64,000 nucleotides of DNA from Muribaculaceae bacterium (GTDB taxonomy: Bacteria; Bacteroidota; Bacteroidia; Bacteroidales; Muribaculaceae). The stretch lies in the NCBI GenBank assembly GCA_017557425.1, contig JAFYYU010000004.1, positions 62,001-126,000 of the forward strand, written 5' to 3'. Below, one piece after another: positions 1 to 64,000 of the stretch (position 1 is the stretch's first letter; every line of letters begins with the position of its first letter). The position numbers and the translations under genes were made by a program. Below the pieces are notes generated by a model, which saw only the letters and a program-made list of their open reading frames with translations, did not search any database and was not told where the DNA came from.

Positions 1-1
1 T

Positions 2-124
2 TCTAAGGGCGTTTCCAAGGATAAGGTTGTGAGCACTCTTAACAGGTATGACGGAAAATCCACAGGCTTCAGAGTGACCAAGGACGGCATTGTCTCTCAA
101 GCCAACGGTCTGAACTACGATTGA
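2..124 (+). CDS. C-terminal fragment of an unidentified protein
   Basis: An open frame enters from the left edge and ends at a TGA at 122-124, giving about 40 residues that end in ANGLNYD. It contains two short basic/polar stretches (SKGVSKDKVV and GFRVTKDGIV). No domain can be named from so little. A strong hairpin terminator begins 23 bases after the stop, which supports this being the true 3' end of a gene that starts outside the window. Confidence 0.5.
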   Translation, partial: SKGVSKDKVVSTLNRYDGKSTGFRVTKDGIVSQANGLNYD

Positions 125-147
125 TTCATCTTTCGTTATTTTATAAA

Positions 148-187
148 CAGTGAAGCGCAAGTCTCGATGCTTGCGCTTCACTGTTTT
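148..187. terminator. Bidirectional rho-independent terminator
   Basis: A perfect 14-bp stem (148-161 pairs with 170-183) with an 8-base loop is followed by TTTT on the plus strand. It sits between the plus-strand fragment ending at 124 and the minus-strand transporter ending at 201, so it can serve both convergent genes. Confidence 0.8.
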
Positions 188-200
188 ATTTGGGGATTTC

Positions 201-1100
201 CTATTTGACGGGTTCCATGTGGATGGTGATGTGGGTCTGCGGCCCGAAGCGTTCTCTGAGGCGCTGCTCAATGGCCGTGGCGCGGTCATGGGCCGCCGTG
301 AGTGACGCGTTGCCGTCCATGCGCACGTGGGCCTCGATGGCAAAGCGGTTGCCGATGCGGCGGGTGCGCAGGTTGTGAGGCTCGCTCACGTCAGGGAAGG
401 AGTGGATGATGTCCTCGATTTCCTTCTCGATATCGCTCGAGAGCGACGACTCGGTGAGTTCGCCCACGCTGGAACGCAACAGGTCGATGGATACCTTGAC
501 CAACATCGCGCCCACCACAACCGATGCCAGCGGGTCTAGCACCGTCCAGCGGTTACCCAGCAGGATGGCACCGCCAATGCCCACCATGGTGCCGATCGAC
601 GAGAGGGCATCGCTGCGGTGGTGCCAGGCGTTAGCGACCAGGGCCTGTGAGTCTAAATGCTTGCCGCGGAAGGCTGTATAGCGGTAGAGGACTTCTTTGA
701 CAAGAATCGAGATGATGGCTGCGGCCAGCGCCAGCCAGCCAGGAGCCGCCAACTGCTTGCCGCCTGCCCAGTCGATGAGTTTGGTCACGCCAGCGACGAT
801 GATGCCCGTGGCGGCAGCCATCAGTGCCAGGCCGATAATAAATGACGCAAAAGTTTCATATTTGCCGTGCCCGTAGTCATGGCCCACATCCTGCGGCTTA
901 GCGCTCACATGGACAAAGGCAAGCACGATGATGTCGGTAATGAAGTCCGAGAGCGAATGCACAGCGTCGGCGATCATCGCTGAACTGTGTCCCAGCACGC
1001 CAGCAATGAACTTGAATGTCAGCAGCGCCACATTGCCCGCACTGCCCACCAGCGTCACCTTATATATCTCCTTCTCCCGACTCACGGTTTTCAGCGGCAA
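201..1100 (-). CDS. Cation diffusion facilitator (CDF) family transporter
   Basis: This 299-residue inner-membrane protein should export divalent metal ions (Zn/Mn/Fe type) in exchange for protons. It has the usual CDF plan: about six membrane helices in the first 200 residues and a soluble C-terminal domain of about 80 residues (ELTESSLSSDIEKEIEDII onward), which is the regulatory dimerisation domain of the family. Metal-site motifs are visible: H48 and D52 in ADAVHSLSDFITD (TM2) and an HHRSD motif in TM5. The length matches FieF/YiiP-type members. The ion cannot be assigned from sequence alone. It starts 3 bp after the stop of the lipoprotein gene at 1104-1529, so the two are probably co-transcribed. 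Confidence 0.85.
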   Translation of the reverse strand: MPLKTVSREKEIYKVTLVGSAGNVALLTFKFIAGVLGHSSAMIADAVHSLSDFITDIIVLAFVHVSAKPQDVGHDYGHGKYETFASFIIGLALMAAATGIIVAGVTKLIDWAGGKQLAAPGWLALAAAIISILVKEVLYRYTAFRGKHLDSQALVANAWHHRSDALSSIGTMVGIGGAILLGNRWTVLDPLASVVVGAMLVKVSIDLLRSSVGELTESSLSSDIEKEIEDIIHSFPDVSEPHNLRTRRIGNRFAIEAHVRMDGNASLTAAHDRATAIEQRLRERFGPQTHITIHMEPVK

Positions 1101-1103
1101 ACC

Positions 1104-1529
1104 TTACAGGTACGGCTCAATGACGCTGTCACTGACACGGGTGAATGTTATCGTTTCGCCTCCTGAAAGAATCATCAATCTGTCACCCTGGACTGAATAG
1201 TCGCATTCAGTGGTCTCACTCTCATCACTTAAGATGGAATTGGGATCGTAGGTAAGGGTTAACTTCGTACCCGACACGGCATATTTTCCATGAAAAACAA
1301 CGGAACCGTGTGAGTTGCCTTCGCTGTCGATGTATTTATGTACATGATGAAACTTACCGTCTTTGGTGAATTGAAAAAATATCGCAAAATCACCAATAAT
1401 ATCAGTGTCATACGACCATGTCCCGACGATGTCAGAACTCACGGGCTCGTCATCATCGCCACAGGAGGTGAGGCCAACCGAAATTGCAGCCATCAGTAAG
1501 AACATCAACGAATAAATGTACTTTTTCAT
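1104..1529 (-). CDS. Small lipocalin-like lipoprotein
   Basis: A 141-residue protein with a lipoprotein signal: basic start, hydrophobic core and a lipobox-like LTSC at residues 20-23, followed by an acidic GDDDEP linker typical of surface-exposed Bacteroidales lipoproteins. The mature part begins with IVGTWSYDTD, the usual opening of Bacteroidales lipocalin-like (beta-barrel) lipoproteins, and is rich in beta-strand patterns (KLTLTYDPN, RLMILSGGETITFTRV). Ligand and role are unknown. It lies directly upstream of the CDF transporter with a 3-bp gap. Confidence 0.65.
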   Translation of the reverse strand: MKKYIYSLMFLLMAAISVGLTSCGDDDEPVSSDIVGTWSYDTDIIGDFAIFFQFTKDGKFHHVHKYIDSEGNSHGSVVFHGKYAVSGTKLTLTYDPNSILSDESETTECDYSVQGDRLMILSGGETITFTRVSDSVIEPYL

Positions 1530-1601
1530 AAGACGAGGAATTGTAAAATTCGTAAAATTCGCGTAATTGGCTTCGCCGAGCTAAAGGTTCGTAGTTTGTG
1601 A

Positions 1602-3308
1602 TTACTGGCGCATATAGGCGGCCTGGTCAGCGGGGTTGAAGGCGCCGATGAAGCGTGCGTGGCGTGCCACCTCGGCCTCGCCCAGGTTGACATAGACCTT
1701 GGCGCTGTCCATGAACAGGTCGGGCTCGTTGCTGGCGTCACCGATGAGCAGGTAGCCCATGATGATGTGGCCGAGCATCTCAACCAGGCGACGGGCGTGG
1801 AAGGTGATGTACTCGGGATCCTCGACGGCCTGCACCTTGGCAAACGTTTCCTCATAAAGGGCTGTCATGGCTTCCAACTTGGCCTTCATGGGAGCAACGG
1901 CCTCGCTATACTCGCGGGCGGCATACTCCTTGATCTGGTTCAGGTAAGTGCCCGTGGTGACGTGGCGGATGGCGGCTACCACCTGCAACTGGGTTGTGCC
2001 CTCGTAGATGCTGGTGATGCGGGCATCACGGTAGATGCGTTCACAGGCGTAGTCGCGCATGAAGCCGCTACCGCCGTGGATCTGTACGCAGTCGTAGGCG
2101 TTCTGGTTGCAAAATTCGCTCGTCATGCCCTTGGCCAGCGGCGTGAAGGCGTCGGCCAGGCGGTTGTAGGCCTTCATCGTCTTGCGTTCCTCGGGTTCGA
2201 GGGTGCGCTCGCGGCTGATGGCCTCCAGCGACTTGTACATATCCACGAAACGGGTGCACTCATACAGCAAGGTGCGCGAAGCGTCCAACTTGGCCTTGAT
2301 GTTGGCAATCATCTCGCTCACGGCGGGGAAATTGATGATGGCCTTGCCGAACTGCTCACGGCTGCGGGCATAGGCGATGGCCTCCTGGTAGGCTGCCTCG
2401 CTCACGCCGACGCTCTGGGCGGCGATGCCCAGGCGTGCACCGTTCATCAGCGACATCACATACTTGATGAGACCCAGCTTGCGGTCACCGCACAGCTCGG
2501 CTTTGGCGTTCTTGAACACGAGTTCACACGTGGGACTGCCGTGGATGCCCATCTTGTCCTCGATGCGGCGCACGGTCATGCCGCCGTCGCGCTTGTCATA
2601 GATGAACATCGACAGGCCGCGGCCGTCGCGGGTGCCTTCCTCGCTGCGTGCCAGCACGAGCGAAATGTCGCCGTCACCGTTGGTGATGAAGCGCTTCACG
2701 CCGTTTAGACGCCAAGTGGCGTCCTCGTCCTGAGTGGCCTTGAGCATCACCGACTGCAAGTCGCTGCCTGCATCGGGCTCGGTAAGGTCCATCGCCAGCG
2801 TCTCACCCTTGCAGGTGCGGGGCAGGAAACGCTGCTTCTGGTCCTCGTTGGCAAACTCGTTGATGGTCTCGGCGCAGTCCTGCAGACCCCACACGTTGAC
2901 GAATCCCGCATCGGCACGGCTCACCATGTCGGCAGCCATGATGTAGGGAACCGACGACATGTTCAATCCACCGTACTGGCGGGGCAGGGTGATACCCATC
3001 AATCCGGCCTGGTTCAAGGCCTTGAGGTTGACCTCGGTGCCCTTGGCATAGCGCACGCGGCCGTTCTCGTGGTGGGGACCCTCGAGGTCCACGTCCTTGG
3101 CGTTGGGGGCGATGATGTCACCGCACACCTCGCCGATGATTTCCAGCACGCGCTTGTAGGAGTCCATAGCGTCCTCAAAGTCGAAGGGCGCGTAGTCGAA
3201 TTTCTCGCACTGGGTATAGTTGCGCTCTCGCAGGGCGACGATCTCCTTCATCAACGGATGATTGAGGTGGTACTGGAGCGCTTTATTGTCGGTATAAAAG
3301 TTAGCCAT
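1602..3308 (-). CDS. Acyl-CoA dehydrogenase with C-terminal extension
   Basis: A 568-residue flavoenzyme that oxidises acyl-CoA to enoyl-CoA and passes electrons to ETF. The ACAD fold runs over about residues 40-460: LTEPDAGSD is the FAD/substrate motif in the middle domain, IHGGSGFMRDYACERIYRDARITSIYEGT (split here: IHGGSGFMRDYACERIYRD then ARITSIYEGT) is the C-terminal signature, and the Glu of YEGT is the catalytic base of this branch. About 100 extra residues at the C-terminus match the long ACADs that carry an extra helical domain. It is the last gene of the etfB-etfA-acd operon, so its electron acceptor is encoded next to it. Chain-length preference is not visible. Confidence 0.85.
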   Translation of the reverse strand: MANFYTDNKALQYHLNHPLMKEIVALRERNYTQCEKFDYAPFDFEDAMDSYKRVLEIIGEVCGDIIAPNAKDVDLEGPHHENGRVRYAKGTEVNLKALNQAGLMGITLPRQYGGLNMSSVPYIMAADMVSRADAGFVNVWGLQDCAETINEFANEDQKQRFLPRTCKGETLAMDLTEPDAGSDLQSVMLKATQDEDATWRLNGVKRFITNGDGDISLVLARSEEGTRDGRGLSMFIYDKRDGGMTVRRIEDKMGIHGSPTCELVFKNAKAELCGDRKLGLIKYVMSLMNGARLGIAAQSVGVSEAAYQEAIAYARSREQFGKAIINFPAVSEMIANIKAKLDASRTLLYECTRFVDMYKSLEAISRERTLEPEERKTMKAYNRLADAFTPLAKGMTSEFCNQNAYDCVQIHGGSGFMRDYACERIYRDARITSIYEGTTQLQVVAAIRHVTTGTYLNQIKEYAAREYSEAVAPMKAKLEAMTALYEETFAKVQAVEDPEYITFHARRLVEMLGHIIMGYLLIGDASNEPDLFMDSAKVYVNLGEAEVARHARFIGAFNPADQAAYMRQ

Positions 3309-3315
3309 TTTCTTT

Positions 3316-3402
3316 ATTAGGTTTTAGGTTTTAGGTATTAGGCTTTAGGTTTCTGGTGCGGATACAATCCCTAACACCTAAAACCTAATGCCTAAAGCCT
3401 AG
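3316..3402. repeat. Inverted pair of heptamer-like tandem repeats
   Basis: The spacer between the acyl-CoA dehydrogenase and etfA holds a left arm of TTAGGTTTTAGG-type units (3316-3350) and a right arm of CCTAAAACCTAATGCC-type units (3368-3402), the reverse complement of the first. The arms could form a long imperfect hairpin in the mRNA. The same unit recurs in other gaps of the window. Confidence 0.7.
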
Positions 3403-3405
3403 GTC

Positions 3406-4434
3406 TTACTTGGAATTCTTCTTGTAGTGCTTGATGAGCCTGGGAATCACGTCCTCGACGCTGCCCGTGATCACATAGTCGGCAATCGCGTTGATGGGCG
3501 CTTCGGGGTCGGTGTTGATGCTGATGATGATGGAACTCTCGTTCATGCCGGCGATGTGCTGGATCTGGCCCGAGATACCGCAGGCGATGTACAGCTTGGG
3601 ACGCACAGTGACGCCCGTCTGGCCGATCTGGCGGTCATGATCAGTAAATCCGGCATCGACGGCGGCGCGCGATGCGCCCACCTCGCCGCCGAGCACGTCG
3701 GCGAGCTCAAACAGCATGTCGAAGTTCTCCTTGCTGCCCATGCCGTAGCCGCCGGCCACGATGATGTGGGCATTCTTGATGTTGACCTTGCTCTGCTCGA
3801 TTTCGCGGTCGATGATTTTTACCACGAGGCTGGCGGGGTCAATATACTTGTCGGGGTCAAGGTTGATGACTTCGCCCTTGTAGTTGGCGTCAAAGATCTC
3901 CTTCTTCATCACGCCCTCGCGCACGGTAGCCATCTGGGGACGGCACTCGGGGTTGACGATGGTGGCGACGATGTTGCCGCCGAAGGCGGGACGTATCTGG
4001 TACAACAGGTCCTTATATTCCTTGCCCTTGGCAGCATCGGTGTGGTCACCGATCTCGAGCGACGTGCAGTCGGCAGTCAGACCGCTGTGCAGGCACGACG
4101 AAACGCGGGGACCCAAGTCGCGGCCGATGGTGGTGGCGCCCATGAGGCACACCTGCGGCTCGATTTCCTTGAACAGAGTGGTCACCACGCTGCTGTGGGG
4201 CAGGGAAGTGTAGGGGAACAGGCGCTCGTCCTGCACCTTATAGACCACATCCACGCCGTAGGGGAACAGCTCCTGCTCGATGCCGTCGAGCTTATCGCCC
4301 AGCACCAGTACCTCAAGGCGGCAGCCCAGGCGGGTGGCTAGCTGGCGGCCCTTGGTCAACAGTTCGAGGCTGACGTCGGCAATGCGGCCCTCGTCATACT
4401 CGCAATAGACTATCAGATTATTTTTGTCTTCCAT
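3406..4434 (-). CDS. etfA: Electron transfer flavoprotein, alpha subunit
   Basis: A 342-residue FAD-binding ETF alpha subunit, which with the beta subunit carries electrons from acyl-CoA dehydrogenase. The N-terminal half is the ETF alpha/beta domain; the C-terminal half carries the FAD-binding signature (GGEVGASRAAVDAGF, then QIGQTGVTVRPKLYIACGIS). AGMNESSIIISINTDPEAPI is the conserved end of the FAD domain. It sits between etfB and the dehydrogenase on the minus strand, spaced by short AT-rich repeats. Confidence 0.92.
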   Translation of the reverse strand: MEDKNNLIVYCEYDEGRIADVSLELLTKGRQLATRLGCRLEVLVLGDKLDGIEQELFPYGVDVVYKVQDERLFPYTSLPHSSVVTTLFKEIEPQVCLMGATTIGRDLGPRVSSCLHSGLTADCTSLEIGDHTDAAKGKEYKDLLYQIRPAFGGNIVATIVNPECRPQMATVREGVMKKEIFDANYKGEVINLDPDKYIDPASLVVKIIDREIEQSKVNIKNAHIIVAGGYGMGSKENFDMLFELADVLGGEVGASRAAVDAGFTDHDRQIGQTGVTVRPKLYIACGISGQIQHIAGMNESSIIISINTDPEAPINAIADYVITGSVEDVIPRLIKHYKKNSK

Positions 4435-4460
4435 TATTTCTTGCTTTTTATTGTTTGCTT

Positions 4461-4507
4461 CATTAAAGTCCTTAAGGTCTTTAAAGTCCTTAAAGCCCTT
4501 AAAGATT
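4461..4507. repeat. CTTTAAAGTC-type tandem repeat
   Basis: Four imperfect copies of a 9-10-base unit (CCTTAAGGTC, TTTAAAGTCC, TTAAAGCCCTT) fill the etfA-etfB gap. Each unit is nearly self-complementary. It is one of several short tandem-repeat types found only between genes here. Confidence 0.55.
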
Positions 4508-5378
4508 ATCCGATGATGTGGTCGGCGATGAGTTCTTTTACAAGACCTTCGAGCTCGGCGTCATCAGTTGCCTCGATGCGGCGGGCCTCCTTGGCCTGGA
4601 AAGCCACGTTGACGATGGTCTTTACCTTGGTGGGCGAGCCGGCCATGCCGATCTGCTCGGGGTCGGCCTCGATTTCCTTCACGCCCCACTCCTTGATGCC
4701 CAGGTAGGGACGGGCATCGACGAGTGCCTGGCGGTCGGCGGCAAGCGCAGCCTTTTCGCTGGGCGTCACGGCATATTTGTACTTCTGCACCAGGCGGGCG
4801 TTGCGGGGACGGCAAGCGTCGGCGCTGCCGTTGACGGTTACTACGAGGGGCAGCGGGCATTCCACGGTCTCAAAACCGCGCTCGATGCGGCGCTTGATGG
4901 TAGCCTTGCCGTCGGCAACCTGGATGCTCTCGGCATAGGTCACCTGGGGCAGACCCAGCTTCTCGGCAATCTGCGGACCCACCTGCGCGGTGTCGCCGTC
5001 GATGGCCTGGCGGCCACCCACGATGATGTCAAACTCGCCCATGTGCCTGATGGCCTGGGCCAGCGAATAACTCGTGGCGAGGGTGTCGGCGCCACCCAGG
5101 GGGCGGTCGGTCAGCACCACGCCGTCGTCACCGCCGCGGTACAGGCTCTCGCGCACCATCTCGGCGCTGCGGGGCAGACCCATCGTCAGCAACGTGATCG
5201 TCGAGCCGGGATGGGCGTCCTTGAGCTGCAACGCCTGTTCCAGGGCGTTCAGGTCCTCGGGGTTGAAAATGGCGGGCAGGGCGGCACGGTTGATGGTTCC
5301 GTCCTCCTTCATCGCGTCTTTACCCACATTGCGGGTATCTGGCACTTGCTTGGCCAGAACAATGATTCTTAAACCCAT
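4506..5378 (-). CDS. etfB: Electron transfer flavoprotein, beta subunit
   Basis: A 290-residue ETF beta subunit, first gene of the etfB-etfA-acd operon. Family features visible: IIVLAKQVPDTRNVGKDAMKE at the N-terminus (split as IIVLAKQVPDTRNV plus GKDAMKE), then AIFNPEDLNALEQALQLKD and the DGDTAQVGPQIAEKLGLPQV signature after residue 120. It binds AMP in the heterodimer in known ETFs. A TAACTTTG box on the minus strand at 5467-5460 lies about 80 bases upstream of the start and is the likely operon promoter. Confidence 0.92.
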   Translation of the reverse strand: MGLRIIVLAKQVPDTRNVGKDAMKEDGTINRAALPAIFNPEDLNALEQALQLKDAHPGSTITLLTMGLPRSAEMVRESLYRGGDDGVVLTDRPLGGADTLATSYSLAQAIRHMGEFDIIVGGRQAIDGDTAQVGPQIAEKLGLPQVTYAESIQVADGKATIKRRIERGFETVECPLPLVVTVNGSADACRPRNARLVQKYKYAVTPSEKAALAADRQALVDARPYLGIKEWGVKEIEADPEQIGMAGSPTKVKTIVNVAFQAKEARRIEATDDAELEGLVKELIADHIIG

Positions 5379-5459
5379 AGTGTTTCTATTTTTATGGTTG
5401 TTAAGTTGATATAATCTTTATTTACAGTGTCTTGTGCATGATTTACACAAAATCGACCG

Positions 5460-5467
5460 CAAAGTTA
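5460..5467 (-). promoter_or_regulatory. Promoter -7 box for etfB operon
   Basis: The minus strand reads TAACTTTG, a full match to the Bacteroidales TAnnTTTG box. The -33 box is weak. It gives a leader of about 75 bases before etfB. Confidence 0.55.
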
Positions 5468-5560
5468 CAAAAAAACGGGCATACCAATCCTCGTCAATCC
5501 CTTAAAGTATTTTAATAATGTGCTTTTCGTTTCATTTAAACTCTTTTATGTGTCGGGAAC

Positions 5561-5592
5561 TTTGGGCGATTGATGAAAATGGTTTACTTTTG
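5561..5592 (+). promoter_or_regulatory. Promoter for the C10 peptidase gene
   Basis: TTTG at 5561-5564 and TACTTTTG at 5585-5592 are separated by 20 bases, the standard Bacteroidales -33/-7 arrangement. Transcription would begin near 5598, just upstream of the ATG at 5627. Confidence 0.75.
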
Positions 5593-5626
5593 CGGCTAGT
5601 CACTGTTATTGTTGATTGTGAACCAG

Positions 5627-7669
5627 ATGAGGCCGTTAAGATATTTGCTGATGGTGCTGGCTGCATGGTCGCTGGCGGTGTCGTCGGCGCCGGTGGACCC
5701 GGTGTCGGCACGGGCTGTCGCGGCGCGCTTTGTGGCCTCGGGTGGGGGAGTGAGCCTGCGCTCCGGTGCCTCGGCGTTGCGTCTGGCGCATGTCGAGCCG
5801 TCGGCCAGTAATGCCGCTGCTGCCGACTATTATGTCTTCCAGACTGCTGTCGGCAACGGTTTTGTCATCGTTGCGGGTGACGACCGTGCCCGTCAGGTGT
5901 TGGCCTATGGTGACAACCCCATTGACGTGGATAACGTGCCCGACAATGTGCGGTGGCTGCTTGACCAGTACAAGGAGCAGATGGAATACCTGTTTGCCCA
6001 TCCCGATGCGCGGCCATCGACTGCTCCCGTGCTCGGTGAAGCGTCCGTCGTACCACAGTTGCTCACGACGCAATGGGGCCAGCGCACGCCCTATCGTGAT
6101 CAGTGCCCGCAAGTGGACGGCAAGCCCTGTGTGACGGGCTGTGTGGCCACCTCGATGGCCCAGGTGATGAACTACTGGAAGTATCCGTCAACGCTTCCCG
6201 ACGTGCCTGCCTATACCACAACGACATTGAAGATGTCGATACCGGCCCTGCCCGCAACTGATGTCGCATGGGACCTGATGCTGGATACCTATAAGGAAGG
6301 CGCCTATACCGAGGAACAGGGCGTAGCCGTAGCCCTGCTGATGCGCTACTGCGGCCAGGCGTGCAAGATGGACTACACCCTTGGCAACAGCGGAGCTTTT
6401 GAGATAGACCAGCTGCGTGCCTTCCAACGTTTTGGCTATAACCCAAAGGTATCGTTTCTCCAACGAGTCTATTTTACTGATGAAGAGTGGCATGCGATGC
6501 TGCTGGATGACTTGCTGGCTGGCCGTCCTGTGTCCTATTCGGGCTCAACCGGCTACTCTTCGCACAGCTTTGTGATAGACGGTTATGACGGCGGCAAGTA
6601 TCACGTCAATTGGGGCTGGGACGGCGCCTATGACGGCTATTTCGAGCTGGAAGCGATAAACGGTGGCGGCTACAAACCCAACAAGGCCCAAAGCATGCTT
6701 CATGGCGTTTGCCCCGCCAGTGAGGCCGTTGACCCGGATTTTGCCCTTGACGGCATGTATTATAAACACCTGGGTGCCAATCTGGTAGAAGTCACGTTTA
6801 AAGACCGGCATTACAACTCCTATAGCGGTGACGTCATCGTTCCCGACTCCGTCACTCGCGACGGCAAGACCTATGTTGTCCGCGCCGTTGGAGACAGCGC
6901 CTTCAGGCTTTGTACCAAGCTCACATCAGTCACCCTCCCCGCCACGGTCAAGCGGATTGGCAACGAGTCGTTCAGGCGCTCGGGAATCACCAGTATCACC
7001 GTCCCTGATAGCGTGACAATCATTGGCGAGTCAGCTTTTTCACGATGCGCTAATCTGGCGGCGGTGACGCTGAACGAGGGACTGAAAGAAATCCGCAACT
7101 ACACGTTCCTGGAATGCAGCATGTTGAGTGGGGTGGAATTGCCTTCGTCCATTACCTCGATAGGCAACAAAGCCTTCAGCAAGACGGCAATCACCACCAT
7201 AGTGATTCCGAATCTGGTGACTGCGATCGGTTCGAAGGCCTTCTATGATTGCGCGTCGCTCGCTGGTGTGACCCTGGGAGCGTCGGTTAATGCCATTGGT
7301 GAAAACGCGTTTGACGGTTGCCCCCAGTTGACCCAGGTGATTTCCAATGCCTTGACCCCTCCCGTATTGAAGGCCGAGAACTGCTTTGGCACAGATACTT
7401 ACGCCTCGGCAACCCTGTATGTGCCCGAGAGCGCCCTTGATGACTACAAGACGGCCCAATATTGGAGCTTGTTCGCCACGATTAAGGCAATCGGCAAGCT
7501 AGGCGATGTGAACCGTGACGGGGAGGTGAACATTGCCGATGTAAATGTCATCATCAAGGCACTGCACACGGGCAACGGCATGGAAGACGCGCTGGATGTG
7601 AACGGTGACGGCGAGGTGAACATCGCCGACGTCAACGCCGTCATCAACATCATCCTTCAGGGCGATTAA
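5627..7669 (+). CDS. Secreted C10 (streptopain-type) cysteine peptidase with LRR_5 and dockerin
   Basis: A 680-residue secreted protein from the ATG at 5627 (a TTG at 5609 is in frame but lies closer to the transcription start). Order: signal peptide (1-21), Spi-like pro-domain (about 22-130), C10 peptidase domain with the nucleophile C172 in TGCVATSMAQV and H313 in SSHSFVIDGYDGG followed by VNWGWDG, a BspA-type LRR_5 region (about 400-590) with repeats such as VTLPATVKRIGNESF, and a C-terminal pair of dockerin-like Ca-binding motifs (GDVNRDGEVNIADVN, then DVNGDGEVNIADVN). In related proteins the pro-domain inhibits the enzyme until it is cleaved. LRR plus dockerin suggest surface attachment or partner binding; the target is unknown. 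Confidence 0.85.
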   Translation: MRPLRYLLMVLAAWSLAVSSAPVDPVSARAVAARFVASGGGVSLRSGASALRLAHVEPSASNAAAADYYVFQTAVGNGFVIVAGDDRARQVLAYGDNPIDVDNVPDNVRWLLDQYKEQMEYLFAHPDARPSTAPVLGEASVVPQLLTTQWGQRTPYRDQCPQVDGKPCVTGCVATSMAQVMNYWKYPSTLPDVPAYTTTTLKMSIPALPATDVAWDLMLDTYKEGAYTEEQGVAVALLMRYCGQACKMDYTLGNSGAFEIDQLRAFQRFGYNPKVSFLQRVYFTDEEWHAMLLDDLLAGRPVSYSGSTGYSSHSFVIDGYDGGKYHVNWGWDGAYDGYFELEAINGGGYKPNKAQSMLHGVCPASEAVDPDFALDGMYYKHLGANLVEVTFKDRHYNSYSGDVIVPDSVTRDGKTYVVRAVGDSAFRLCTKLTSVTLPATVKRIGNESFRRSGITSITVPDSVTIIGESAFSRCANLAAVTLNEGLKEIRNYTFLECSMLSGVELPSSITSIGNKAFSKTAITTIVIPNLVTAIGSKAFYDCASLAGVTLGASVNAIGENAFDGCPQLTQVISNALTPPVLKAENCFGTDTYASATLYVPESALDDYKTAQYWSLFATIKAIGKLGDVNRDGEVNIADVNVIIKALHTGNGMEDALDVNGDGEVNIADVNAVINIILQGD

Positions 7670-7723
7670 TGGCTGGGTTTTCACATTTTTGCGCAAAGTG
7701 GCTCATATCTCAAGAAATGGTTG

Positions 7724-7731
7724 TAACTTTG
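7724..7731 (+). promoter_or_regulatory. Promoter -7 box for tpiA
   Basis: TAACTTTG, a full TAnnTTTG match, lies 51 bases upstream of the tpiA start. No good TTTG box is seen at the right distance. Confidence 0.55.
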
Positions 7732-7781
7732 CGGTATTGAAGACATTTTAATTATCTAACTTTTTTATTTACAAGAGAATA

Positions 7782-8540
7782 ATGAGAAAGAACATTGTTG
7801 CGGGCAACTGGAAGATGAATACCACCGTGCCCGAGGGCGTACAGCTCGCCAAGGACGTGTGTGCAGCAGTGGCTGCTGAGGCTAACCTGAAGTGTGACGT
7901 TGTTATGGGCGTGCCCTTTACCCATCTGACCGCCGTCAAGGAGGTCATCGGTGACGCCAACGTGGGCCTGGCAGCTCAGAACTGCGCCGACCATACCAGC
8001 GGTGCCTATACCGGCGAAGTGTCGGCTGCGATGGTTGCCTCGACAGGCGCCAACTACGTCATCCTGGGTCACAGCGAGCGCCGTGGCTACTATAACGAGA
8101 CTGCCGAAATGCTCAAGACCAAGGTTGACCTGGCCCTGGAGAACGGCCTGAAAGTGATCTTCTGCTGCGGTGAGAGCCTTGAGGAGCGTGAGAACGGCTC
8201 GTTCAAGGACGTCATTGGTGCCGAAATCCGTGACTCGCTGTTCCACCTCACGGCCGAGCAGATGGCCAATATCGTCATTGCCTATGAGCCCATCTGGGCC
8301 ATCGGCACCGGCAAGACCGCCACGAGCGACCAGGCACAGGAGATCCACGCCTTCATCCGCGGCCTGTTGGCCGACCAGTACGGCGCACAGGTGGCCGACG
8401 ACACCACCATCCTGTACGGCGGCAGCTGCAAGCCCAGCAATGCCCCCGAACTGTTCGCCAAGCCCGACATCGACGGCGGCCTCATCGGCGGCGCCTCGCT
8501 CAAGGCAGGTGACTTCATGGGCATCGTGACTGCCTTTTAA
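7782..8540 (+). CDS. tpiA: Triosephosphate isomerase
   Basis: A 252-residue cytosolic glycolytic enzyme interconverting dihydroxyacetone phosphate and glyceraldehyde 3-phosphate. All catalytic motifs are intact: the lysine in AGNWKMN (residues 7-13), the histidine in ILGHSERR, the glutamate in [14 protein letters not shown], and the phosphate-binding YGGSCKPSN and GGASL loops. Length is normal. It is followed by a SPOR protein and folE, a neighbour order I recall as common in Bacteroidales. Confidence 0.97.
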
Positions 8541-8566
8541 GGCTAGGCCCGACGACATCTAAACAA

Positions 8567-8604
8567 TGGCCCGATAGGCATTCAGCCTTGTCGGGCCATA
8601 TTCT
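8567..8604 (+). terminator. Hairpin terminator after tpiA
   Basis: TGGCCCGA (8567-8574) pairs with TCGGGCCA (8591-8598), followed by a moderately T-rich TATTCTTCT. It sits 26 bases after the tpiA stop. The weak T-tract lowers confidence. Confidence 0.5.
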
Positions 8605-8687
8605 TCTCAGCATGTCCGCTTTCTCCATTTTTCTCCTATTCCCGCAATAATTCCAGTAAAAAAGGTTCTTGGAACGGAAAATTGCAG

Positions 8688-8695
8688 TATCTTTG
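8688..8695 (+). promoter_or_regulatory. Promoter -7 box for the SPOR-folE pair
   Basis: TATCTTTG, a full match to the Bacteroidales -7 box, lies 35 bases before the SPOR gene start. The upstream TTG is at a suboptimal distance. Confidence 0.55.
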
Positions 8696-8730
8696 CGGCA
8701 AAATTTGACAACAACTCACCGATAACGATA

Positions 8731-9387
8731 ATGTTGAAGAAATTACAACTCCGCGCCTTGTGCCTGTGCATGATGATAATTGTCGCCATGGCAGCCAGCG
8801 CACAACAGCCCCAGATCACCGAACGCCTGAACCGTAATGGCCAGGTGACCGTTGACGCGCCCAGCGAACTCGTCAAGCGCAACAATGCCGACCTGGGCAA
8901 GCAACAGAGCTCCAACACCAAGAAGGTCAAGGAGAAAGAGAAAAAGAACGTCGAGCCCAAGAGCGACGAGGAAAAACTCAACGAGCTGGACGATGACACC
9001 AAGGAATCCAAGAAAGACGAGGATAAGAAAAAGGACGAAGAGAAGAAGAAAGAAGAACTGACGCCCAAGAAGCCCAAACGTACCCACACCTCGCAGCAGA
9101 CCATCGAATCGCGTGGGGTAGGGTTCCGCATCCAGGCTTATACCGACAACAATCCCCGCACCGCCAAGGCCGCCGCACAGCAGCGCGCCCGCGATATCGC
9201 CATGAAGTTCCCCCAGTACCGGTCCTACATCTCTTACAAGGCACCGTCGTGGCGTCTGCGCATCGGCGACTTCAAGACACAGCGCGAGGCACAGGCCGCA
9301 CTGCAGCGCATCAAGAGCGTCTATCCCAAGTTCGCACGTGAAATGGTCATCGTTCGTGACCGCATAAACGTCTGGAGTAATGATTAA
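8731..9387 (+). CDS. Secreted SPOR-domain protein with charged linker
   Basis: A 218-residue exported protein. A signal peptide (1-25, ending ASAQ) is followed by a highly charged Lys/Glu/Asp linker (about residues 60-115, for example KKDEDKKKDEEKKKEE) and a C-terminal SPOR-like domain (about 130-215) with VGFRIQAYTDNNPRTAKAAA and WRLRIGDFKTQREAQAALQ. SPOR domains bind denuded peptidoglycan at division sites, so a periplasmic wall-binding role is likely. Its stop overlaps the folE start (ATGATTAA), so the two are probably translationally coupled. Confidence 0.8.
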   Translation: MLKKLQLRALCLCMMIIVAMAASAQQPQITERLNRNGQVTVDAPSELVKRNNADLGKQQSSNTKKVKEKEKKNVEPKSDEEKLNELDDDTKESKKDEDKKKDEEKKKEELTPKKPKRTHTSQQTIESRGVGFRIQAYTDNNPRTAKAAAQQRARDIAMKFPQYRSYISYKAPSWRLRIGDFKTQREAQAALQRIKSVYPKFAREMVIVRDRINVWSND

Positions 9388-9973
9388 AATGAAATTCAGC
9401 GACGAGGACATCCGCCTCGCCGAACAAATAGCCGAACACTACCGCGCCATCATCGAACTCATCGGTGAGGATCCAGACCGCGAGGGACTGGCCAAGACAC
9501 CCATGCGCGCCGCTAAAGCGCTCATCGAGAACACCCGCGGCTACCACGAGGATTCTGATGCCATCGTGCACAGCGCCATCTTTGAGCACGAGGGCAGCGA
9601 AATCGTCATCGTCAAGGATATCGAGTTCTACTCCCTGTGTGAGCATCACATCCTGCCGTTCTTCGGCAAGGTATCCATCGGTTACATCCCCGCCGGCGGC
9701 ATAGTCGGCCTGAGCAAGCTCGCCCGCATCGTCGACACCTTCTCGCGCCGCCTGCAGGTGCAGGAACGCATGACGCACGACATCTGCGAGCTCCTCACGC
9801 GCGTGCTGCCCAACCGCGGCGTCATCGTCTATGCCGAGGCACAGCACATGTGCATGAAGATGCGTGGCGTCGAGAAACAGGACTCCACAACCATCACCTT
9901 TGAGTATAGTGGTGAGTTTGAGGATATTCACCGCCAGAACGAATTCTTCACGCTACTCGGCGTGAAAAAATAA
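9380..9973 (+). CDS. folE: GTP cyclohydrolase I
   Basis: A 197-residue type I enzyme making 7,8-dihydroneopterin triphosphate from GTP, the first step of folate synthesis. The zinc and catalytic residues are in YSLCEHHILPFFGK and in YAEAQHMCMKMRGV; GLSKLARIVDTFSRRLQVQE and QERMTHDICELL are conserved family blocks. The ATG at 9380 overlaps the preceding stop; a second ATG at 9389 (MKFSDED) is an equally good start. Confidence 0.95.
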   Translation: MIKMKFSDEDIRLAEQIAEHYRAIIELIGEDPDREGLAKTPMRAAKALIENTRGYHEDSDAIVHSAIFEHEGSEIVIVKDIEFYSLCEHHILPFFGKVSIGYIPAGGIVGLSKLARIVDTFSRRLQVQERMTHDICELLTRVLPNRGVIVYAEAQHMCMKMRGVEKQDSTTITFEYSGEFEDIHRQNEFFTLLGVKK

Positions 9974-10005
9974 TTCAGGGGAAAGCGATTTTTTTGGCAA
10001 AAAAT

Positions 10006-10036
10006 TTTGCCAGTTCAAAAAGTCGCTATATCTTTG
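10006..10036 (+). promoter_or_regulatory. Promoter of the tRNA cluster
   Basis: TTTG (10006-10009) and TATCTTTG (10029-10036) are 19 bases apart, an excellent Bacteroidales promoter. It lies about 48 bases upstream of the first tRNA-Gly. Confidence 0.75.
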
Positions 10037-10083
10037 CACCGCAATTCTCGAAAGCACCCCTACAAGGGGGGCTGGAATTGACT

Positions 10084-10156
<73 letters not shown>

Positions 10157-10206
10157 CAACGTTCTTTGAACTTACAATGGTACGGTACTGGAAACAGTAC
10201 TTGATT

Positions 10207-10279
<73 letters not shown>

Positions 10280-10288
10280 CTCTTTTTT

Positions 10289-10372
10289 GTCCAGGTGGCG
10301 GAATTGGTAGACGCGCTACTTTGAGGGGGTAGTGCCCAATTGGGCGTGTGAGTTCGACTCTCATCTTGGACA
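10289..10372 (+). tRNA. tRNA-Leu (GAG)
   Basis: An 84-base class II tRNA. The acceptor GTCCAGG pairs with CTTGGAC (one G-T), the anticodon stem CTACT/GGTAG encloses TTGAGGG with anticodon GAG, and a long variable arm (around TGCCCAATTGGGC) is typical of leucine tRNAs. CCA is not encoded. Confidence 0.92.
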
Positions 10373-10375
10373 CAG

Positions 10376-10414
10376 AAAACGGAGGTTGACAATCGCGTCA
10401 ATCCCCGTTTTTTT
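10376..10414 (+). terminator. Terminator of the tRNA cluster
   Basis: AAAACGGAGGTTGAC pairs imperfectly with GTCAATCCCCGTTTT across a 6-base loop and runs directly into a T-tract. It lies right after tRNA-Leu. Confidence 0.75.
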
Positions 10415-10458
10415 GTACCTTTATCGCCAGAATAATACAAAGATGTATTGACGGAGGA

Positions 10459-10728
10459 ATGTTTGATTTAGAATTTGACGCGATTATTCTGCAAAACGGC
10501 AGCATGGACGCCGCCTATGTTGAGGTTCCCTACGATATCAGGGCGCTCTTCGGCAAGGGGCGGCTGTTGGTTTATGCCACCTTTGACGGAGTGCCATACG
10601 ATGGTCAAATCGTAAAAATGGGGACGCCGTGCTACATCATCGGGCTTCGCAAAGACATCAGAAAGCAAATCGGAAAAACCTTCGGCGACACCGTTCATGT
10701 AACGTTCACAGAAAGAACCAAAGAATGA
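10459..10728 (+). CDS. DUF1905 family protein
   Basis: An 89-residue cytosolic protein matching the DUF1905 pattern: an opening beta strand LEFDAIILQ, then [19 protein letters not shown], followed by [18 protein letters not shown] and a C-terminal [18 protein letters not shown]. Family function is not established. It follows the tRNA terminator; GGAGG at 10453-10457 is too close to the ATG to be a normal ribosome-binding site. Confidence 0.75.
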
Positions 10729-10758
10729 TGCAGAGGGAACGGCCCTGTGCTTTTGATG

Positions 10759-11301
10759 CTATTTCATTCGTTTCTCGAATTTGAATAGGCCGTCTTCCTG
10801 GTCAAGTTGCTCGGGCATGTGCGGGTCGGGGTGGCGCTCGTTGTAGAATTCGACGGCATGGAAGCCGCAGCGGTTGATGTAGAAGTGGATGTTGCGGCGG
10901 TCGAAATACGGGGTGCAGGTTTCCCATACCTCAACCTCGGGATGCATCGCCTCGATGGCCTTCCAGATTGCCTGGCCGATGCCCCTGCTCTGTATGCCCA
11001 CCTTCACATAAAGGAAGGCCAGTTCTCCATCGGTCTTATGGATAGAGAGAATGGCGCCGCCCACACGTTGGCCGTCGGCATCGACAGCCTCGTATGCATC
11101 GGCACCCTCAGCCCTCAATGACCTGTAAAAGTCCTCGTCGGGCAGCACCTGCCACTGGTTGGAGTCTTCGCTATCGTCTTTATTATATGCCTGGAAACCG
11201 CGCAGGAACGCTTCCTGCATTTCTTCCTTGAAGGCGATAGTATGCTCCTCAGCGAGCCTCATCAGTTGTATTCCCTTTTCCATTATGTCCTGATTTGTCA
11301 T
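10759..11301 (-). CDS. GNAT-family N-acetyltransferase
   Basis: A 180-residue acetyltransferase using acetyl-CoA; the substrate is unknown. The start at 11301 (MTNQDIMEKG) is chosen because a TACTTTTG box on the minus strand (11329-11322) excludes the longer upstream frame. GNAT motifs are visible: GGAILSIHKTDGELAFLYVK forms the central sheet, VGIQSRGIGQAIWKAIEAMH is the acetyl-CoA-binding loop, and HFYINRCGFHAVEFYNERHP is the C-terminal motif. It converges with the DUF1905 gene. Confidence 0.82.
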   Translation of the reverse strand: MTNQDIMEKGIQLMRLAEEHTIAFKEEMQEAFLRGFQAYNKDDSEDSNQWQVLPDEDFYRSLRAEGADAYEAVDADGQRVGGAILSIHKTDGELAFLYVKVGIQSRGIGQAIWKAIEAMHPEVEVWETCTPYFDRRNIHFYINRCGFHAVEFYNERHPDPHMPEQLDQEDGLFKFEKRMK

Positions 11302-11321
11302 ATTGATAACAATGAGCACCG

Positions 11322-11355
11322 CAAAAGTACAGATTATTACTCTGATTGCACCAAA
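11322..11355 (-). promoter_or_regulatory. Promoter for the GNAT gene
   Basis: On the minus strand TACTTTTG occupies 11329-11322 and a TTTG occupies 11355-11352, 22 bases apart. Transcription would start around 11315, just upstream of the ATG at 11301. Confidence 0.6.
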
Positions 11356-11482
11356 CAATCAGCATGAAAAAAACTCATCCCTCTTTTTAGGCCTTGACTC
11401 CTATAATTGCACATCATAATGCCATGTCATTGGATGAAAAGCGTCAAAAAGGTTCAATATCATAAGAAAAACAGCATCCAAC

Positions 11483-11514
11483 ATTGTAGAACTCGCGGGA
11501 AAAGTGTAATTTTG
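11483..11514 (+). promoter_or_regulatory. Promoter of the cobalamin-riboswitch transcript
   Basis: ATTG (11483-11486) and TAATTTTG (11507-11514) are 20 bases apart. Transcription would begin near 11521, immediately upstream of the riboswitch aptamer. Confidence 0.65.
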
Positions 11515-11525
11515 CAGCCGAAAAT

Positions 11526-11705
11526 TTGGTTTCGGCAAGCACGATTCCGCGTGTTGCCGGATTAAAAGGGAATCAGGTGTGAATCCTGAACAGACCCGCT
11601 GCTGTATTTCCCTGTTGAGTTGCCACACAACCAGCGTCACTGTCTATCGTAGATGGGAAGGCCGTGTGGGCAATGGGATAAGTCAGAAGACCTGCCAAGT
11701 TGGAC
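11526..11705 (+). ncRNA. Cobalamin (B12) riboswitch
   Basis: The conserved core is readable in order: GGCAAGC...GTTGCCGG, then AAAAGGGAATCAGGTGTGAA, ATCCTGAACAGACCCGCTGCTGT, GCCACAC, GATGGGAAGG, and the B12 box AAGTCAGAAGACCTGCC ending about 11698. These are the hallmark segments of the Cobalamin class. The next gene, 290 bases downstream on the same strand, is a DASS-family carboxylate transporter rather than a B12 uptake gene. Such elements usually switch expression off when B12 is abundant. Confidence 0.92.
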
Positions 11706-11913
11706 ATAAGTTGCTTTGACTCTCGTGGTAATAGAGTTGGACCGACAATCACACCATCCGCTTCGATGTGGGTTTGCGTGAGGCTGCCGATGTGCGGTCA
11801 ATCCGGTTGATAAGTTCTTATATTGCCACTGTCAAGGTCACTTCAGTGAATTGATTGTGTCATGCATTGTTGCATCATACAATATATAGTATATAGTAAC
11901 CCTTTTCAGTGGC

Positions 11914-11956
11914 GCAGCCATGCCGCCCGTTTTCTGCCATCAAGCGGCATGGCTGC
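11914..11956 (+). promoter_or_regulatory. Hairpin in the leader, possible riboswitch expression platform
   Basis: A perfect 13-bp inverted repeat (GCAGCCATGCCGC at 11914-11926, GCGGCATGGCTGC at 11944-11956) with a 17-base loop lies 35 bases before the transporter ATG. No T-tract follows directly. It may act with the riboswitch to hide the initiation region, or as a pause/termination hairpin; this is inference. Confidence 0.5.
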
Positions 11957-11991
11957 AATACAGAGCTTTTAAACAAAAAACAGAAAGCATC

Positions 11992-13497
11992 ATGTTTAAG
12001 AACTTTCATGGATTTCATCTTGTAGAGGCCTACCATAAGACCAGACGCGAGAACCGCAGCCAGAAGTCATCGGTAAACAAACACTTGATCACCGCCCTTA
12101 TCCTGCTCGTCGTCACGTTGATTATATGGAACTTGCCAGCCAGCGTGTTCGGCATAACCGGGTTGACCGTCGTTCAGCAACGCATCATCGCCATCTTTAT
12201 TCTTGCCACGTTGATGTGGATTACCGAGGTGGTTCCGTCGTGGGCGACATCCATTTTCATCATGGTCATCCTGTTGCTGTTCACCTCCAACAGCGGCATC
12301 AAACCGATGGTCAATGAGGAACAGGTGGGGACGCTGCTCAGTTACAAGGACATCATGGCCAGTTTTGCCGATCCTGTCATCATGCTGTTCCTGGGTGGTT
12401 TCGTTCTGGCCATCGCCGCATCCAAGACCGGGCTTGATGTGCATTTGGCACGAGTCCTCCTGAAACCGTTCGGCACTAAGAGCGAGAACGTGCTTTTGGG
12501 CTTTATCCTGATCACGGGTTTCTTCTCCATGTTTGTGAGCAATACCGCCACCGCCGCGATGATGCTTACATTCCTGGCTCCTGTGTTCAAGCAGTTGCCT
12601 CCCGAGGGCAAGGGACGCATTGCCATGACCTTGTCGATTCCGCTGGCCGCCAACCTGGGCGGTATGGGAACCCCTATCGGCACCCCGCCCAACACCATTG
12701 CCATGAAGTTCCTCAACGACCCTGACGGCTTGAATATGGGCATAGGTTTCGGTGAGTGGATGCTGTTTATGCTGCCGCTGGTGATTGTGCTGCTGTTCAT
12801 CGGCTGGTTCCTGTTAAAGACCATGTTCCCCTTTAGCCAGAAGACCGTCTATCTCGAGATTGAGAGCAACTTGGAGAAGACCAAACAGACCAAGATTGTG
12901 ATCTGGACTTTTATCGTCACCGTATTGCTGTGGCTTACCGACAGCCTCACGGGCATCAATGCCAACACGGTCGCACTGATTCCGTTTGCCGTGTTTGCCA
13001 TGACCGGCGTGATCAACAAGTATGACCTGGAGGAAATCAACTGGAGCGTCATCTGGATGGTTGCCGGTGGTTTTGCGTTGGGTTACAGCCTCAACGCCTC
13101 AGGCTTGGCCGAGAATGCGGTCAAGAGCATCCCGTTCAATACCTTCTCACCCATTCTGATCCTTGTGTTGTCGGGACTGATTTGCTACATCTTGTCCAAT
13201 TTCATCAGCAATTCGGCAACTGCGGCCTTGTTGATGCCCATCCTAGCCATTGTCTGCGGAGCGATGGGCGACAAGCTGGATGCCATCGGTGGCACGGCAA
13301 CGGTGCTCATCGGCATTGCCATCGCCTCGTCCAGCGCTATGGTGCTGCCTATCAGTACGCCGCCCAATGCGCTGGCATTCTCGACCAACCTTGTCGAGCA
13401 GAAGGACATGAGCCGCATGGGCCTCATTGTGGGAATACTGAGCATGGCATTAGGTTATGCTTTGCTTTACCTGATTGGCCGAGCTCATCTTTTCTGA
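11992..13497 (+). CDS. DASS (SLC13)-family anion:sodium symporter, likely di/tricarboxylate transporter
   Basis: A 501-residue inner-membrane protein from the ATG at 11992; an in-frame ATG at 11920 lies inside the leader hairpin and is unlikely to be used. About 11-12 hydrophobic segments are visible. DASS hallmarks are the two SNT-type sodium/substrate motifs: MFVSNTATAAMM near residue 180 and ILSNFISNSATAALLMPI near residue 405, with paired helices GTPIGTPPNTIAMKF and VLPISTPPNALAFST after them. The family moves succinate, citrate, malate or sulfate. Regulation by the upstream B12 riboswitch suggests a link to succinate/propionate metabolism. Direction of transport cannot be read from sequence. 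Confidence 0.88.
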   Translation: MFKNFHGFHLVEAYHKTRRENRSQKSSVNKHLITALILLVVTLIIWNLPASVFGITGLTVVQQRIIAIFILATLMWITEVVPSWATSIFIMVILLLFTSNSGIKPMVNEEQVGTLLSYKDIMASFADPVIMLFLGGFVLAIAASKTGLDVHLARVLLKPFGTKSENVLLGFILITGFFSMFVSNTATAAMMLTFLAPVFKQLPPEGKGRIAMTLSIPLAANLGGMGTPIGTPPNTIAMKFLNDPDGLNMGIGFGEWMLFMLPLVIVLLFIGWFLLKTMFPFSQKTVYLEIESNLEKTKQTKIVIWTFIVTVLLWLTDSLTGINANTVALIPFAVFAMTGVINKYDLEEINWSVIWMVAGGFALGYSLNASGLAENAVKSIPFNTFSPILILVLSGLICYILSNFISNSATAALLMPILAIVCGAMGDKLDAIGGTATVLIGIAIASSSAMVLPISTPPNALAFSTNLVEQKDMSRMGLIVGILSMALGYALLYLIGRAHLF

Positions 13498-13519
13498 TTA
13501 AACCCGATGTGCGAAGGGT

Positions 13520-13567
13520 TTTGCCGCCTGCCGAGAATGAATTGCGCTCTCTCGGCGGGCGGTTTTA
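13520..13567 (+). terminator. Terminator of the DASS gene; copy 1 of a repeated hairpin
   Basis: GCCGCCTGCCGAGA (13523-13536) pairs with TCTCGGCGGGCGG (ending 13562) and is followed by TTTTATT. The 43-base hairpin recurs with one change at 14336-14378. Confidence 0.8.
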
Positions 13568-13623
13568 TTGTCCGTTAACCGTTATCTTGGTGCAACGGTG
13601 TTGTAAACGTGTTCTATACCTGA

Positions 13624-13667
13624 AAGACAACAAAACCGCCCACAACCGTTGGGGGCTGCGGGCGGGT
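13624..13667 (-). terminator. Minus-strand terminator of the 13689 gene
   Basis: Read on the minus strand, CCGCCC...GGGCGG with an inner GC-rich stem is followed by TTTTGTTGTCTTT. It lies about 25 bases past the stop of the secreted-protein gene. Confidence 0.65.
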
Positions 13668-13688
13668 AATGACTGACGAGAGGGGAGA

Positions 13689-14255
13689 TCAGTTCTTGTG
13701 GCGTTTCATGTCCATTTCCAGTCCTTTGCGCAGGAACTTGAGTGACGATTTGCCTAAATCGGCCTCTGCGTTATGCTTACCGCTGACGAAATAAAACCTC
13801 AGGAATTTGCCCGAGAGGAATTTCTTCTTCACCACACAGGCAACCTTGGTGGGGTCGCCCAGTTGTCCGGCGTCATTCGACAAGCGGCCGGGGAATTCGG
13901 TCTCGAAATCGACATCTTTGTCAAACAGGTTGAATAACGCATCAAGCGATGCCAGTGCCTCGTCGGCAGTTGCCCCGAGATACACGGCAGACTCATCAAT
14001 ATGACTGAGTGAACCTCCGAAGATTTCGAATCCAAACACCTCCGAAGCCTCAAACTCACGGCCGATTCCCAGGTAGTAGGTGACAGGGCCGCCCTTCTCC
14101 TCCTGATAAGTGAAGATGGAAAACTGGCTGTCATTGTCGTCGGTCTCAACAATTTCTAATTTCATTCCTGAATGCGAGCCTTTTGCCGAGGCCGTGAAGG
14201 CATCTAAGGTCAGCGTGAAAATGGCGATAAACGCCCAAATCAATAACTTTTTCAT
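13689..14255 (-). CDS. Secreted protein of unknown function
   Basis: A 188-residue protein with a clear signal peptide (1-25, MKKLLIWAFIAIFTLTLDAF then TASA). The mature part is acidic in the middle (EIVETDDNDSQF) and basic at the end (KSSLKFLRKGLEMDMKRHKN), with alternating beta patterns. No known domain is recognised. It is flanked by two nearly identical hairpins (13520 and 14336). Confidence 0.65.
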   Translation of the reverse strand: MKKLLIWAFIAIFTLTLDAFTASAKGSHSGMKLEIVETDDNDSQFSIFTYQEEKGGPVTYYLGIGREFEASEVFGFEIFGGSLSHIDESAVYLGATADEALASLDALFNLFDKDVDFETEFPGRLSNDAGQLGDPTKVACVVKKKFLSGKFLRFYFVSGKHNAEADLGKSSLKFLRKGLEMDMKRHKN

Positions 14256-14335
14256 ATTTCAATAAAATCGTGAATTACTGTCTTTAGACGAGATAACCGC
14301 CCTGTGGTTTAATGGGGAAACCAAAAAGCGACGTC

Positions 14336-14380
14336 TTTGCCGCCTGTCGAGAATGAATTGCGCTCTCTCGGCGGGCGGCA
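14336..14380. repeat. Copy 2 of the 43-base hairpin
   Basis: Differs from 13520-13562 at one base only (T for C at 14347). Here the hairpin is followed by CATAATTT rather than TTTT on the plus strand, so it is a weaker terminator. It lies just past the stop of the FNT gene on the minus strand. Confidence 0.75.
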
Positions 14381-14390
14381 TAATTTCCCT

Positions 14391-14999
14391 TTAATCGTTG
14401 TTTGAGGGGCGCGGCGCTGCGAGTTGGAGGGTGCGGTAGAGGTTGCACCCGATAAAGTTGCCCAATATCGAGGCTAGATAGACGAGGAACGACTGCGGGG
14501 TCCAATCGGTTACTCCAAGGGCAAGGGAGTAGTAGAAGGCGTCGGCTATACTGTGCACAAACCCGCACATGATGAAAAGAGGGATGCCGAATAAGAGCGG
14601 TAGCCACATCTGCTGTCGTGCAAAGTTGACCACAGTTGTCATGATGAATCCGCAGAAGATGGCAAGCAGCACCACGTTCCAAAATCCCTTGTCGAGTCTG
14701 GAGTCCACGATTTTGTGGGCCGTGTCCGCTAATTCGGGTATCGCGCTCCTAATGGCAAGGGCCACAAGTGCGCACCCGATGATATTGCCAACGATGATGA
14801 CCGGTAGTTCAATCCAGTCTCGCTTGGTCTCCACAAATCCGCTTACGCCGGTGTACAGCTTCATTTTGTAGCACACAACGGTGATGAGGCCGAAAGAGAA
14901 AAGAACGGCACCAACGATGCCCCCCACTTTGAGGAAAGCTACCCCGCCGAGTGATATGCAGATGCCTGCCAGGATTGAGTCGATGATGGTTTTTCGCAT
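14391..14999 (-). CDS. Formate/nitrite transporter (FNT) family channel
   Basis: A 202-residue six-helix membrane protein of the FocA/NirC family, which moves small monovalent anions such as formate or nitrite. Visible family features: LYTGVSG after TM2 (equivalent of the family LFTGN loop), a second loop, and GFVHSIADAFYY where FNT channels have the conserved central histidine. It is shorter than the usual 260-280 residues, lacking long termini. A TATCTTTG box on the minus strand at 15056-15049 can drive it. Confidence 0.78.
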   Translation of the reverse strand: MRKTIIDSILAGICISLGGVAFLKVGGIVGAVLFSFGLITVVCYKMKLYTGVSGFVETKRDWIELPVIIVGNIIGCALVALAIRSAIPELADTAHKIVDSRLDKGFWNVVLLAIFCGFIMTTVVNFARQQMWLPLLFGIPLFIMCGFVHSIADAFYYSLALGVTDWTPQSFLVYLASILGNFIGCNLYRTLQLAAPRPSNND

Positions 15000-15048
15000 G
15001 ATTTTTTGTTACTTCAATAACACGAGTTATGTTTCTTGCACACTCCTG

Positions 15049-15056
15049 CAAAGATA
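15049..15056 (-). promoter_or_regulatory. Promoter -7 box for the FNT gene
   Basis: TATCTTTG on the minus strand, 50 bases upstream of the start at 14999. No clear -33 box. Confidence 0.5.
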
Positions 15057-15121
15057 GTTATTTTTCCCCATTCTGATGCCGCTGTAAGACAAAATTCTAA
15101 AGACACAGTGGGGCGTTTCCA

Positions 15122-15250
15122 TCAGAGGGGTGCGTTCGGCGTCGATTCAAAAACCACAACCTCTATGTCGTCGCTGGAAGCAATCTCAATGTCGGGAATC
15201 TGCGAGGAGAACATCAGCTTCTCGAGTTGGTTGTTCAATGTAATTGACAT
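15122..15250 (-). CDS. Possible 42-residue small protein
   Basis: An ATG at 15250 on the minus strand opens 42 codons ending at a TGA at 15124-15122. The product starts MSITLNNQLEKL and ends EVVVFESTPNAPL, with a natural-looking mix of hydrophobic and acidic residues (IPDIEIASSDDIEVVVF). No promoter box is seen, and a terminator for the upstream operon lies between it and the neighbouring gene. It could be a remnant of a longer gene. Confidence 0.3.
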   Translation of the reverse strand: MSITLNNQLEKLMFSSQIPDIEIASSDDIEVVVFESTPNAPL

Positions 15251-15293
15251 TCATGACCACTTTGACCTTTTCAGTTCTCTTAAAGACAACAAA

Positions 15294-15318
15294 AAAGAGT
15301 GCCGAAAAGGCACTCTTT
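15294..15318. terminator. Bidirectional terminator
   Basis: AAAGAGTGCC (15294-15303) pairs with GGCACTCTTT (15309-15318) around GAAAA; A-runs and T-runs flank both sides. On the minus strand it ends the ferritin/winged-helix operon. Confidence 0.75.
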
Positions 15319-15337
15319 AATTAGTTTCTAGCGTATG

Positions 15338-15517
15338 TCATTTCGCCGGTTCCCACTTGCAGCGGACAGGCGACACGATGGCGCCCTCTTTCTTCAACTC
15401 CGCGAAAGCCTTGTCAACGACCTTGCGGTCAAGTCCTGCTAACTCGGCAACCTTGCCTGCGTTCAAAGGAACACCGGCCTTGCGCATCACTTCCAATACT
15501 TGTTCTTTTGCTTCCAT
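15338..15517 (-). CDS. Small winged-helix/HTH-like protein
   Basis: A 59-residue protein (start ATG at 15517, stop TGA at 15340-15338). It reads as a MarR-like mini winged helix: EQVLEVMRKAGVPLNAGKVA, then ELAGLDRKVVDKAFAELKKEG as recognition region, then AIVSPVRCKWEPAK as wing. Similar small proteins are common in Bacteroidales. It follows the ferritin-like gene by 11 bases and is probably co-transcribed. DNA-binding is inferred from pattern only. Confidence 0.7.
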   Translation of the reverse strand: MEAKEQVLEVMRKAGVPLNAGKVAELAGLDRKVVDKAFAELKKEGAIVSPVRCKWEPAK

Positions 15518-15528
15518 CGTCGTATGAT

Positions 15529-15984
15529 TTAGAGTTGTTTGACAAGCCAGTTCTGAACACCAATCATCTCGATGAGTTCAAGCTGTCCCTGTGACCAGTA
15601 GAGGTCTTCTTCCTCGTCGGCAAGGTAGGCCTTCAAGATGTCGTAGGTGGTGGGGTCGTCATGAAGATCAGCCATGCACTTGTAAAGAATCTCAACGCCT
15701 TTCTCCTGAATGGCGAGATCAGCCTTGATGTATTCCACGGGAGCGGCAATCAGGTCGCGGGCCTTGGCGCCATCAAACTTTACGTCACCGCCAAGGTCAA
15801 GGATGCGGTCAACGAATTTTTCAACCCATCCCATCTCCTCGGTGAAGTGGTTAACATACTTGTCGCCCAGTTTGCCTAATCCTTGCGACTTGAATAGTTG
15901 TCCTTGCAGTTTGTGAACCAGAGCGCCCTCGGTGAGGCCGGTAACAAAGAACTGTAATGCTTCAATTGTTTTTTTCTTATCCAT
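15529..15984 (-). CDS. Ferritin-like (Dps/bacterioferritin-type) protein
   Basis: A 151-residue all-helical protein of the ferritin superfamily, probably storing or oxidising iron. Two carboxylate motifs expected for a di-iron site are visible: HFTEEMGWVEKFVDRIL in the second helix region and AYLADEEEDLYWSQGQLELI in the last long helix. Its length is typical of Dps-like/bacterioferritin-like proteins. A full -33/-7 promoter lies just upstream (16050-16020). Confidence 0.75.
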   Translation of the reverse strand: MDKKKTIEALQFFVTGLTEGALVHKLQGQLFKSQGLGKLGDKYVNHFTEEMGWVEKFVDRILDLGGDVKFDGAKARDLIAAPVEYIKADLAIQEKGVEILYKCMADLHDDPTTYDILKAYLADEEEDLYWSQGQLELIEMIGVQNWLVKQL

Positions 15985-16019
15985 TTTTGATACGGTTTAT
16001 AAAGGTTATTTATGCACCA

Positions 16020-16050
16020 CAAAATTACTGCGATGCCACGATGCAGCAAA
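16020..16050 (-). promoter_or_regulatory. Promoter of the ferritin-like operon
   Basis: On the minus strand, TTTG at 16050-16047 and TAATTTTG at 16027-16020 are 19 bases apart, the expected spacing. Transcription would begin about 30 bases before the ATG at 15984. Confidence 0.72.
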
Positions 16051-16101
16051 ATTCCCAGCAAACCAATGATTATCCCAAACGAAACATTTGCGATTTTTTT
16101 G

Positions 16102-16109
16102 TAACTTTG
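16102..16109 (+). promoter_or_regulatory. Promoter -7 box for the AraC-type regulator
   Basis: TAACTTTG, 22 bases before the ATG at 16132. It lies back-to-back with the ferritin promoter, about 50 bases away. Confidence 0.55.
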
Positions 16110-16131
16110 CCACGTCACAAATTTTATTGAT

Positions 16132-17004
16132 ATGTATAAACTCCGAGAATACTATAACCTGTTCGGCAAGGAATACTTGAATGAACTGTGGAACGGCAAA
16201 ATGGCCTGTGCCTTTTTCAATAGCACGCGCGCATTGACGACCAATGAGATGACCGAATCGATCAACTGCTATTCATTCACTCTTATTATACAGGGGGAAA
16301 TGACGCTCATGAACGGTGACAATCAACTTTCGTTTTCAAAGAATGACATCCACACGTACTATCCCGGCAGTATGGTACGCATCATTGATGTGAGTGACGA
16401 TTTTAGGGGCATTTGTTTGTTTGTTGACGAACAGATGACCCACAGCGCTCAAGCGTTCCGCAACCTGTTGAAGGCGTCAATGATACCTCTGTCACAGTTC
16501 GGCAAATCCAAATTGTCGCTGACAAGAGACGAAGCGAGCAGGGTGCATTCGGTCATGATGCTGATGAGCGAGTACATATCACATACTTTGTCGCTGAAAA
16601 ATGAGATACTGGAAATGCTTTACTCCGTGTTCATTGATGATTTAATCAGTATCCAGGCGTTTGAAAAAACGCGGTTTTCGATTTCGAAACAATCTGAGGA
16701 AGTCTTCATTTCATTTTACGCGTTGCTGCAGCAAAACTACATTGAGCAACATAACATCGGTTTCTACGCCGACTCATTAAATATCACCACCACCTACCTT
16801 TCCCGTATAGTGAAAAGCATTTCGGGAAGAACCGTGATGGAATGCGTCAACGAGATGCTGGCTATCGAAGCTACATGGCTCATCAAATCAACAAACCTCA
16901 CCGTTGCCCAGATAGCCGACCAACTCAACTTCTCAACATCGGCTGCATTCGATAAATTCTATAAGCGGATGCGTGGCTGTTCCCCGTTGTCCCTGAGAGA
17001 ATAA
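16132..17004 (+). CDS. AraC-family transcriptional regulator
   Basis: A 290-residue regulator. The N-terminal 170 residues form a cupin-like sensing domain (FTLIIQGEMTLMNGDNQLSF, HTYYPGSMVRIID). The C-terminal 100 residues hold the double helix-turn-helix: DSLNITTTYLSRIVKSISGR and LTVAQIADQLNFSTSAAFDK followed by FYKRMRGCSPLSLR. The ligand is unknown. It is divergent from the ferritin-like operon with a 147-bp spacer, so it may regulate that operon. Confidence 0.85.
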   Translation: MYKLREYYNLFGKEYLNELWNGKMACAFFNSTRALTTNEMTESINCYSFTLIIQGEMTLMNGDNQLSFSKNDIHTYYPGSMVRIIDVSDDFRGICLFVDEQMTHSAQAFRNLLKASMIPLSQFGKSKLSLTRDEASRVHSVMMLMSEYISHTLSLKNEILEMLYSVFIDDLISIQAFEKTRFSISKQSEEVFISFYALLQQNYIEQHNIGFYADSLNITTTYLSRIVKSISGRTVMECVNEMLAIEATWLIKSTNLTVAQIADQLNFSTSAAFDKFYKRMRGCSPLSLRE

Positions 17005-17068
17005 TCAAAGTGTTCGTTTGCGGCAGACGATGAAACTGCGATTTTAACAAATGGATTGAATAGCTGTG

Positions 17069-17485
17069 TTAATTGCCGAGGATGATGTCAATAATAGCAT
17101 TAACGTCAGCGATGTTCACTTCTCTGTCGCAGTTCACGTCGGCACGGCCCTCAGAAGAGTCTTGACCCGAAAGAATCGCTGCTATCACAGCATTCACGTC
17201 AGCGATGTTCACCTCTCCATCGCTGTTCACATCGCCACGCAGGCCAGTGTCTTGCGACTTCTCATTGCTGAAAGACATGCTCAAGAGCGAACTCAGTAAG
17301 ATTTCTTCCTCTCCCTCGGAGTGACTGATGTAAACATTGTTGCTGTCATAGGTTAACTTGAGTCCTTCTACTGGACAGGTCAGGGTCGTGCCATCAGTCT
17401 TAGTGAACTTCAAGTAACTGTATATCTCGGCACTGGCATTGAATGATGCCACTGCAATGAGCAAAATGATAATAGCCTTTTTCAT
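17069..17485 (-). CDS. Small secreted dockerin-like protein
   Basis: A 138-residue exported protein: signal peptide 1-19, a short beta-rich module (YLKFTKTDGTTLTCPVEGLK, LTYDSNNVYISHSEGEEEIL) and a C-terminal pair of dockerin-like Ca-binding motifs, GDVNSDGEVNIADVNAVI and ADVNCDREVNIADVNAII. The first half resembles the short modules found before dockerins in Bacteroidales surface proteins. It is the last gene of the ECF-sigma operon, 12 bp after the SUMF1-type gene. Confidence 0.7.
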   Translation of the reverse strand: MKKAIIILLIAVASFNASAEIYSYLKFTKTDGTTLTCPVEGLKLTYDSNNVYISHSEGEEEILLSSLLSMSFSNEKSQDTGLRGDVNSDGEVNIADVNAVIAAILSGQDSSEGRADVNCDREVNIADVNAIIDIILGN

Positions 17486-17497
17486 ATTCTGTGATAG

Positions 17498-19027
17498 TTA
17501 TCGGTCCACTCTTACAACCCTGAAACCTACATTATCATAGCCTAGTGATGGATCCCGCGCATCATCGGAGTATTCCGTGCGACAAGCGTCGCGGCTGGAG
17601 TCCCAAGCTCCGCCCTTAACGATATAGAGGCCATCCTCGCCCTCCGTGGAGGTCCATTCCCAGCAGTTGCCCCAGAAGTCGATTCCACCGCAGGCACCCG
17701 TCGTCTGGGCATAGGCATCCACCGCAGTGAGTCCGTTTTCAATAAAATCGCTGTTCATGGCAACGTCTTTGGGCATATGACCTGCTGCCATGATCCATTC
17801 CTCCTCGCTTGGGAGGCGATAGGCATACACATCATCGGTTGAGCCCAGCCACTGACAATAAGCGAGGGCCTGGTTGTAAGAGATGTTCACCACAGGGAAG
17901 TTCTCCTGCCCGCTGGGATATGTGAAACCGGGCATATACTGGGCATACTCCGCATTGGTCAAGGGGGCATAGGCTATATAGGCGTTTTCAGTCCAAGAAC
18001 CTCTCAGCACCATCCATTGGTCGGTGGAGTCATTGTCTTCTCGGGGGTCAATGAGGCGAAGAAATTGTTGGAAGATGCGGACTTCACGGTTTTCGATCAT
18101 CTCGTCCACAATCGCCTGCATCTCGTCAATCAGTGCCTGATGATGCGCCTCGCGTTCCAACTGGCGCAGTTTGGCCTTCTTGCGGGCCACGACCTTGTCA
18201 TACCTGATGCCCATCTGTTCCAGCAAAGCCTGTTTGTTCTCTTCGGTGGGATTACGCTTGTAGGCAATCAAGGCTGCTCTAGTGGCAGGATTCAAGCCGG
18301 GGCGCTCGTCTTCCACGAAGGGTTCCGAGGGATCAGTGAACTCCAGGTCGCTCTCATCAAGGTCAAGCGGGCTGATGAACGAGCCAGCCTCTGCCACTTG
18401 ATGAACGCCGAAGAAATGAGCCACCATGCCATCTTTGAAAATCGAGAGACGGTATCCGCCATACAGGTCACAAGGGAAGGTCGTCACGACATAGTCCACA
18501 CCAGGGGTGAACGTGCTCCCGTCCGGTGCGTTCATGGTGATGATGGATTGATTGTCGGTGATTTCAATTTGACCTCCTTCCAATGACTGCTCGGCGTTGC
18601 CTGCTATGGCATAGCCGTCAACACTCTCCACTTCAACATGTGTAATGCCAGCGGACTGGAAATTGAGTCTCAGCCCGCTCAATGTCGATGAAACAAGTTC
18701 AGCGTTCGAGGCGGTGTTGAGGACTGCCTCAAGGACCGCCGTCTGTTCTGTAGTGATGGTTATCATCCGCAAGGTATCACCATAGGACACGGTGACGGTG
18801 TTACCCTCGTCCATCGTCTCGGTCACTGTTGCCTCATCAACCTCATTCAGGACAAAACGCTTCTCCAAGATATCCAGGTAGGAGCTCTCGTCATAAGCCA
18901 TGACACCAGTCCGGGAGGCAGGGTAACGATAGGTCACGTTTCCGACCTTCACATTCAGCACCTGCGCTCCTGCAGACATCGCCAGCAGGAGCACAGTGGC
19001 TGATATAATCACTTTCTTTGAGTTCAT
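17498..19027 (-). CDS. Secreted protein with sulfatase-modifying-factor (FGE/SUMF1)-like domain
   Basis: A 509-residue exported protein with signal peptide (1-21, ending SAGA). Residues 25-330 are an unidentified region with a charged helical section (VVARKKAKLRQLEREAHHQA). The C-terminal 170 residues form an FGE-sulfatase-like fold: NAEYAQYMPG, YRLPSEEEWIMAAG, IDFWGNCWEWTST, VKGGAWDSSRDACRTE and NVGFRVVRV. Most such domains outside true formylglycine enzymes are not known to be catalytic, and the active-site cysteine pair cannot be confirmed here. It lies in an operon with an ECF sigma factor. Confidence 0.75.
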   Translation of the reverse strand: MNSKKVIISATVLLLAMSAGAQVLNVKVGNVTYRYPASRTGVMAYDESSYLDILEKRFVLNEVDEATVTETMDEGNTVTVSYGDTLRMITITTEQTAVLEAVLNTASNAELVSSTLSGLRLNFQSAGITHVEVESVDGYAIAGNAEQSLEGGQIEITDNQSIITMNAPDGSTFTPGVDYVVTTFPCDLYGGYRLSIFKDGMVAHFFGVHQVAEAGSFISPLDLDESDLEFTDPSEPFVEDERPGLNPATRAALIAYKRNPTEENKQALLEQMGIRYDKVVARKKAKLRQLEREAHHQALIDEMQAIVDEMIENREVRIFQQFLRLIDPREDNDSTDQWMVLRGSWTENAYIAYAPLTNAEYAQYMPGFTYPSGQENFPVVNISYNQALAYCQWLGSTDDVYAYRLPSEEEWIMAAGHMPKDVAMNSDFIENGLTAVDAYAQTTGACGGIDFWGNCWEWTSTEGEDGLYIVKGGAWDSSRDACRTEYSDDARDPSLGYDNVGFRVVRVDR

Positions 19028-19049
19028 CTCTTGAGGAGCTCAGGATGAA

Positions 19050-19538
19050 TCAATTTCTGTTTCTCTTGCCTTGGCCGCGTCGGCCGCCGTCTTTCTTGCC
19101 GCGCTGTCCCTTGTTGCCATGCCTTGCCAGTCGCTTCATCGCTTCACGTTCCAGTTTATAGGCCCGGTCGATCTGCTTGGGGGTGAGGAACTTGATGTAG
19201 CGCTTGTAATACTTCTGGCGGATGCTGAGGATTTTCTCGCTGCGCTCAAACCGTGCCTGGATTTCCTGGTCGGTTTCGGCATCGGTCATTTCCGTTTTCT
19301 TTCTTCCGGTTTCCCTCGGCCCCAAGGCCCAGATTTCCTTCTGATAGTCACAGAAGGTCTCCACATATTTCTTGGTGGTGCCCTCGTCAAGGCCCAGCTC
19401 ATTTGCGATGTGCTTGGCCTGCGCTTCAGCCAGCTGTTCGCGGCTCATTCGTTGGTTGTTGTCACTTTGGGCTGTCATCGTCAGGCTGCAAGCCACAAGA
19501 GCCAGGACTGTAAACCAAATCTTTGCCATATTCTTCAT
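19050..19538 (-). CDS. Periplasmic Spy/CpxP-like helical protein
   Basis: A 162-residue secreted protein: signal peptide 1-23, then an almost entirely helical, charged chain (LAEAQAKHIANELGLDEGTT, KRYIKFLTPKQIDRAYKLER) and a basic Gly/Arg/Lys tail (GQRGKKDGGRRGQGKRNRN). The order 'helix, LTPKQ, helix' resembles LTXXQ-type Spy/CpxP stress chaperones. It follows the sigma and anti-sigma-like genes, as in other Bacteroidales ECF operons. Confidence 0.6.
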   Translation of the reverse strand: MKNMAKIWFTVLALVACSLTMTAQSDNNQRMSREQLAEAQAKHIANELGLDEGTTKKYVETFCDYQKEIWALGPRETGRKKTEMTDAETDQEIQARFERSEKILSIRQKYYKRYIKFLTPKQIDRAYKLEREAMKRLARHGNKGQRGKKDGGRRGQGKRNRN

Positions 19539-19620
19539 ACTCTTATGATTTTTATATTAGTAACTGTTTATATTTCATCATTCAGGCACTGCCGGTTGAC
19601 GTCAATTCCGCCAGGGCCGT

Positions 19621-19998
19621 TCAGATATCCAATTCATCGGCATCCTCATCCATGAAGACGTCTTCTTGATAGACCTCAAGCAGGTATTCCTGGTCCTCCT
19701 CGTTCAGATTGGCAAAAGCCTCTTCCACGGCAGTGAAGTTGTCGGCTCGCTGACTTTGTAGCGCATGATAGCCGACGACCACAGCAAGCGCTGCGGCGGC
19801 AGCGATGGAGAACCGTGTGAATCCCTTGGACAGCCATGCTCTGGGACGAGGCGTGGCGACAGGTTGCGCCATTTCGGCCTTGACTTCCCTCATCACATTC
19901 TCTTCCAGCTTGGCAAAGAAGTCGACGGGCACGTTGTAGGGCATGCGCTTGCCCACACCGTTGAGATTATCGTAGTTATTTTGATCCATGTCAGTCAT
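19621..19998 (-). CDS. Single-pass membrane protein, probable anti-sigma factor
   Basis: A 125-residue protein with a cytosolic N-terminal part (DNLNGVGKRMPYNVPVDFFA), one membrane segment (FSIAAAAALAVVVGYHAL, about 72-90) and a short acidic periplasmic tail (DVFMDEDADELDI). Its start overlaps the end of the ECF sigma gene by 8 bases, which points to coupled translation and to an anti-sigma role. No zinc-finger anti-sigma motif is present. Confidence 0.6.
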   Translation of the reverse strand: MTDMDQNNYDNLNGVGKRMPYNVPVDFFAKLEENVMREVKAEMAQPVATPRPRAWLSKGFTRFSIAAAAALAVVVGYHALQSQRADNFTAVEEAFANLNEEDQEYLLEVYQEDVFMDEDADELDI

Positions 19999-20524
19999 TG
20001 GTTTTTAGGTATTCAACAATCTTATCTTTTGCCAAGTGGTAGTTGCTCTTAGCGGCACCCGCCGTCGAGCCCGTCACATTGGCGATTTCTTCATAACTCA
20101 TCTCATCGTAGTAACGGAGGTTGAAGGCCACTTGCTGCTTGGTGGGCAACGTGTGGATGGCCCGTTGCAACTGCACCGCCTCCACGTCGGTATAGTCGAT
20201 GTAGGCATCGGCGGTGAAGCTGGTGTCGGTCTCGTCCAGCGCTCGGCATGCCCGACGATTGTTGCGCTCGATCATGCGCAGGGCCTCGTTGGTAGCGATG
20301 CGGTAGATCCACGCCGAGAAAGAGCGCTCACCGTAGTACTGGTCAAGCGAGCGATAGATGCGCACAAAGGTTTCCTGAGCGGCATCCTGAGCATCTTCAT
20401 GCGCTACGACCAGACGGCGGATGTGCCAATAGACCGGTTCCATGAACCTGGACATCAGTTCACGGAATCCCTGCTCGGGATTCGCCTTGATAGCTTTGAT
20501 GATGTCATTATTGTCTATAGGCAT
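19991..20524 (-). CDS. ECF-type RNA polymerase sigma factor
   Basis: A 177-residue sigma-70 family protein. Region 2 is visible at about residues 20-90 (RELMSRFMEPVYWHIRRLV, DAQDAAQETFVRIYRSLDQY, FSAWIYRIATNEALRMI), and region 4 at about 118-172 (RAIHTLPTKQQVAFNLRYYD, EMSYEEIANVTGSTAGAAKS). It heads a five-gene operon: sigma, membrane anti-sigma candidate, Spy-like protein, SUMF1-like protein and dockerin protein. Confidence 0.9.
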   Translation of the reverse strand: MPIDNNDIIKAIKANPEQGFRELMSRFMEPVYWHIRRLVVAHEDAQDAAQETFVRIYRSLDQYYGERSFSAWIYRIATNEALRMIERNNRRACRALDETDTSFTADAYIDYTDVEAVQLQRAIHTLPTKQQVAFNLRYYDEMSYEEIANVTGSTAGAAKSNYHLAKDKIVEYLKTND

Positions 20525-20744
20525 TTGAACTCACCTTGGCGGAGACATGATTTGTCCCACTTTCCGTAATTAAGACCCGACAAAACGTGAAAAGTAAAAT
20601 TCGGGACCAAAAATAACCAAAACCAGACAACTGGAACCCCGTTTTTGCCAGAAAAACGGACAGATTTCTTTGAGATTTAGAAAATAATATATTTGCTTGA
20701 CAGCGAAGATAGGCGGCGCCTCAACATAAAAAAGAATAAATTCT

Positions 20745-20775
20745 TTTGTTCTGTATTCGGCTTGCACTATCTTTG
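20745..20775 (+). promoter_or_regulatory. Promoter of the His/Cys-rich protein and TonB receptor pair
   Basis: TTTG (20745-20748) and TATCTTTG (20768-20775) are 19 bases apart. The predicted start of transcription is near 20780, which rules out longer upstream reading frames for the next gene. Confidence 0.72.
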
Positions 20776-20779
20776 CCGC

Positions 20780-21157
20780 GTGATAGGACGTGAAAAGCGA
20801 TATTCAGAGCCCAGCCGACGTCAGCAATTCTATGCCTGGGTAATGCTGTTGGTTTATTTGCCAATGGCATTCTTGTCGTCGGTTCATGTCCATTCATTGC
20901 AGGAGTTTTCTGCTTCAATCGACTGCTATCAGTGCCATTCGGGTCTTCATCATTCGGGCCACATCACGACCGACTCACCTCATCATGACGAGTGCCTGTC
21001 GTGCCGATTCCTGGGCACGCAAGTCGTTGTCCCCGAGCAGCAAGGCCTTGACCAGGACACCCAGCCGGCTGTCAAGCTGGAGTTTTGCCAGGTCACTGAA
21101 TCGTTTTCACGGTCTGTCACACATCCCTTGCTGCGGGCTCCTCCAATCATTATGTGA
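20780..21157 (+). CDS. Small exported His/Cys-rich protein next to a TonB receptor
   Basis: About 125 residues. A basic start and membrane segment (YAWVMLLVYLPMAFLSS) are followed by VHVHSLQEF, a CYQC motif, a His-rich stretch (SGLHHSGHITTDSPHHDE) and CLSC. Similar small proteins precede TonB-dependent receptors in Bacteroidales. The metal-ligand-like residues suggest metal binding, but this is inference. The start is uncertain: GTG at 20780 gives a proper signal peptide but sits at the predicted transcription start; the first ATG in frame is at 20843. Confidence 0.55.
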   Translation: MIGREKRYSEPSRRQQFYAWVMLLVYLPMAFLSSVHVHSLQEFSASIDCYQCHSGLHHSGHITTDSPHHDECLSCRFLGTQVVVPEQQGLDQDTQPAVKLEFCQVTESFSRSVTHPLLRAPPIIM

Positions 21158-21222
21158 TTTTCTAGGATTAGGCTCATAAGCCTGTTTATCAACAATCACA
21201 ACGTATTTTTAAAAATCACAGA

Positions 21223-23319
21223 ATGAGATCACATTTTTTGATTCTGTTGCTGTCATGCGTAGCTACGATGGCGGCACAAGATGCGGTCGTGCTTGACTCG
21301 ACCGACGTGTTCTTTCGCCACATAGAACTCAAACAAGTGGTTGTCACCGGTCCCACCGGTGCCGTCAAGATGGAGGATATGTCCATGCCGGCAGCGGTCG
21401 TCGGCCGTAATGACCTGCGCATGGCTGCCGCTACCAACATCGTCGATGCCGTGAGCAAATTGCCGGGCATCTCTCAGGTGACCACGGGCGGTGGCATCTC
21501 CAAGCCCGTCATTCGCGGACTGGGCTACAACCGAGTGGTCGTCGTTGCCGACGGCGTGCGCCAGGAGGGCCAGCAATGGGGTGACGAGCATGGCGTCGAA
21601 ATCGACGACAATGCGGTTAGCTCGGTCGAGGTGCTCAAGGGCCCCGCCAGCCTGCTTTACGGCTCCGATGCCCTGGCAGGTGTCATGAAACTCAACACCG
21701 ACCCTGTCGTGCCCTTGAACAAGATGCGCCTCAACGTCAACACCGGGTACCAGACCAATAATGGCCTGTTCAACTACTCGCTCAATTATGGCGGCAACAG
21801 GCAGGGACTGGCCTGGAATATTCGATATAGCGAAAAGATGGCCCATGCCTACAAGAACTCTGTTGACGGCTATGTGCCCAACTCGCAGTTCCGTGACCGC
21901 GCCGTGTCGGGCATGATGGGCATCAACAAGGCGTGGGGTCACACGCGCCTCATGGGTTCGTATTACCACCTTACCCCAAGCATTGCCGAGGGTGATCGCG
22001 ACCCCTTGACAGGAGAATTGGAACAACCCTATACCGACACCAAGACCTATCATCACGGCTTGCCGTTCCAGAAGGTGTACCACTACAAGGCCGTGCTGGA
22101 CAACTCCTTCAACTTCGGCGACAGCCGCTTGAATGCCGTTGTTGCCTATCAGCAGAACCGCCGTCAGGAATTTGAGGAGCCCGACCAGTATGGGTTGTAC
22201 CTCAAGCTGCACACGGTCAACTACAACGTCCATTATGTCACCCGCCGTCTGGGCGATGTCCGCATCACGAGCGGCGTGAGCGGCATGTGGCAACGTTCGG
22301 TCAACGAGGGTGACGAGTTCCTGATTCCCGACTACAAGCTGTTTGACTTCGGTGTCTTTGCCACGGCAGTAGCCGACCTGGGCGAGTGGGTATTTAACGG
22401 TGGAATGCGTTTCGATAACCGCCACCTGAACAGTCGTGAGCTGATGGATGACGGTGCCTTGCGCTTTGACGCCTTCAAGCGTGACTTTAACGGTTTCACC
22501 GCCAGTGTGGGCGCCGTATGGCACGCCAATGACAAATTGGACCTACGAGCCAATGCTGCCCGTGGTTTCCGCGCCCCCAACATCAGCGAGCTGGCCAGCA
22601 ACGGCGTGCATGAGGGCTCCTTGCGCTACGAGGTGGGCAACCACAACCTCAAGCCCGAATTCAGCCTGCAGTTTGACCTCGGCATGGAATACACCGCTTC
22701 GTGGATCGACGCGCAGCTGTCGTTGTTCAGCAACCGCATCGACAATTACATCTTCATCCACAGGGTGGGGGAGATTATCGACGACGAGTTCATGACCTAC
22801 CGTTACGACAGCGGCGACGCGCAGTTGCTGGGCGGAGAGGCCGCCATCGACATCCATCCCTGGCATTTCCTGCATATCGGAACCAACTTCGGTTTTGTCA
22901 ATGCGGTACAGCTGCACCAGCCCGAGGAGAGCAAGTATCTGCCCTTCACGCCCGCGCCGCGGTGGCAGAGCGACGTCAAGTGGGAAATCCTGCACGACGG
23001 CCGTGTGCTCAACAACGCATTTATCTCGCTGGGAGTTGATTACAACTTCAAGCAGAACCACTACTACAAGGCCGATGACACGGAGACCGCCACGCCTGCC
23101 TACTGCCTGCTCAACGCCTCGATGGGCACCGATGTCATGTACAAGGGTCACCGTGTGGCCTGCGTGAGCATCACCGGCACCAATCTCACCGACAAAGCTT
23201 ACCAGAACCACCTCAGCCGCCTCAAATATGCCGACTACAACCCCGTCACGGGCCGCCAAGGTGTCTTCAACATGGGACGTAACGTCATCTTCAAGATCAC
23301 GCTCCCCCTGGAATGGTAA
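21223..23319 (+). CDS. TonB-dependent outer-membrane receptor (metal/heme-type)
   Basis: A 698-residue receptor with signal peptide (1-18). The plug domain (about 30-160) contains ISKPVIRGLGYNRVVVVADG and VSSVEVLKGPASLLYGSDAL; the remainder is a 22-strand type barrel, and the C-terminus ends in a Phe/aromatic-rich strand (NMGRNVIFKITLPLEW). No carboxypeptidase-like N-terminal domain and no SusD partner, so it is not a glycan-type SusC. The plug motif GVRQEGQQWGDEHG and the His-rich neighbour suggest a metal, metallophore or heme ligand, which is not proven. Confidence 0.85.
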   Translation: MRSHFLILLLSCVATMAAQDAVVLDSTDVFFRHIELKQVVVTGPTGAVKMEDMSMPAAVVGRNDLRMAAATNIVDAVSKLPGISQVTTGGGISKPVIRGLGYNRVVVVADGVRQEGQQWGDEHGVEIDDNAVSSVEVLKGPASLLYGSDALAGVMKLNTDPVVPLNKMRLNVNTGYQTNNGLFNYSLNYGGNRQGLAWNIRYSEKMAHAYKNSVDGYVPNSQFRDRAVSGMMGINKAWGHTRLMGSYYHLTPSIAEGDRDPLTGELEQPYTDTKTYHHGLPFQKVYHYKAVLDNSFNFGDSRLNAVVAYQQNRRQEFEEPDQYGLYLKLHTVNYNVHYVTRRLGDVRITSGVSGMWQRSVNEGDEFLIPDYKLFDFGVFATAVADLGEWVFNGGMRFDNRHLNSRELMDDGALRFDAFKRDFNGFTASVGAVWHANDKLDLRANAARGFRAPNISELASNGVHEGSLRYEVGNHNLKPEFSLQFDLGMEYTASWIDAQLSLFSNRIDNYIFIHRVGEIIDDEFMTYRYDSGDAQLLGGEAAIDIHPWHFLHIGTNFGFVNAVQLHQPEESKYLPFTPAPRWQSDVKWEILHDGRVLNNAFISLGVDYNFKQNHYYKADDTETATPAYCLLNASMGTDVMYKGHRVACVSITGTNLTDKAYQNHLSRLKYADYNPVTGRQGVFNMGRNVIFKITLPLEW

Positions 23320-23341
23320 AACTTTAAGTCTTCTGAAAAAT

Positions 23342-23382
23342 ACAGAGCGGGTTTCCTGGTATGGGAACCCGCTCTGTTGCTA
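23342..23382 (+). terminator. Terminator after the TonB receptor
   Basis: ACAGAGCGGGTTTCC (23342-23356) pairs, with one mismatch, with 23363-23377, followed by TGCTATT. It also lies just past the end of the convergent SDR gene. Confidence 0.65.
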
Positions 23383-23406
23383 TTAATCAAGGATGTTCTT
23401 TCCCGG

Positions 23407-24219
23407 TTAGAGGGCGTGGCCTCCAGACACTTTGATGACTTGGCCGGTGAGCATCCTTGCCTGCTCACTTGCCAAAAACAGGATGGTTTCGGCAATGTCT
23501 TCGGGTTGGATCAGTTGGCCCATCGGGATGATCGGAATGACGGCTTTCTCCAGCTCTTCGTCTATCCATCCCGTTTGCGTCGGGCCGGGAGCGACACAAT
23601 TCACGGTGATCCCATACTTCGCCACTTCAAGGGCGATACTGCGGGTAAGCGCTTCTAGTGTCGCTTTGCTCGCTCCGTAGGTGATTTGGCCCGCAAAGAC
23701 CTGTGACGCGTCGGTGGATAGGTTGATGATCCTGCCAAAATCGCCACGGCGCTGGATAAACTCTCTCATCATCAGAATGCTGCCCCGAACATTGACCGCG
23801 AAGGTGTCGTCTATCACGCTTTGGGTGATGCTTTCGATGGTATCAAGGCCATCCATGTCCCCATCGGCGGCATTATTGACCAAGACATCAATTCGTCCGT
23901 ATCGTTCCAGGACAGCAGTATAGATATCCTTTACAGCAGCCTCGTCAGCAATGTCACTTTCGATGACGAGATAGTCAGCGCCCATCTCTTTGAGTTTGCT
24001 CTCCACGACATCCGCATTCCCGGCATTCGCCTCATAATACCTGTCAGCCCCGTTCCTGTCGGTCTTGTTCTTGTCATAGGGCCGAGGAATTTTCTTATAC
24101 ACCAAGGCTACCTTTGCCCCTTCACGGGCAAAAGCCAATGCCGTCGTCGCCCCAATTCCCTGCGGATTGTTCGCACCCGTAATCAGCGCCACTCTATCCT
24201 TTAATCCATAATCCACCAT
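23407..24219 (-). CDS. Short-chain dehydrogenase/reductase
   Basis: A 270-residue classical SDR with an NAD(P)-binding ITGANNPQGIGATTA loop, an NNAADG core motif (N-N-A), and the catalytic YGASK (Tyr-x-x-x-Lys) preceded by a serine/threonine-rich NLSTDAS. The GxxxGxG loop has an inserted NNPQ, similar to FabI-like or 3-oxoacyl-ACP-reductase-like members. The VSGGHAL end is also SDR-typical. The substrate is not identifiable. Confidence 0.85.
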   Translation of the reverse strand: MVDYGLKDRVALITGANNPQGIGATTALAFAREGAKVALVYKKIPRPYDKNKTDRNGADRYYEANAGNADVVESKLKEMGADYLVIESDIADEAAVKDIYTAVLERYGRIDVLVNNAADGDMDGLDTIESITQSVIDDTFAVNVRGSILMMREFIQRRGDFGRIINLSTDASQVFAGQITYGASKATLEALTRSIALEVAKYGITVNCVAPGPTQTGWIDEELEKAVIPIIPMGQLIQPEDIAETILFLASEQARMLTGQVIKVSGGHAL

Positions 24220-24305
24220 AACTCGTAGAAACCTATTTTAACCCACGCAAAGGCGCAGAGCGTTGTTTAATTGTTATATGAAAAAAGGGCATGGAACTTT
24301 TTCAT

Positions 24306-24767
24306 TTACAATATGAGTTCCATGGTGGTTTTTTGCACCTGCATTCCCATGTTTTTATAGAAACTGAGTGCAGCGTCGTTTCCTTCCCATACATTCAGCG
24401 TGATGTTGCGACAACCGATTGACGAGGCATATCCACAAACATGGTCAAACAGCGCTTTCCCGACGTGTTTGCCGCGCGCCGTCTCATCAACGCAGATGTC
24501 GTCGATATACAGCGTTTTGATGTCCTGCAGCAGGATGTCGTCCATGACCTCATTGACCTGGCAGAACGCATAGCCCAAGACCGCCCCGTCATCATAGACA
24601 AAAATTGGCGTATTCTCGTTGTTGAACAGCCTCTGCAGCTCTTGTTCGTCATATTTGGTCGTGTGAGGCTTGAACAGGTCCGGCCGAATCTCATAATGCA
24701 CCATGTTCACCTGATGCAACAGCTCAAGAATCCGTTGGATATCGTTTTCGTTCGCTTTTCTGATCAT
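24306..24767 (-). CDS. GNAT-family N-acetyltransferase
   Basis: A 153-residue acetyltransferase: IRKANENDIQRILELLHQV at the start, a central GYAFCQVNEVMDDILLQD strand pair, the acetyl-CoA loop ICVDETARGKHVGKALFDHV, and the C-terminal NITLNVWEGNDAALSFYKNM. It is a single-domain GNAT of normal length. The acyl acceptor is unknown. Confidence 0.85.
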   Translation of the reverse strand: MIRKANENDIQRILELLHQVNMVHYEIRPDLFKPHTTKYDEQELQRLFNNENTPIFVYDDGAVLGYAFCQVNEVMDDILLQDIKTLYIDDICVDETARGKHVGKALFDHVCGYASSIGCRNITLNVWEGNDAALSFYKNMGMQVQKTTMELIL

Positions 24768-24838
24768 AAATTTTGGCGGTAGTGTTGGGTTTCAAGCTTG
24801 GTCGGTACTTGGTCGGTACTTGTTCGGAATCTGCCCGT

Positions 24839-25522
24839 TCAGTCCCAGATGGTTTTTAGCTTGGTGATGTACGCTGAGACGAGAAACAGCGTGTTGAGCT
24901 GCCCTTTCAGACGGAATCGATGGTGTGACACTTCCACGCCATAGTATTCCTCGATTTCTGCCTTCAGCTGCTTCAAATCGTCTTCAGTCATTCCTAAGTC
25001 ACGTGTAAGGTCGCTGTCAGGAGTGATAATGATACCTCTTTTATCTGCATCAATCAACAGGTTGCAATAATTCATGAGGTACGTCAGGATGTTCATTTGA
25101 ATCTCTTCCCGGTCTATCGTGGCCGACTCCTCGACAACAACAGCCGGTACATGGGGGCGTGGTACACCATACATTGTTGTGGGTGGGTATTGAGAAGGGC
25201 GTGGAGGTGGTGCACCATACTTTGCCGTCTGTTGCTGCGGCCGTGGAACTCCGTATCTGGTTGCCTGTTGAGACGGTGATTGGGGCGTGGGTCTACGCCT
25301 TTGACTCTTGTCCACCTGCTGCATGGCGTACAGTTCGTCAAAACTGTAAGCCTGGCCGTCGATGGCGACCGCTTCGGCAGCGGTGACTTCAGCATTGGGG
25401 CTATGAAGTGTCGCACCAGTGGCCGAGACGGCAATAAAGCCTGGCGTGAGCCCGGCAACGACCACCGCACCCACCGCGGTGAGTGCTTTTTTCCTCTTAT
25501 TATTTTTTCGGTTTTTCATCAT
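24839..25522 (-). CDS. Secreted YGxP-motif protein with acyl-carrier-like domain
   Basis: A 227-residue exported protein, last of four paralogues downstream of a radical SAM gene. Residues 1-36 are the shared signal-like segment (KKALTAVGAV...GLTPGF), 54-68 the shared IDGQAYSFDELYAMQ block. A Pro/Gln-rich linker carries three repeats: TRYGVPRP (88), AKYGAPPP (100) and TMYGVPRP (116). Residues 148-225 look like an acyl-carrier fold: PDSDLTRDLGMTEDDLKQLK then AEIEEYYGVEVSHHRF. At the position of the phosphopantetheine serine there is glutamate, so it should not carry that group. Function unknown; a substrate of the linked enzyme is plausible. Confidence 0.7.
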   Translation of the reverse strand: MMKNRKNNKRKKALTAVGAVVVAGLTPGFIAVSATGATLHSPNAEVTAAEAVAIDGQAYSFDELYAMQQVDKSQRRRPTPQSPSQQATRYGVPRPQQQTAKYGAPPPRPSQYPPTTMYGVPRPHVPAVVVEESATIDREEIQMNILTYLMNYCNLLIDADKRGIIITPDSDLTRDLGMTEDDLKQLKAEIEEYYGVEVSHHRFRLKGQLNTLFLVSAYITKLKTIWD

Positions 25523-25594
25523 GTTATTGTTCTTTCACAATATATGACCAGATTATCATGCTAGAGTTTAATGTTCCTCATTCTTTCGGTTTGG

Positions 25595-25845
25595 CCCCAC
25601 GCTAAGTCGCTAAGTTTTTACAATCGGCCTAACGGCCTGGAAATTAGGCACATTAGATTCAAAATAAAGTTTTGAGGTAAAAATTTAATTTATAAATATG
25701 TTTAATTTGGATATACTTGGCTACGTCTCAGCAAATCGAGCAAGCTCGTTTGCGTTCGACTTGCACAAGTTTTCTTGCGAGCCCTGCGATCGATCCCAAT
25801 AACTTTTCGCGCCTTCGCGGCTTTGCGTGAGGTGTAGAAGCAGAC
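25595..25845. repeat. Intergenic stretch of degenerate repeats
   Basis: This 325-base gap between two paralogues holds CCCCACGCTAAGTCGCTAAG (25595-25614), a segment around 25720-25780 containing the self-complementary CGAGCAAGCTCG, and CGCGCCTTCGCGGCTTTGCG (25807-25826). The two GCG-rich ends belong to a repeat type seen in other gaps of the window. No convincing gene is present. Confidence 0.5.
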
Positions 25846-25847
25846 AG

Positions 25848-26525
25848 TTATTCTTCTGGCAGCGTGAATGTCACGGGCAGCGTGTACCATACCGATACGG
25901 CCTTGCCGTTCTGGCGACCTGGGGTGAACTTGGGCAGTGACTTGACGACGCGCACGGCTTCCTTGTCAAGGTCCTTATCTACCGAGCGAAGCACTTTTAC
26001 TTCACCAATCTTGCCCTTCTTGTCAACAACGAACTGCACAACGACATGACCTTTTATTCTGTTCTTCAGGGCCTCAGCAGGATACTGGATATGGGCTTCA
26101 ATGTATTTCATCAGCGCAGCTTCACCACCAGGGAATTGGGGCATCTGCTCTACGCTCCTGTAGATGACGTCATCTTCCGAAACCTTGTCATTAGAGGAAA
26201 CAGGAGAAACACTCCTTCGTTGCACACCATATTTTGCTACAACAACTGGTGCACCATACAATGTCGCACTGCTTTCTTCAAGCACAATGTTAAGCTCAAT
26301 CGTATCCATCTTTACACTGTCTGGATGCTGCATGGCGTACAGCTCATCAAAACTGTAAGCTAGGCCGTCGATGGCGACCACCTCGGCAGCGGTGGTTCCT
26401 GCACTGGGACTCTGAATGGACGACCCGGCGGCCGAGGCTGCGATGAAGCCCGGCGTGAGCCCGGCAGCTATTACAGCCCCCGCCGCAGCGAGCGCTTTTT
26501 TCCCTTTATTTCTCTTCTTCATCAT
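25848..26525 (-). CDS. Secreted YGxP-motif protein with TonB C-terminal domain
   Basis: A 225-residue exported protein with the family N-terminus (signal-like segment to about 34; AIDGLAYSFDELYAMQHPD at 51-69). A linker follows with TLYGAP (88) and AKYGVQ (97). Residues 130-222 are a TonB C-terminal domain: QFPGGEAALMKYIEAHIQYP, GHVVVQFVVDKKGKIGEV, AVRVVKSLPKFTPGRQNGKA and VSVWYTLPVTFTL. There is no proline-rich span or membrane anchor for energy transduction, so it is probably not a classic TonB. The upstream spacer is duplicated from the neighbouring paralogue. Confidence 0.75.
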   Translation of the reverse strand: MMKKRNKGKKALAAAGAVIAAGLTPGFIAASAAGSSIQSPSAGTTAAEVVAIDGLAYSFDELYAMQHPDSVKMDTIELNIVLEESSATLYGAPVVVAKYGVQRRSVSPVSSNDKVSEDDVIYRSVEQMPQFPGGEAALMKYIEAHIQYPAEALKNRIKGHVVVQFVVDKKGKIGEVKVLRSVDKDLDKEAVRVVKSLPKFTPGRQNGKAVSVWYTLPVTFTLPEE

Positions 26526-26580
26526 GTTATTGTTTCCCTTAAATATTTGACACTTCCATCGCGTTAGAGTTTAATGCTCT

Positions 26581-27285
26581 TTAATTATCATTCTCTTTTG
26601 GCAGCGTGAATGTTACAGGAAGCATGTGCCAGGATGCCACGGCCTTACCGCCAAGGCGAGCCGGGACAAAGTTGGGCAGCGATTTGACAACTCTAACGGC
26701 CTCGTCAGCAAGTTCCTTATCCACCGAGTGAATCACCCTGACCGTGCCTATTTCTCCCGTACTCTTCACAACGAACTTGACGACGATGCGTCCTTGAACA
26801 CGATTCAAGAGGGCATTGGCAGGATACTGGATTTGAGAATCGATGTATTTCATCAGTTCAGCATCACCGCCAGGGAAGGATGGCGCTTGATTAACGCTAC
26901 GATAGATAGTGTCACCTTTTATAACCTCATAATCAGCTCCAATAGGGGAAAAAACACTCCCTCGCGGCACACCATACTTTGTAGTACCATATGCTATTAC
27001 AACTGGCGCACCATATAATGTTGCGTTGGAAGGCTCAAGTACAATGTTGAGTTCAATCGTATCCGTCGCTGCACTGTCTGGATTCTGCATGGCATACAAT
27101 TCATCAAAACTGTAAGCCTGGCCATCGATGGCGACCACTTCGGCAGCGGTGGCTCCTGTATTGGGGCCCTGAATGGACGAACCAGCTGCAGAGGCAGCGA
27201 TGAAGCCCGGCGTAAGCCCGGCAGCGACCACGGCACCCACCGCAGTGAGTGCTTTTTTCCCTTTATTGTTATTTTTCTTCTTCAT
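26581..27285 (-). CDS. Secreted YGxP-motif protein with TonB C-terminal domain
   Basis: A 234-residue paralogue of the neighbouring gene. Signal-like segment 1-36, shared AIDGQAYSFDELYAMQ block at 52-67, then TLYGAP (89), AYGTT (98) and KYGVPRG (103), and a TonB C-terminal domain at about 139-230 (GRIVVKFVVKSTGEIGTVRV, AVRVVKSLPNFVPARLGGKA). The leader sequences and flanking spacers show it arose by tandem duplication. As with its paralogues, the partner and location beyond export are unknown. Confidence 0.75.
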   Translation of the reverse strand: MKKKNNNKGKKALTAVGAVVAAGLTPGFIAASAAGSSIQGPNTGATAAEVVAIDGQAYSFDELYAMQNPDSAATDTIELNIVLEPSNATLYGAPVVIAYGTTKYGVPRGSVFSPIGADYEVIKGDTIYRSVNQAPSFPGGDAELMKYIDSQIQYPANALLNRVQGRIVVKFVVKSTGEIGTVRVIHSVDKELADEAVRVVKSLPNFVPARLGGKAVASWHMLPVTFTLPKENDN

Positions 27286-27347
27286 CTTCTTGTTTCAATA
27301 TAATGTTAAACTTAGCGCCTTAGTGTGGGGTTGAATTCTGTGAATAG

Positions 27348-28385
27348 TTACTCTTCCGGGAGCTTGAAAATCACTTGCTCCGTTCGCCACACCGACACGG
27401 CCTTGCCTTTATGGCGACCAGGGGTAGGGATAAAGGGTAGCGTCTTGACAAGGCGAACTGCCTCCTCGTCAAGTTCCTTATCCACCGAGCGAACCACCCT
27501 GACGTTGCTGATTTTCCCGGTTTTCTCTATAACATAATTGACGAAGACACATCCTTGAACTCTATTCTTGATGGCATTGGCGGGATACTGGATATGAGAT
27601 TCGATGTATTCCTTGACAGCTTTCTCACCAATTGGGAATCTTGGCATTCGTTCAACGTTATAGTAAACAGTGTCTCCCTCCAGAATATCATAGTCATAAG
27701 ATAAGGGACGCGAATAGACAGGACCATACCTTGTTACATTTGGATATGATGTAACGATGACTTCAGGCAGGCTGCCATCCATATTCACGATATCCGGGTG
27801 CTGCTTGGCGTACAGTTCGTCAAAACTATAAGTCTTGCCGTCGATGGTAACTGCGTTGGCTGCGGTGGTTTTGCGCTTACCTCTTATCGAGAATGTCACA
27901 GGCAGCGTGTACCACACCGACACGGCCTGACCGTTATGACGCCCAGGGATAAACTTGGGCAGCTCTTTGCAGGCGCGAACGACCTCACGGTCAAGATAAT
28001 AATCCGCCGAATGGATTACCGTTGCGTTACTGACCTTACCGGTCTCGTCAACAATGAAGCGCACAACGACACGACCCTGAACTTCATCCTCTGCGGCCAG
28101 GTATGGATAGAGGATGTGGGACTTGAAGTACTTCATCAGCGCCGCCTCGCCGCCAGGGAATTGGGGCATCTGCTCCACGCAGCTGTAAATGACGCTTTCC
28201 TCAACCTTTTCATCATTGCTGTTAATATCATTAGGGCACAGTCCGCCATATCCTGCATTGGAGTTCTGAATGGACGAACCGGCGGCCGAAGCCGCAATGA
28301 AGCCCGGCGTGAGTCCGGCAGCAACCACAGCCCCCACCGCAGTCAATGCTTTCTTCCTGCTATTCTTATTTCTCTTCTTCATCAC
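27348..28385 (-). CDS. Secreted protein with two TonB C-terminal domains and YGxP-like motifs
   Basis: A 345-residue member of the family with two TonB C-terminal domains (about 73-168 and 247-342). The first domain follows the signal-like segment and an AGYGGLC site; the second is preceded by the TIDGKTYSFDELYAKQHPD block (180-198) and a TRYGPVYSRP motif (218). This suggests fusion of two tandem copies in which the second lost its signal peptide. It is the first of the four paralogues after the radical SAM gene. Confidence 0.75.
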   Translation of the reverse strand: MMKKRNKNSRKKALTAVGAVVAAGLTPGFIAASAAGSSIQNSNAGYGGLCPNDINSNDEKVEESVIYSCVEQMPQFPGGEAALMKYFKSHILYPYLAAEDEVQGRVVVRFIVDETGKVSNATVIHSADYYLDREVVRACKELPKFIPGRHNGQAVSVWYTLPVTFSIRGKRKTTAANAVTIDGKTYSFDELYAKQHPDIVNMDGSLPEVIVTSYPNVTRYGPVYSRPLSYDYDILEGDTVYYNVERMPRFPIGEKAVKEYIESHIQYPANAIKNRVQGCVFVNYVIEKTGKISNVRVVRSVDKELDEEAVRLVKTLPFIPTPGRHKGKAVSVWRTEQVIFKLPEE

Positions 28386-28415
28386 AGAATTCTCATTTAA
28401 GTGTCAGAACCTCTC

Positions 28416-28455
28416 TAATCACTAATCCCTAATCCCTAATTTTCAAGTTTCTAAT
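28416..28455. repeat. CTAATCC-type heptamer repeat
   Basis: Four to five imperfect TAATCACTAATCCC-type units lie in the 65-base gap between the radical SAM gene and the first paralogue. Related arrays occur at 31252, 33189 and 49651. Confidence 0.6.
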
Positions 28456-29536
28456 CAGAAACTTGAATCTTCACATTCTTCAACTGATTGTAGTGGCAGG
28501 TCATCATCATGTCGCCGTTCCCGTCGCGCAGGTGCATGCCGTCGCCCTGACAATAGCGGAACATCTCGCAATCCTGGCAAGCGCCACGTCTCATCCACTC
28601 GCGGTTACGGAACTTCTCAAAGCGGTTCTCCCACACGTCCCAGAAGCTGTCACGGTAGATGTTGCCCTGGCTGTAATCACTGCGGATGCTCAGGCAGCCC
28701 GAAATGTCGCCATTGGCCCGAACACTTGCCACGCTGAGGCCGGCCTGGCAGTAGAAGAAATAATCGCGGATCAGCCCTTCGTAGGCGCCCATAAAACCGT
28801 CACAGGCATAGCTGAGGTTGATTTTCCCCTCGCAACGCGTGGTGACGATGAAGTTCAGCAGGTCGCGGAACTGTTCATCAGTGAGTAGCAGGCTTTTGTC
28901 GTTGGCGGCACGCCCCATCGGGTCGATGGTGAAGCAGCGCCAACGGGGCACGCCGGCCTCGATGAGCAGTTTCTTCACTTCATTCAGTCGGGGCAGGTTA
29001 CGGCTGTTTACACAGGTAATCACATCCCACGTGAGGTCGGGGATAGTCTGCACGGCTTCGATGGCCCGCATGGCGGCATCAAAGCTTTTTGTGGAATTCC
29101 TGAGCCAATTGTGCTCCTCGCGCATGCCGTCCACGTCAAGGGCGAGAGAGTTGATGCCGGCTTGAGCCAGCTCGCGGGCGACGGAACGGTCCAGAATCAG
29201 ACCATTGGTGACAAATCCCCACATGAAGCCCCGTTCTCGTATCGCCCTGCCGCAGTCCATCAGGTCGGGACGCACCAGCGGCTCACCGCCCACGGTGTCA
29301 ATCATCACCAGTGAGGGGTCGCAGTGTGCCGCCACCTCGTCCAAGACAGGCGCGAAGTCCTCAAAGGGCATATCGGGTACCGCTGACTCCTTGAGGCAGT
29401 CACTGCCGCAGTGTCGGCAGGCCATGTTACAGCGCAAGGTGCATTCCCAGAACAGTTCCCGCAAGGGGTGCTCCCGTCTGAGGCGCTCAGCATAGTCGTG
29501 AGTCAGCTCCAGTTGTCGTAGTTGATGCTCATTCAT
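28451..29536 (-). CDS. Radical SAM/SPASM-type enzyme, putative protein/peptide maturase
   Basis: A 361-residue enzyme from the ATG at 29536; the longer frame is rejected because a TATCTTTG promoter box lies at 29564-29557. The 4Fe-4S SAM motif is C36-NMA-C40-RH-C43. VGGEPLVRPD is the family's second motif. The C-terminal 100 residues are SPASM-like, with cysteines in FFYCQAGLS, ISGCLSI, ACQDCEMFRYC and MTCHYN. It resembles the radical SAM partner of the 'rSAM/lipoprotein' systems of Bacteroidales (TIGR04133-like, from memory). Four paralogous secreted proteins follow on the same strand and are the obvious candidate substrates. Confidence 0.85.
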   Translation of the reverse strand: MNEHQLRQLELTHDYAERLRREHPLRELFWECTLRCNMACRHCGSDCLKESAVPDMPFEDFAPVLDEVAAHCDPSLVMIDTVGGEPLVRPDLMDCGRAIRERGFMWGFVTNGLILDRSVARELAQAGINSLALDVDGMREEHNWLRNSTKSFDAAMRAIEAVQTIPDLTWDVITCVNSRNLPRLNEVKKLLIEAGVPRWRCFTIDPMGRAANDKSLLLTDEQFRDLLNFIVTTRCEGKINLSYACDGFMGAYEGLIRDYFFYCQAGLSVASVRANGDISGCLSIRSDYSQGNIYRDSFWDVWENRFEKFRNREWMRRGACQDCEMFRYCQGDGMHLRDGNGDMMMTCHYNQLKNVKIQVSD

Positions 29537-29556
29537 GACAGATAAGTATTTGCTTG

Positions 29557-29564
29557 CAAAGATA
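29557..29564 (-). promoter_or_regulatory. Promoter -7 box for the radical SAM locus
   Basis: TATCTTTG on the minus strand, 21 bases upstream of the chosen ATG. The nearest upstream TTTG is 24 bases away, slightly longer than usual. Confidence 0.55.
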
Positions 29565-29689
29565 TAACAAATATCGCTAAATCGCCGCCAAATCAATGCA
29601 AAATTCTTGATTTATGCAAAAGTTTTTCATCAATATTAGGGTTAGCGCACCAAAATTAGGTATTTTTTCATAAAAAGATGTGGAAAGAC

Positions 29690-29950
29690 AGACGCCCAAA
29701 GGGCGGCCATCTGAGTAACCGCCTGTAAACCAATCGACCAAGCGGAGCGCGGGAGATGGGTTCACAGGCGGTATGGCCATCATCACTCACTGTCGCCTGA
29801 CGGGCAACCCCATATAGAGGTTTGGTTGGGGTCGCCTTCAGCGACATCGCTGAGATGCCTTTGTCCCACGGGTGATGCAACTCACCTCGCTATCGCTCAG
29901 TGAATTGCATTACCCGTGGTTATTCAAAGGGCACCCTTCGGGTGATTCTG
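29690..29950. repeat. Multi-hairpin noncoding element
   Basis: A 260-base gap is full of nested inverted repeats: CCGCCTGT with ACAGGCGG (about 29720-29772), CCACGGGTGATGCAA with TTGCATTACCCGTGG (about 29866-29920), and GGGCACCCTTCGGGTG near its right end. No credible gene is present. The compact, repeated hairpins look like a mobile or REP-like element. Confidence 0.55.
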
Positions 29951-29961
29951 TTGTGGTGTGA

Positions 29962-31125
29962 TTACAGGCTCTCTAACAGGATGTTCTTGATGTCCTGTTC
30001 TGTCAAGGGAACATAGGCATTCTCCAGGCCTTCGTTGACGGCGATGTGGTGGGCCATCTCGTCGATGCGGCTCTCGTCGATGCCCACCTCACGCAGGTGC
30101 ATCGGGATGTTGATGCTCTCAAAGAAGCGGTAGGTGGCGTCGATGGCCTTCTCGGCAATCTCCTGCTTGGGCAGCGAGGCGTCGATGCCAAAGACGTTGA
30201 TGCCGTACTTCACAAAGCGGTCAATCGTGCGGTCGCTGAGGATGTGGCGCATCCAGCGCGGCGTGATGATGGCCAGGCCCTCACCGTGAGTGATGTCGTA
30301 ATAGGCACTCAAGGCATGCTCGATGGCGTGGCACGGCCAACCGCTGGGGCTGTTGCCCAGCGACAGGATGCCGTTGCAGCCATAGGTGCAGCTGAGCATC
30401 ATCTCGGCACGGGCGGTGTAGTCCTCGGGGTTCTCTAGGCACTTGCGGCCGTTGACCATCAGGCTGCGCAGCATCGACTCGCAGAAGCCGTCGTTGAGCA
30501 GGGTGGTGTCCTCGGCGAAATACTGCTCCATGGTGTGGTTCATCGCATCGGCGATGCCTGCAGCGGTATGCTTCTTGTTCACCGTGAAAGTATAAGTGGG
30601 ATCAAGGAACGAAACAGCGGGATAGAGCAACGGATCGATATAGCCTATCTTGTCGTTGGTTTCGGTACGCGAAATCACACCCCCTGCATCATACTCGCTT
30701 CCCGTAGCGGCAAGGGTGATGATATCTACAATGGGCAGGGCGGCCTTGGCCTTCACCTTGTAGGTGATTAAGTCCCAGGGGTCACCGTCATAGCAGGCAC
30801 CCGCAGCGATAGCCTTGGAGCAGTCAAGCACGCTGCCGCCGCCCACGGCGAGAATCACATCAATCTGCTGTTCCTTGCAGATGCGTACGCCATCGAGCAC
30901 GCTGGGGTCGTACTTCGGGTTGGGCTGGATGCCTGGGAGTTCATGGATCTCAAAGTCTTTCAGGAGTTCCATCACACGGTCATACAGACCGATCTTCTTG
31001 ATACTTCCTCCACCGTAGGTGAGGAGGATTTTCTTGCCAAACCGCGCCATCGTTCCGGGCAGTTTCTCAACGACGCCCTTACCAAAGATGAGCCTCGTCG
31101 GTGTCATGTAATTAAAGTTCTGCAT
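29962..31125 (-). CDS. Iron-containing alcohol dehydrogenase (butanol dehydrogenase-type)
   Basis: A 387-residue group III alcohol/aldehyde reductase of the BdhA/YqhD type. It has the NAD(P) motif LAVGGGSVLDCSKAIAAG, metal-site residues in IADAMNHTMEQYF (Asp and His) and in WPCHAIEHALSAYYDITHGE (two His), plus the substrate-gate region AATGSEYDAGGVISR. Full length. It probably removes aldehydes or makes alcohols in fermentation. A CAAAAATA (minus-strand TATTTTTG) box at 31159-31166 may be its promoter. Confidence 0.9.
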   Translation of the reverse strand: MQNFNYMTPTRLIFGKGVVEKLPGTMARFGKKILLTYGGGSIKKIGLYDRVMELLKDFEIHELPGIQPNPKYDPSVLDGVRICKEQQIDVILAVGGGSVLDCSKAIAAGACYDGDPWDLITYKVKAKAALPIVDIITLAATGSEYDAGGVISRTETNDKIGYIDPLLYPAVSFLDPTYTFTVNKKHTAAGIADAMNHTMEQYFAEDTTLLNDGFCESMLRSLMVNGRKCLENPEDYTARAEMMLSCTYGCNGILSLGNSPSGWPCHAIEHALSAYYDITHGEGLAIITPRWMRHILSDRTIDRFVKYGINVFGIDASLPKQEIAEKAIDATYRFFESINIPMHLREVGIDESRIDEMAHHIAVNEGLENAYVPLTEQDIKNILLESL

Positions 31126-31209
31126 AATTGTTATAGGTCAATTAAGTAAGATTTTGGACAAAAATACAAAAATCTCCCGAAATATCCGCCATTTGTCTGA
31201 AAAATGCGT

Positions 31210-31247
31210 AAAAAAGGGCAAGACGCGCGGTTGATGCGGTCTTGCCC
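31210..31247 (-). terminator. Terminator of the capsid cassette
   Basis: On the minus strand GGGCAAGAC (31247-31239) pairs with GTCTTGCCC (31224-31216), followed by TTTTTT (31215-31210). It lies 125 bases past the M15 peptidase stop and ends the cassette transcript. Confidence 0.75.
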
Positions 31248-31354
31248 CCATTCACTAATCCCTAATCACAAACCTTTAGCTCGACAAAGTTTGTAGCAAG
31301 AGTCGCAACGCAGTTGCGGTGTGCGAAAAACAACCTTTGTCAATCTCTAATCCA

Positions 31355-31381
31355 ATTCTGGCTGCCACGCAGCTAGAATTT
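31355..31381. repeat. Inverted repeat at the M15 peptidase stop
   Basis: AATTCTGGCTGC (31355-31366) and GCAGCTAGAATT (31370-31381) form a 12-bp stem with one mismatch and a 3-base loop, overlapping the stop codon of the peptidase gene. There is no T-tract. Confidence 0.45.
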
Positions 31382-31771
31382 CATATACAATCGTCTATTA
31401 CGCCCGCGGCGGTGACTCACGTGGATCCAGCGGCACCCTTTCTCGTCGATACATTGGTCAACAGGCAGGTCAAGCCGCTTGATCAAGGCTAGCAGGCGTC
31501 GGTTGCCGCTACGCGAGCCCACGGTGATGTCGGCGGCCTCGCCATATTGGTGCTGACTGCTGGGCGTGCCGCCCACCGCCTTGTTCAACACGGGGCAGCG
31601 GTAGCCGCTGTTCACCCTGATGGGGCCGCCCCAGGCATCGCGCAGCGGGTCCAGCACATCGTCAACCAGGGCGGTGAGCGCCCTGACGGCACTGGCGGGC
31701 GGCGTGTTGTCGATACCCAGGTGACGTGCCGTGGCCGAGCGTGTCAGTTCCGCGATGGTGAAGTGTCTCAT
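31373..31771 (-). CDS. M15-type D-Ala-D-Ala peptidase of phage type
   Basis: A 132-residue single-domain zinc peptidase of the M15A type used by phages and some bacteria to cut peptidoglycan cross-bridges. Zinc and catalytic motifs: VNSGYRCPVLNKAVGG, SSQHQYGEAADIT (His, Asp) and the C-terminal RWIHVSHRRGRNRR (His). There is no signal peptide. Its ATG overlaps the capsid gene stop (ATGA), so it is translationally tied to the cassette. Confidence 0.85.
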   Translation of the reverse strand: MRHFTIAELTRSATARHLGIDNTPPASAVRALTALVDDVLDPLRDAWGGPIRVNSGYRCPVLNKAVGGTPSSQHQYGEAADITVGSRSGNRRLLALIKRLDLPVDQCIDEKGCRWIHVSHRRGRNRRLYMKF

Positions 31772-33192
31772 AACGTCAGCACGCGCATGTGGGCCTTGGG
31801 GTAACGCAGCACCAGACAGGAGGCCTCGGTCATCACCAGCGCATCCACGTTGCGCACGCCGCTCTTCTTGAGGTTGAGCTGCTCGGTGCTGAAGGGGATG
31901 TGGGTGTACTTCTGGATATACTCGGGGTCGATGACGATGCCGTATTCGCTCATGCCCACCTCGTCAAACACCTCGCTCATCAGCAGGTACAGGCAGCCGA
32001 ACTTGCTGCGCAGCTCGGTGAAGTCGATGCCCCACTTGCTCACGTGCTGACCGGCGGTGATGACGCGGGTGTAGTCCAGCTGGCTCAGGCGGCTGATCAG
32101 GCCGCTGCCGCCCACCAGGATCTTGCGCTTGCTGCCCGAGTTGCCGGTAAAGGCCTCACGCATCAGTCTGATGAGGCTTTGCTCGTTGAAGTCCTCGGCC
32201 GACTCCAGGTAGTGCTCCTTGCCTGCCTGGTTCCAGATGCCGCCTGTGAAATAGACGTACTCCTTCTTATTGTTGTCCCACAGCTTGCGTGCCACGCCAA
32301 AGAGGAACGACTTCTCCATGCCCAGGCGCATGTCATAGACGGCGGCCTCTTCCTGGTCGGTCATGGTCCAGCCCACCTCTTTGTTGGCCAGGCGCTGCAG
32401 CGTTGACTGCTCGACCTGCATCTTGAAGATCTGGCACAGGTTGCGGTTCTTGGTCGGCAGGGACTCGAACTGCGGCGACTGCACATCCAGCTCACTGGCG
32501 GCGCGTCCCATGCGCACGAGGGTGACGCCGCTGCTGATGTCGGGTATGCAGTTGGGCACGCCGTTCATGAGGGGGCCGTTCACTGCCATGACGGTAACAC
32601 CGTTAGTGTCGCGTCCCATGACGTAGAGCATCAGGTCCTGTACGCTCTCGCTGCCGTCGGGGTTGTAACCTGCCGTGTTCTGCACCAGAATGGTATCGGT
32701 GGGGTCAAAGATGTCGTTGTTGCTCGTCTTGATGACCGTGGTGGGCGAGGACCCGTCGCCGCTCTGCTGGCTCACGGCGGAGACTGACTCGCTCAGCCTG
32801 GCAGTGGTGGGCTTGGTGTCCACGCTGTAGTAGTCAACGACCATGCTGCCGCTGTGCTTGCTGCCGGCAAAGCGTGAAATCTGGTCGATGGGTGTGGACA
32901 TCGGGCGGATCTTTACGATTTGCTGGTCAATCTCGTTGAGCAGCAGGTCGGGACTGCCTTCGTGGGTCAGGTCGGTGGTAAGGGGGCCGTCAACGACGTG
33001 TCGTCCTTCCTCGACACCGGCAACGAGCATACCCACGGCGAGCGTGGCGCTCGACCCGTCACCACCCATGCACGAGGCCAGAATGGCAATCAGGATCATG
33101 GTGATGACAAAAATAACTAACTTCTTGTGGTTGCGCATCCAGCGCATAGCTTTGATAAAATTCATGGTCTTCATGGTTTTAAATAAATTCAC
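31768..33192 (-). CDS. SU10-type (DUF5309) phage major capsid protein with N-terminal hydrophobic segment
   Basis: 474 residues. From about residue 60 on it resembles the SU10-like/DUF5309 HK97-fold capsid: NEIDQQIVKIRPMSTPIDQI, SRFAGSKHSGSMVVDYYSVD, ISSGVTLVRMGRAASELDV, EVGWTMTDQEEAAVYDMRLG, GGIWNQAGKEHYL and GSKRKILVGGSGLISRLSQL. Unusually, the first 41 residues form a basic-then-hydrophobic segment with a lipobox-like ILASC (residues 37-41), so it may be membrane-anchored. A start at Met42 would give a plain capsid protein. It lies downstream of a portal and a scaffold-like gene. Confidence 0.75.
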   Translation of the reverse strand: MNLFKTMKTMNFIKAMRWMRNHKKLVIFVITMILIAILASCMGGDGSSATLAVGMLVAGVEEGRHVVDGPLTTDLTHEGSPDLLLNEIDQQIVKIRPMSTPIDQISRFAGSKHSGSMVVDYYSVDTKPTTARLSESVSAVSQQSGDGSSPTTVIKTSNNDIFDPTDTILVQNTAGYNPDGSESVQDLMLYVMGRDTNGVTVMAVNGPLMNGVPNCIPDISSGVTLVRMGRAASELDVQSPQFESLPTKNRNLCQIFKMQVEQSTLQRLANKEVGWTMTDQEEAAVYDMRLGMEKSFLFGVARKLWDNNKKEYVYFTGGIWNQAGKEHYLESAEDFNEQSLIRLMREAFTGNSGSKRKILVGGSGLISRLSQLDYTRVITAGQHVSKWGIDFTELRSKFGCLYLLMSEVFDEVGMSEYGIVIDPEYIQKYTHIPFSTEQLNLKKSGVRNVDALVMTEASCLVLRYPKAHMRVLTL

Positions 33193-33218
33193 TAATCACT
33201 AATCACTAACCTCTAATT
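33189..33218. repeat. CACTAAT heptamer array inside the capsid cassette
   Basis: CACTAATCACTAATCACTAA occupies the spacer between the capsid and scaffold-like genes. The same repeat type fills gaps between chromosomal housekeeping genes, suggesting long residence of this cassette in the chromosome. Confidence 0.65.
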
Positions 33219-33224
33219 AAATAA

Positions 33225-33611
33225 TCACTCCCAGATGCTGCGGCGGCAGTAGCGGGGAAATACGGGTGTAGCCGTTGCGGGAGTTTCCTCCTCGTCTTGG
33301 GGCTCAGGGTGCAGGACGGCCTCGATTTTCTCGTTGCGGCCGCGCAGGTAACCTGCCGCATCGGCATTCTGCACATCCTCGTCGTGGCTGATGCCGCGGG
33401 CGAGCGTTGCCAGCAAGTCGTCGCTGATGCCTTCGCTCGGAATGCCTGCGGCGAGCTCCGAGAGATGCTGTGCGGTGTCGTCGTTCAGCCCCATCGCCCT
33501 GGCGCGGTCGACAAGGGTGGGGGAGGTGGACGGCTCCTGGGCTTCGACAGGTTCTTCACTGTGGCGAAAGGGCGGTGGCGTCACTTTCTCAATTTTTTCA
33601 TCTGTGTTCAT
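33225..33611 (-). CDS. Acidic scaffold-like protein of the capsid cassette
   Basis: 128 residues, acidic and Pro/Glu-rich (KVTPPPFRHSEEPVEAQEPS) with a helical centre (DDTAQHLSELAAGIPSEGIS) and a basic, aromatic end (RYCRRSIWE). No family is recognised. Its position between portal and major capsid genes, its size and its charge fit a scaffolding protein or a head-completion factor. Function is inferred only from context. Confidence 0.5.
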   Translation of the reverse strand: MNTDEKIEKVTPPPFRHSEEPVEAQEPSTSPTLVDRARAMGLNDDTAQHLSELAAGIPSEGISDDLLATLARGISHDEDVQNADAAGYLRGRNEKIEAVLHPEPQDEEETPATATPVFPRYCRRSIWE

Positions 33612-33644
33612 GGCTTTTACTGTGTATAAAGGTGAATAAAACGG

Positions 33645-35066
33645 TTATAGTTTGCCGGTTAAAGCGTTGATTTTGTGATTTCGCTGCCGGCGGAAGGCCT
33701 CGAACGTGTCATACACGTCGCTCAGCGCGATGTTGGCGTTCTCGCTCTGCTGCTCATAGACCCGCGCGCTGTTCACCGTGGGCGACTTGCCTTGCAGGGC
33801 TCCGCTCACGCCGCTGATGTCCTCAAACAGCTTCATCTGCAGCTCAATCATCTGGAACGCGTTGGAGTTGCCCCCGTTGGCGTTGATCTGCTCGGGCTTG
33901 GCCTCGCTGTAGCGCGGGTTATAGGGTAGCAGGCCGTTGGCGCTCGACCAGCAGCGGCGCGCGTCCTCCCACGTCCAGCCTTCGGGCAGCGCCGTCTCGG
34001 GGAACAGGAGCACCCCTTTGGCACTGCAGCGCATCACTTGGTCCAGCAGCGATATCATGCGGTTGACGTGCTTCTGCGTGTCGATGATGTCCTCGACCAC
34101 GGCATGCACCTCACCATCGGTGAGCGGGTACAGCTTGATGACAAACGGATGGCTGCCGTGGGGCCAGGGCGAGTCATACTCGGTCAGCAGATCTCCCATC
34201 GGGCTGAACCAGCGGCAGTGCCAAACCGTGGCGATGTCCCAGCGCGTGGTCACATCGGGGCGACGGTTCAGTCGGTGGCTGGCGCTGGCCGGCTCCACGG
34301 TGAGCGTGCCCTCACGGCGGTTGTGGCACACGACCACCTCGCGGCTTTCGAGCGTCCATACCTCGATGGCGCGGCACTTACCGTCGCGGGCGTTCCAGAA
34401 GTCGCTGCCCAGTTGCGAGTCGGCTCCCAGGCGCGTCGTGAAATCGGTCTGACGGTTTTCGGCGTCATCTGTGTACAGTCGCCGCACCCATGCCGCCTTG
34501 CGCTGGTTGCCGCCAGCCACGCGGCGCAGCAGCTGGGCGATGTTCAGGTCATGCAGTTGGCCGATGAGTTCGCAGTCCCACGCACGGGTGTCGTGCATCG
34601 TGCCCGCAAACCATTTGTTCACGTTCACGTTATCGACCCTTACCTGCTCGTCCTCGCCAGGCTCATGCCAGTTTTCCACGCGCTGGATGCAGCAGCCCGA
34701 AATCAGGAACTCCTCCAGCGCACGGCAGTCGAGCTCGTCCAGCTCATTGCCTTCTCGGATATCCCTCATCGGGGAGTCGCTCGTGTCATCGCCCTGCTTG
34801 ATATACTGACTGCGAAAGCGCCCGATAATGGTCTTGACCAGTTGCCTGATCATGTTGTTGGTAATGCTCTCGCAGCCCTGTTCGTGCAGGTGCTCTCCTT
34901 CGGTCATCATGCGGCCCTGGTGATCCCTGACCAGGTCGCCCCACTGGTCGCCGTAGGTGAACCTTTTGTTCCTCAGCCGTGCCTGCCGCAGCCCCGCCGC
35001 GTTCATCCACGCCTTGTAGGCAGCGTGCAGCACCCTTGTGTGTCCTTCATTGTTCATGTTCTTCAT
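33645..35066 (-). CDS. Phage-type portal protein
   Basis: 473 residues, matching phage portal proteins of the P22-like kind: RLRNKRFTYGDQWGDLVRDH, ESITNNMIRQLVKTIIGRFR, the Trp/Arg-rich beta core (VWHCRWFSPMGDLLTEYDSP, PFVIKLYPLTDGEVHAVVED) and the long helical end (DISGVSGALQGKSPTVNSAR, EAFRRQRNHKINALTGKL). It is shorter than most portals (500-750). Portals form the ring through which DNA passes. It is the first gene of a four-gene cassette with no terminase, tail or integrase genes nearby. Confidence 0.75.
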   Translation of the reverse strand: MKNMNNEGHTRVLHAAYKAWMNAAGLRQARLRNKRFTYGDQWGDLVRDHQGRMMTEGEHLHEQGCESITNNMIRQLVKTIIGRFRSQYIKQGDDTSDSPMRDIREGNELDELDCRALEEFLISGCCIQRVENWHEPGEDEQVRVDNVNVNKWFAGTMHDTRAWDCELIGQLHDLNIAQLLRRVAGGNQRKAAWVRRLYTDDAENRQTDFTTRLGADSQLGSDFWNARDGKCRAIEVWTLESREVVVCHNRREGTLTVEPASASHRLNRRPDVTTRWDIATVWHCRWFSPMGDLLTEYDSPWPHGSHPFVIKLYPLTDGEVHAVVEDIIDTQKHVNRMISLLDQVMRCSAKGVLLFPETALPEGWTWEDARRCWSSANGLLPYNPRYSEAKPEQINANGGNSNAFQMIELQMKLFEDISGVSGALQGKSPTVNSARVYEQQSENANIALSDVYDTFEAFRRQRNHKINALTGKL

Positions 35067-35123
35067 GGTTGTTCGTTTGAATTGAAATTGTCCTTGTCAC
35101 CCCCTTTTGTCAGGATGACGCCG

Positions 35124-35131
35124 CAAAATTA
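35124..35131 (-). promoter_or_regulatory. Possible promoter of the capsid cassette
   Basis: The minus strand has TAATTTTG, a full -7 match, about 58 bases upstream of the portal start. The -33 element is not clear. Confidence 0.45.
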
Positions 35132-35178
35132 CAGACACCATAACTGCCCGCACCATGTCAAAAAGCACAACAACAGTT

Positions 35179-35205
35179 TTTAGTTCTTAGTTTTTAGTTT
35201 TTAGT
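35179..35205. repeat. TTTTTAG heptamer repeat
   Basis: Four units of the type AGTTTTTAGTTCTTAG lie upstream of the capsid cassette promoter and next to the glycosidase terminator. Confidence 0.55.
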
Positions 35206-35229
35206 TGGCATCCGCCCCCTTGTAACAGA

Positions 35230-35264
35230 CAAAAAAGGGCTGCAACATGTGCAGCCCTTAAAAA
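35230..35264. terminator. Hairpin terminator after the glycosidase gene
   Basis: AAGGGCTGCA and TGCAGCCCTT form a perfect stem around 4-5 bases, flanked by an A-run on the left and AAAAAC on the right. On the minus strand it follows the GHL10 gene. Confidence 0.6.
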
Positions 35265-35311
35265 CTCTTTGCGTCTTAGCGCCTTAGCGTGGGTCTATCG
35301 AACTCAGATGT

Positions 35312-37861
35312 CTAAAGCCCAAGGATGATGTCGATGACGGCATTGACGTCGGCGATGTTGACCTCGCCGTCGCCGTTCACGTCACCCGCGTTGTCGTTGA
35401 TGCCGCCCAGGATCATGTCGATGATGGCATTCACGTCAGCGATGTTGACCTCACCGTCGCCGTTCACGTCACCATAAATAGCGGCCTTCTCCTTATAGAC
35501 GAACGAGATGACGGGACCGTAGGCCGTCGTGTGGCTGTTGCCGTCAAAGTCGAGGTAGGTCGTCTTGCAGCGGGCGTAATAGGTCGTGCCGTCCTGCAGC
35601 AGCTTGCTGTCAACCTTGATTTCCTCGGCAGGCAGCGTGGTCTGGTATTGGCCGTCCTTCAGCGTCTCGATAAAGCGGGTGCGGCCCCAGGTGCTCTCTT
35701 TGCTGGACACCTCGATGACGTATGACGTTGCCCACTGCTGAGGCTTGAGCGTGATGTGCTGCCCCTTGTAGAGTTCGCCGCCATTGACGGGCACAGTGAA
35801 GCGGGCTGCCGCATGGGCCACCGAGAATCTGACGATGCCGCTGTACATGATGTCATCGTCAGCAGGCATGACGACGCGCGCGAAGTAGGTATTGCCGGGC
35901 TCCAGCACCTCGTCGGGGATCTGGAGCTCGCCGGTGTCCGACGTGCCGGTGAAGATGTTGGTATAGAACATGTCTTCGGATGAGATGTGCAGCGTCGCAT
36001 CCTCTTTGCGGTTACACGTGTACCATGTTACCGTGACAGGCACTTCCAGGTCCTCGCTGCCGTCCGCAGGCGTCAGGATGGTGAGCAGCATGGGGGTGAA
36101 AGTGCGTACCTCGCTCACGCCGCAGTAGCAGCTGTCGGCACACGACTGTACGCGCCAGTATTGTGCTTCGCCATGCGTGAGTTTGTTGAACATGAGCGCG
36201 CTGACGGTGGTGTCGGTGACGCTCACGCGCTCCAGCACGTTGCTGAACTCGGGCGACGCGGCAATTTCCACGAGATAGCTTGTCGCGCCCTCCACCTTGT
36301 GCCAGGTGAAATCAAAGGGGGCGTCGATGGTGCTGCGGTCTTCGGGGCTGATGAGCACGGGATTGTCGAGCTGGTCAAGTTCCACGCTCAGGAAGGCGGG
36401 TTCCCACTCATAGCCCACACGGTCGAGCACGCAAACGGCATACTGGTAGCCCTGCTGGTACTGTGACGGGATTTCATATGATGGCTCGTAGGTCATGCCC
36501 AGCAGGTAGTCGATCTGACCTGTGAAGGTCGTTATGTTCATCGTGATGGGGAAGGCATAGACCGTGTAACGCACGTCATCATAGCCGTCCCACTGGATGC
36601 TGTTGCCCGTGCGTTCCAGGTTCTGCACCTGACCGGGGTTATTGCCCTCCTTCCACGGCATGGCGGGGGGCAGGGCAGGACGGGTGTAAACGGTGTTCTT
36701 GAGATAATGGCCCAGCGAATAGCTGTTATAGGCATACAGGTACTTGCATGAGTAGAAGATGGCGCCGGGGTTGCCGTCAACCGAGCTGGTGCGGTTGAAT
36801 TCCACCTCGTTGGCATATTCCTTGTACTGCGTTTCACCAGATGAGTTGGTGATGCCCGAAATCGATGATGAGATATAGACTTGACGGCCAAAATGATGGG
36901 CGATGCGGCCCCACCACTCGGTAATCAGGCCGTAGTCGTTGGTGCTGTGACCGAAGGGCCAATAGACCTGAGGCGAGATGTAGTCGATGCTCTGTGCTTC
37001 GAGCCAGGCCAACGGATCGCTGAAGATGCTATTATACTGCCAGTCGCTGCCCGTGGGGCAAGGATCCACACCATGCTGGCCGGCCACCGCCGAACTCGAC
37101 GCTGCTACGCCGGCAGGAGAGATGCCGTAGCGAACCTCGGGCCTGGTCTCCTGAATCATGTCATACACGGCCTTCACCATGCGGTTCACGTTGTCGCGGC
37201 GCCAGTCGCCAAACGACATCGTGGTGCCCGAGGCCTGCCACTCGCCATAGTCCTGAGCCGTTTCATCGGCGGGGATGCCGCTGGGATAAAAGTAGTCGTC
37301 ATACAGGATGCCGTCCACGTCATAGTTGGTGATGATTTCCTTGCAGACGGCGACAATGCGGTCGATAGTGCGCTGCTGGCCCGGGTCCAGGATAACTGTG
37401 GAGCCATGAGTCAGCAGCCAGCCCTCATTCTTGAGATCCTGGTCGTAGGGGGTGTTCCAGTTAGTGCCGGTGCTCCAGCGGTAAGGGTTCACCCAGGCAT
37501 GACACTCCATGCCGCGCTTGTGGCAGCCCTCCACCACATACTGCAAGGGGTCGAAGCCGGGATACTGGCCACGCGTGCCTGTCAGATAGCTCGACCACGG
37601 CTCGATGCTCGACTGGTACATCGCGTCACACATCGAGCGCACCTGGAAGTTCACAGCGTTGAAGTTGTTGACCTGCAGCGAGTCGAGCAGACGGTCCATC
37701 TGCTGCATCTGCTTGGTGGCGCCGGCGCCCTGCGACGGCCAGTCCAGACACCACACCGTGGCAATCCAGGCCGAGCGGAACTCACGTTTGGGCATGCCAT
37801 AACCCCACACTTGGGTCACCATTACAATCACTAATGCAAGAGCAGTAATAATACGTTTCAT
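35312..37861 (-). CDS. Secreted GHL10-type glycosidase with dockerin
   Basis: 849 residues: signal peptide 1-20, then a GH10-like/GHL10 (DUF187-type) domain over about 25-390. Typical blocks are FRSAWIATVWCLDWPS, VNNFNAVNFQVRSMCDAMY, GILYDDYFYPS (catalytic-type acidic pair) and SIDYISPQVYWPFGHSTNDY. Two to three fibronectin-like modules follow (about 490-780), and a C-terminal pair of dockerin-like Ca motifs (GDVNGDGEVNIADVNAIIDM, and again). It is probably an exo-acting enzyme on peptidoglycan-like or plant glycans, but the substrate is not identified. TACCTTTG on the minus strand at 37913-37906 is a promoter candidate. Confidence 0.85.
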   Translation of the reverse strand: MKRIITALALVIVMVTQVWGYGMPKREFRSAWIATVWCLDWPSQGAGATKQMQQMDRLLDSLQVNNFNAVNFQVRSMCDAMYQSSIEPWSSYLTGTRGQYPGFDPLQYVVEGCHKRGMECHAWVNPYRWSTGTNWNTPYDQDLKNEGWLLTHGSTVILDPGQQRTIDRIVAVCKEIITNYDVDGILYDDYFYPSGIPADETAQDYGEWQASGTTMSFGDWRRDNVNRMVKAVYDMIQETRPEVRYGISPAGVAASSSAVAGQHGVDPCPTGSDWQYNSIFSDPLAWLEAQSIDYISPQVYWPFGHSTNDYGLITEWWGRIAHHFGRQVYISSSISGITNSSGETQYKEYANEVEFNRTSSVDGNPGAIFYSCKYLYAYNSYSLGHYLKNTVYTRPALPPAMPWKEGNNPGQVQNLERTGNSIQWDGYDDVRYTVYAFPITMNITTFTGQIDYLLGMTYEPSYEIPSQYQQGYQYAVCVLDRVGYEWEPAFLSVELDQLDNPVLISPEDRSTIDAPFDFTWHKVEGATSYLVEIAASPEFSNVLERVSVTDTTVSALMFNKLTHGEAQYWRVQSCADSCYCGVSEVRTFTPMLLTILTPADGSEDLEVPVTVTWYTCNRKEDATLHISSEDMFYTNIFTGTSDTGELQIPDEVLEPGNTYFARVVMPADDDIMYSGIVRFSVAHAAARFTVPVNGGELYKGQHITLKPQQWATSYVIEVSSKESTWGRTRFIETLKDGQYQTTLPAEEIKVDSKLLQDGTTYYARCKTTYLDFDGNSHTTAYGPVISFVYKEKAAIYGDVNGDGEVNIADVNAIIDMILGGINDNAGDVNGDGEVNIADVNAVIDIILGL

Positions 37862-37918
37862 ATCCTAAATATTTGTCGTTAATCGTTAAAATCCATTGAA
37901 CAGCACAAAGGTAACACA

Positions 37919-37947
37919 AAAAAGCGCAACCACAAGCGATTGCGCCA
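37919..37947 (-). terminator. Terminator of the toxin-antitoxin operon
   Basis: On the minus strand GCGCAA (37946-37941) pairs with TTGCGC (37930-37925), followed by TTTTTT. It lies 65 bases past the antitoxin stop. Confidence 0.55.
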
Positions 37948-38010
37948 TTCCTTATAGTTCTTTAACGGTTTTTCTCTTACTTACAGCCTGTCAAAAAGGG
38001 TGCTTGCAAA

Positions 38011-38322
38011 TTACAAGATGGTGACAGAAACGCGTTTGCCAAGACCTGCAAAGATGCGGAAAAGAGTAGATAGCTGCACGTCCGAACGACCATTCTCGAT
38101 TTTTGATATATAGCTCTTTTTGGTGCCTATCTTTTCGGCTAACTGTTCTTGGGTCAGGCCTGCCAGGCGACGTTGCTCTTTTAAGCACTCAGCAAGGCAA
38201 AAGGCATCAGCTTCAGCCTCAAAAGATTCTCTGGACTCTGTTCCGCGTTCTCCGTACTCTGCGTTAAGCAGGTCATCAAAAGTCTCACTTGCCATGATGG
38301 CTTTATTCTTCTTCTCGTCCAT
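38011..38322 (-). CDS. XRE-family antitoxin (HigA-like)
   Basis: 103 residues. The N-terminal 40 residues are an acidic, partly disordered toxin-contact region; the C-terminal 60 form a helix-turn-helix: CLKEQRRLAGLTQEQLAEKI, GTKKSYISKIENGRSDVQ. It lies 5 bases after the toxin gene and probably represses the operon through the palindrome at 38691-38714. The order toxin-then-antitoxin fits HigBA-type systems. Confidence 0.82.
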   Translation of the reverse strand: MDEKKNKAIMASETFDDLLNAEYGERGTESRESFEAEADAFCLAECLKEQRRLAGLTQEQLAEKIGTKKSYISKIENGRSDVQLSTLFRIFAGLGKRVSVTIL

Positions 38323-38327
38323 ATACT

Positions 38328-38669
38328 TTACTTTTTACTGTCAAAATATTCTTTTTTAATGGCTTCGGCTCGCTTAATCTGATTCTTAGGTGTCTTTTGG
38401 GATTTCTTTTGGAATCCATGGAACAGGACAACAAGCGCTCCATCGTCTAGACAACAGAAAACCCGATAAATGTTGCTGTTGACTTCAACCCTTATTTCAT
38501 AAATGCCATCTGTACCCTCAATTATTCTGAAAAATTTGACAGGAATGACATGTTGTGTTTCTATTAGACGTAAGACATAGTTTATCTTGTTACGGACACT
38601 CTGTGACTGAGCCACATAGAAGTCTTTGAAATAAGACTTGAATAGTATGATCTTGCGGACTTTATCCAT
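38328..38669 (-). CDS. HigB/RelE-type toxin (phage Gp49-like)
   Basis: 113 residues from the ATG at 38669 (the longer frame overlaps the promoter). The fold pattern is that of RelE-type mRNA interferases: MDKVRKIILFKSYFKDFYVA, KINYVLRLIETQHVIPVKFF, then GIYEIRVEVNSNIYRVFCCL and DDGALVVLFHGFQKKSQKTP, with the Lys/Arg-rich end KNQIKRAEAIKKEYF. It presumably cuts translated mRNA and is neutralised by the antitoxin. Confidence 0.82.
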   Translation of the reverse strand: MDKVRKIILFKSYFKDFYVAQSQSVRNKINYVLRLIETQHVIPVKFFRIIEGTDGIYEIRVEVNSNIYRVFCCLDDGALVVLFHGFQKKSQKTPKNQIKRAEAIKKEYFDSKK

Positions 38670-38689
38670 TTGGTATACTATTAATGCCG

Positions 38690-38721
38690 CAAAGTTAATC
38701 AATTAGTTAACTTTCACCAAA
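38690..38721 (-). promoter_or_regulatory. Promoter and palindromic operator of the toxin-antitoxin operon
   Basis: On the minus strand TAACTTTG (38697-38690) and TTTG (38721-38718) are 20 bases apart. AAAGTTAA (38691-38698) and TTAACTTT (38707-38714) form a perfect 8-bp inverted repeat with 8-base spacer that overlaps the -7 box and the spacer, placed as an autorepression operator should be. Confidence 0.7.
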
Positions 38722-38773
38722 TATTTTCCTGTTTTTTTGATGAAATTGTAGGGAAAACTATTCAATCTGACCA

Positions 38774-39217
38774 TTACAGTTTGTCGAAGGGGATGCGGGC
38801 CAACAGCTCGCCAAAGCGCTCGGCGCCTTCCTGCAACGGACCCTCAACCATCTTGCGCATGAAGAACGGGAGTTTCAGCTGCAACTCGGCGGTGCTCAGC
38901 GTCGTGTCATCTGCTTGGGGCTCCAGGTTGATGACCATGTTGATGGGAACAGGCGACTCTGACGCCGTGTAAACGACGCGCTCGCCCTCGGCGCTGTTCT
39001 CACGGTCCAGCGACAGGGATACCTCGCCCATCGGCGACTGGATGGAAATCGAGTCCTCGGTGAATTTGACGGTGTCAAAGTGCTGACGTGCCTGCTCGTC
39101 GAAGCGGTCGGCATGGGCCTCGATCTGCTGCTGGATGAGCGAGGGATTGGTCAGTTTGCTGTAAATCGTCATCGCATCACAGCCGATGACGTGGGGAGTG
39201 CTCTTGAACGATTCCAT
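38774..39217 (-). CDS. SRPBCC (START-like) family protein
   Basis: 147 residues from the ATG at 39217. Pattern of a ligand-binding SRPBCC fold: MESFKSTPHVIGCDAMTIYS, KFTEDSISIQSPMGEVSLSL, VYTASESPVPINMVINLEPQ and a final long helix FMRKMVEGPLQEGAERFGEL. The ligand and role are unknown. It follows pyrE by 23 bases; the same order is, as I recall, common in Bacteroidales. Confidence 0.65.
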   Translation of the reverse strand: MESFKSTPHVIGCDAMTIYSKLTNPSLIQQQIEAHADRFDEQARQHFDTVKFTEDSISIQSPMGEVSLSLDRENSAEGERVVYTASESPVPINMVINLEPQADDTTLSTAELQLKLPFFMRKMVEGPLQEGAERFGELLARIPFDKL

Positions 39218-39240
39218 AGTAGTCCAATAATATTGTGCCG

Positions 39241-39894
39241 TCAATCAACGGGGCCAAAACCCGCAGGCGTCCAGTTTTCGGGGTCAGAATGCCACTGGCG
39301 CAGGCTTTCGGCATCGGCTTGGGTAAGGTTCTCGTTATCCAGGGCCACATCGATCATCGTGTCGAAGTTGGTCAGCGTGATGATGGGCAGTTTGACACGC
39401 TTGAGCGCCTTGGTAGCCATCGGGAACTGGTAATCATAGATGACCACAACACCAAGGACAATGCCGCCGGCGTCACGCACCGTGTTCAGGCACTTCATGC
39501 AGTTGTTGCCTGTCGAGAGTTGGTCCTCGATGAGCACGACTTTCTGCCCTGGCTTGATATCGCCCTCGATCAGGTTCTCCAGACCGTGGTCCTTGGGCGT
39601 GGAGCGCACGTACACAAAGGGCATGGCCAGCGAGTCGGCAACCAGTGCGCCGTGGGCGATAGCTCCCGTGGCTATGCCGGCGATGACCTCGGCCTCACCG
39701 AAGTTCTCCATAATCAGTCGCGCCATCTCCACCTTGATGAGGTTGCGCACCTCGGGGTAGGAGAGGGTCATTCTCAGGTCAGTATAAATGGGGGATTGCC
39801 ACCCGGTGGCCCAGGTGAAGGGGCTGTCGGGCTGCAGTTTGATGGCACTGATGCGCATCAGTTTCTCGGCTAGTAAAGTATCTAAATTCTTCAT
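39241..39894 (-). CDS. pyrE: Orotate phosphoribosyltransferase
   Basis: 217 residues from the ATG at 39894 (MKNLDTLLAEKLMRISAI); the longer upstream frame is not needed. It joins orotate to PRPP in pyrimidine synthesis. The PRPP-binding loop is KVVLIEDQLSTGNNCMKCLN, and the PRTase core includes WATGWQSPIYTDLRMTLSYP and AEVIAGIATGAIAHGALVAD. Complete. Confidence 0.93.
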   Translation of the reverse strand: MKNLDTLLAEKLMRISAIKLQPDSPFTWATGWQSPIYTDLRMTLSYPEVRNLIKVEMARLIMENFGEAEVIAGIATGAIAHGALVADSLAMPFVYVRSTPKDHGLENLIEGDIKPGQKVVLIEDQLSTGNNCMKCLNTVRDAGGIVLGVVVIYDYQFPMATKALKRVKLPIITLTNFDTMIDVALDNENLTQADAESLRQWHSDPENWTPAGFGPVD

Positions 39895-40032
39895 CGTGGT
39901 CTTTAAAGGTTGAAAAAGCGAGGCGAAATTAGCAAAATTCCTGCGGTTAGAGAACAAAAATGACCAAGAATTTTCAAAAAAACTTGTTAACACGGCAATA
40001 ATTACCCAAAATGTGACTCCTGCCACACGGAA

Positions 40033-40063
40033 TTTGCCATGTCAGAATTATTCATTATCTTTG
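40033..40063 (+). promoter_or_regulatory. Promoter of the patatin-recX-comF operon
   Basis: TTTG (40033-40036) and TATCTTTG (40056-40063) are 19 bases apart; the ATG follows at 40091. Confidence 0.75.
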
Positions 40064-40090
40064 CGGTGAAAACCAATATGATAAACTATT

Positions 40091-40972
40091 ATGGCTGACG
40101 GAAAGACAGGCATCGTGCTCGAGGGAGGCGGCATGCGCGGCATGTACACCTGCGGCATCCTCGACGTGCTCATGGAGAACCGCATCTACCTCGACGGCAT
40201 GGTGGGCGTCTCGGCAGGTATCGCTTTCGGCTGCAACTACAAGTCGCGGCAGAAGGGGCGCGCCCTGCGTTACAACGTGCGTTTTGCCCGCGACAAGCGC
40301 TACAGCGGCATGATGTCGCTATTGAAAACCGGCAACTACTATAACGCCTATTTTGCCTACAAACTGGTGCCCACCCACTACGACGTGTTTGACTATAACG
40401 TGTTCGAGGACACTCCCATGGAGTGCTATGCCGTGTGCTTCGACGTGAACACGGGTGAGGGCGTCTATCAGCGCCTTGACCATGTGAACGACGATTTCTT
40501 TGAGTGGATCAGGGCTTCGGCCTCGATGCCGGTGGTGGCACAGCCTGTGCCGGTGGGCGGCAGATTGCTGCTCGACGGTGGCCTGGCCGACAGCATCCCA
40601 TTGGAATTCATGATGAGCAAGGGATATGACCGCAACGTCGTTGTCCTCACGCGTGAGGAGGGATACCGCAAGACGACCGAGCACGGCATGTGGCTGATGA
40701 AGCTGCTGCTGCGCAAGTATCCCAAGGTCATCGAAGCCCTCAAGCACCGTCCGGCCCTGTACAACAAGCAGCTGCAGGTGGTGCGTGAGCAGGAACGTGC
40801 GGGCAACGCCTTTGTCTTCCGTCCCATGAAGCCGCTCAATGTGAGCCGCACGACCCACGACTACAAGGAGATGAACCGCGTCTATCAGCAGGGCCGTGAC
40901 GAGGCCTTGGCCCGCCTCGACGAGCTCAAAAAATTCCTTGGCATCGAGACCACTGGTGACGGCAATGAGTAA
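40091..40972 (+). CDS. Patatin-like phospholipase
   Basis: 293 residues. The patatin catalytic dyad is present: nucleophile S41 in GVSAG, D162 in LLLDGGLAD, and the oxyanion-hole loop GGGMRG (12-17). There is no signal peptide, so it acts inside the cell on lipid acyl chains (presumed). The last codons overlap the recX start (ATGAGTAA), so it is the first gene of a coupled patatin-recX-comF operon. Confidence 0.88.
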   Translation: MADGKTGIVLEGGGMRGMYTCGILDVLMENRIYLDGMVGVSAGIAFGCNYKSRQKGRALRYNVRFARDKRYSGMMSLLKTGNYYNAYFAYKLVPTHYDVFDYNVFEDTPMECYAVCFDVNTGEGVYQRLDHVNDDFFEWIRASASMPVVAQPVPVGGRLLLDGGLADSIPLEFMMSKGYDRNVVVLTREEGYRKTTEHGMWLMKLLLRKYPKVIEALKHRPALYNKQLQVVREQERAGNAFVFRPMKPLNVSRTTHDYKEMNRVYQQGRDEALARLDELKKFLGIETTGDGNE

Positions 40973-41459
40973 CACCCGAAAACCTCTCACACCCGACCAG
41001 GCGATGAACCGCGCCGCCGCCCTGTGTGCCCGCAGCGAGCAGGCGCCTGCCGACATCCGCGAGAAACTCGTCAAATGGGGCCTCAGCGTCAGCACAGCCA
41101 ACCAGGTGCTGGCCCAGCTCATTGAACAAGGCTATATCGACGAACGACGCTTTGCCAGGGCCTTTGTCAACGACCGTTTCCGCTTCAACGGGTGGGGAAG
41201 GATTAAAATCGCCCACCAGCTGCGTCTCAAGGGCATCCCTAATGAAATCATTGACGAGGCAATGACGGCCATCGACGAGGAACAGTACCGTGAGCGCCTC
41301 CTGGAACTGTTGCGTGCCAAGTGGCGTGACGTCTCTGACCGTGAGCCCCGTGCCGCTTGGGCCGCCATGATGCGGTTTGCCGCTTCACGCGGCTTTGAGA
41401 CTTCTCTGGCTGGCGAGTGTGTCAATCAAGTGACCCGTATCAATGCTCAAGACGATTAG
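40965..41459 (+). CDS. recX: Regulatory protein RecX
   Basis: 164 residues from the ATG at 40965, which overlaps the patatin stop. RecX limits RecA filament growth. Three RecX-type helical repeats are visible: ALCARSEQAPADIREKLVKW, QLIEQGYIDERRFARAFVND, and the last HQLRLKGIPNEIIDEAMTAI. Its 3' end overlaps the comF start by 17 bases. Confidence 0.85.
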   Translation: MSNTRKPLTPDQAMNRAAALCARSEQAPADIREKLVKWGLSVSTANQVLAQLIEQGYIDERRFARAFVNDRFRFNGWGRIKIAHQLRLKGIPNEIIDEAMTAIDEEQYRERLLELLRAKWRDVSDREPRAAWAAMMRFAASRGFETSLAGECVNQVTRINAQDD

Positions 41460-42150
41460 ACAATGGCTTGGCGCTGCCGCCGACGTGGTGTTGCCGCGCC
41501 TGTGCCCCGTGTGCGGCAAGGCGCTCGATGACGACGAACAGTGGCTGTGCCGCAAGTGTCTGGCCGATTTGCCCCGCACACATTACGAAGACGCGCCCTT
41601 CAATACCATGGAACAGCACTTTGCCGGCAAGGTGCCCATCGAGCGTGCCACCGCCTATTTCTTCTATGAAAAGGGCTCGCCCTACGCTTCTGTCCTCCAC
41701 GACATCAAGTATCATAGTTCCCCACGCATGGGCCAGTGGCTCGCGGCCCGTGCGGTATCTGACATGGCAGCCAGTCATTTCTTTGATGGAATAGACATCG
41801 TGACCGCCGTCCCCCTGCACCGCAGCAAACTCGCCCATCGCGGCTACAACCAGAGCGAATACCTCGCCCGCGGCATCGCCGACGAGCTGAAAATTCCTTA
41901 CACCGAAGTATTGAAAGCCATCCGCCCACATACCACCCAGACGCATAAAGGCGCCCTGGAACGCTGGCAGAACATCCAAAATAATTACACCCTGAAAAAT
42001 GATGCCGACCGCTTGGCCGGCAAGCACATCCTCCTGGTCGATGACGTGGTGACGACAGGAGCCACCCTCACCGTCTGCTCATCCCTGCTCAAGACCATCC
42101 CCGGCGTCACCGTCTCACTCTTCACCCTCGCCGCAGCCCGCCTCGACTAG
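41443..42150 (+). CDS. comF: ComF-family protein
   Basis: 235 residues: a zinc-finger-like N-terminus (LCPVCGKALDDDEQWLCRKC) and a C-terminal phosphoribosyltransferase fold with the PRPP loop ILLVDDVVTTGATLTVCSSL. GYNQSEYLARGIADELKIPY is the conserved family block. ComF proteins take part in DNA uptake in competent bacteria; the role in Bacteroidales is not settled. The start overlaps recX. Confidence 0.85.
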   Translation: MLKTIRQWLGAAADVVLPRLCPVCGKALDDDEQWLCRKCLADLPRTHYEDAPFNTMEQHFAGKVPIERATAYFFYEKGSPYASVLHDIKYHSSPRMGQWLAARAVSDMAASHFFDGIDIVTAVPLHRSKLAHRGYNQSEYLARGIADELKIPYTEVLKAIRPHTTQTHKGALERWQNIQNNYTLKNDADRLAGKHILLVDDVVTTGATLTVCSSLLKTIPGVTVSLFTLAAARLD

Positions 42151-42247
42151 CCTCGTGGCTGCATCATCCTGTCACTCTTTTATACCAATTCTTTACACTG
42201 GTAATCTTATCGAGGATGTGACCGAGATTACTGTATGATATACTGCT

Positions 42248-42310
42248 CTCGGGCAACTAAAACCTAAAACCTAAAACCTAAAACCTAATGCCTGATGCCT
42301 AATGCCTAAA
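42248..42310. repeat. CCTAAAA heptamer array
   Basis: Eight to nine imperfect CTAAAAC/CTGATGC-type heptamers, in tandem, lie between comF and rpoZ. The array runs directly into a shared terminator. It is the longest such array in the window. Confidence 0.7.
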
Positions 42311-42337
42311 AACGGCGCCTTGCGGGGCGCCGTTTTT
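42308..42337. terminator. Bidirectional terminator between comF and rpoZ
   Basis: AAAAACGGCGCC and GGCGCCGTTTTT form a near-perfect 12-bp stem with a 6-base loop, with A-run and T-run on both sides. It serves two convergent genes. Confidence 0.85.
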
Positions 42338-42339
42338 GT

Positions 42340-42672
42340 TTAAAACTCTTCCTTTTCCTTAGCCAGATTGCGGTAGGCTAATTTGTCTTCCAGGTATTCC
42401 TGGGTCGCTATCAGCGTGGGTTTGGGCAGTTTCTCGTAATACTTCGAAATCTCGATCTGCTCACGGTTTTCGCTGATTTCCTCCAGATTGTCGTTCATTG
42501 TGGCGAACTCTTGAAGTTTCTTCTCGAGGTCGGACTTCATCTCGGCAGCAATCTGGTTGGCGCGCTTGCTGATGATGCACACGGTTTCATAGATGTTGCC
42601 GGTGGGCTCTGCCATGTCAATGATGTCATGAACGGTAGTGGTGAGTGGAGCGTTTGTCTTCTTGTAATCCAT
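42340..42672 (-). CDS. rpoZ: RNA polymerase omega subunit (Bacteroidales type)
   Basis: 110 residues. The core block is NIYETVCIISKRANQIAAEM, equivalent to the omega 'Arg-Ala-x-Gln' helix; the tail KPTLIATQEYLEDKLAYRNL is characteristic of Bacteroidales RpoZ. It lies 28 bases after bamD on the same strand. It helps assemble the core polymerase. Confidence 0.85.
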   Translation of the reverse strand: MDYKKTNAPLTTTVHDIIDMAEPTGNIYETVCIISKRANQIAAEMKSDLEKKLQEFATMNDNLEEISENREQIEISKYYEKLPKPTLIATQEYLEDKLAYRNLAKEKEEF

Positions 42673-42700
42673 GTTTTTGCTTTATTATAATGTTATTTTC

Positions 42701-43504
42701 TCAGTGGCGGTTGACGTATTTGTCGGCGATCTTGAAGATGTTGTCGGCCTCCTTGCGCATCTTGCTGTCAGGATAGTCGTTGACGAATGAGTAGTACTCG
42801 TCGATGACGGTGCGGAAACGTTCCAGCTTTTTATCCTCGACACTCTCATCGGCCTCGCGGTAACGTGCTCTGAGCACAAGCATCTCAAGGTCCTCTTTGT
42901 ACTTGCTGTAAGGATAATCCTTGATGGCGTTCTGCGCTGTGATGACAGCGCTCTCATAGTTGTTGCCCATGTAATTGCCCAGGTTGTAGTACAGCGTGGC
43001 GTTCTGCAGCTCCTTGAGCACTAGTTTGTCCTGTAGCTCAAACACTGCGCTCTGGGCAATCGAGGCCTTGTCGCTCTTGGGGAAGTAGTCCAGGAAGGCC
43101 TGCAACTCCTCCATGGCGCGGATGGTCTCGGTCTGGTCCAGCTGGGATTCAGGGGAATCCAGGTAGAAGCCGTAACCGGCATAGAAACGGGCCAACTCGG
43201 CATACTGACCGCGCGGATAGCGCTGGTAGTACTGCTTGAAGTAGGAGCCCGCGCTGATGTAGTCCTTGTTCTCGTAGTAGCTCATGCCCAGCAGGTAGAG
43301 TGACTCCTCGGCGTAGGGCGTGCCACGGAAGACGGGCACCAGGTCGGTAAGGATGGTGTAGGCCTGGGCGTAACGCTTGTTCTCGAAGGCCTTCTTGGCG
43401 TAGGCGTACTTGTACTCAAGGTCACTGCTTTTCATCACCTTGTTGTATTCGCCGCACCCAGCCAGCAGGCAAGCCAGAGCCAATATGATTGTCAATCTCT
43501 TCAT
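42701..43504 (-). CDS. bamD: Outer membrane assembly lipoprotein BamD
   Basis: 267 residues from the ATG at 43504. The lipobox is LLAGC (cysteine 17) after MKRLTIILALACLLAGC. It is a TPR-rich protein with five repeats (YKYAYAKKAFENKRYAQAYT, SLYLLGMSYYENKDYISAGS, AELARFYAGYGFYLDSPESQ and others). It is part of the BAM machine that inserts barrel proteins. A TAATTTTG box on the minus strand at 43544-43537 with GTTG 20 bases upstream is the likely promoter. Confidence 0.9.
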   Translation of the reverse strand: MKRLTIILALACLLAGCGEYNKVMKSSDLEYKYAYAKKAFENKRYAQAYTILTDLVPVFRGTPYAEESLYLLGMSYYENKDYISAGSYFKQYYQRYPRGQYAELARFYAGYGFYLDSPESQLDQTETIRAMEELQAFLDYFPKSDKASIAQSAVFELQDKLVLKELQNATLYYNLGNYMGNNYESAVITAQNAIKDYPYSKYKEDLEMLVLRARYREADESVEDKKLERFRTVIDEYYSFVNDYPDSKMRKEADNIFKIADKYVNRH

Positions 43505-43536
43505 TGTCAAAATCTCGTTTTTGCACAATTAGCCCG

Positions 43537-43544
43537 CAAAATTA
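43537..43544 (-). promoter_or_regulatory. Promoter -7 box for bamD-rpoZ
   Basis: TAATTTTG on the minus strand, 33 bases upstream of the bamD ATG; a GTTG 20 bases further upstream is a partial -33 match. Confidence 0.55.
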
Positions 43545-43638
43545 CTACTATTTTATAAGATGTGCAACCCCGCGGCCCAAAACCGCAAAATATTTCGCAA
43601 TATTTAACGCAAACGGGCTATTGTTCGGGAAAAAGTCG

Positions 43639-43646
43639 TAAATTTG
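43639..43646 (+). promoter_or_regulatory. Promoter -7 box for bcp
   Basis: TAAATTTG, a full TAnnTTTG match, 32 bases upstream of the bcp ATG at 43678. No well-spaced -33 box. Confidence 0.5.
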
Positions 43647-43677
43647 TGGGTTAAATCACTTAAAACTGAATCAGATT

Positions 43678-44130
43678 ATGAAAATTGGAGACAAGATTCC
43701 CGAGTTCCTGGGTTTGGACCAGGATGGTAACGAAGTGAAAGCCAGCGACTTTGCCGGTAAGAAACTGATTATTTATTTCTATCCGAAGGACAACACCCCC
43801 GGCTGCACCGCCGAGGCCTGCAGCCTGGCAACGGGCTACGGGGCGCTGAAGCGTGCCGGCTATGCCTTGCTGGGCGTCAGCAAGGACAGCGCCGCGAGCC
43901 ACCAGAAGTTTGCCGACAAGTTCAGCCTGCCGTTCCCCCTCATCGCCGACGTGGATACGACGCTGAACCAGGCCTTTGGCGTCTGGCGCGAGAAGAAGAT
44001 GGCGGGCCGCACCTACATGGGCACCGTGCGCACCACCTTCATCATTGATGAGCAAGGCATCGTCAAGCACATCATCGAGAAAGTGAACACCAAGGACAGC
44101 GCCAACCAGATCCTGGAGCTGGGCCTTTAA
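43678..44130 (+). CDS. bcp: Thioredoxin-dependent peroxiredoxin (Bcp/PrxQ)
   Basis: 150 residues. A one-domain peroxiredoxin with the peroxidatic cysteine in PKDNTPGCTAEACSL and the resolving cysteine five residues on (C-x4-C), as in the PrxQ class. It reduces peroxides using thioredoxin. Length and GVWREKKMAGRTYMGTVRTT end are typical. Divergent from bamD. Confidence 0.93.
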   Translation: MKIGDKIPEFLGLDQDGNEVKASDFAGKKLIIYFYPKDNTPGCTAEACSLATGYGALKRAGYALLGVSKDSAASHQKFADKFSLPFPLIADVDTTLNQAFGVWREKKMAGRTYMGTVRTTFIIDEQGIVKHIIEKVNTKDSANQILELGL

Positions 44131-44185
44131 CCCTCTGGTCAACCGTGCCGTGACTCTGTCACGGCCCCAATACATAAAACAACCA

Positions 44186-46354
44186 ATGAAAAAGATACTT
44201 TTAACACTTGCGACCCTCCTTGTCGCCATGAGCGCCAATGCTTTGACGCTTGAAGAATGTGTATTGCGCGGCAATTCGCCCAGGGGCGTCGGCGCCATGC
44301 AGCCCTCCAAGAGCGACGGGCGCTACTTCTACCGCCTGAGCGATGACGGCAACGCCATCAACCGCATCAGCTATGCCAAGGGCGATGAGAGCGTGCTGGT
44401 CGATACCCGCAACGAGGCGGTAACCGGCTGGGACGACTTTGAGGTGACGGCCGACGGCGCCTACGTCCTGCTCTGGAACAACACGGAGTACATCTACCGC
44501 TACAGCTTCAGCGCCGACTACTACGTCTATGACCTGAAGAACAAGACGATGAAGGCCCTAAGTGACGGCGGAGGCGAGGAAATAGCCACCCTCTCGCCCG
44601 ACGGCAAACGTGTGGCCTATGTCAAGGGCAACAACGTGTTTGTGCGCAACCTCATCGATGGCACGACCGTGCAGGTGACCCATGACGGCAAGAAGAACAA
44701 CATCATCTACGGCGTGCCCGACTGGGTTTATCAGGAGGAATTGGGCATGCTCAATACCCTCAACTGGTCGAGCGACAGCCGCTCACTGGCGTTCCTTCGC
44801 TGGGACGAGAGCGAGGTGAAGATGGCCTCTATGGTCATCTACCAGGGCACCTGCAATCCCAAGGACGAATATGAGCTCTATCCTGGCCGATACGACTTCA
44901 AGTACCCCGTGGCGGGCGAGAAAAACTCTATCGTCAGTGTCCACTGTTATGACGTCATCGACGGCACCTTCAAGAAGCTCAACGTACCCCTTGACGAGGA
45001 GGATTACGTCTGCCACATCACCTTCAGCCCCGACCCGCAGCGACTGATGGTGCAGCGCCTGAACCGCCACCAGAACGACCTGCGCATCTATGCCGTCAAC
45101 CCCAGGACGGGCGATGCCAAGCAGGTCTATCAGGAGACTTCTGACACCTGGGTGGACGCCGAGACCAGTCAGCAAGTGCAGTACGAGAAGGATTTCTTTG
45201 TCATCCCCAGCGAGCGCTCGGGCTACATGCAGCTCTACCAGTATGACCTGGACGGCAACCTGATGCGCCAGCTCACCAACGACAATGACCGCATCATCTC
45301 GCAGTTCTACGGCTACGACAAGGCCACCAAGCGTTTTTACTATCAGGCTTCGTGCGGCCCGCTCAACCGAGTGGTCGAGTGTGTTGATGCCAAGGGCAAA
45401 GTGACGCGCCTGGCTCCCTCAACGGCTGACGGCCAGGGCACTGCGTCGGCCACTTTCAACGGCGACTTCACTTACTATGTGGGCTGCTACAGCGATGCCC
45501 AGACTCCTCACCAGTACCGCATCTATGACCGCAAGGGCAAGCGCGTGCGCGACCTGCAGCTCAACGAGGAGTATGCCCGCCGCTACACCGCTGTCGATGT
45601 TCCCAAGAAGGAGTTTTTCACCATGGAGCATGACGGCTACACCCTTAACGGCTACATGATCAAGCCCGTGGACTTTGACCCGACGAAGAAATATCCCGTC
45701 ATCATGGAGCACTACAACGGCCCGGGCTCGCAAGAGGTGGTCAACCGTTGGCGCATGGGATGGGAACAGTATTTTGCCACCCAGGGCTACATTGTCTGCG
45801 AGGTGGACAGCCGCGGTACAGGGTTCCGTGGCAAGGACTTCGAGTCAATCACCTACCTGAACCTGGGCAAATACGAGACCGAGGACGCTGTGGCTGCTGC
45901 CAATTACATGGCTTCGCAGCCCTGGGTGGATGCCGACCACATCGGCATCATGGGATGGAGCTACGGCGGTTTCCAGACGCTCATGGCGATGAGCGAGCCG
46001 GGTAGCAACTACGCCTGCGGCGTGAGCATCGCCCCCGTGACGACGTGGCGTTTCTACGACAGCATCTATACCGAGCGTTACATGCGTACGCCCCAGGAGA
46101 ACCCCGAGGGTTACAGCAACTTCCCGCTCAACCGTGCCGAGAACCTGAAGGGTAGGGTGCTCATCATGTTCGGCAGCGCCGACGACAACGTGCACATCGT
46201 CAACTCGATGCAGTATGTCTCCAAACTCGTGGACATGAACCGCACCTGTGACATGATGGTCTTTCCCAACATGAACCACAGCATCCGCGACTGCTCCGCC
46301 CGCTACGTCGTCTATCAGCGCGCTCTGGAATTATACAACCAATACCTGAAATAA
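44186..46354 (+). CDS. Secreted dipeptidyl-peptidase IV-like S9 peptidase
   Basis: 722 residues from the ATG at 44186, with signal peptide MKKILLTLATLLVAMSANA. N-terminal beta-propeller (about 40-470), C-terminal alpha/beta hydrolase (about 480-722). Nucleophile Ser in MGWSYGGFQ, Asp in FGSADDNVH, His in NMNHSIRD. It also has the DPP4-type YQEELGMLNTLNWSSDSRSL region. It should remove Xaa-Pro or Xaa-Ala dipeptides from peptides in the periplasm. Confidence 0.9.
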   Translation: MKKILLTLATLLVAMSANALTLEECVLRGNSPRGVGAMQPSKSDGRYFYRLSDDGNAINRISYAKGDESVLVDTRNEAVTGWDDFEVTADGAYVLLWNNTEYIYRYSFSADYYVYDLKNKTMKALSDGGGEEIATLSPDGKRVAYVKGNNVFVRNLIDGTTVQVTHDGKKNNIIYGVPDWVYQEELGMLNTLNWSSDSRSLAFLRWDESEVKMASMVIYQGTCNPKDEYELYPGRYDFKYPVAGEKNSIVSVHCYDVIDGTFKKLNVPLDEEDYVCHITFSPDPQRLMVQRLNRHQNDLRIYAVNPRTGDAKQVYQETSDTWVDAETSQQVQYEKDFFVIPSERSGYMQLYQYDLDGNLMRQLTNDNDRIISQFYGYDKATKRFYYQASCGPLNRVVECVDAKGKVTRLAPSTADGQGTASATFNGDFTYYVGCYSDAQTPHQYRIYDRKGKRVRDLQLNEEYARRYTAVDVPKKEFFTMEHDGYTLNGYMIKPVDFDPTKKYPVIMEHYNGPGSQEVVNRWRMGWEQYFATQGYIVCEVDSRGTGFRGKDFESITYLNLGKYETEDAVAAANYMASQPWVDADHIGIMGWSYGGFQTLMAMSEPGSNYACGVSIAPVTTWRFYDSIYTERYMRTPQENPEGYSNFPLNRAENLKGRVLIMFGSADDNVHIVNSMQYVSKLVDMNRTCDMMVFPNMNHSIRDCSARYVVYQRALELYNQYLK

Positions 46355-46405
46355 ATGCCGGTCGCTATTTAAGAATTCGCTCAATTCGTGGTTTTAAAAG
46401 AGAAG

Positions 46406-47332
46406 ATGGATTATAGGGATGTGTTTTTTGTGGTGACGGGGCCGACGGCGACGGGCAAGACGGCGCGTGCCGTGCATTTGGCCAAAGCCATCGGCGGAGA
46501 GATCATCAGCGCCGACTCGCGCCAGATCTACCGCGGCATGGACATCGGCACGGGAAAGGACCTCGCCGAGTATGACGGCGTGCCCTATCACCTCATTGAT
46601 ATCCGTCCCGCAGGTTACCGCTACAGCCTGTATGAGTTCCTGGAAGACTTCGAGCGCGTCTATGACGACATCCGAGGCCGCGGCAAACCCGTCATCATGT
46701 GTGGTGGCACAGGCATGTATGTCGAGACCGTCGTTAAGGGCATCAAGCTGCCTCCCGTGCCCCGCAACGAGGCGCTGCGTGCCGAACTGGCAGGCAAGTC
46801 GCTCGACGAGCTGACCGCTCTGCTCAAGACGATGAAGACGCTGCGCAACAACAGCGACATCGACACGCCTGCCCGTGCCATCCGTGCTATCGAGATCTGC
46901 CGCTACTACGAGCAGCACCCCGAGTTGAAAGCCCTCACCGAGCCGCATCCGATGGAAAACGCCCTGGTCATTGGCGTTGAGGTGGACCGTGACACGCGGC
47001 GCGAACGCATCAGCCATCGCCTGCGGGCACGCATCGACGAGGGCATGATCGACGAGGTGCGCCGCCTCATCGACGAGGGTATCGACCCCGAGGATTTGAT
47101 CTATTACGGCTTGGAATACAAATTCGTCACCCAGCACGTCCTGGGCCAGTTGACCGAGGAGGAGATGTTCCGCCAGTTGGAAATCGCCATCCACCAGTTC
47201 GCTAAGCGCCAGATGACCTGGTTCCGCGGCATGGAAAAGCGCGGCACCCCCATCCACTGGCTCTCCTGCCACCTCTCTCCCGACGACTTCACCGCCCAGG
47301 TCCTCGCCCTCGCCAACAAACACGGCAGCTAA
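46406..47332 (+). CDS. miaA: tRNA dimethylallyltransferase
   Basis: 308 residues from the ATG at 46406 (a GTG at 46388 is in frame). It adds a dimethylallyl group to A37 of UNN-reading tRNAs. The P-loop GPTATGKTARA, the substrate loop EIISADSRQIYRGMDIGTGK, the HLIDI core, and MCGGTGMYVETVV are all present. Typical length. Bacteroidales often carry two miaA copies; this may be either. Confidence 0.92.
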   Translation: MDYRDVFFVVTGPTATGKTARAVHLAKAIGGEIISADSRQIYRGMDIGTGKDLAEYDGVPYHLIDIRPAGYRYSLYEFLEDFERVYDDIRGRGKPVIMCGGTGMYVETVVKGIKLPPVPRNEALRAELAGKSLDELTALLKTMKTLRNNSDIDTPARAIRAIEICRYYEQHPELKALTEPHPMENALVIGVEVDRDTRRERISHRLRARIDEGMIDEVRRLIDEGIDPEDLIYYGLEYKFVTQHVLGQLTEEEMFRQLEIAIHQFAKRQMTWFRGMEKRGTPIHWLSCHLSPDDFTAQVLALANKHGS

Positions 47333-47346
47333 CGTTAGCTGCCGTG
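47321..47346. terminator. 26-base palindrome at the miaA stop
   Basis: CACGGCAGCTAAC and GTTAGCTGCCGTG form a perfect palindrome overlapping the miaA stop codon. The following CAGTCTTGT is only weakly T-rich, so termination efficiency is uncertain. Confidence 0.5.
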
Positions 47347-47400
47347 CAGTCTTGTATTGCGAGCCATCGGCTCGTAGATAAAGTTTGTCCCGGTAATGAA

Positions 47401-47553
47401 TCACTCTCGAGAAGATTTCCCCTTCTCTTCCCGTTGGCGCTTGATGTACTCCTCGCGGGCTTTTTTCAGGCGGCGCTGACGCTCGGCCTCACGGCGGCGA
47501 CGGCGCTTCTCGGCGTCCTCCTGACGATATGCAAAATCATTGTCAGCCATCAT
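47401..47553 (-). CDS. Small, very basic coiled protein
   Basis: A 50-residue minus-strand frame (ATG 47553, stop TGA 47403-47401) with the charged helix EDAEKRRRRREAERQRRLKK then AREEYIKRQREEKGKSSRE. About half of the residues are Arg, Lys or Glu. The clean frame, the MADNDF-type start and lack of overlap with other genes favour a real small gene. No family recognised; RNA or ribosome contact is a guess. Confidence 0.5.
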   Translation of the reverse strand: MMADNDFAYRQEDAEKRRRRREAERQRRLKKAREEYIKRQREEKGKSSRE

Positions 47554-47646
47554 TTTGACCGTGCTGCGCACGGGAAATTTATCAAATTAATTATTTAAAT
47601 TTTGTTTAATTTCCCGCCCGCAAGGGCGGTTAACTAAGCATGCGAA

Positions 47647-48276
47647 TTACTCTTTGTGGAAGGTATCGCTGAAGAGGGTGCGGTTGAGGATGCTTCGTCC
47701 CAGCGTCAGTTCGTCGGTGTATTCGATCTCGTTGCCCACGCTCACGCCCCGCGCCAGGATTGTGATTTTCACGTCAGGGTAGGGGGCCAGGCGGCGGAAG
47801 ATATAGAAGTTGGTCGTGTCACCCTCCATTGTCGCGCTCAGTGCCAGGATGACCTCCTTGATGCCGCCCGCCTTGACGCGCTCCTCCAGGCTGTCCACCT
47901 CGATGTCGGCGGGCCCGATGCCGTCCATGGGCGAGATCAAGCCGCCCAGCACATGATACAGTCCCTTGTGCTGGTGGGTGTTCTCGATGCTCATCACGTC
48001 TTTGACGTTCTCGACCACGCAGATGGTGCTTGTGTCACGCGACGGGTTGTCGCAGATGGGGCATACCTCGGTCTCGCTGATGTTGTGGCACACCTTGCAA
48101 TAGCGGATCTCACGCCGCAGCTTGATGATGGCCTCGCCAAACGAGACGGCCTCCTGCTCGTCCTGCTTGAGCAGGTGCAGCACCAACCTGAGTGCTGTCT
48201 TGCGCCCGATGCCCGGCAGCTTGGCGAACTCGCTGACCGCCGACTCCAATAACCGTGAAGCAAACTCCTGTTCCAT
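47647..48276 (-). CDS. recR: Recombination protein RecR
   Basis: 209 residues from the ATG at 48276. Blocks in order: helix-hairpin-helix [21 protein letters not shown]4 zinc finger [20 protein letters not shown], Toprim motif ([17 protein letters not shown]), and [20 protein letters not shown]. RecR works with RecO in gap repair. A minus-strand TACCTTTG box at 48307-48300 is its likely promoter. Confidence 0.93.
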
Positions 48277-48299
48277 CTTGATTGGTTCTAATGTGACAA

Positions 48300-48307
48300 C
48301 AAAGGTA
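48300..48307 (-). promoter_or_regulatory. Promoter -7 box for recR
   Basis: TACCTTTG on the minus strand, 24 bases upstream of the ATG. Confidence 0.5.
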
Positions 48308-48364
48308 GTCATTTTGTCACTGCCGAAGGCTGATTTCACAATATTTAATCTTTATAACTTGCAA

Positions 48365-48400
48365 TTTGCTTGCAGCAGTCTGTGAAAATGATTACCTTTG
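48365..48400 (+). promoter_or_regulatory. Promoter of mdh
   Basis: TACCTTTG at 48393-48400 with CTTG 20 bases upstream (48369-48372) and TTTG 24 bases upstream. The ATG follows at 48453. Confidence 0.55.
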
Positions 48401-48452
48401 CACTGGTAAAATTTCAACTGAAGTTTAAATTCAATTTAATAAGAGATAAATC

Positions 48453-49442
48453 ATGGCTTTAACTAACGACAAATTGGTCATCGTCGGCGCTGCCGGCATG
48501 ATTGGCTCCAACATGGTGCAAACTGCCCTGATGATGGGCTTGACAAATGATATCTGCCTCTATGACGTGTTCTCGCCCGAGGGCGTGGCCGAGGAAATGC
48601 GCCAGAGCGGTTTCGGCGACGTGAAGATCACCGCCACAACCGATGCTAAGGAGGCCTATACCAACGCTAAGTATATCATCTCCAGCGGCGGCGCTCCTCG
48701 CAAAGAGGGCATGACCCGTGAGGACCTGCTGGCAGGTAACTGCAAGATCGCCGAGGAACTGGGTATGAACATCAAGCAATACTGCCCTGATGTGAAACAC
48801 GTCATCATCATCTTCAACCCCGCCGACCTGACGGGTCTGGTGACGCTGCTTTACAGTGGTTTGAAGCCCAACCAGGTGACCACCCTCGCCGCACTCGACA
48901 CCACGCGCCTGCAGAGCGCATTGGCCAAGAAGTTCGGTGTGATGCAGAGCGAAATCACCGGCTGCGCTACCTATGGCGGCCACGGTGAGCAGATGGCAGT
49001 CTTCGGCAGCCACGTCGAGATCGATGGTCGCAAGCTGACCGACATCATCGGCACCCCCGAATTCACCGCCGAGGAGTGGGAGCAGATGAAGACCGACGTC
49101 ACCAAGGGCGGCGCCAACATCATCAAGCTGCGCGGACGCAGCTCGTTCCAGAGCCCCGCTTACCTGTCGGTAGAGATGATCCGTTCAGTCATGGGCGGCG
49201 AGAAGTTCCGCTTCCCCGTCGGCACCTATGTTTGCAACGACAAGTACAACCACATTATGATGGCAATGGACACCGTCCTCGACGAGAACGGCGCTACCTA
49301 CAAGGTGCCTCAGGGTACTCCCGAGGAGAACGCCAAGCTCGACGCCAGCTACGAGCACCTGTGCCACATGCGCGACGAGCTGGTTGACCTGGGCATCGTT
49401 CCTCCCATCAGCGAGTGGAACAAAATCAACCCCAACCTGTGA
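48453..49442 (+). CDS. mdh: Malate dehydrogenase
   Basis: 329 residues. An NAD-dependent LDH/MDH-family enzyme converting oxaloacetate and malate, in the fumarate/succinate branch. NAD motif VIVGAAGMIGSNM, the NPADLTGLVTLLYSGLKPNQ block, and the catalytic His in ITGCATYGGHGEQMA are visible. Slightly longer C-terminus as in Bacteroidetes MDH. Ends just before a strong terminator. Confidence 0.9.
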   Translation: MALTNDKLVIVGAAGMIGSNMVQTALMMGLTNDICLYDVFSPEGVAEEMRQSGFGDVKITATTDAKEAYTNAKYIISSGGAPRKEGMTREDLLAGNCKIAEELGMNIKQYCPDVKHVIIIFNPADLTGLVTLLYSGLKPNQVTTLAALDTTRLQSALAKKFGVMQSEITGCATYGGHGEQMAVFGSHVEIDGRKLTDIIGTPEFTAEEWEQMKTDVTKGGANIIKLRGRSSFQSPAYLSVEMIRSVMGGEKFRFPVGTYVCNDKYNHIMMAMDTVLDENGATYKVPQGTPEENAKLDASYEHLCHMRDELVDLGIVPPISEWNKINPNL

Positions 49443-49469
49443 TTTTTTGAGGTATAAAAAAGAATAGTT

Positions 49470-49511
49470 CAAGCCCGGGACGTATTCATCGTTTCGGGCT
49501 TGTTTTTTTTC
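49470..49511 (+). terminator. Terminator after mdh
   Basis: CAAGCCCGGGAC and GTTTCGGGCTTG form an imperfect 12-bp stem with 9-base loop, followed by eight T. A strong intrinsic terminator. Confidence 0.85.
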
Positions 49512-49650
49512 AGATGACGTGTCTCAGGGCGGCAACCATTCAGCGTTTTTTGCCCCACGTTAAGTTTTTGGGTCGGCGATTATTTTAGTCTACGAACCTT
49601 TAGAATGAAACGAAGGCATCCGCACTCCAGAGAAAGAGAAGGAGCGCGGA

Positions 49651-49676
49651 TGCCAATTCCTAATTCCTAATTCCTA
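49651..49676. repeat. CCTAATT heptamer repeat
   Basis: AATTCCTAATTCCTAATTCC, three units, lies 3 bases from the stop of the BspA-like gene. Confidence 0.6.
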
Positions 49677-49678
49677 CT

Positions 49679-51343
49679 TTACCAACGGCCGCTCAGCAGG
49701 TAGTCGATCAGGGCGGTGACGTCGCTGATGGTGATGCCACCGTCCAGGTCGCAGTCGGCGGCCGTCAGGTTAACGCCGCTGGCATTGCCGCTGAGCAGGT
49801 AGTCGATCAGGGCCGTCACGTCGCTGATGGTGATGTTGCCGTCAGCATCCACGTCGCCACGCAGGCTGGCATTCTTTGCGGTGAAGTAACCCGGGTTGCT
49901 GGGGCCGCCGTCGATGTGGGCGTAGGTCTTGTCCGTAAAGTTGGGATTGAAGACAGTGCCCATGCCGCCCTCCAGGTTGGTGCAGTTAGAGAACATCCCC
50001 GAGGAGTTAGTCACCGCATCGGTGTTCCACCCGTCACCGGCATAGATGGTGGTCAAATTGTTGCAGTTAGTGAACATGTTTGACATGTTGGTCACGTTGG
50101 CGGTATTGAAACTGCTCAGGTCAAGGCTCGTCAAGGCATTGCAGAATAAGAACATGCATGACATGTTGGTCACGTTGGCGGTGTTGAAACTGCTCAGGTC
50201 AAGGCTCGTCATACCCCTGCAGTCACTGAACATGTAGTTCATGCTGGTCACCTTGGATGTGTTAAAACTGCTCAGGTCAAGACTCGTTAAACGAGCACAG
50301 TTATAGAACATGAATTCCATATTGGTCACCTCGCTGGTGTTCAGGTACTCCATGCCTGTGATGGACGTGAGACTTGTCATGTAATTGAACCAAAAATAGG
50401 TGGTCGTCGGGCGGGCATCAGCAAACGACGGGTCAAAGACCACCTTGGTCACACTGGCATTGGTGCTGTTAATGTACCATCTGGGAGTATTGCTGCCCTC
50501 GTTCAGGTCAAAGGTCGTTCCTGTGCGTGTGCTGCGCTGGTTATCGTAGTAGAACGTCAGCGTCGTGTTCTCTTGCGTAAAGCAGGCATAGGCCTCCTTA
50601 GGCTTCTCGGTGAAGTAGCCGGGGTTGCTGGGGCCACCGTCGAGGTGGGCATAGGAGTCATCGGTGTGGTTTTCATCGTAGGCCGTGCCCTTGCCGCCTA
50701 CCAAGCTCGTGCAGTCCATAAACATCGCCCAAGAATAGTTGTCGGCAGGCAAGCTCCAGTTGCTATCAGCATAGATAGTGGTCAAGGCGGAGCAGCCCTC
50801 GAACATATTGGAGGTTCTTGTCAATTTGGCATTAGTGAAACCTCTTAAGTCAACACTCGTCAATCCCGTGCAGTATAAGAACATGCAATCAGTGGTCGTC
50901 ACTTTGTCCGTATTGAAAGTACTCAGGTCAAGGCTCGTCAACTTGCGACAATTGCTGAACATGCTGGCCATGTTTGTCACCTCCGAGGTGTTCAGGTTTG
51001 CCAAGCCTTCGATGGTCTGTAGTTTATTCATTTCACTAAACCAGTAAAAGGCTGACGTGGGACGAGCATCGGCAAACGAAGCGTCGAATACCACCTGAAG
51101 AACAGACGAATAAATGCCAGCGTTATACCATGCAGGATAGTTACTGCCCGTGTTCAGGTCATAGGTCGTGCCCGGGCGGGAAGCGCGCTGGCCGTCGTAG
51201 TAGAACGTCAGCGTCGCGTTCAACGGCGTGTAGCAGGCATAGGCCTCGGCGGCCCTAGTGGCCAGTGATGTGAGCATCACCAACAGCAGCGCCATGAGCC
51301 ACCGGCCCATGGTTCGCAAGAAATGTCTTGTAGCTTGTTCCAT
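49679..51343 (-). CDS. BspA-like (DUF285) surface protein with dockerin
   Basis: 554 residues. N-terminal signal (MGRWLMALLLVMLTSLATRA, from Met12; alternative start at 51310). Two blocks of DUF285-type BspA repeats occur, with units such as NTSEVTNMASMFSNCRKLTS then LDLSTFNTDKVT, each block opening with EAYACYTPLNATLTFYYDGQ / EAYACFTQENTTLTFYYDNQ. The C-terminus has a dockerin-like pair (GDVDADGNITISDVTALIDY, DCDLDGGITISDVTALIDY). Surface adhesion or protein binding is likely; ligand unknown. Confidence 0.82.
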   Translation of the reverse strand: MEQATRHFLRTMGRWLMALLLVMLTSLATRAAEAYACYTPLNATLTFYYDGQRASRPGTTYDLNTGSNYPAWYNAGIYSSVLQVVFDASFADARPTSAFYWFSEMNKLQTIEGLANLNTSEVTNMASMFSNCRKLTSLDLSTFNTDKVTTTDCMFLYCTGLTSVDLRGFTNAKLTRTSNMFEGCSALTTIYADSNWSLPADNYSWAMFMDCTSLVGGKGTAYDENHTDDSYAHLDGGPSNPGYFTEKPKEAYACFTQENTTLTFYYDNQRSTRTGTTFDLNEGSNTPRWYINSTNASVTKVVFDPSFADARPTTTYFWFNYMTSLTSITGMEYLNTSEVTNMEFMFYNCARLTSLDLSSFNTSKVTSMNYMFSDCRGMTSLDLSSFNTANVTNMSCMFLFCNALTSLDLSSFNTANVTNMSNMFTNCNNLTTIYAGDGWNTDAVTNSSGMFSNCTNLEGGMGTVFNPNFTDKTYAHIDGGPSNPGYFTAKNASLRGDVDADGNITISDVTALIDYLLSGNASGVNLTAADCDLDGGITISDVTALIDYLLSGRW

Positions 51344-51563
51344 GATAGATCAGTTTTTTAGTTAATAATCGTTGTTAGTTATTCCGCCACAAATATAGTA
51401 AAAAAATGTTACAAACCTAATAAAAAACAATTATTATATTAAAGTTTCGAACTACCTGAACATCATGAACTGATGCGAGCCCGCAGATTAGTGTGAGCTT
51501 TTGTGGCAGATGTTGGCCGAAGAGTCATTCAGGGTGCGGGATGTGATAAATTTCCTTAATTTT

Positions 51564-51594
51564 TTTGGAGATAGTAAACTTTGAAGTATTTTTG
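51564..51594 (+). promoter_or_regulatory. Promoter of the rluB-like gene
   Basis: TTTG (51564-51567) and TATTTTTG (51587-51594) are 19 bases apart. The ATG is at 51797, so the leader is about 195 bases. Confidence 0.7.
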
Positions 51595-51640
51595 CAGTGA
51601 TTTTTGAGAATGCACCACTACGGGCTTACCTTACAAGCAG

Positions 51641-51671
51641 TGGGCAGGAGAGGGAGAACCCTCGCAGCCCA
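51641..51671 (+). promoter_or_regulatory. Stem-loop in the long leader of the rluB-like gene
   Basis: TGGGC (51641-51645) pairs with GCCCA (51667-51671); inside it GAGGG (51650-51654) pairs with CCCTC (51659-51663) around AGAA. A second small hairpin GGCCGCGAGGCC lies near 51719-51730. The 450-base gap otherwise contains no gene. Regulatory role is inferred. Confidence 0.4.
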
Positions 51672-51796
51672 TCTGGTTTTAAATAGTCAATAATGTTTGC
51701 AATTCATTTGGTATAAACGGCCGCGAGGCCACTTAACTTTACATTGTTTTATTATTTTTTATCAATTATCAATCGCTAACCAACATTTTGTGCACA

Positions 51797-53275
51797 ATGG
51801 ACGAGAATTTGAAGAAACCAAAGAGGCCTAGAATCAATGTGGCCAATTCTGAAGAGAACACAGAGAATGTCCACTACGAGAAAGTGGAGTATAAAGTTCG
51901 CGAGGAAAATCAAGGAGAAGTGTCCCAATCAGGAAGCAATGAGGATTTTCAGCAGCCTGAGGGCTATCAGCCCCGCCAAGGCGGCTATCAACCTCGTCAG
52001 GGCGGCTACCAGCGTCAGGGCGGTTATCAGCCCCGTCAAGGCGGTTATCAACCCCGTCAGGGCGGCTACCAGCAGCGCCAGGGTGGCTATCAACCCCGCT
52101 ATCAGCAGCATTACCAGCAGCCTCAAGCCGCTGGAGAGCAAGACCCAAATGCCGAAGGCAACACAATGAATCCTGATCAGCAGGGCGGTTATCAGCCCCG
52201 TCAGGGTTACCAACCCCGTCAAGGCGGCTACCAGCGCCAGGGTGGCTATCAGCCCCGTCAGGGCGGTTACCAGCAGCGCCAGGGTGGCTACCAGCCCCGT
52301 CAAGGTGGTTACCAGCAGCGTCAGGGCGGCTATCAGCCCCGTCAGGGCGGTTACCAACAGCGCCAGGGCGGCTATCAGCAGCGTCCAGGCGGTTACCAGC
52401 AGCGCCAGGGCGGCTATCAGCAGCGTCCAGGCGGCTACCAGCAGCGCCAGGGCGGCTACCAGCAGCGTCCCAAGCGTCAACAGGGTCCCAAGCCCCAGAT
52501 GCGCTTCACGCCCAAGCCCCAGCGTGTCATTTATGAAGAGCCCGCTATCGATCCCAACATGGAGGTACGCCTGAACAAGTTCCTGGCCAATGCCGGAATC
52601 TGCTCACGCCGTGTTGCCGATGAATATATCCAGAAAGGCCTTGTCATGGTCAACGACGTTGTCGTTACCGAACTCGGCATGAAAATCACTCCCAAGGATG
52701 TCGTGAAATACAACGGCGAGATCGTCACCACCGAGAAGAAGTGCTACGTCCTGCTCAACAAGCCCAAGGACTGCGTCACCACCAGTGATGACCCCAACGG
52801 CCGCAAGACCGTTATGGACCTCGTCAAGGGTGCATGTGAGGAACGCATTTATCCCGTCGGCCGTCTCGACCGCAACACCACCGGTGTGCTCCTGCTCACC
52901 AACGACGGTGACCTGGCCGCCAAGCTCGCACATCCGCAATATGTCAAGAAGAAAATTTACCAGGTGTGGACCGACAAGCCCATCAGCGAGGAAGACATGC
53001 AGCACATCGCCGACGGCGTTGAGCTCGCCGACGGTCCCATCCATGCCGATGCCGTGAGCTACGTTTCGCCCACCGACCGCAAGCAGGCCGGTATCGAGAT
53101 CCACTCGGGTCGTAACCGCGTCGTGCGCCGCATCTTCGAGGCGCTGGGTTACCATGTGGTGAAGCTCGACCGCGTTTATTTTGCCGGTCTCACCAAGAAG
53201 AACCTGCCCCGCGGCCGCTGGCGCTACCTCACCCAGGAAGAGGTCAACTTCTTGAAACAAAACTCGTTTGAATAA
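51797..53275 (+). CDS. Pseudouridine synthase (RluB/RsuA type) with GGYQxRQ repeat domain
   Basis: 492 residues from the ATG at 51797. Residues 1-55 are charged; 55-230 are about 21 copies of the heptad GGYQ(P/Q)RQ, in two blocks separated by a short Gln-rich spacer. The C-terminal 235 residues are a complete RsuA/RluB-type enzyme: S4 domain (RLNKFLANAGICSRRVADEY), then the catalytic GRLDRNTTGVLLLTNDGD (catalytic Asp) and the SGRNRVVRRIFEALGYHVVK end. It isomerises uridine in rRNA. Repeats rich in Tyr/Arg/Gly resemble RNA-binding, condensate-forming tails; a role in RNA binding is inference. Confidence 0.88.
   Translation: MDENLKKPKRPRINVANSEENTENVHYEKVEYKVREENQGEVSQSGSNEDFQQPEGYQPRQGGYQPRQGGYQRQGGYQPRQGGYQPRQGGYQQRQGGYQPRYQQHYQQPQAAGEQDPNAEGNTMNPDQQGGYQPRQGYQPRQGGYQRQGGYQPRQGGYQQRQGGYQPRQGGYQQRQGGYQPRQGGYQQRQGGYQQRPGGYQQRQGGYQQRPGGYQQRQGGYQQRPKRQQGPKPQMRFTPKPQRVIYEEPAIDPNMEVRLNKFLANAGICSRRVADEYIQKGLVMVNDVVVTELGMKITPKDVVKYNGEIVTTEKKCYVLLNKPKDCVTTSDDPNGRKTVMDLVKGACEERIYPVGRLDRNTTGVLLLTNDGDLAAKLAHPQYVKKKIYQVWTDKPISEEDMQHIADGVELADGPIHADAVSYVSPTDRKQAGIEIHSGRNRVVRRIFEALGYHVVKLDRVYFAGLTKKNLPRGRWRYLTQEEVNFLKQNSFE
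51960..52470 (+). repeat. 21-bp coding minisatellite
   Basis: Tandem 21-bp units of the type GGCGGTTATCAGCCCCGTCA, encoding GGYQPRQ, repeat about 21 times with third-base and CAG/CCC exchanges. The array invites slippage and copy-number change between strains. Confidence 0.85.
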
Positions 53276-53302
53276 ACAACACAACATCTCTGACACGAAA
53301 GC

Positions 53303-53386
53303 CCCACGCTAAGACGCCTAGACGCCAAGCTCTATTAATAACAAAGAATTCTTAGCGACTTTGCGGCTTAGCGAGAGGTTTCCCGA
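53303..53386. repeat. GCG/CTTAGCG inverted repeat
   Basis: CCCCACGCTAAGACGCCTAG (53303-53322) and CTTAGCGACTTTGCGGCTTA (53351-53370) form an imperfect inverted repeat between rluB-like and asnS genes. The same repeat type occurs near 24243, 25595, 25797, 27308, 35262 and 54845. Confidence 0.55.
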
Positions 53387-53417
53387 TGTCGGAGTCTAAT
53401 AAGATTTTAAAAACACA

Positions 53418-54809
53418 ATGGCTTTGAAACGAACAAAAATCGTCGATATCTTTGATCCCGCACTTGTGGGTCAGCAGGTGTGCGTCAAGGGCTGGGTACG
53501 CAGCCGCCGTGGCAACAAGTTTGTACAGTTTGTCGCCTTGAACGATGGCTCGACCATCAATAACCTGCAGATTGTCGTTGACCTCGAGAAATTCAGCGAG
53601 GAGGAGCTTCGTCCCATCACTACGGGCTCGAGCCTCCACGTCGAGGGACTGCTTGTCCAGTCACAGGGCAAGGGCCAGACCGTCGAGGTACAGGCCCAGA
53701 GCATCGAGATCTACGGGACCTGTGACGAAGATTATCCCATGCAGAAGAAAGGCCACACGCTGGAGTTCCTGCGCACCAAGGCGCATCTGCGCATGCGCAC
53801 CAACACCTTCGGCGCCATCTTCCGCATCCGTCACCACCTGGCCTTTGCCATCCACAAGTTCTTCAATGACAAGGGCTTTTTCTACCTGCACACGCCGTTG
53901 ATTACCGCCAGCGACTGTGAGGGAGCCGGTGACATGTTCCAGGTGACTACCCTTGACCTGGGCGACCTGCCCAAGACCGAGGACGGCAAGACTGACTACT
54001 CGCAGGACTTCTTCGGCAAATCCACCAGCCTGACCGTGTCAGGTCAGCTCGAGGGTGAGCTGGGTGCCACTGCATTGGGTGCCATCTACACCTTTGGTCC
54101 CACCTTCCGTGCCGAGAACAGCAACACGCCGCGCCACCTGGCTGAGTTCTGGATGATTGAGCCCGAGATGGCCTTCTATGACATCACGGACAACATGGAC
54201 CTGGCCGAGGAATTCATCAAGTTCTGCGTCAACTACGCGCTGGAGCACTGCCAGGACGACCTGGAGTTCCTGAACAAGATGTACGACAATACCCTCATCG
54301 AGCGCCTGCACAGCGTCCTCAAGGAGCCGTTCGTGCGCTTGACCTATACCGAGGGCATCGACATCCTCAAGGCTGCCAAGAAGAAGTTTGAATTCCCTGT
54401 GGAGTGGGGTGTGGACCTGCAGAGCGAGCATGAGCGCTACCTCGTCGAGGAGCACTTCAAGCGCCCCGTCATCCTCACCGACTATCCGCGTGAAATCAAG
54501 GCTTTCTACATGAAGCAGAACGAGGACGGCAAGACCGTGCGCGCCATGGACGTGCTGTTCCCCATGATCGGCGAGATCATCGGCGGCAGCGAGCGAGAGG
54601 CCGACTACAACAAGCTGATGAGCGAAATTGAGCGCCGCGGCATCCCCATGAAGGACATGTGGTGGTATCTCGACACCCGCCGCTTCGGCACCGTGCCTCA
54701 CAGCGGCTTCGGTCTGGGCTTTGAGCGCCTCATCCTGTTTGTGACGGGTATGGCCAACATCCGCGACGTCATCCCGTTCCCCCGCACGCCCAACAACGCC
54801 GAGTTCTAA
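53418..54809 (+). CDS. asnS: Asparaginyl-tRNA synthetase
   Basis: 463 residues, class IIb. The OB-fold anticodon-binding domain is N-terminal ([20 protein letters not shown]), then the class II core: motif 2 [20 protein letters not shown], and motif 3 [20 protein letters not shown] with [11 protein letters not shown]. It charges tRNA-Asn. Complete. Confidence 0.96.
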
Positions 54810-54810
54810 T

Positions 54811-54900
54811 AGTTTAGGCTTTAGGCGGCAAACGCATACGGACCTCACTTTAAGGCGCTAAGAATTTATGCTCGCTGTGCTCGCAGTTTAAAGTTTACAG
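54811..54900. repeat. Degenerate heptamer and GCG repeats after asnS
   Basis: TTTAGGCTTTAGG at 54813-54825, CGCTAAGAATT near 54858, and CAGTTTAAAGTTTACAGG near 54884. No gene is seen in the rest of the 244-base gap apart from an imperfect hairpin (GTAGAGACGCAA/TTGCGTCTCTAC, 54915-54941). Confidence 0.45.
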
Positions 54901-54914
54901 GAGCATCCGCATTG

Positions 54915-54947
54915 TAGAGACGCAAAATCTTGCGTCTCTACTGTTTT
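54915..54947 (+). terminator. Terminator-like hairpin
   Basis: GTAGAGACGCAA and TTGCGTCTCTAC form a perfect 12-bp stem, followed by TGTTTTT. It lies 105 bases after asnS and may terminate it. Confidence 0.65.
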
Positions 54948-55006
54948 TGTATGGTTGCAAATGCCTAAAAATTCTTCTTTTTTGCTCATTTTTACAGAAT
55001 AATTGC

Positions 55007-55014
55007 TATGTTTG
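55007..55014 (+). promoter_or_regulatory. Promoter -7 box for the BspA-like gene
   Basis: TATGTTTG, with a TTTG 22 bases upstream (54981-54984); ATG at 55054. Confidence 0.55.
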
Positions 55015-55053
55015 CAACATATAAATATTATTAACCATTAAATTATTAAGACT

Positions 55054-57201
55054 ATGAGCAGGAAATTACTTTTTAAAGCATTTGCCCTTGTGGCGGCTTT
55101 GGCAAGCGCGTTGGGCGCCAATGCCTATGATTTCGTCGAGCCAGGGTTTTATCTCAACATCACTGGTACAAACACTGTGGAGATTACTTACAACAACAGC
55201 AATCCCAATTATAACAGTTATACCGGTAATGTGAGTATCCCATCCACGATCACCCATAACGGCACAACCTATACTGTGACCGCGATTGGAAACAATGCTT
55301 TCCGCAATTGTGACGGATTGACAGGAGTCAGTATTCCTAACACGGTTACGAAACTCGGCAATTTCGCATTTTATGAATGCCCCAGTTTGACCACTATCAA
55401 CATTCCCTACGGTGTTACCACCCTTGGATGGGATGCATTAGGCAAGACGGGATTAATCTCTGTCTATATCCCCGGTTCGGTCACTTATATGGGCAGTGAA
55501 ATGTTCTATTATTGCACCTCACTGCGAAGTGTCACCCTACCTGAGTCGATAACCTATATCGACATGCGTTCATTCCAGGGCTGTACAAACCTCACTCGCA
55601 TCGTTATTCCAAATGGCGTGACAACCATCTATTCAGATGCTTTTAAAGGATGCACCAGCCTCCAGGAAGTGACGATACCACGAACTACCACAACTATTAA
55701 GTCTGGAGCGTTCTCTGGCTGTACTGCGTTGACCACTGTGTCATGTTTCGCCACCACTCCACCCAGCTTGTATAACGATGATGTCTTCACAAGCGAGGCC
55801 TACAGCAATGCGACACTCCAAGTTCCAAGTGCCGTACAGAGTGCTTATCAGGCTGCTAATGGATGGAAACGGTTCAATAACATCAACGGAGTGAACTATG
55901 ACTTCGTCCTGAATAACCTCAAGTATGTTATCACGAGCAGCACAACCGTTAAATGCGTTGGCCCAACGGTAGATCCGGCAACGGGCTCATGGTACATTCC
56001 TGGTACCGCCTGTGGCTATGATGTCACCGAAATCGGAGAAGACGCTTTCTCGAACTGTAGTAGGATCACGTCTATAACGATTGGTCCTAAAGTCACAAAA
56101 ATCAGCAAAAGGGCCTTCTACAATTGTTCTGGTCTGACAGGTATGTCCATTCCAAATTCGGTCATCTATATCGGAGATTTTGCTTTCTCTGGTTGCAGAG
56201 GAATGACGTCTTTAACCATTGGCTCTAATGTCCAAGAAATTCGTACTGCGGCATTCAACAATTGTTCTGGTCTGACAAGCGTGGTCATTCCAAATTCGGT
56301 CACCTATGTCGGAGGAACGGCTTTCGCCAGCTGCACTTCATTGAGTTCGATTGTAATCGGTGAGAACTGCCGGTTCAATGACGCCATCGGCTGGTCTATG
56401 AACATTTTCTTGGATTGTACAAGCCTGTCCTCCATCACTTGCTTGAGTAAGCAGGCGTGGGCGTTCGAAGAACCAATGTTTCCCGAGTCCACTTACACCA
56501 CCGCTGAGTTGTTGGTTCCAGGTGGTTCAGAAGCCTCCTATCGAGCAACCAACTACTGGTATAAATTCAGTCAAATAAAGGGCACCTACACCCTTGACGA
56601 GGCGCTTAACGTGGAAGGCGGCGACCTTCACTTCACTACTGGTGGCGTTTATCCATGGATCGTTATGGTAAGTGACGATGACGTGCCTTATGCCCAGTCG
56701 GGCAATGCAGGTGTGTCAAGCACCACCTCGACGCTGACGGCCACTGTAACCGCTGTCGATGGCGATATTCTGTCGTTCGATTTCAAGGCTTGGGGCGAAG
56801 GGTCATCAACCATATGGGACAGATGCTCGTTCAGCATCAACGGCGTGGAGCAAATTGCTTGTGGTGCCTATCAGAATGAGGAATGGGAAACCTATTCTGT
56901 GTACTTGCCCGCAGGGGTATGCACGTTGGAATGGAGTTATACCAAGGACGCAAGCGTCAATCCCGAAGGTGACTACTTCGCCATTAAGGCTGTTCAGTTG
57001 ATTGCCCCCGCATCCACCCGTGGCGACGTGAACGGTGATGACAGCGTGAATATTGCCGACGTAACCGCCCTGATCGACTACCTGCTCAGCGGCAACGCAT
57101 CGAGCATCAACTTGAATGCCGCCGACTGTAATCAGGACTCATCCGTCAACATTAGCGACGTGACCACCCTCATTGACTACCTGCTCTCAGGCTCTTGGTA
57201 G
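55054..57201 (+). CDS. BspA-like LRR_5 surface protein with beta-sandwich module and dockerin
   Basis: 715 residues: signal peptide 1-24 (ending GANA), two LRR_5 arrays (about 60-270 and 320-500; units such as VTAIGNNAFRNCDGLTGVSI and VTKISKRAFYNCSGLTGMSI), a jelly-roll-like module (about 525-650; LSFDFKAWGEGSSTIWDRCS), and a C-terminal dockerin-like pair (GDVNGDDSVNIADVTALIDY, DCNQDSSVNISDVTTLIDY). The likely location is the cell surface; binding target unknown. Confidence 0.82.
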   Translation: MSRKLLFKAFALVAALASALGANAYDFVEPGFYLNITGTNTVEITYNNSNPNYNSYTGNVSIPSTITHNGTTYTVTAIGNNAFRNCDGLTGVSIPNTVTKLGNFAFYECPSLTTINIPYGVTTLGWDALGKTGLISVYIPGSVTYMGSEMFYYCTSLRSVTLPESITYIDMRSFQGCTNLTRIVIPNGVTTIYSDAFKGCTSLQEVTIPRTTTTIKSGAFSGCTALTTVSCFATTPPSLYNDDVFTSEAYSNATLQVPSAVQSAYQAANGWKRFNNINGVNYDFVLNNLKYVITSSTTVKCVGPTVDPATGSWYIPGTACGYDVTEIGEDAFSNCSRITSITIGPKVTKISKRAFYNCSGLTGMSIPNSVIYIGDFAFSGCRGMTSLTIGSNVQEIRTAAFNNCSGLTSVVIPNSVTYVGGTAFASCTSLSSIVIGENCRFNDAIGWSMNIFLDCTSLSSITCLSKQAWAFEEPMFPESTYTTAELLVPGGSEASYRATNYWYKFSQIKGTYTLDEALNVEGGDLHFTTGGVYPWIVMVSDDDVPYAQSGNAGVSSTTSTLTATVTAVDGDILSFDFKAWGEGSSTIWDRCSFSINGVEQIACGAYQNEEWETYSVYLPAGVCTLEWSYTKDASVNPEGDYFAIKAVQLIAPASTRGDVNGDDSVNIADVTALIDYLLSGNASSINLNAADCNQDSSVNISDVTTLIDYLLSGSW

Positions 57202-57225
57202 GCCTTGATACTAGCCCTTGGCTCT

Positions 57226-57250
57226 CAGTTTAGAGTTTAAAGTTTAGAGT
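57226..57250. repeat. TTTAGAG heptamer repeat
   Basis: CAGTTTAGAGTTTAAAGTTT, three to four units, 24 bases after the BspA-like gene. The remainder of the gap to 57438 holds a promoter box (TACCTTTG, 57399-57406) but no other recognised feature. Confidence 0.5.
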
Positions 57251-57398
57251 GGCATCCGCATTCCTGGCAAATAAAGAATGCGGATGCCATCCATTTAATC
57301 CGTCTAATCCGCCGACTAAAAATTCAAGAATATTTTGCTGTGGCTCGATTTTTTGTTTTATTGTGATTGCAGTGCAAGAATTTGGCACTTTGTCGTTC

Positions 57399-57406
57399 TA
57401 CCTTTG
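57399..57406 (+). promoter_or_regulatory. Promoter -7 box
   Basis: TACCTTTG, 31 bases upstream of the small gene at 57438; the -33 element is not well spaced. Confidence 0.5.
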
Positions 57407-57437
57407 TTGTGTAAAAACAATAAAAGGAGGAATGACA

Positions 57438-57746
57438 ATGAATAAGAACATCGTTAACATCGTTAATTACGGCGACCGCATCTGCGCATCGCTGGAGTGC
57501 AATGGACGTCGTCTTGCAAGCATAAATGGCTCTTGCTTTTCAAGCTTGGACGCCGTTAGGAAGGCATTGCTCAAGTTGGCCGGCCGCTATGTTGGTATGG
57601 CGATACTCACTGTGCGCAACTGCACGCAAGGTTGGCGTGACGTGACTGCGTTAGCCACCATGCGTCGTCCTGCTGTCGGTACTCAACCCGCAATGGCCAC
57701 CGCGCCTTGCACGGGCTCGCAGTACCTCATCCCTTGGAGCGTGTGA
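57438..57746 (+). CDS. Small conserved-looking protein with strong Shine-Dalgarno
   Basis: 102 residues (MNKNIVNIVNYGDRICASLE...LIPWSV). The ATG at 57438 follows AAAAGGAGG (57422-57430) by seven bases, a strong Shine-Dalgarno that is rare here; an ATG at 57432 is too close. The body has a short beta/alpha pattern (SLECNGRRLASINGSCFSSL, AVRKALLKLAGRYVGMAILT) and a Pro/Ala-rich tail. No family is known to me; a chaperone-like or mobile-element origin cannot be excluded. Confidence 0.6.
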   Translation: MNKNIVNIVNYGDRICASLECNGRRLASINGSCFSSLDAVRKALLKLAGRYVGMAILTVRNCTQGWRDVTALATMRRPAVGTQPAMATAPCTGSQYLIPWSV

Positions 57747-57787
57747 AATTTATACCCCCCGATGTGTGCCCGATTTGGAAAAAGTAG

Positions 57788-57795
57788 TATATTTG
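57788..57795 (+). promoter_or_regulatory. Promoter -7 box for the ADP-ribosylglycohydrolase
   Basis: TATATTTG, 26 bases before the ATG at 57821. The nearest TTTG is only 10 bases upstream, so the -33 box is uncertain. Confidence 0.5.
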
Positions 57796-57820
57796 TAATC
57801 TCAAAGACACATTATTATTT

Positions 57821-58621
57821 ATGAAAGGAATTATTGGAGCCATTGCCGGCGATGTGATAGGTTCGGCATATGAGTTTAACCCGACGCGTGACCATGACTT
57901 CGAACTGTTCACGCCTAAGAGCACCTTTACTGATGACACGGTGCTCACTGTGGCCAATGCCCTGTGGCTGCTCGATGATGAGCACCACACGCACGAACGA
58001 TTGATTGAAATCATGCTTGACTTGTGCCGTAGATATCCCAATAGGGGCTATGGCGGTCGATTTGCCAATTGGATAGTCAGTGAGGATCCACAACCCTACA
58101 ATTCCTTTGGTAACGGGTCGGCGATGCGCGTGAGTCCCGTGGGCTATTATGTCAGGACGCTTGACGAGGCATTGGAACTGGCTAAGATCTCGGCTGAGGT
58201 GACCCACAACCATCCCGAGGGCATCAAGGGCGCGCAAGCCACCGCTGCCGCCATTTTCCTTGCCCGCAAAGGCAGGACCAAGAAGGAAATACGCGACTAT
58301 GTGGAACAGACGTTCGATTATGACTTGTCTCGCTCATTGGATGAAATCCGTCCGACATTTTCCTTTGATGAAACGTGCCAGCGCACTGTTCCTGAAGCCA
58401 TTACCTGTTTCATGGAAGGCAAGGACTATGAGGACGTGGTGCGTCTCTCGGTGGCACTGGCCGGGGATGCCGATACGATTGCCGCCATTGCGGGTTCAAT
58501 CTCTTCGGCGGTAGATGAGGTGCCTGCCGAAATCTCACAGCCCGTCATTGCGCTGTTGAGTGAAGAATTTTGTGCAACCTTGCTGCGGTTCAATGAACTT
58601 GTGGCCAAACGTGAACGTTAA
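57821..58621 (+). CDS. ADP-ribosylglycohydrolase (ARH/DraG-type)
   Basis: 266 residues of the ARH family, removing ADP-ribose from modified proteins or nucleic acids. Two metal sites are visible: TFTDDTVLTVANALWLL (TDDT motif) and VALAGDADTIAAIAGSIS (GDxDT motif). The N-terminus KGIIGAIAGDVIGSAYEF is also typical. It is followed 5 bases later by the SpoU-type methyltransferase, likely one transcript. Confidence 0.88.
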   Translation: MKGIIGAIAGDVIGSAYEFNPTRDHDFELFTPKSTFTDDTVLTVANALWLLDDEHHTHERLIEIMLDLCRRYPNRGYGGRFANWIVSEDPQPYNSFGNGSAMRVSPVGYYVRTLDEALELAKISAEVTHNHPEGIKGAQATAAAIFLARKGRTKKEIRDYVEQTFDYDLSRSLDEIRPTFSFDETCQRTVPEAITCFMEGKDYEDVVRLSVALAGDADTIAAIAGSISSAVDEVPAEISQPVIALLSEEFCATLLRFNELVAKRER

Positions 58622-58626
58622 GCCTT

Positions 58627-59376
58627 ATGATGGATATTAACAATGGCATACTTAAGGTGGTGAGGAGCCTTGCCGCCAAGAAATACCGTGACGATGAAGG
58701 CCTGTTTGTCGCCGAGGGCACTAAATGTGTGCGCGACACATGGCAACACTTCAACTGCCGCTGGCTTATCGCCAAGCGCTCGTGGTACGAACAGTGCGGC
58801 ACTGCCGAGCATTATGACAAGATAGTGTTCGCCAACAGCCAGCAAATGTCACGCATCTCGCAGTTCGACACGCCTAGCGACGTCATTGCCGTTTATGAGA
58901 AACCTGAGGATGTGATTGATACAAAGCGTGTTGCTCAAAGCCTGAACATCGTTCTCGACAACATTCAGGATCCGGGCAACCTGGGTACCATCATCCGCCT
59001 GGCAGACTGGTTCGGTATCCACGATATCTTTGCCAGCAAGACGTCGGTCGATGTTTATAACCACAAGGTTGTGCAGGCCACGATGGGGGCTATCGCCCGA
59101 GTCAAGGTGCATTATGGAGATCTCGAAGCCTTATTTGAGGAGTACCCTGATCTGCCAATCTATGGAACCTTCCTTGACGGCAAGAACATTTATACGAGCG
59201 AGTTGGGAAAACAAGGCTTCGTCGTCTTCGGCAATGAGGGCCAAGGTATTGGTGCCAAGGTAGCCAAGCACGTGGACCAGCGGTTGCTCATCCCCAAGGC
59301 CAAGACCGCAGGCAGTGAGTCGCTCAACGTGGGCGTTGCCGCCGCCATTACCATCAGCGAGTTCTTCCGTCGATAA
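58627..59376 (+). CDS. SpoU/TrmH-family RNA 2'-O-methyltransferase
   Basis: 249 residues. A substrate-binding N-domain (about 1-95) and the SPOUT fold with its deep-knot motifs: LDNIQDPGNLGTIIRLADWF, VVFGNEGQGIGAKVAK and AGSESLNVGVAAAITISEFF. It methylates ribose in tRNA or rRNA; the site is not visible. A second ATG at 58630 is an alternative start. Confidence 0.9.
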   Translation: MMDINNGILKVVRSLAAKKYRDDEGLFVAEGTKCVRDTWQHFNCRWLIAKRSWYEQCGTAEHYDKIVFANSQQMSRISQFDTPSDVIAVYEKPEDVIDTKRVAQSLNIVLDNIQDPGNLGTIIRLADWFGIHDIFASKTSVDVYNHKVVQATMGAIARVKVHYGDLEALFEEYPDLPIYGTFLDGKNIYTSELGKQGFVVFGNEGQGIGAKVAKHVDQRLLIPKAKTAGSESLNVGVAAAITISEFFRR

Positions 59377-59385
59377 TCCCCCCTA

Positions 59386-59416
59386 ACGCCTAACACCTAA
59401 CACCTAAAGCCTAAAA
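59386..59416. repeat. CCTAACA heptamer repeat
   Basis: CCTAACGCCTAACACCTAAC, four to five units, fills the 40-base gap before radA. Confidence 0.65.
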
Positions 59417-59417
59417 C

Positions 59418-60803
59418 ATGGCCAAGCAACAAAATAAAACCACTTTCTTCTGCAAGAATTGCGGCAACGAGTCTCCTAAGTGGCTAGGCAAGTGCCCCGC
59501 TTGCGGCGAGTGGAACACCTATATTGAGGAACCGAAGGTCCCCAAATCGGCTCCCTCACGCTATGCCGGTGCTGGGGAAAGCTCCCGCAAATCCCTTGAA
59601 CCTGTCAAAATTTCGGAGATTCGTGCCGAGGACCAGCCACGCATCAATCTGCCCAGCGGCGAGTTGAACCGCGTTTTGGGCGGCGGTCTGGTGCCTGGGA
59701 GCATCGTGTTGCTTGGCGGTGAGCCGGGTATCGGTAAATCGACGTTGGTCCTGCAGAATGTTTTGCGCATTCGCTCACGGCGAGTCCTCTACGTCTCGGG
59801 TGAGGAGAGTCCGCAACAATTGCGCATGCGTGCCGACCGCATCGCCGGCGGACGGATGGACTGTGAGTGCTATCTGCTTTGCGAGACTTCGCTTGATAAC
59901 ATCTTTGCAAGCATCCGCGCCTTCCAGCCAGGCCTCGTTATCGTGGATTCGATCCAGACGATTGCCAGTGAGCAGTTGGAGAGCGCTCCGGGCAGTGTGA
60001 CGCAGGTGCGCGAGTGTGCGGCCGCCTTCCAGCGTTATGCCAAGGAGACCTACACTCCTGTCATCCTCATCGGCCACATCAACAAGGAGGGCAGCATTGC
60101 CGGTCCCAAGGTGCTGGAACACATTGTCGATGCCGTCATCCAGTTTGAGGGCGACCGCAATTACCTCTATCGCATCCTGAGGCCCATTAAGAACCGTTTC
60201 GGGAATACCAACGAAATCGGCATCTATGAGATGAAAGAGGACGGCCTGCGCGAAGTGACCAATCCCAGCGAACTGCTCCTGAGTGACCGCGATGGAGAGT
60301 TATCGGGAACGGCAATTGGTGTGACTATCGATGGCATGCGGCCTTTCCTGATCGAGGTGCAGGCTCTGGTGAGCACAGCGGCCTATGGCACAGCGCAGCG
60401 CTCGGTCACGGGCCTAGACCAGCGGCGCATGAACATGCTGCTGGCTGTGCTGGAGAAACGCCTCGGCTTCAAGTTGGCGCAGAAAGATGTCTTTCTCAAT
60501 ATCGTGGGCGGCATCAAGGTCAATGACCCCGCGTTGGATCTTGCTATCATCAGTGCCATCCTGTCGTCGAATGTTGATATGGCCATCAATACCCATGTGT
60601 GCTTCGCTGGCGAGGTGGGGCTTTCAGGCGAGATACGTCAGGTCACGCGATGCGAGCAACGGGTGACTGAGGCCCAAAAACTGGGCTTTGACACCATCAT
60701 CATTCCCAAGAACAACCTCAAGGGCGTCAAGCGCGATGACTGGACGATTAAGGTCGTCGAGGTCGCCCGCGTCGAGGACGCCTTCCGCTACCTCTTCGGC
60801 TAA
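59418..60803 (+). CDS. radA: DNA repair protein RadA
   Basis: 461 residues. N-terminal C4 zinc finger (FCKNCGNESPKWLGKCPACG), RecA-like ATPase with Walker A GGEPGIGKSTLVLQN, the RadA-specific KNRFG motif (PIKNRFGNTNEIGIYEM), and a C-terminal Lon-like domain (FLNIVGGIKVNDPALDLAII). RadA promotes branch migration in recombination. Complete. Confidence 0.96.
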   Translation: MAKQQNKTTFFCKNCGNESPKWLGKCPACGEWNTYIEEPKVPKSAPSRYAGAGESSRKSLEPVKISEIRAEDQPRINLPSGELNRVLGGGLVPGSIVLLGGEPGIGKSTLVLQNVLRIRSRRVLYVSGEESPQQLRMRADRIAGGRMDCECYLLCETSLDNIFASIRAFQPGLVIVDSIQTIASEQLESAPGSVTQVRECAAAFQRYAKETYTPVILIGHINKEGSIAGPKVLEHIVDAVIQFEGDRNYLYRILRPIKNRFGNTNEIGIYEMKEDGLREVTNPSELLLSDRDGELSGTAIGVTIDGMRPFLIEVQALVSTAAYGTAQRSVTGLDQRRMNMLLAVLEKRLGFKLAQKDVFLNIVGGIKVNDPALDLAIISAILSSNVDMAINTHVCFAGEVGLSGEIRQVTRCEQRVTEAQKLGFDTIIIPKNNLKGVKRDDWTIKVVEVARVEDAFRYLFG

Positions 60804-60853
60804 CGAATCATACATCATATAAAATAGGTACCAACCAATAGCAGCGACACAAA

Positions 60854-61843
60854 ATGAATAATATCAATCAGAGAAATGTTGGAATTGACTTTCTGAAGTT
60901 CTTCGCCGTGCTGATGATAACGAACTCGCACATGGGTTTGTTATATGGCAAATATGAAATGTTGGCAACAGGCGGAGCGCTCGGAAACATATTGTTCTTT
61001 TTCTGTTCGGGATTCACTTTGTTTTTGAAGCCGTTCAACAGCGCAGGTGATTTCCCTAATTGGTACAAACGGCGCTTTAATCGCATCTATCCGGCTATTC
61101 TTGCTGTTGCCATAGTGAAATGTACCTTCTTTGATTTCCATCGCGATATCAATTGGATTATTCTGCATGGCGGCCGTTGGTTCATTACCTATATCATGGT
61201 GTACTATGTGTTTATCTATTTTATAGGCCTTTATTGCCGCAAGAAGATCAACTGGATACTGCTCTTGCTTTCGGGCGTTGTATGTGTATGGTTTTTCCTG
61301 ATGAAGCGCTCTTTCCCGTTTAACCTGTATGGTGATGAAAGAATACACTTGACATGGCCGTTGTATTTCATCTTCATGCTCTTTGGGGCAAAAGTGGGAA
61401 TGAATTCTCATCTCCTTAAGCCGCGCCACCAGTGGTGGAATCTTGCTATTGCTCTGTTGAGCATAGCCGCATTTTATGTAATGTGCGCTTTCACGTCAAG
61501 GTATCAAAAGATTGAGTGGTTGCACATTTTCAGCTTCATCCCGTTGCTAATTGCGGTTTATGCCCTTTACCTTTGGGGCGAAGGTGCTTTTGCAAAGTCC
61601 ATTTACACCAATAAAGTCGGCCACTTTATCGTCCGCTTTGTCGGTGGGCTTTGTTTGGAGATTTACCTTATTCAGAACAGTTTATTTACCGATAAGTTGA
61701 ATTTCTTGTTCCCCCTGAATATACCGATTTTCTTCTGTATCATCGTTCTGGCGGCTTATCTTGTCAGGTGTTTCGCACGATTCATCTCACAGTCTTTCAA
61801 AGACTCGCCCTACGATTGGAAGAAAATGGTCAGCATCTATTGA
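60854..61843 (+). CDS. Acyltransferase 3 family membrane protein
   Basis: 329 residues, about ten membrane segments, opening with the family block RNVGIDFLKFFAVLMITNSH (His in TM1) and the RRFNRIYPAILAVA motif of acyltransferase 3/OafA-like proteins. It would transfer an acetyl or other acyl group to a surface glycan. Lower GC than its neighbours in places (TTTGTTATATGGC, AATTTCTTG), which may hint at acquisition. Its 3' end overlaps the convergent FeoB-associated gene by 7 bases. Confidence 0.82.
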   Translation: MNNINQRNVGIDFLKFFAVLMITNSHMGLLYGKYEMLATGGALGNILFFFCSGFTLFLKPFNSAGDFPNWYKRRFNRIYPAILAVAIVKCTFFDFHRDINWIILHGGRWFITYIMVYYVFIYFIGLYCRKKINWILLLLSGVVCVWFFLMKRSFPFNLYGDERIHLTWPLYFIFMLFGAKVGMNSHLLKPRHQWWNLAIALLSIAAFYVMCAFTSRYQKIEWLHIFSFIPLLIAVYALYLWGEGAFAKSIYTNKVGHFIVRFVGGLCLEIYLIQNSLFTDKLNFLFPLNIPIFFCIIVLAAYLVRCFARFISQSFKDSPYDWKKMVSIY

Positions 61844-61986
61844 TGCTTCTTGCACTTGCAGTCCTTGCCGCAGCCGCAGTCACCCTTGCCGCGTGCGGTA
61901 TTGATCACGCGTCGCAGCACGTAAACCAGTGCCACGGCCACGATGCCGAGCACCACAATCGTTTGTATAATTGTCGAAGTGGTCAT
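61837..61986 (-). CDS. FeoB-associated Cys-rich membrane protein
   Basis: 49 residues from the ATG at 61986: one membrane helix (IIQTIVVLGIVAVALVYVLR) and a Cys-rich tail (GDCGCGKDCKCKKH). It matches the FeoB-associated small proteins. Its start overlaps the feoB stop (ATGA), so it is translationally coupled and likely works with FeoB. Confidence 0.85.
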   Translation of the reverse strand: MTTSTIIQTIVVLGIVAVALVYVLRRVINTARGKGDCGCGKDCKCKKHQ

Positions 61987-64000
61987 AATAAATTTGCTAC
62001 TTGATAGAAGATGAATGACACTAACCATGCTACTGCGGTGGTGTAAATAATCTCAAACACCATCCACTTGGTGCCCGCTTCACGTCTGATGGCGGCCAGG
62101 GCGGCGATGCAGGGGAAGTACAAAAGGATAAACAGCATGAACGAGTAGGCCACGATGGGGTTGAACACATGCGTGCCGTCATCCTTGGTGGCCGTTTGCA
62201 GTTTCTCTTTGAGCGATGCCGATTCCTCGTTGGCATCTGCCTCGCCGGTATAGAGCACTCCCATGGTCGAGACCACAATCTCCTTGGCGGCAGCGCCGGT
62301 AAGCACACTCACGCCCATCTGCCAGTTGAAGCCTAGAGGCGCCACGACAGGCTCGATGGCCTTGCCCATCATGCCCATGTAGGAGTTCTCGATCTGCTTC
62401 TGCGGCGTTTGTCCCTCGTGGCGGGGGAAGTAGCCCAGTGCCCACACGATGATCGAGGCAGCAAGAATGACGGTGGCCATCTTCTGCAAGTACTGTTTGC
62501 CCTTGCTCCACATGTGGATGGTGGCGTTGCGGGCAGTGGGTTTGCGGTACGGGGGCAGTTCCATCACAAACTGCGTCTTGTCGTGCTTCAGTATCGTTTT
62601 GCTCAGCACGATGGCGGTGAGTGCAGCCACCAGGATGCCGATCAGGTAGATGCTCATCAGGATCAGGCCCTGCTTGGCGGTGAAGAAGGCGGCTACCAGC
62701 AGCAGATAGGCCGGCAGGCGCGCCGAGCACGACATGAACGGGATGGTGAGGATGGTGACGATGCGGTCACGGCGGTTTTCCAGGGTGCGCGTTGCCATGA
62801 TGGCAGGCACGCCGCAGCCAAAGCCGATGAGGTAGGGGATAAACGACTTGCCGTGTAGCCCCACGCGGTGCATGATGCGGTCCACGATGAATGCCGCACG
62901 TGCCATGTAGCCGCTATCCTCCAGCAGCGAGATAAAGAAGAACAAAATCAGAATCTGGGGCAGGAACACGAGCACGCCGCCCACGCCGCCGATGATACCG
63001 TCAACGATCAGATCTTTGAGAATGCCGTCGGGCATAGTGCTCCCGATCCATTCTCCAATCCAGCCGATGCCTTTCTCTATCCACCCCTGCGGATAAGCGC
63101 CCAATGTGAAGGTGGCTTCAAACATCAGCCACATCAGCACCAGCAGGATGGGCAGGGCCAGCCAGCGGTTGGTCAGCAGGCGGTCCATCGAGTAGCCGGG
63201 TTTGGTCACGCCTGTAGCGCGGTCGGGGTTGTTGGTGAGGGCTTCGGCCAGCGCTCCGCGCACAAAGCCGTATTTCAGGTCGGTGATGATGCTCGTGATG
63301 TCGTCATTAAAGTCGCGTTCGATGCGCTGGCGCAGCTCGGTTGCCGTCGCTTTCACTTGCTCGCCATTTTCCTGGCCTTTAAGCAATAGCAGTGCATGCT
63401 GGTCGTTCTCGATGATCTTGAGCACGGTGTAGCGGTCCAGGGTGGGGCACATGTCGCTCAAGGTCTTGATGCTGTCCTCAATCAGGGGGCCGTAGTTCAC
63501 GTTGTGGTGACGTGTCTCCTGCTCGCTCTCGTCGATGGCGTCCATCGTGGCTTGCAGCACCTGTTTCACGCCATGGCCGTTAAAGGCGGTTACGGGCACC
63601 ATGCGGGCGCCCAGCAGACGGCTCATCATCTCGATGTCCAGTTTGTCGCCGCTTTTTTCCAGCTCGTCCCACATGTTCAGGGCTACCACCATGGGTATGT
63701 TCATGTCCATGATCTGGGTGGTCAGGTACAGGTTGCGCTCCAGATTGCCGGCGTCAACGATATTCAGGATGGCGTCAGGATGGTTGTCGCGGATATAGGT
63801 ACGGACATACATCTCCTCGGGAGTGTACTCGGTCAGCGAGTAGGTGCCGGGAAGGTCCACCAGCTGCACCTTGCGGCCGCCGATGCTGAACCACCCCTCC
63901 TTGCTGTCAACTGTCACGCCGCCATAGTTGCCCACTTTTTCCTTGGCCCCAGTCACATTATTAAATAATGACGTCTTGCCGCAGTTGGGGTTGCCGATCA
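61983..64000 (-). CDS. feoB: Ferrous iron transport protein B, cut by window end
   Basis: At least 672 residues remain; the 5' end lies beyond the right edge. The G-domain P-loop IGNPNCGKTSLFNNVTG is encoded by the last 55 bases, followed by VGNYGGVTVDSKEGWF, the DLPGTYSLTEYTPEE G3 region and ALNMWDE (G4). The membrane half has two gate-like repeats (GFGCGVPAIMATRTLENRRD, MSCSARLPAYLLLVAAFF) with the conserved Cys residues of the iron pathway. Any fused FeoA part would be outside the window. Confidence 0.93.
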   Translation of the reverse strand, partial: IGNPNCGKTSLFNNVTGAKEKVGNYGGVTVDSKEGWFSIGGRKVQLVDLPGTYSLTEYTPEEMYVRTYIRDNHPDAILNIVDAGNLERNLYLTTQIMDMNIPMVVALNMWDELEKSGDKLDIEMMSRLLGARMVPVTAFNGHGVKQVLQATMDAIDESEQETRHHNVNYGPLIEDSIKTLSDMCPTLDRYTVLKIIENDQHALLLLKGQENGEQVKATATELRQRIERDFNDDITSIITDLKYGFVRGALAEALTNNPDRATGVTKPGYSMDRLLTNRWLALPILLVLMWLMFEATFTLGAYPQGWIEKGIGWIGEWIGSTMPDGILKDLIVDGIIGGVGGVLVFLPQILILFFFISLLEDSGYMARAAFIVDRIMHRVGLHGKSFIPYLIGFGCGVPAIMATRTLENRRDRIVTILTIPFMSCSARLPAYLLLVAAFFTAKQGLILMSIYLIGILVAALTAIVLSKTILKHDKTQFVMELPPYRKPTARNATIHMWSKGKQYLQKMATVILAASIIVWALGYFPRHEGQTPQKQIENSYMGMMGKAIEPVVAPLGFNWQMGVSVLTGAAAKEIVVSTMGVLYTGEADANEESASLKEKLQTATKDDGTHVFNPIVAYSFMLFILLYFPCIAALAAIRREAGTKWMVFEIIYTTAVAWLVSFIFYQVANLL

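Follow-up and report, generated by a model that had tools for sequence, protein, structure and literature searches.

A locus of a Muribaculaceae bacterium, lying within a stretch of 64,000 nucleotides that was analyzed as a whole (the window), raises the question of what a radical SAM (rSAM)/SPASM enzyme does to the four proteins encoded beside it. One such gene and four paralogues occupy positions 24839-29536 of the minus strand, the paralogues following the enzyme gene, and all five were found where the preliminary description had placed them. The genes and the motifs within them are as follows.

28451..29536, minus strand, radical SAM/SPASM enzyme of the TIGR04133 family, 361 aa (NCBIfam; Pfam Radical_SAM and SPASM)
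27348..28385, minus strand, paralogue 1: signal-like start and TonB_C, then IDG block, RYGPV and TonB_C (translation, Pfam, alignment)
28245-28250, minus strand, second YG of paralogue 1, in GYGG
27801..27845, minus strand, IDGxxYSFDELYAxQ block of paralogue 1
27723..27728, minus strand, YG codons of RYGPV in paralogue 1
26581..27285, minus strand, paralogue 2: signal-like start, IDG block, linker with three YG sites, TonB_C
27085..27129, minus strand, IDGxxYSFDELYAxQ block of paralogue 2
26971..27015, minus strand, three YG sites of paralogue 2: LYGAP, AYGTT and KYGVP
25848..26525, minus strand, paralogue 3: signal-like start, IDG block, linker with two YG sites, TonB_C
26328..26372, minus strand, IDGxxYSFDELYAxQ block of paralogue 3
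26226..26258, minus strand, two YG sites of paralogue 3: LYGAP and KYGVQ
24839..25522, minus strand, paralogue 4: signal-like start, IDG block, Pro/Gln-rich linker with three YG sites, acyl-carrier-like domain
25319..25363, minus strand, IDGxxYSFDELYAxQ block of paralogue 4
25166..25255, minus strand, three linker YG sites of paralogue 4: RYGVP, KYGAP and MYGVP

The intergenic gaps along the locus measure 68, 62, 55 and 325 bases. Scoring against TIGR04133, which NCBIfam lists as a hypothetical equivalog, had been suggested as a check, and the enzyme reaches 499.7 bits against this model (cut-off 425). Its nearest named matches within the family come from Phocaeicola (52.9% identity) and Parabacteroides (50.9%), and among solved structures it has nine distant matches, the best being cytosylglucuronate decarboxylase. 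A literature query with the family name returned nothing, and elsewhere nothing on TIGR04133 chemistry was found in titles and abstract beginnings; Scott 2022 (Chem), credited with 27 characterized and 939 predicted splicease systems (PMC10533398), may cover the family. A promoter box had been assigned to the enzyme gene, and TATCTTTG does stand directly upstream of it, but the two-box pattern TTTG-N17-23-TAnnTTTG, which has 12 matches in the window, has none upstream of this gene, and the promoter is unproven.

The signal-like start and the IDGxxYSFDELYAxQ block are common to the four paralogues, as had been described, except that in paralogue 1 the block lies with RYGPV in the second half and only GYGG is found near the start. 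This protein appears to be two paralogues fused head to tail, and its true start is likely an ATG one codon inside the GTG. The sites of YGxP type, of which one to three had been listed for each protein, are present, although the list lacked GYGG of paralogue 1 and AYGTT of paralogue 2. Pfam agrees with the earlier account of the C-terminal modules, placing two TonB C-terminal domains in paralogue 1, one in paralogue 2 and one in paralogue 3, and an acyl-carrier-like domain at the end of paralogue 4 (DUF1493, 23.7 bits, cut-off 21). Acyl-carrier domains usually carry a serine in the motif DSL, and this residue, judged by eye, appears replaced here. An extra YYGVE sits inside the carrier-like domain and was left out of the site count. 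The paralogues are apparently exported; no cysteine, as a lipobox would need, occurs within the first 40 residues of any of the four, and related partners in L035 and L038 do have one.

The rSAM/lipoprotein system (TIGR04133 with TIGR04134) resembles this locus in its clear TIGR04133 enzyme and in an adjacent partner with a YG motif behind an export-type start, export being judged from sequence only; the earlier statement that its lipoproteins bear YGxP near their start proved right. It differs in that the partners in the window lie downstream, are not TIGR04134 proteins, lack the lipobox cysteine and carry TonB_C or carrier-like modules. TIGR04134, against which scoring of the paralogues had been suggested, has no match among the four and none in the genome, and the paralogues are therefore another class of partner.

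The pairing of the enzyme with YG proteins is supported by comparison. In a census of 111 TIGR04133 loci, drawn up apart from the window's own locus, 107 of the 276 ORFs close to a TIGR04133 gene contain YGxP, and of 414 others from these loci 6 do (Fisher p 2e-41, a nominal value, as the loci are related). ORFs were listed mechanically, the near set comprising those on the same strand, 60-450 aa long and at most 1.5 kb from the TIGR04133 gene; same-strand ORFs at 1.5-2.5 kb entered neither set. A YGxP partner is present in 92 of the 111 loci by count, and a plausible YG partner in 104 by eye. The expected conservation of YGxP in homologous loci is borne out by this enrichment, but the constant core of the motif is YG, proline being frequent and dispensable. 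YG motifs are conserved beside TIGR04133 elsewhere in the order, and a Treponema plasmid shows them as well; six of seven further stretches with TIGR04134-like proteins contain a YG protein, which is absent in the weak match of G122.

A profile of the paralogue start, built from linked copies of 15 of the 16 matching genomes, matched 31 times across 16 of 61 genomes, each time near a TIGR04133 gene on the same contig; because the profile was built from linked copies, linked matches were expected, and the informative part is the absence of unlinked ones. No copy away from a TIGR04133 gene was found in the 61 genomes and no match in 295 other genomes of a phylum sample, in keeping with the proposed tie of these proteins to a linked rSAM gene. 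Partners of the window type are confined to this genus in the samples searched, and all 25 partners examined from it carry a YG somewhere in residues 45-160, even though the linker varies more than any other part. Among pairs of 10 TonB-type proteins its median identity is 0.43, whereas the start block reaches 0.74 and TonB_C 0.66. Tat export of folded cargo was considered as an explanation and rejected, since TatC, present in 57 of the 61 genomes, separates nothing.

Among 295 sampled genomes of the order, at least 60 have TIGR04133 above cut-off, and TIGR04134 is above cut-off in 39 genomes, 37 of them among the listed TIGR04133 genomes. The TIGR04133 genome counts are lower bounds because G281, which has TIGR04134 and stands outside the list, possesses a linked enzyme gene (479 bits with a three-sequence TIGR04133 model); in G263, also with TIGR04134 above cut-off, no enzyme was seen. 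The central proposal of the preliminary description, that the enzyme modifies the YG segment of exported-type proteins, is supported, and we infer that action of some kind on this segment is very probable.

The kinship of the enzyme and the motif itself bear on the nature of this action. In our trees, none of which included AhbD, TIGR04133 groups with TIGR03913, with TIGR04103, which we take to be the family of the splicease PlpX, and with their relatives (99/98 and 97/91). A G[YF]xGxYE-like stretch is found in 24 of 31 TIGR04133 rows, 15 of 16 TIGR04103 rows and all four further rows of the group, and the 24 other SPASM rows all lack it. By profile score, TIGR04103 does not stand out as the nearest family: the window enzyme reaches 124.1 bits against it (cut-off 725) and slightly more, 127.5 bits, against the AhbD profile; two other TIGR04133 enzymes score higher with TIGR04053 than with TIGR04103 (106.7 vs 91.1 and 128.7 vs 107.1), and for a third TIGR04103 leads with 142.6. 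The kinship of TIGR04133 with the spliceases is supported but not decisively so. The GDL peptide system (TIGR03913 with DUF1843) has its enzyme in the same tree group and a YG near the start in two of three Azospirillum peptides, but its peptides are small and without a signal-like start, and its enzyme is longer (518 aa).

PlpX excises tyramine from Xaa-Tyr-Gly (PMC11002830), with a loss of C8H9NO at the site, for which 135.0757 Da is given (PMC10533398). The precursor of a splicease-family locus in Nostoc ends in SIALYGLPPELF, and in 76 of 80 cyanobacterial loci of this family a small ORF lies upstream on the same strand and contains YG within its second half, compared with 9, 12 and 10 of 80 in controls on the other strand or downstream. 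Spliceotide systems (PlpX/PlpY) and the locus studied here share the XYG target, often xYGxP, an rSAM/SPASM enzyme and the G[YF]xGxYE stretch; in the best trees the enzymes are neighbors, but a join of TIGR04133 with MftC was not rejected. Our reading goes further and suggests that the YG motif here may equal the XYG site of PlpX-type spliceases; against this, the residue before Tyr is more varied at TIGR04133 partners than in spliceases.

We propose that the locus may constitute a one-enzyme protein-modification system. The TIGR04133 enzyme would recognize, in the cytoplasm and ahead of export, the shared start segment formed by the signal-like stretch and TAAxVVAIDGxxYSFDELYA, and would act at the Tyr-Gly sites of the variable linker behind it. 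Of the reactions considered, one like that of PlpX is the likeliest: X-Tyr-Gly would lose tyramine, the two ends of the chain would be joined again with an alpha-keto-beta-amino residue (ketoamide) at the junction, and the modified proteins would then be exported with a reactive group beside the TonB C-terminal or acyl-carrier-like module. To splicing as the reaction we assign a probability of roughly 0.45.

The spliceotide systems also differ from the locus: there is no Nif11 leader here, and the targets are whole exported-type proteins. Two further differences, in PlpY and in the cysteine pattern, speak against splicing and lend weight to another reading, in which the enzyme acts on Tyr-Gly and keeps the chain length, linking Tyr to a neighbor, oxidizing it or inverting it. 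No PlpY-like small ORF was found among the 7487 ORFs of the 111 TIGR04133 loci, and 59 of the 80 cyanobacterial loci have one. The cysteine pattern is unlike that of PlpX, the last cysteine of the SPASM motif CX2CX5CX3C being absent in 109 of 109 readable TIGR04133 enzymes, although 107 of 108 have C[ED]G[YFW] (A allowed for G), whose cysteine adjoins the G[YF]xGxYE stretch. SPASM enzymes, moreover, perform many chemistries. Against such an outcome, splicing or decarboxylation at Tyr is what the closest characterized enzymes carry out (PMC8326336), and across 201 sites no residue other than Y, G and the frequent P keeps a fixed place, so that no fixed partner for a Tyr link is seen; chemistry of this kind strikes us as possible but rather doubtful.

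An oxidative bond breakage at Tyr as in MftC, which would trim the protein or leave a reactive end at the site, is unlikely. Mycofactocin MftC (TIGR03962) is likewise an rSAM/SPASM enzyme acting at Tyr, and a review likens its reaction to tyramine excision as similar rearrangements (PMC8326336). Kinship with MftC was not rejected either: the tree joining it to TIGR04133 had p-AU 0.66 in one test, scoring better than the free search, and 0.072 in the dataset of the 97/91 tree, and in the former dataset joins with TIGR04053, NirJ/TIGR04347 and other Bacteroidales enzymes were also not rejected (p 0.228-0.342). Mycofactocin, however, has a small precursor (MftA) and a chaperone (MftB), and the target of MftC is Val-Tyr (PMC8326336). 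That pair is C-terminal, whereas here the sites lie within the chain and have Gly after them. At the G[YF]xGxYE stretch MftC reads SFFHLSAYGE, a loose likeness, and neither of the two MftC rows fits the pattern.

It is very improbable that there is no modification, the linkage reflecting common descent or co-regulation and the substrate of the enzyme lying elsewhere. The linkage of YG partners persists across differing C-terminal domains, and unlinked lipoproteins in four genomes with the enzyme elsewhere retain YG too. A three-residue cyclophane (triceptide-like), with the Tyr ring joined to the C-beta of the residue two places on, often results where rSAM enzymes act on peptides with aromatic motifs but is hardly credible here, as that residue is Pro in 35 and Gly, which offers no C-beta, in 9 of the 201 sites.

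Returning to splicing, we put forward, tentatively and with less assurance than for the reaction itself, that TIGR04133 enzymes may be spliceases that work without PlpY and edit whole exported proteins in their backbone, throughout Bacteroidales and in one spirochaete or more. In this genus the signal-like start may have become a portable tag by which TonB-domain and carrier-domain proteins bearing ketoamides leave the cytoplasm. A concrete reaction, testable by mass, would concern many Bacteroidales, at least 60 of the 295 genomes having the enzyme. Ketoamides make spliceotides protease inhibitors (PMC11117315). If splicing is true, backbone editing would no longer be limited to small peptides but would include whole exported proteins, and bacterial surfaces or the periplasm would bear ketoamides.

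The preliminary description of a radical SAM/SPASM gene followed by four same-strand paralogues that share a common start, an IDG block and YG sites was borne out by translations and profile searches, the source genome being a 2.58 Mb draft that is 85% complete and, judged by its gene families, probably belongs to Bacteroidales.

24839-29536, minus strand: radical SAM/SPASM gene, then four paralogous genes (translations)

The enzyme scores 499.7 bits against TIGR04133 (cut-off 425), and none of the four paralogues matched TIGR04134, the classic lipoprotein partner family to which they had been likened. The TIGR04133 rSAM/lipoprotein system is a known kind, and the partner class in the window is a variant of it. 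The paralogues consist of a lysine-rich and then alanine/valine/glycine-rich start, the IDGxxYSFDELYAxQ block, a variable linker with the YG sites, and a C-terminal module, which is TonB_C in paralogues 1-3 (two copies in paralogue 1) and an acyl-carrier-like domain in paralogue 4. Paralogue 1 (27348-28385) appears to be two paralogues fused into one, its first half keeping the signal-like start and TonB_C and lacking the IDG block. The intergenic gaps from the enzyme to paralogue 4 are 68, 62, 55 and 325 bases; the last (25523-25847) is unlike the short gaps before the other paralogues, and paralogue 4 may therefore be transcribed separately. The pattern TTTG-N17-23-TAnnTTTG, presumably the Bacteroidota promoter type, has 12 matches in the whole window against 0.69 expected. 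Beside the locus lies a phage remnant or prophage edge (31373-35066, minus strand) with genes for an endolysin (phrog_894), head-protein-like products (phrog_26635, phrog_1328) and a portal (phrog_156).

Linkage was examined in 111 TIGR04133 loci other than the window (35 from a first relatives search, three named plasmids and 73 from an order-wide sample; a small gene fragment in genome G008 was left out), which are related to each other and not independent draws. YGxP occurs in 107 of the 276 near ORFs (same strand, 60-450 aa, at most 1.5 kb from the enzyme) vs 6 of the 414 other ORFs of the same loci, and this is the clean comparison for enrichment. In a census of 201 YG sites from 124 candidate partners, proline stands at Tyr+3 in 142/201 vs 14/401 in background ORFs, a contrast inflated because most candidates were picked for YGxP. 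By strict count, 92/111 loci have a YGxP ORF within 2.5 kb of the enzyme; a slightly wider pattern leaves 18 without and 93 with. Inspection by eye raised this to a YG partner in 104/111 loci: four YGxP proteins missed by the ORF filter (L056, L068, L165, L223) and eight partners without the proline (L035, L043, L044, L047, L053, L195, L196, L216) were added, and L201, where the match sits in a sigma-factor-like ORF, was taken off. The original counts for L038 and L180 were chance matches in other proteins, yet each has a YG partner. No YG partner was found on inspection in seven loci (L054, L063, L175, L178, L182, L201, L224); the enzyme gene is at a contig end in L063 and L175. Outside Bacteroidota, plasmid pTS1 of the spirochaete Treponema saccharophilum (L068) carries a complete pair, an SCYGMPENYY lipoprotein and the enzyme.

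The proposed conservation of YGxP stands for Tyr-Gly; the proline is frequent without being constant, and is often missing in the window's genus (e.g., TKYGAI, TRYGAW). As YG is kept there, lying between residues 45 and 160 in all 25 partners examined, the motif is best given as X-Y-G-x-(P). Among 10 TonB-type proteins, median pairwise identity is 0.74 for the signal-like start and IDG block, 0.66 for TonB_C and 0.43 for the linker; being the most conserved region where the linker is the least, the start and IDG block would fit a recognition segment.

A start-segment model (A4) gave 31 matches in 16 of 61 genomes, two of them within one fused gene, and all sharing a contig with a TIGR04133 gene and lying within ~3.5 kb of it. 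Since linked copies in 15 of the 16 matching genomes had served to build the model, only the lack of unlinked matches, of which there were none among the 61 genomes, is informative; it upholds the linkage. In a phylum sample of 296 genomes, only the window's own genome was matched. Classic lipoprotein partners do occur unlinked, with YG kept and the enzyme elsewhere in the genome (G165, G172, G069, G183), the pattern that action of the enzyme in trans would give; in G263 a YG lipoprotein is present and no TIGR04133 enzyme was found. The central idea, a modification system acting on the YGxP segment, holds up under comparison with related loci.

TIGR04103, which we take to be the PlpX family, groups with TIGR04133, TIGR03913 and relatives in a first tree (75 rows, support 99/98) and in a second with a more careful alignment (39 rows, 97/91), both without AhbD rows. 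A pattern scored as G[YFL]x[GS]x[YFK][ED] (in shorthand, G[YF]xGxYE) is found in 24/31 TIGR04133, 15/16 TIGR04103 and 4/4 further members of the group, as opposed to 0/24 other SPASM rows; its strict form occurs in 88/108 TIGR04133 enzymes of a wider set. Beside enzymes of the same group, on plasmids of Azospirillum lipoferum 4B (L243) and Aureibacter tunicatorum (L071), lie DUF1843 peptides, 3/6 with YG near the start (MLYGGA, KPYGVA, QPYGAG) and the rest with YM or YA. PlpX, for which IPR026482 is given (PMC10533398), is described as cutting tyramine out of Xaa-Tyr-Gly and leaving a ketoamide (PMC11002830), with MYG and LYG as natural sites and tags such as PIRPLYGLPI in use (PMC10533398); this target resembles the YG motif of TIGR04133 partners. 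TIGR04103 enzymes from cyanobacteria were taken as the best 80 of 416 relatives found, and in 76/80 of their loci a small ORF lying upstream on the same strand contains YG in its second half, vs 9/80 on the other strand and 12/80 and 10/80 downstream on either strand; the Tyr mostly follows L, M or I, and the Gly is mostly followed by V, I, A or L. A link of TIGR04133 to splicing is a specific, testable proposal, with a probability of about 0.45.

Several results stand against this proposal. Constraining TIGR04133 with MftC, the mycofactocin enzyme, gave a higher likelihood in a reduced tree (p-AU 0.661), in which joins with TIGR04053 (p 0.325), NirJ/TIGR04347 (p 0.228) and other Bacteroidales enzymes (p 0.342) were also not rejected; the second tree gave less support to the MftC join, which was not rejected at 0.05 there either (p 0.072). 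Profile scores did not single out TIGR04103 for TIGR04133 enzymes. A PlpY-like small ORF, usual in the cyanobacterial loci (59/80), was not found among the 7487 ORFs of the TIGR04133 loci. All 109 readable TIGR04133 enzymes (of 111) are without the final cysteine of CX2CX5CX3C, and another cysteine lies beside G[YF]xGxYE in 107/108, so that, judged from sequence, their auxiliary clusters are probably built differently. PlpX and MftC are both described as acting on a tyrosine and breaking bonds there (PMC8326336); with either as neighbour, tyrosine as the target is firmer than splicing as the reaction. Simple oxidation or inversion of this tyrosine, or another link, is a possible if less probable outcome. 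Cysteine precedes Tyr in 28/201 sites, where it is likely the lipobox residue of lipoproteins (e.g., ACYGTP), and is absent from the sites of the window proteins, which rules out a thioether as a general outcome. A three-residue cyclophane, joining Tyr to the C-beta two places on, is very improbable, as the C-beta it requires at Tyr+2 meets Gly in 9/201 and Pro in 35/201 sites.

The C-terminal modules vary, from TonB_C to the carrier-like domain of paralogue 4 and carrier domains in relatives. Three YG partners have a signal-like start and a phosphopantetheine-type carrier domain at the end, scoring above the Pfam cut-off:

L034, 6399-6974: YG partner with carrier domain
L035, 2131-2733: YG partner with carrier domain
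L049, 1131-1778: YG partner with carrier domain

An export-like start is unusual for a carrier protein. In one branch of the genus (L034, L038, L045), conserved exported-looking proteins of ~450 and ~315 aa follow the enzyme and partner; in L035 only the ~450-aa protein is visible before the contig end, and both are absent at the window locus. As spliceotides are described as inhibiting proteases (PMC11117315), one idea for the role of the YG partners, if a ketoamide is formed, would be that of a tethered protease inhibitor.
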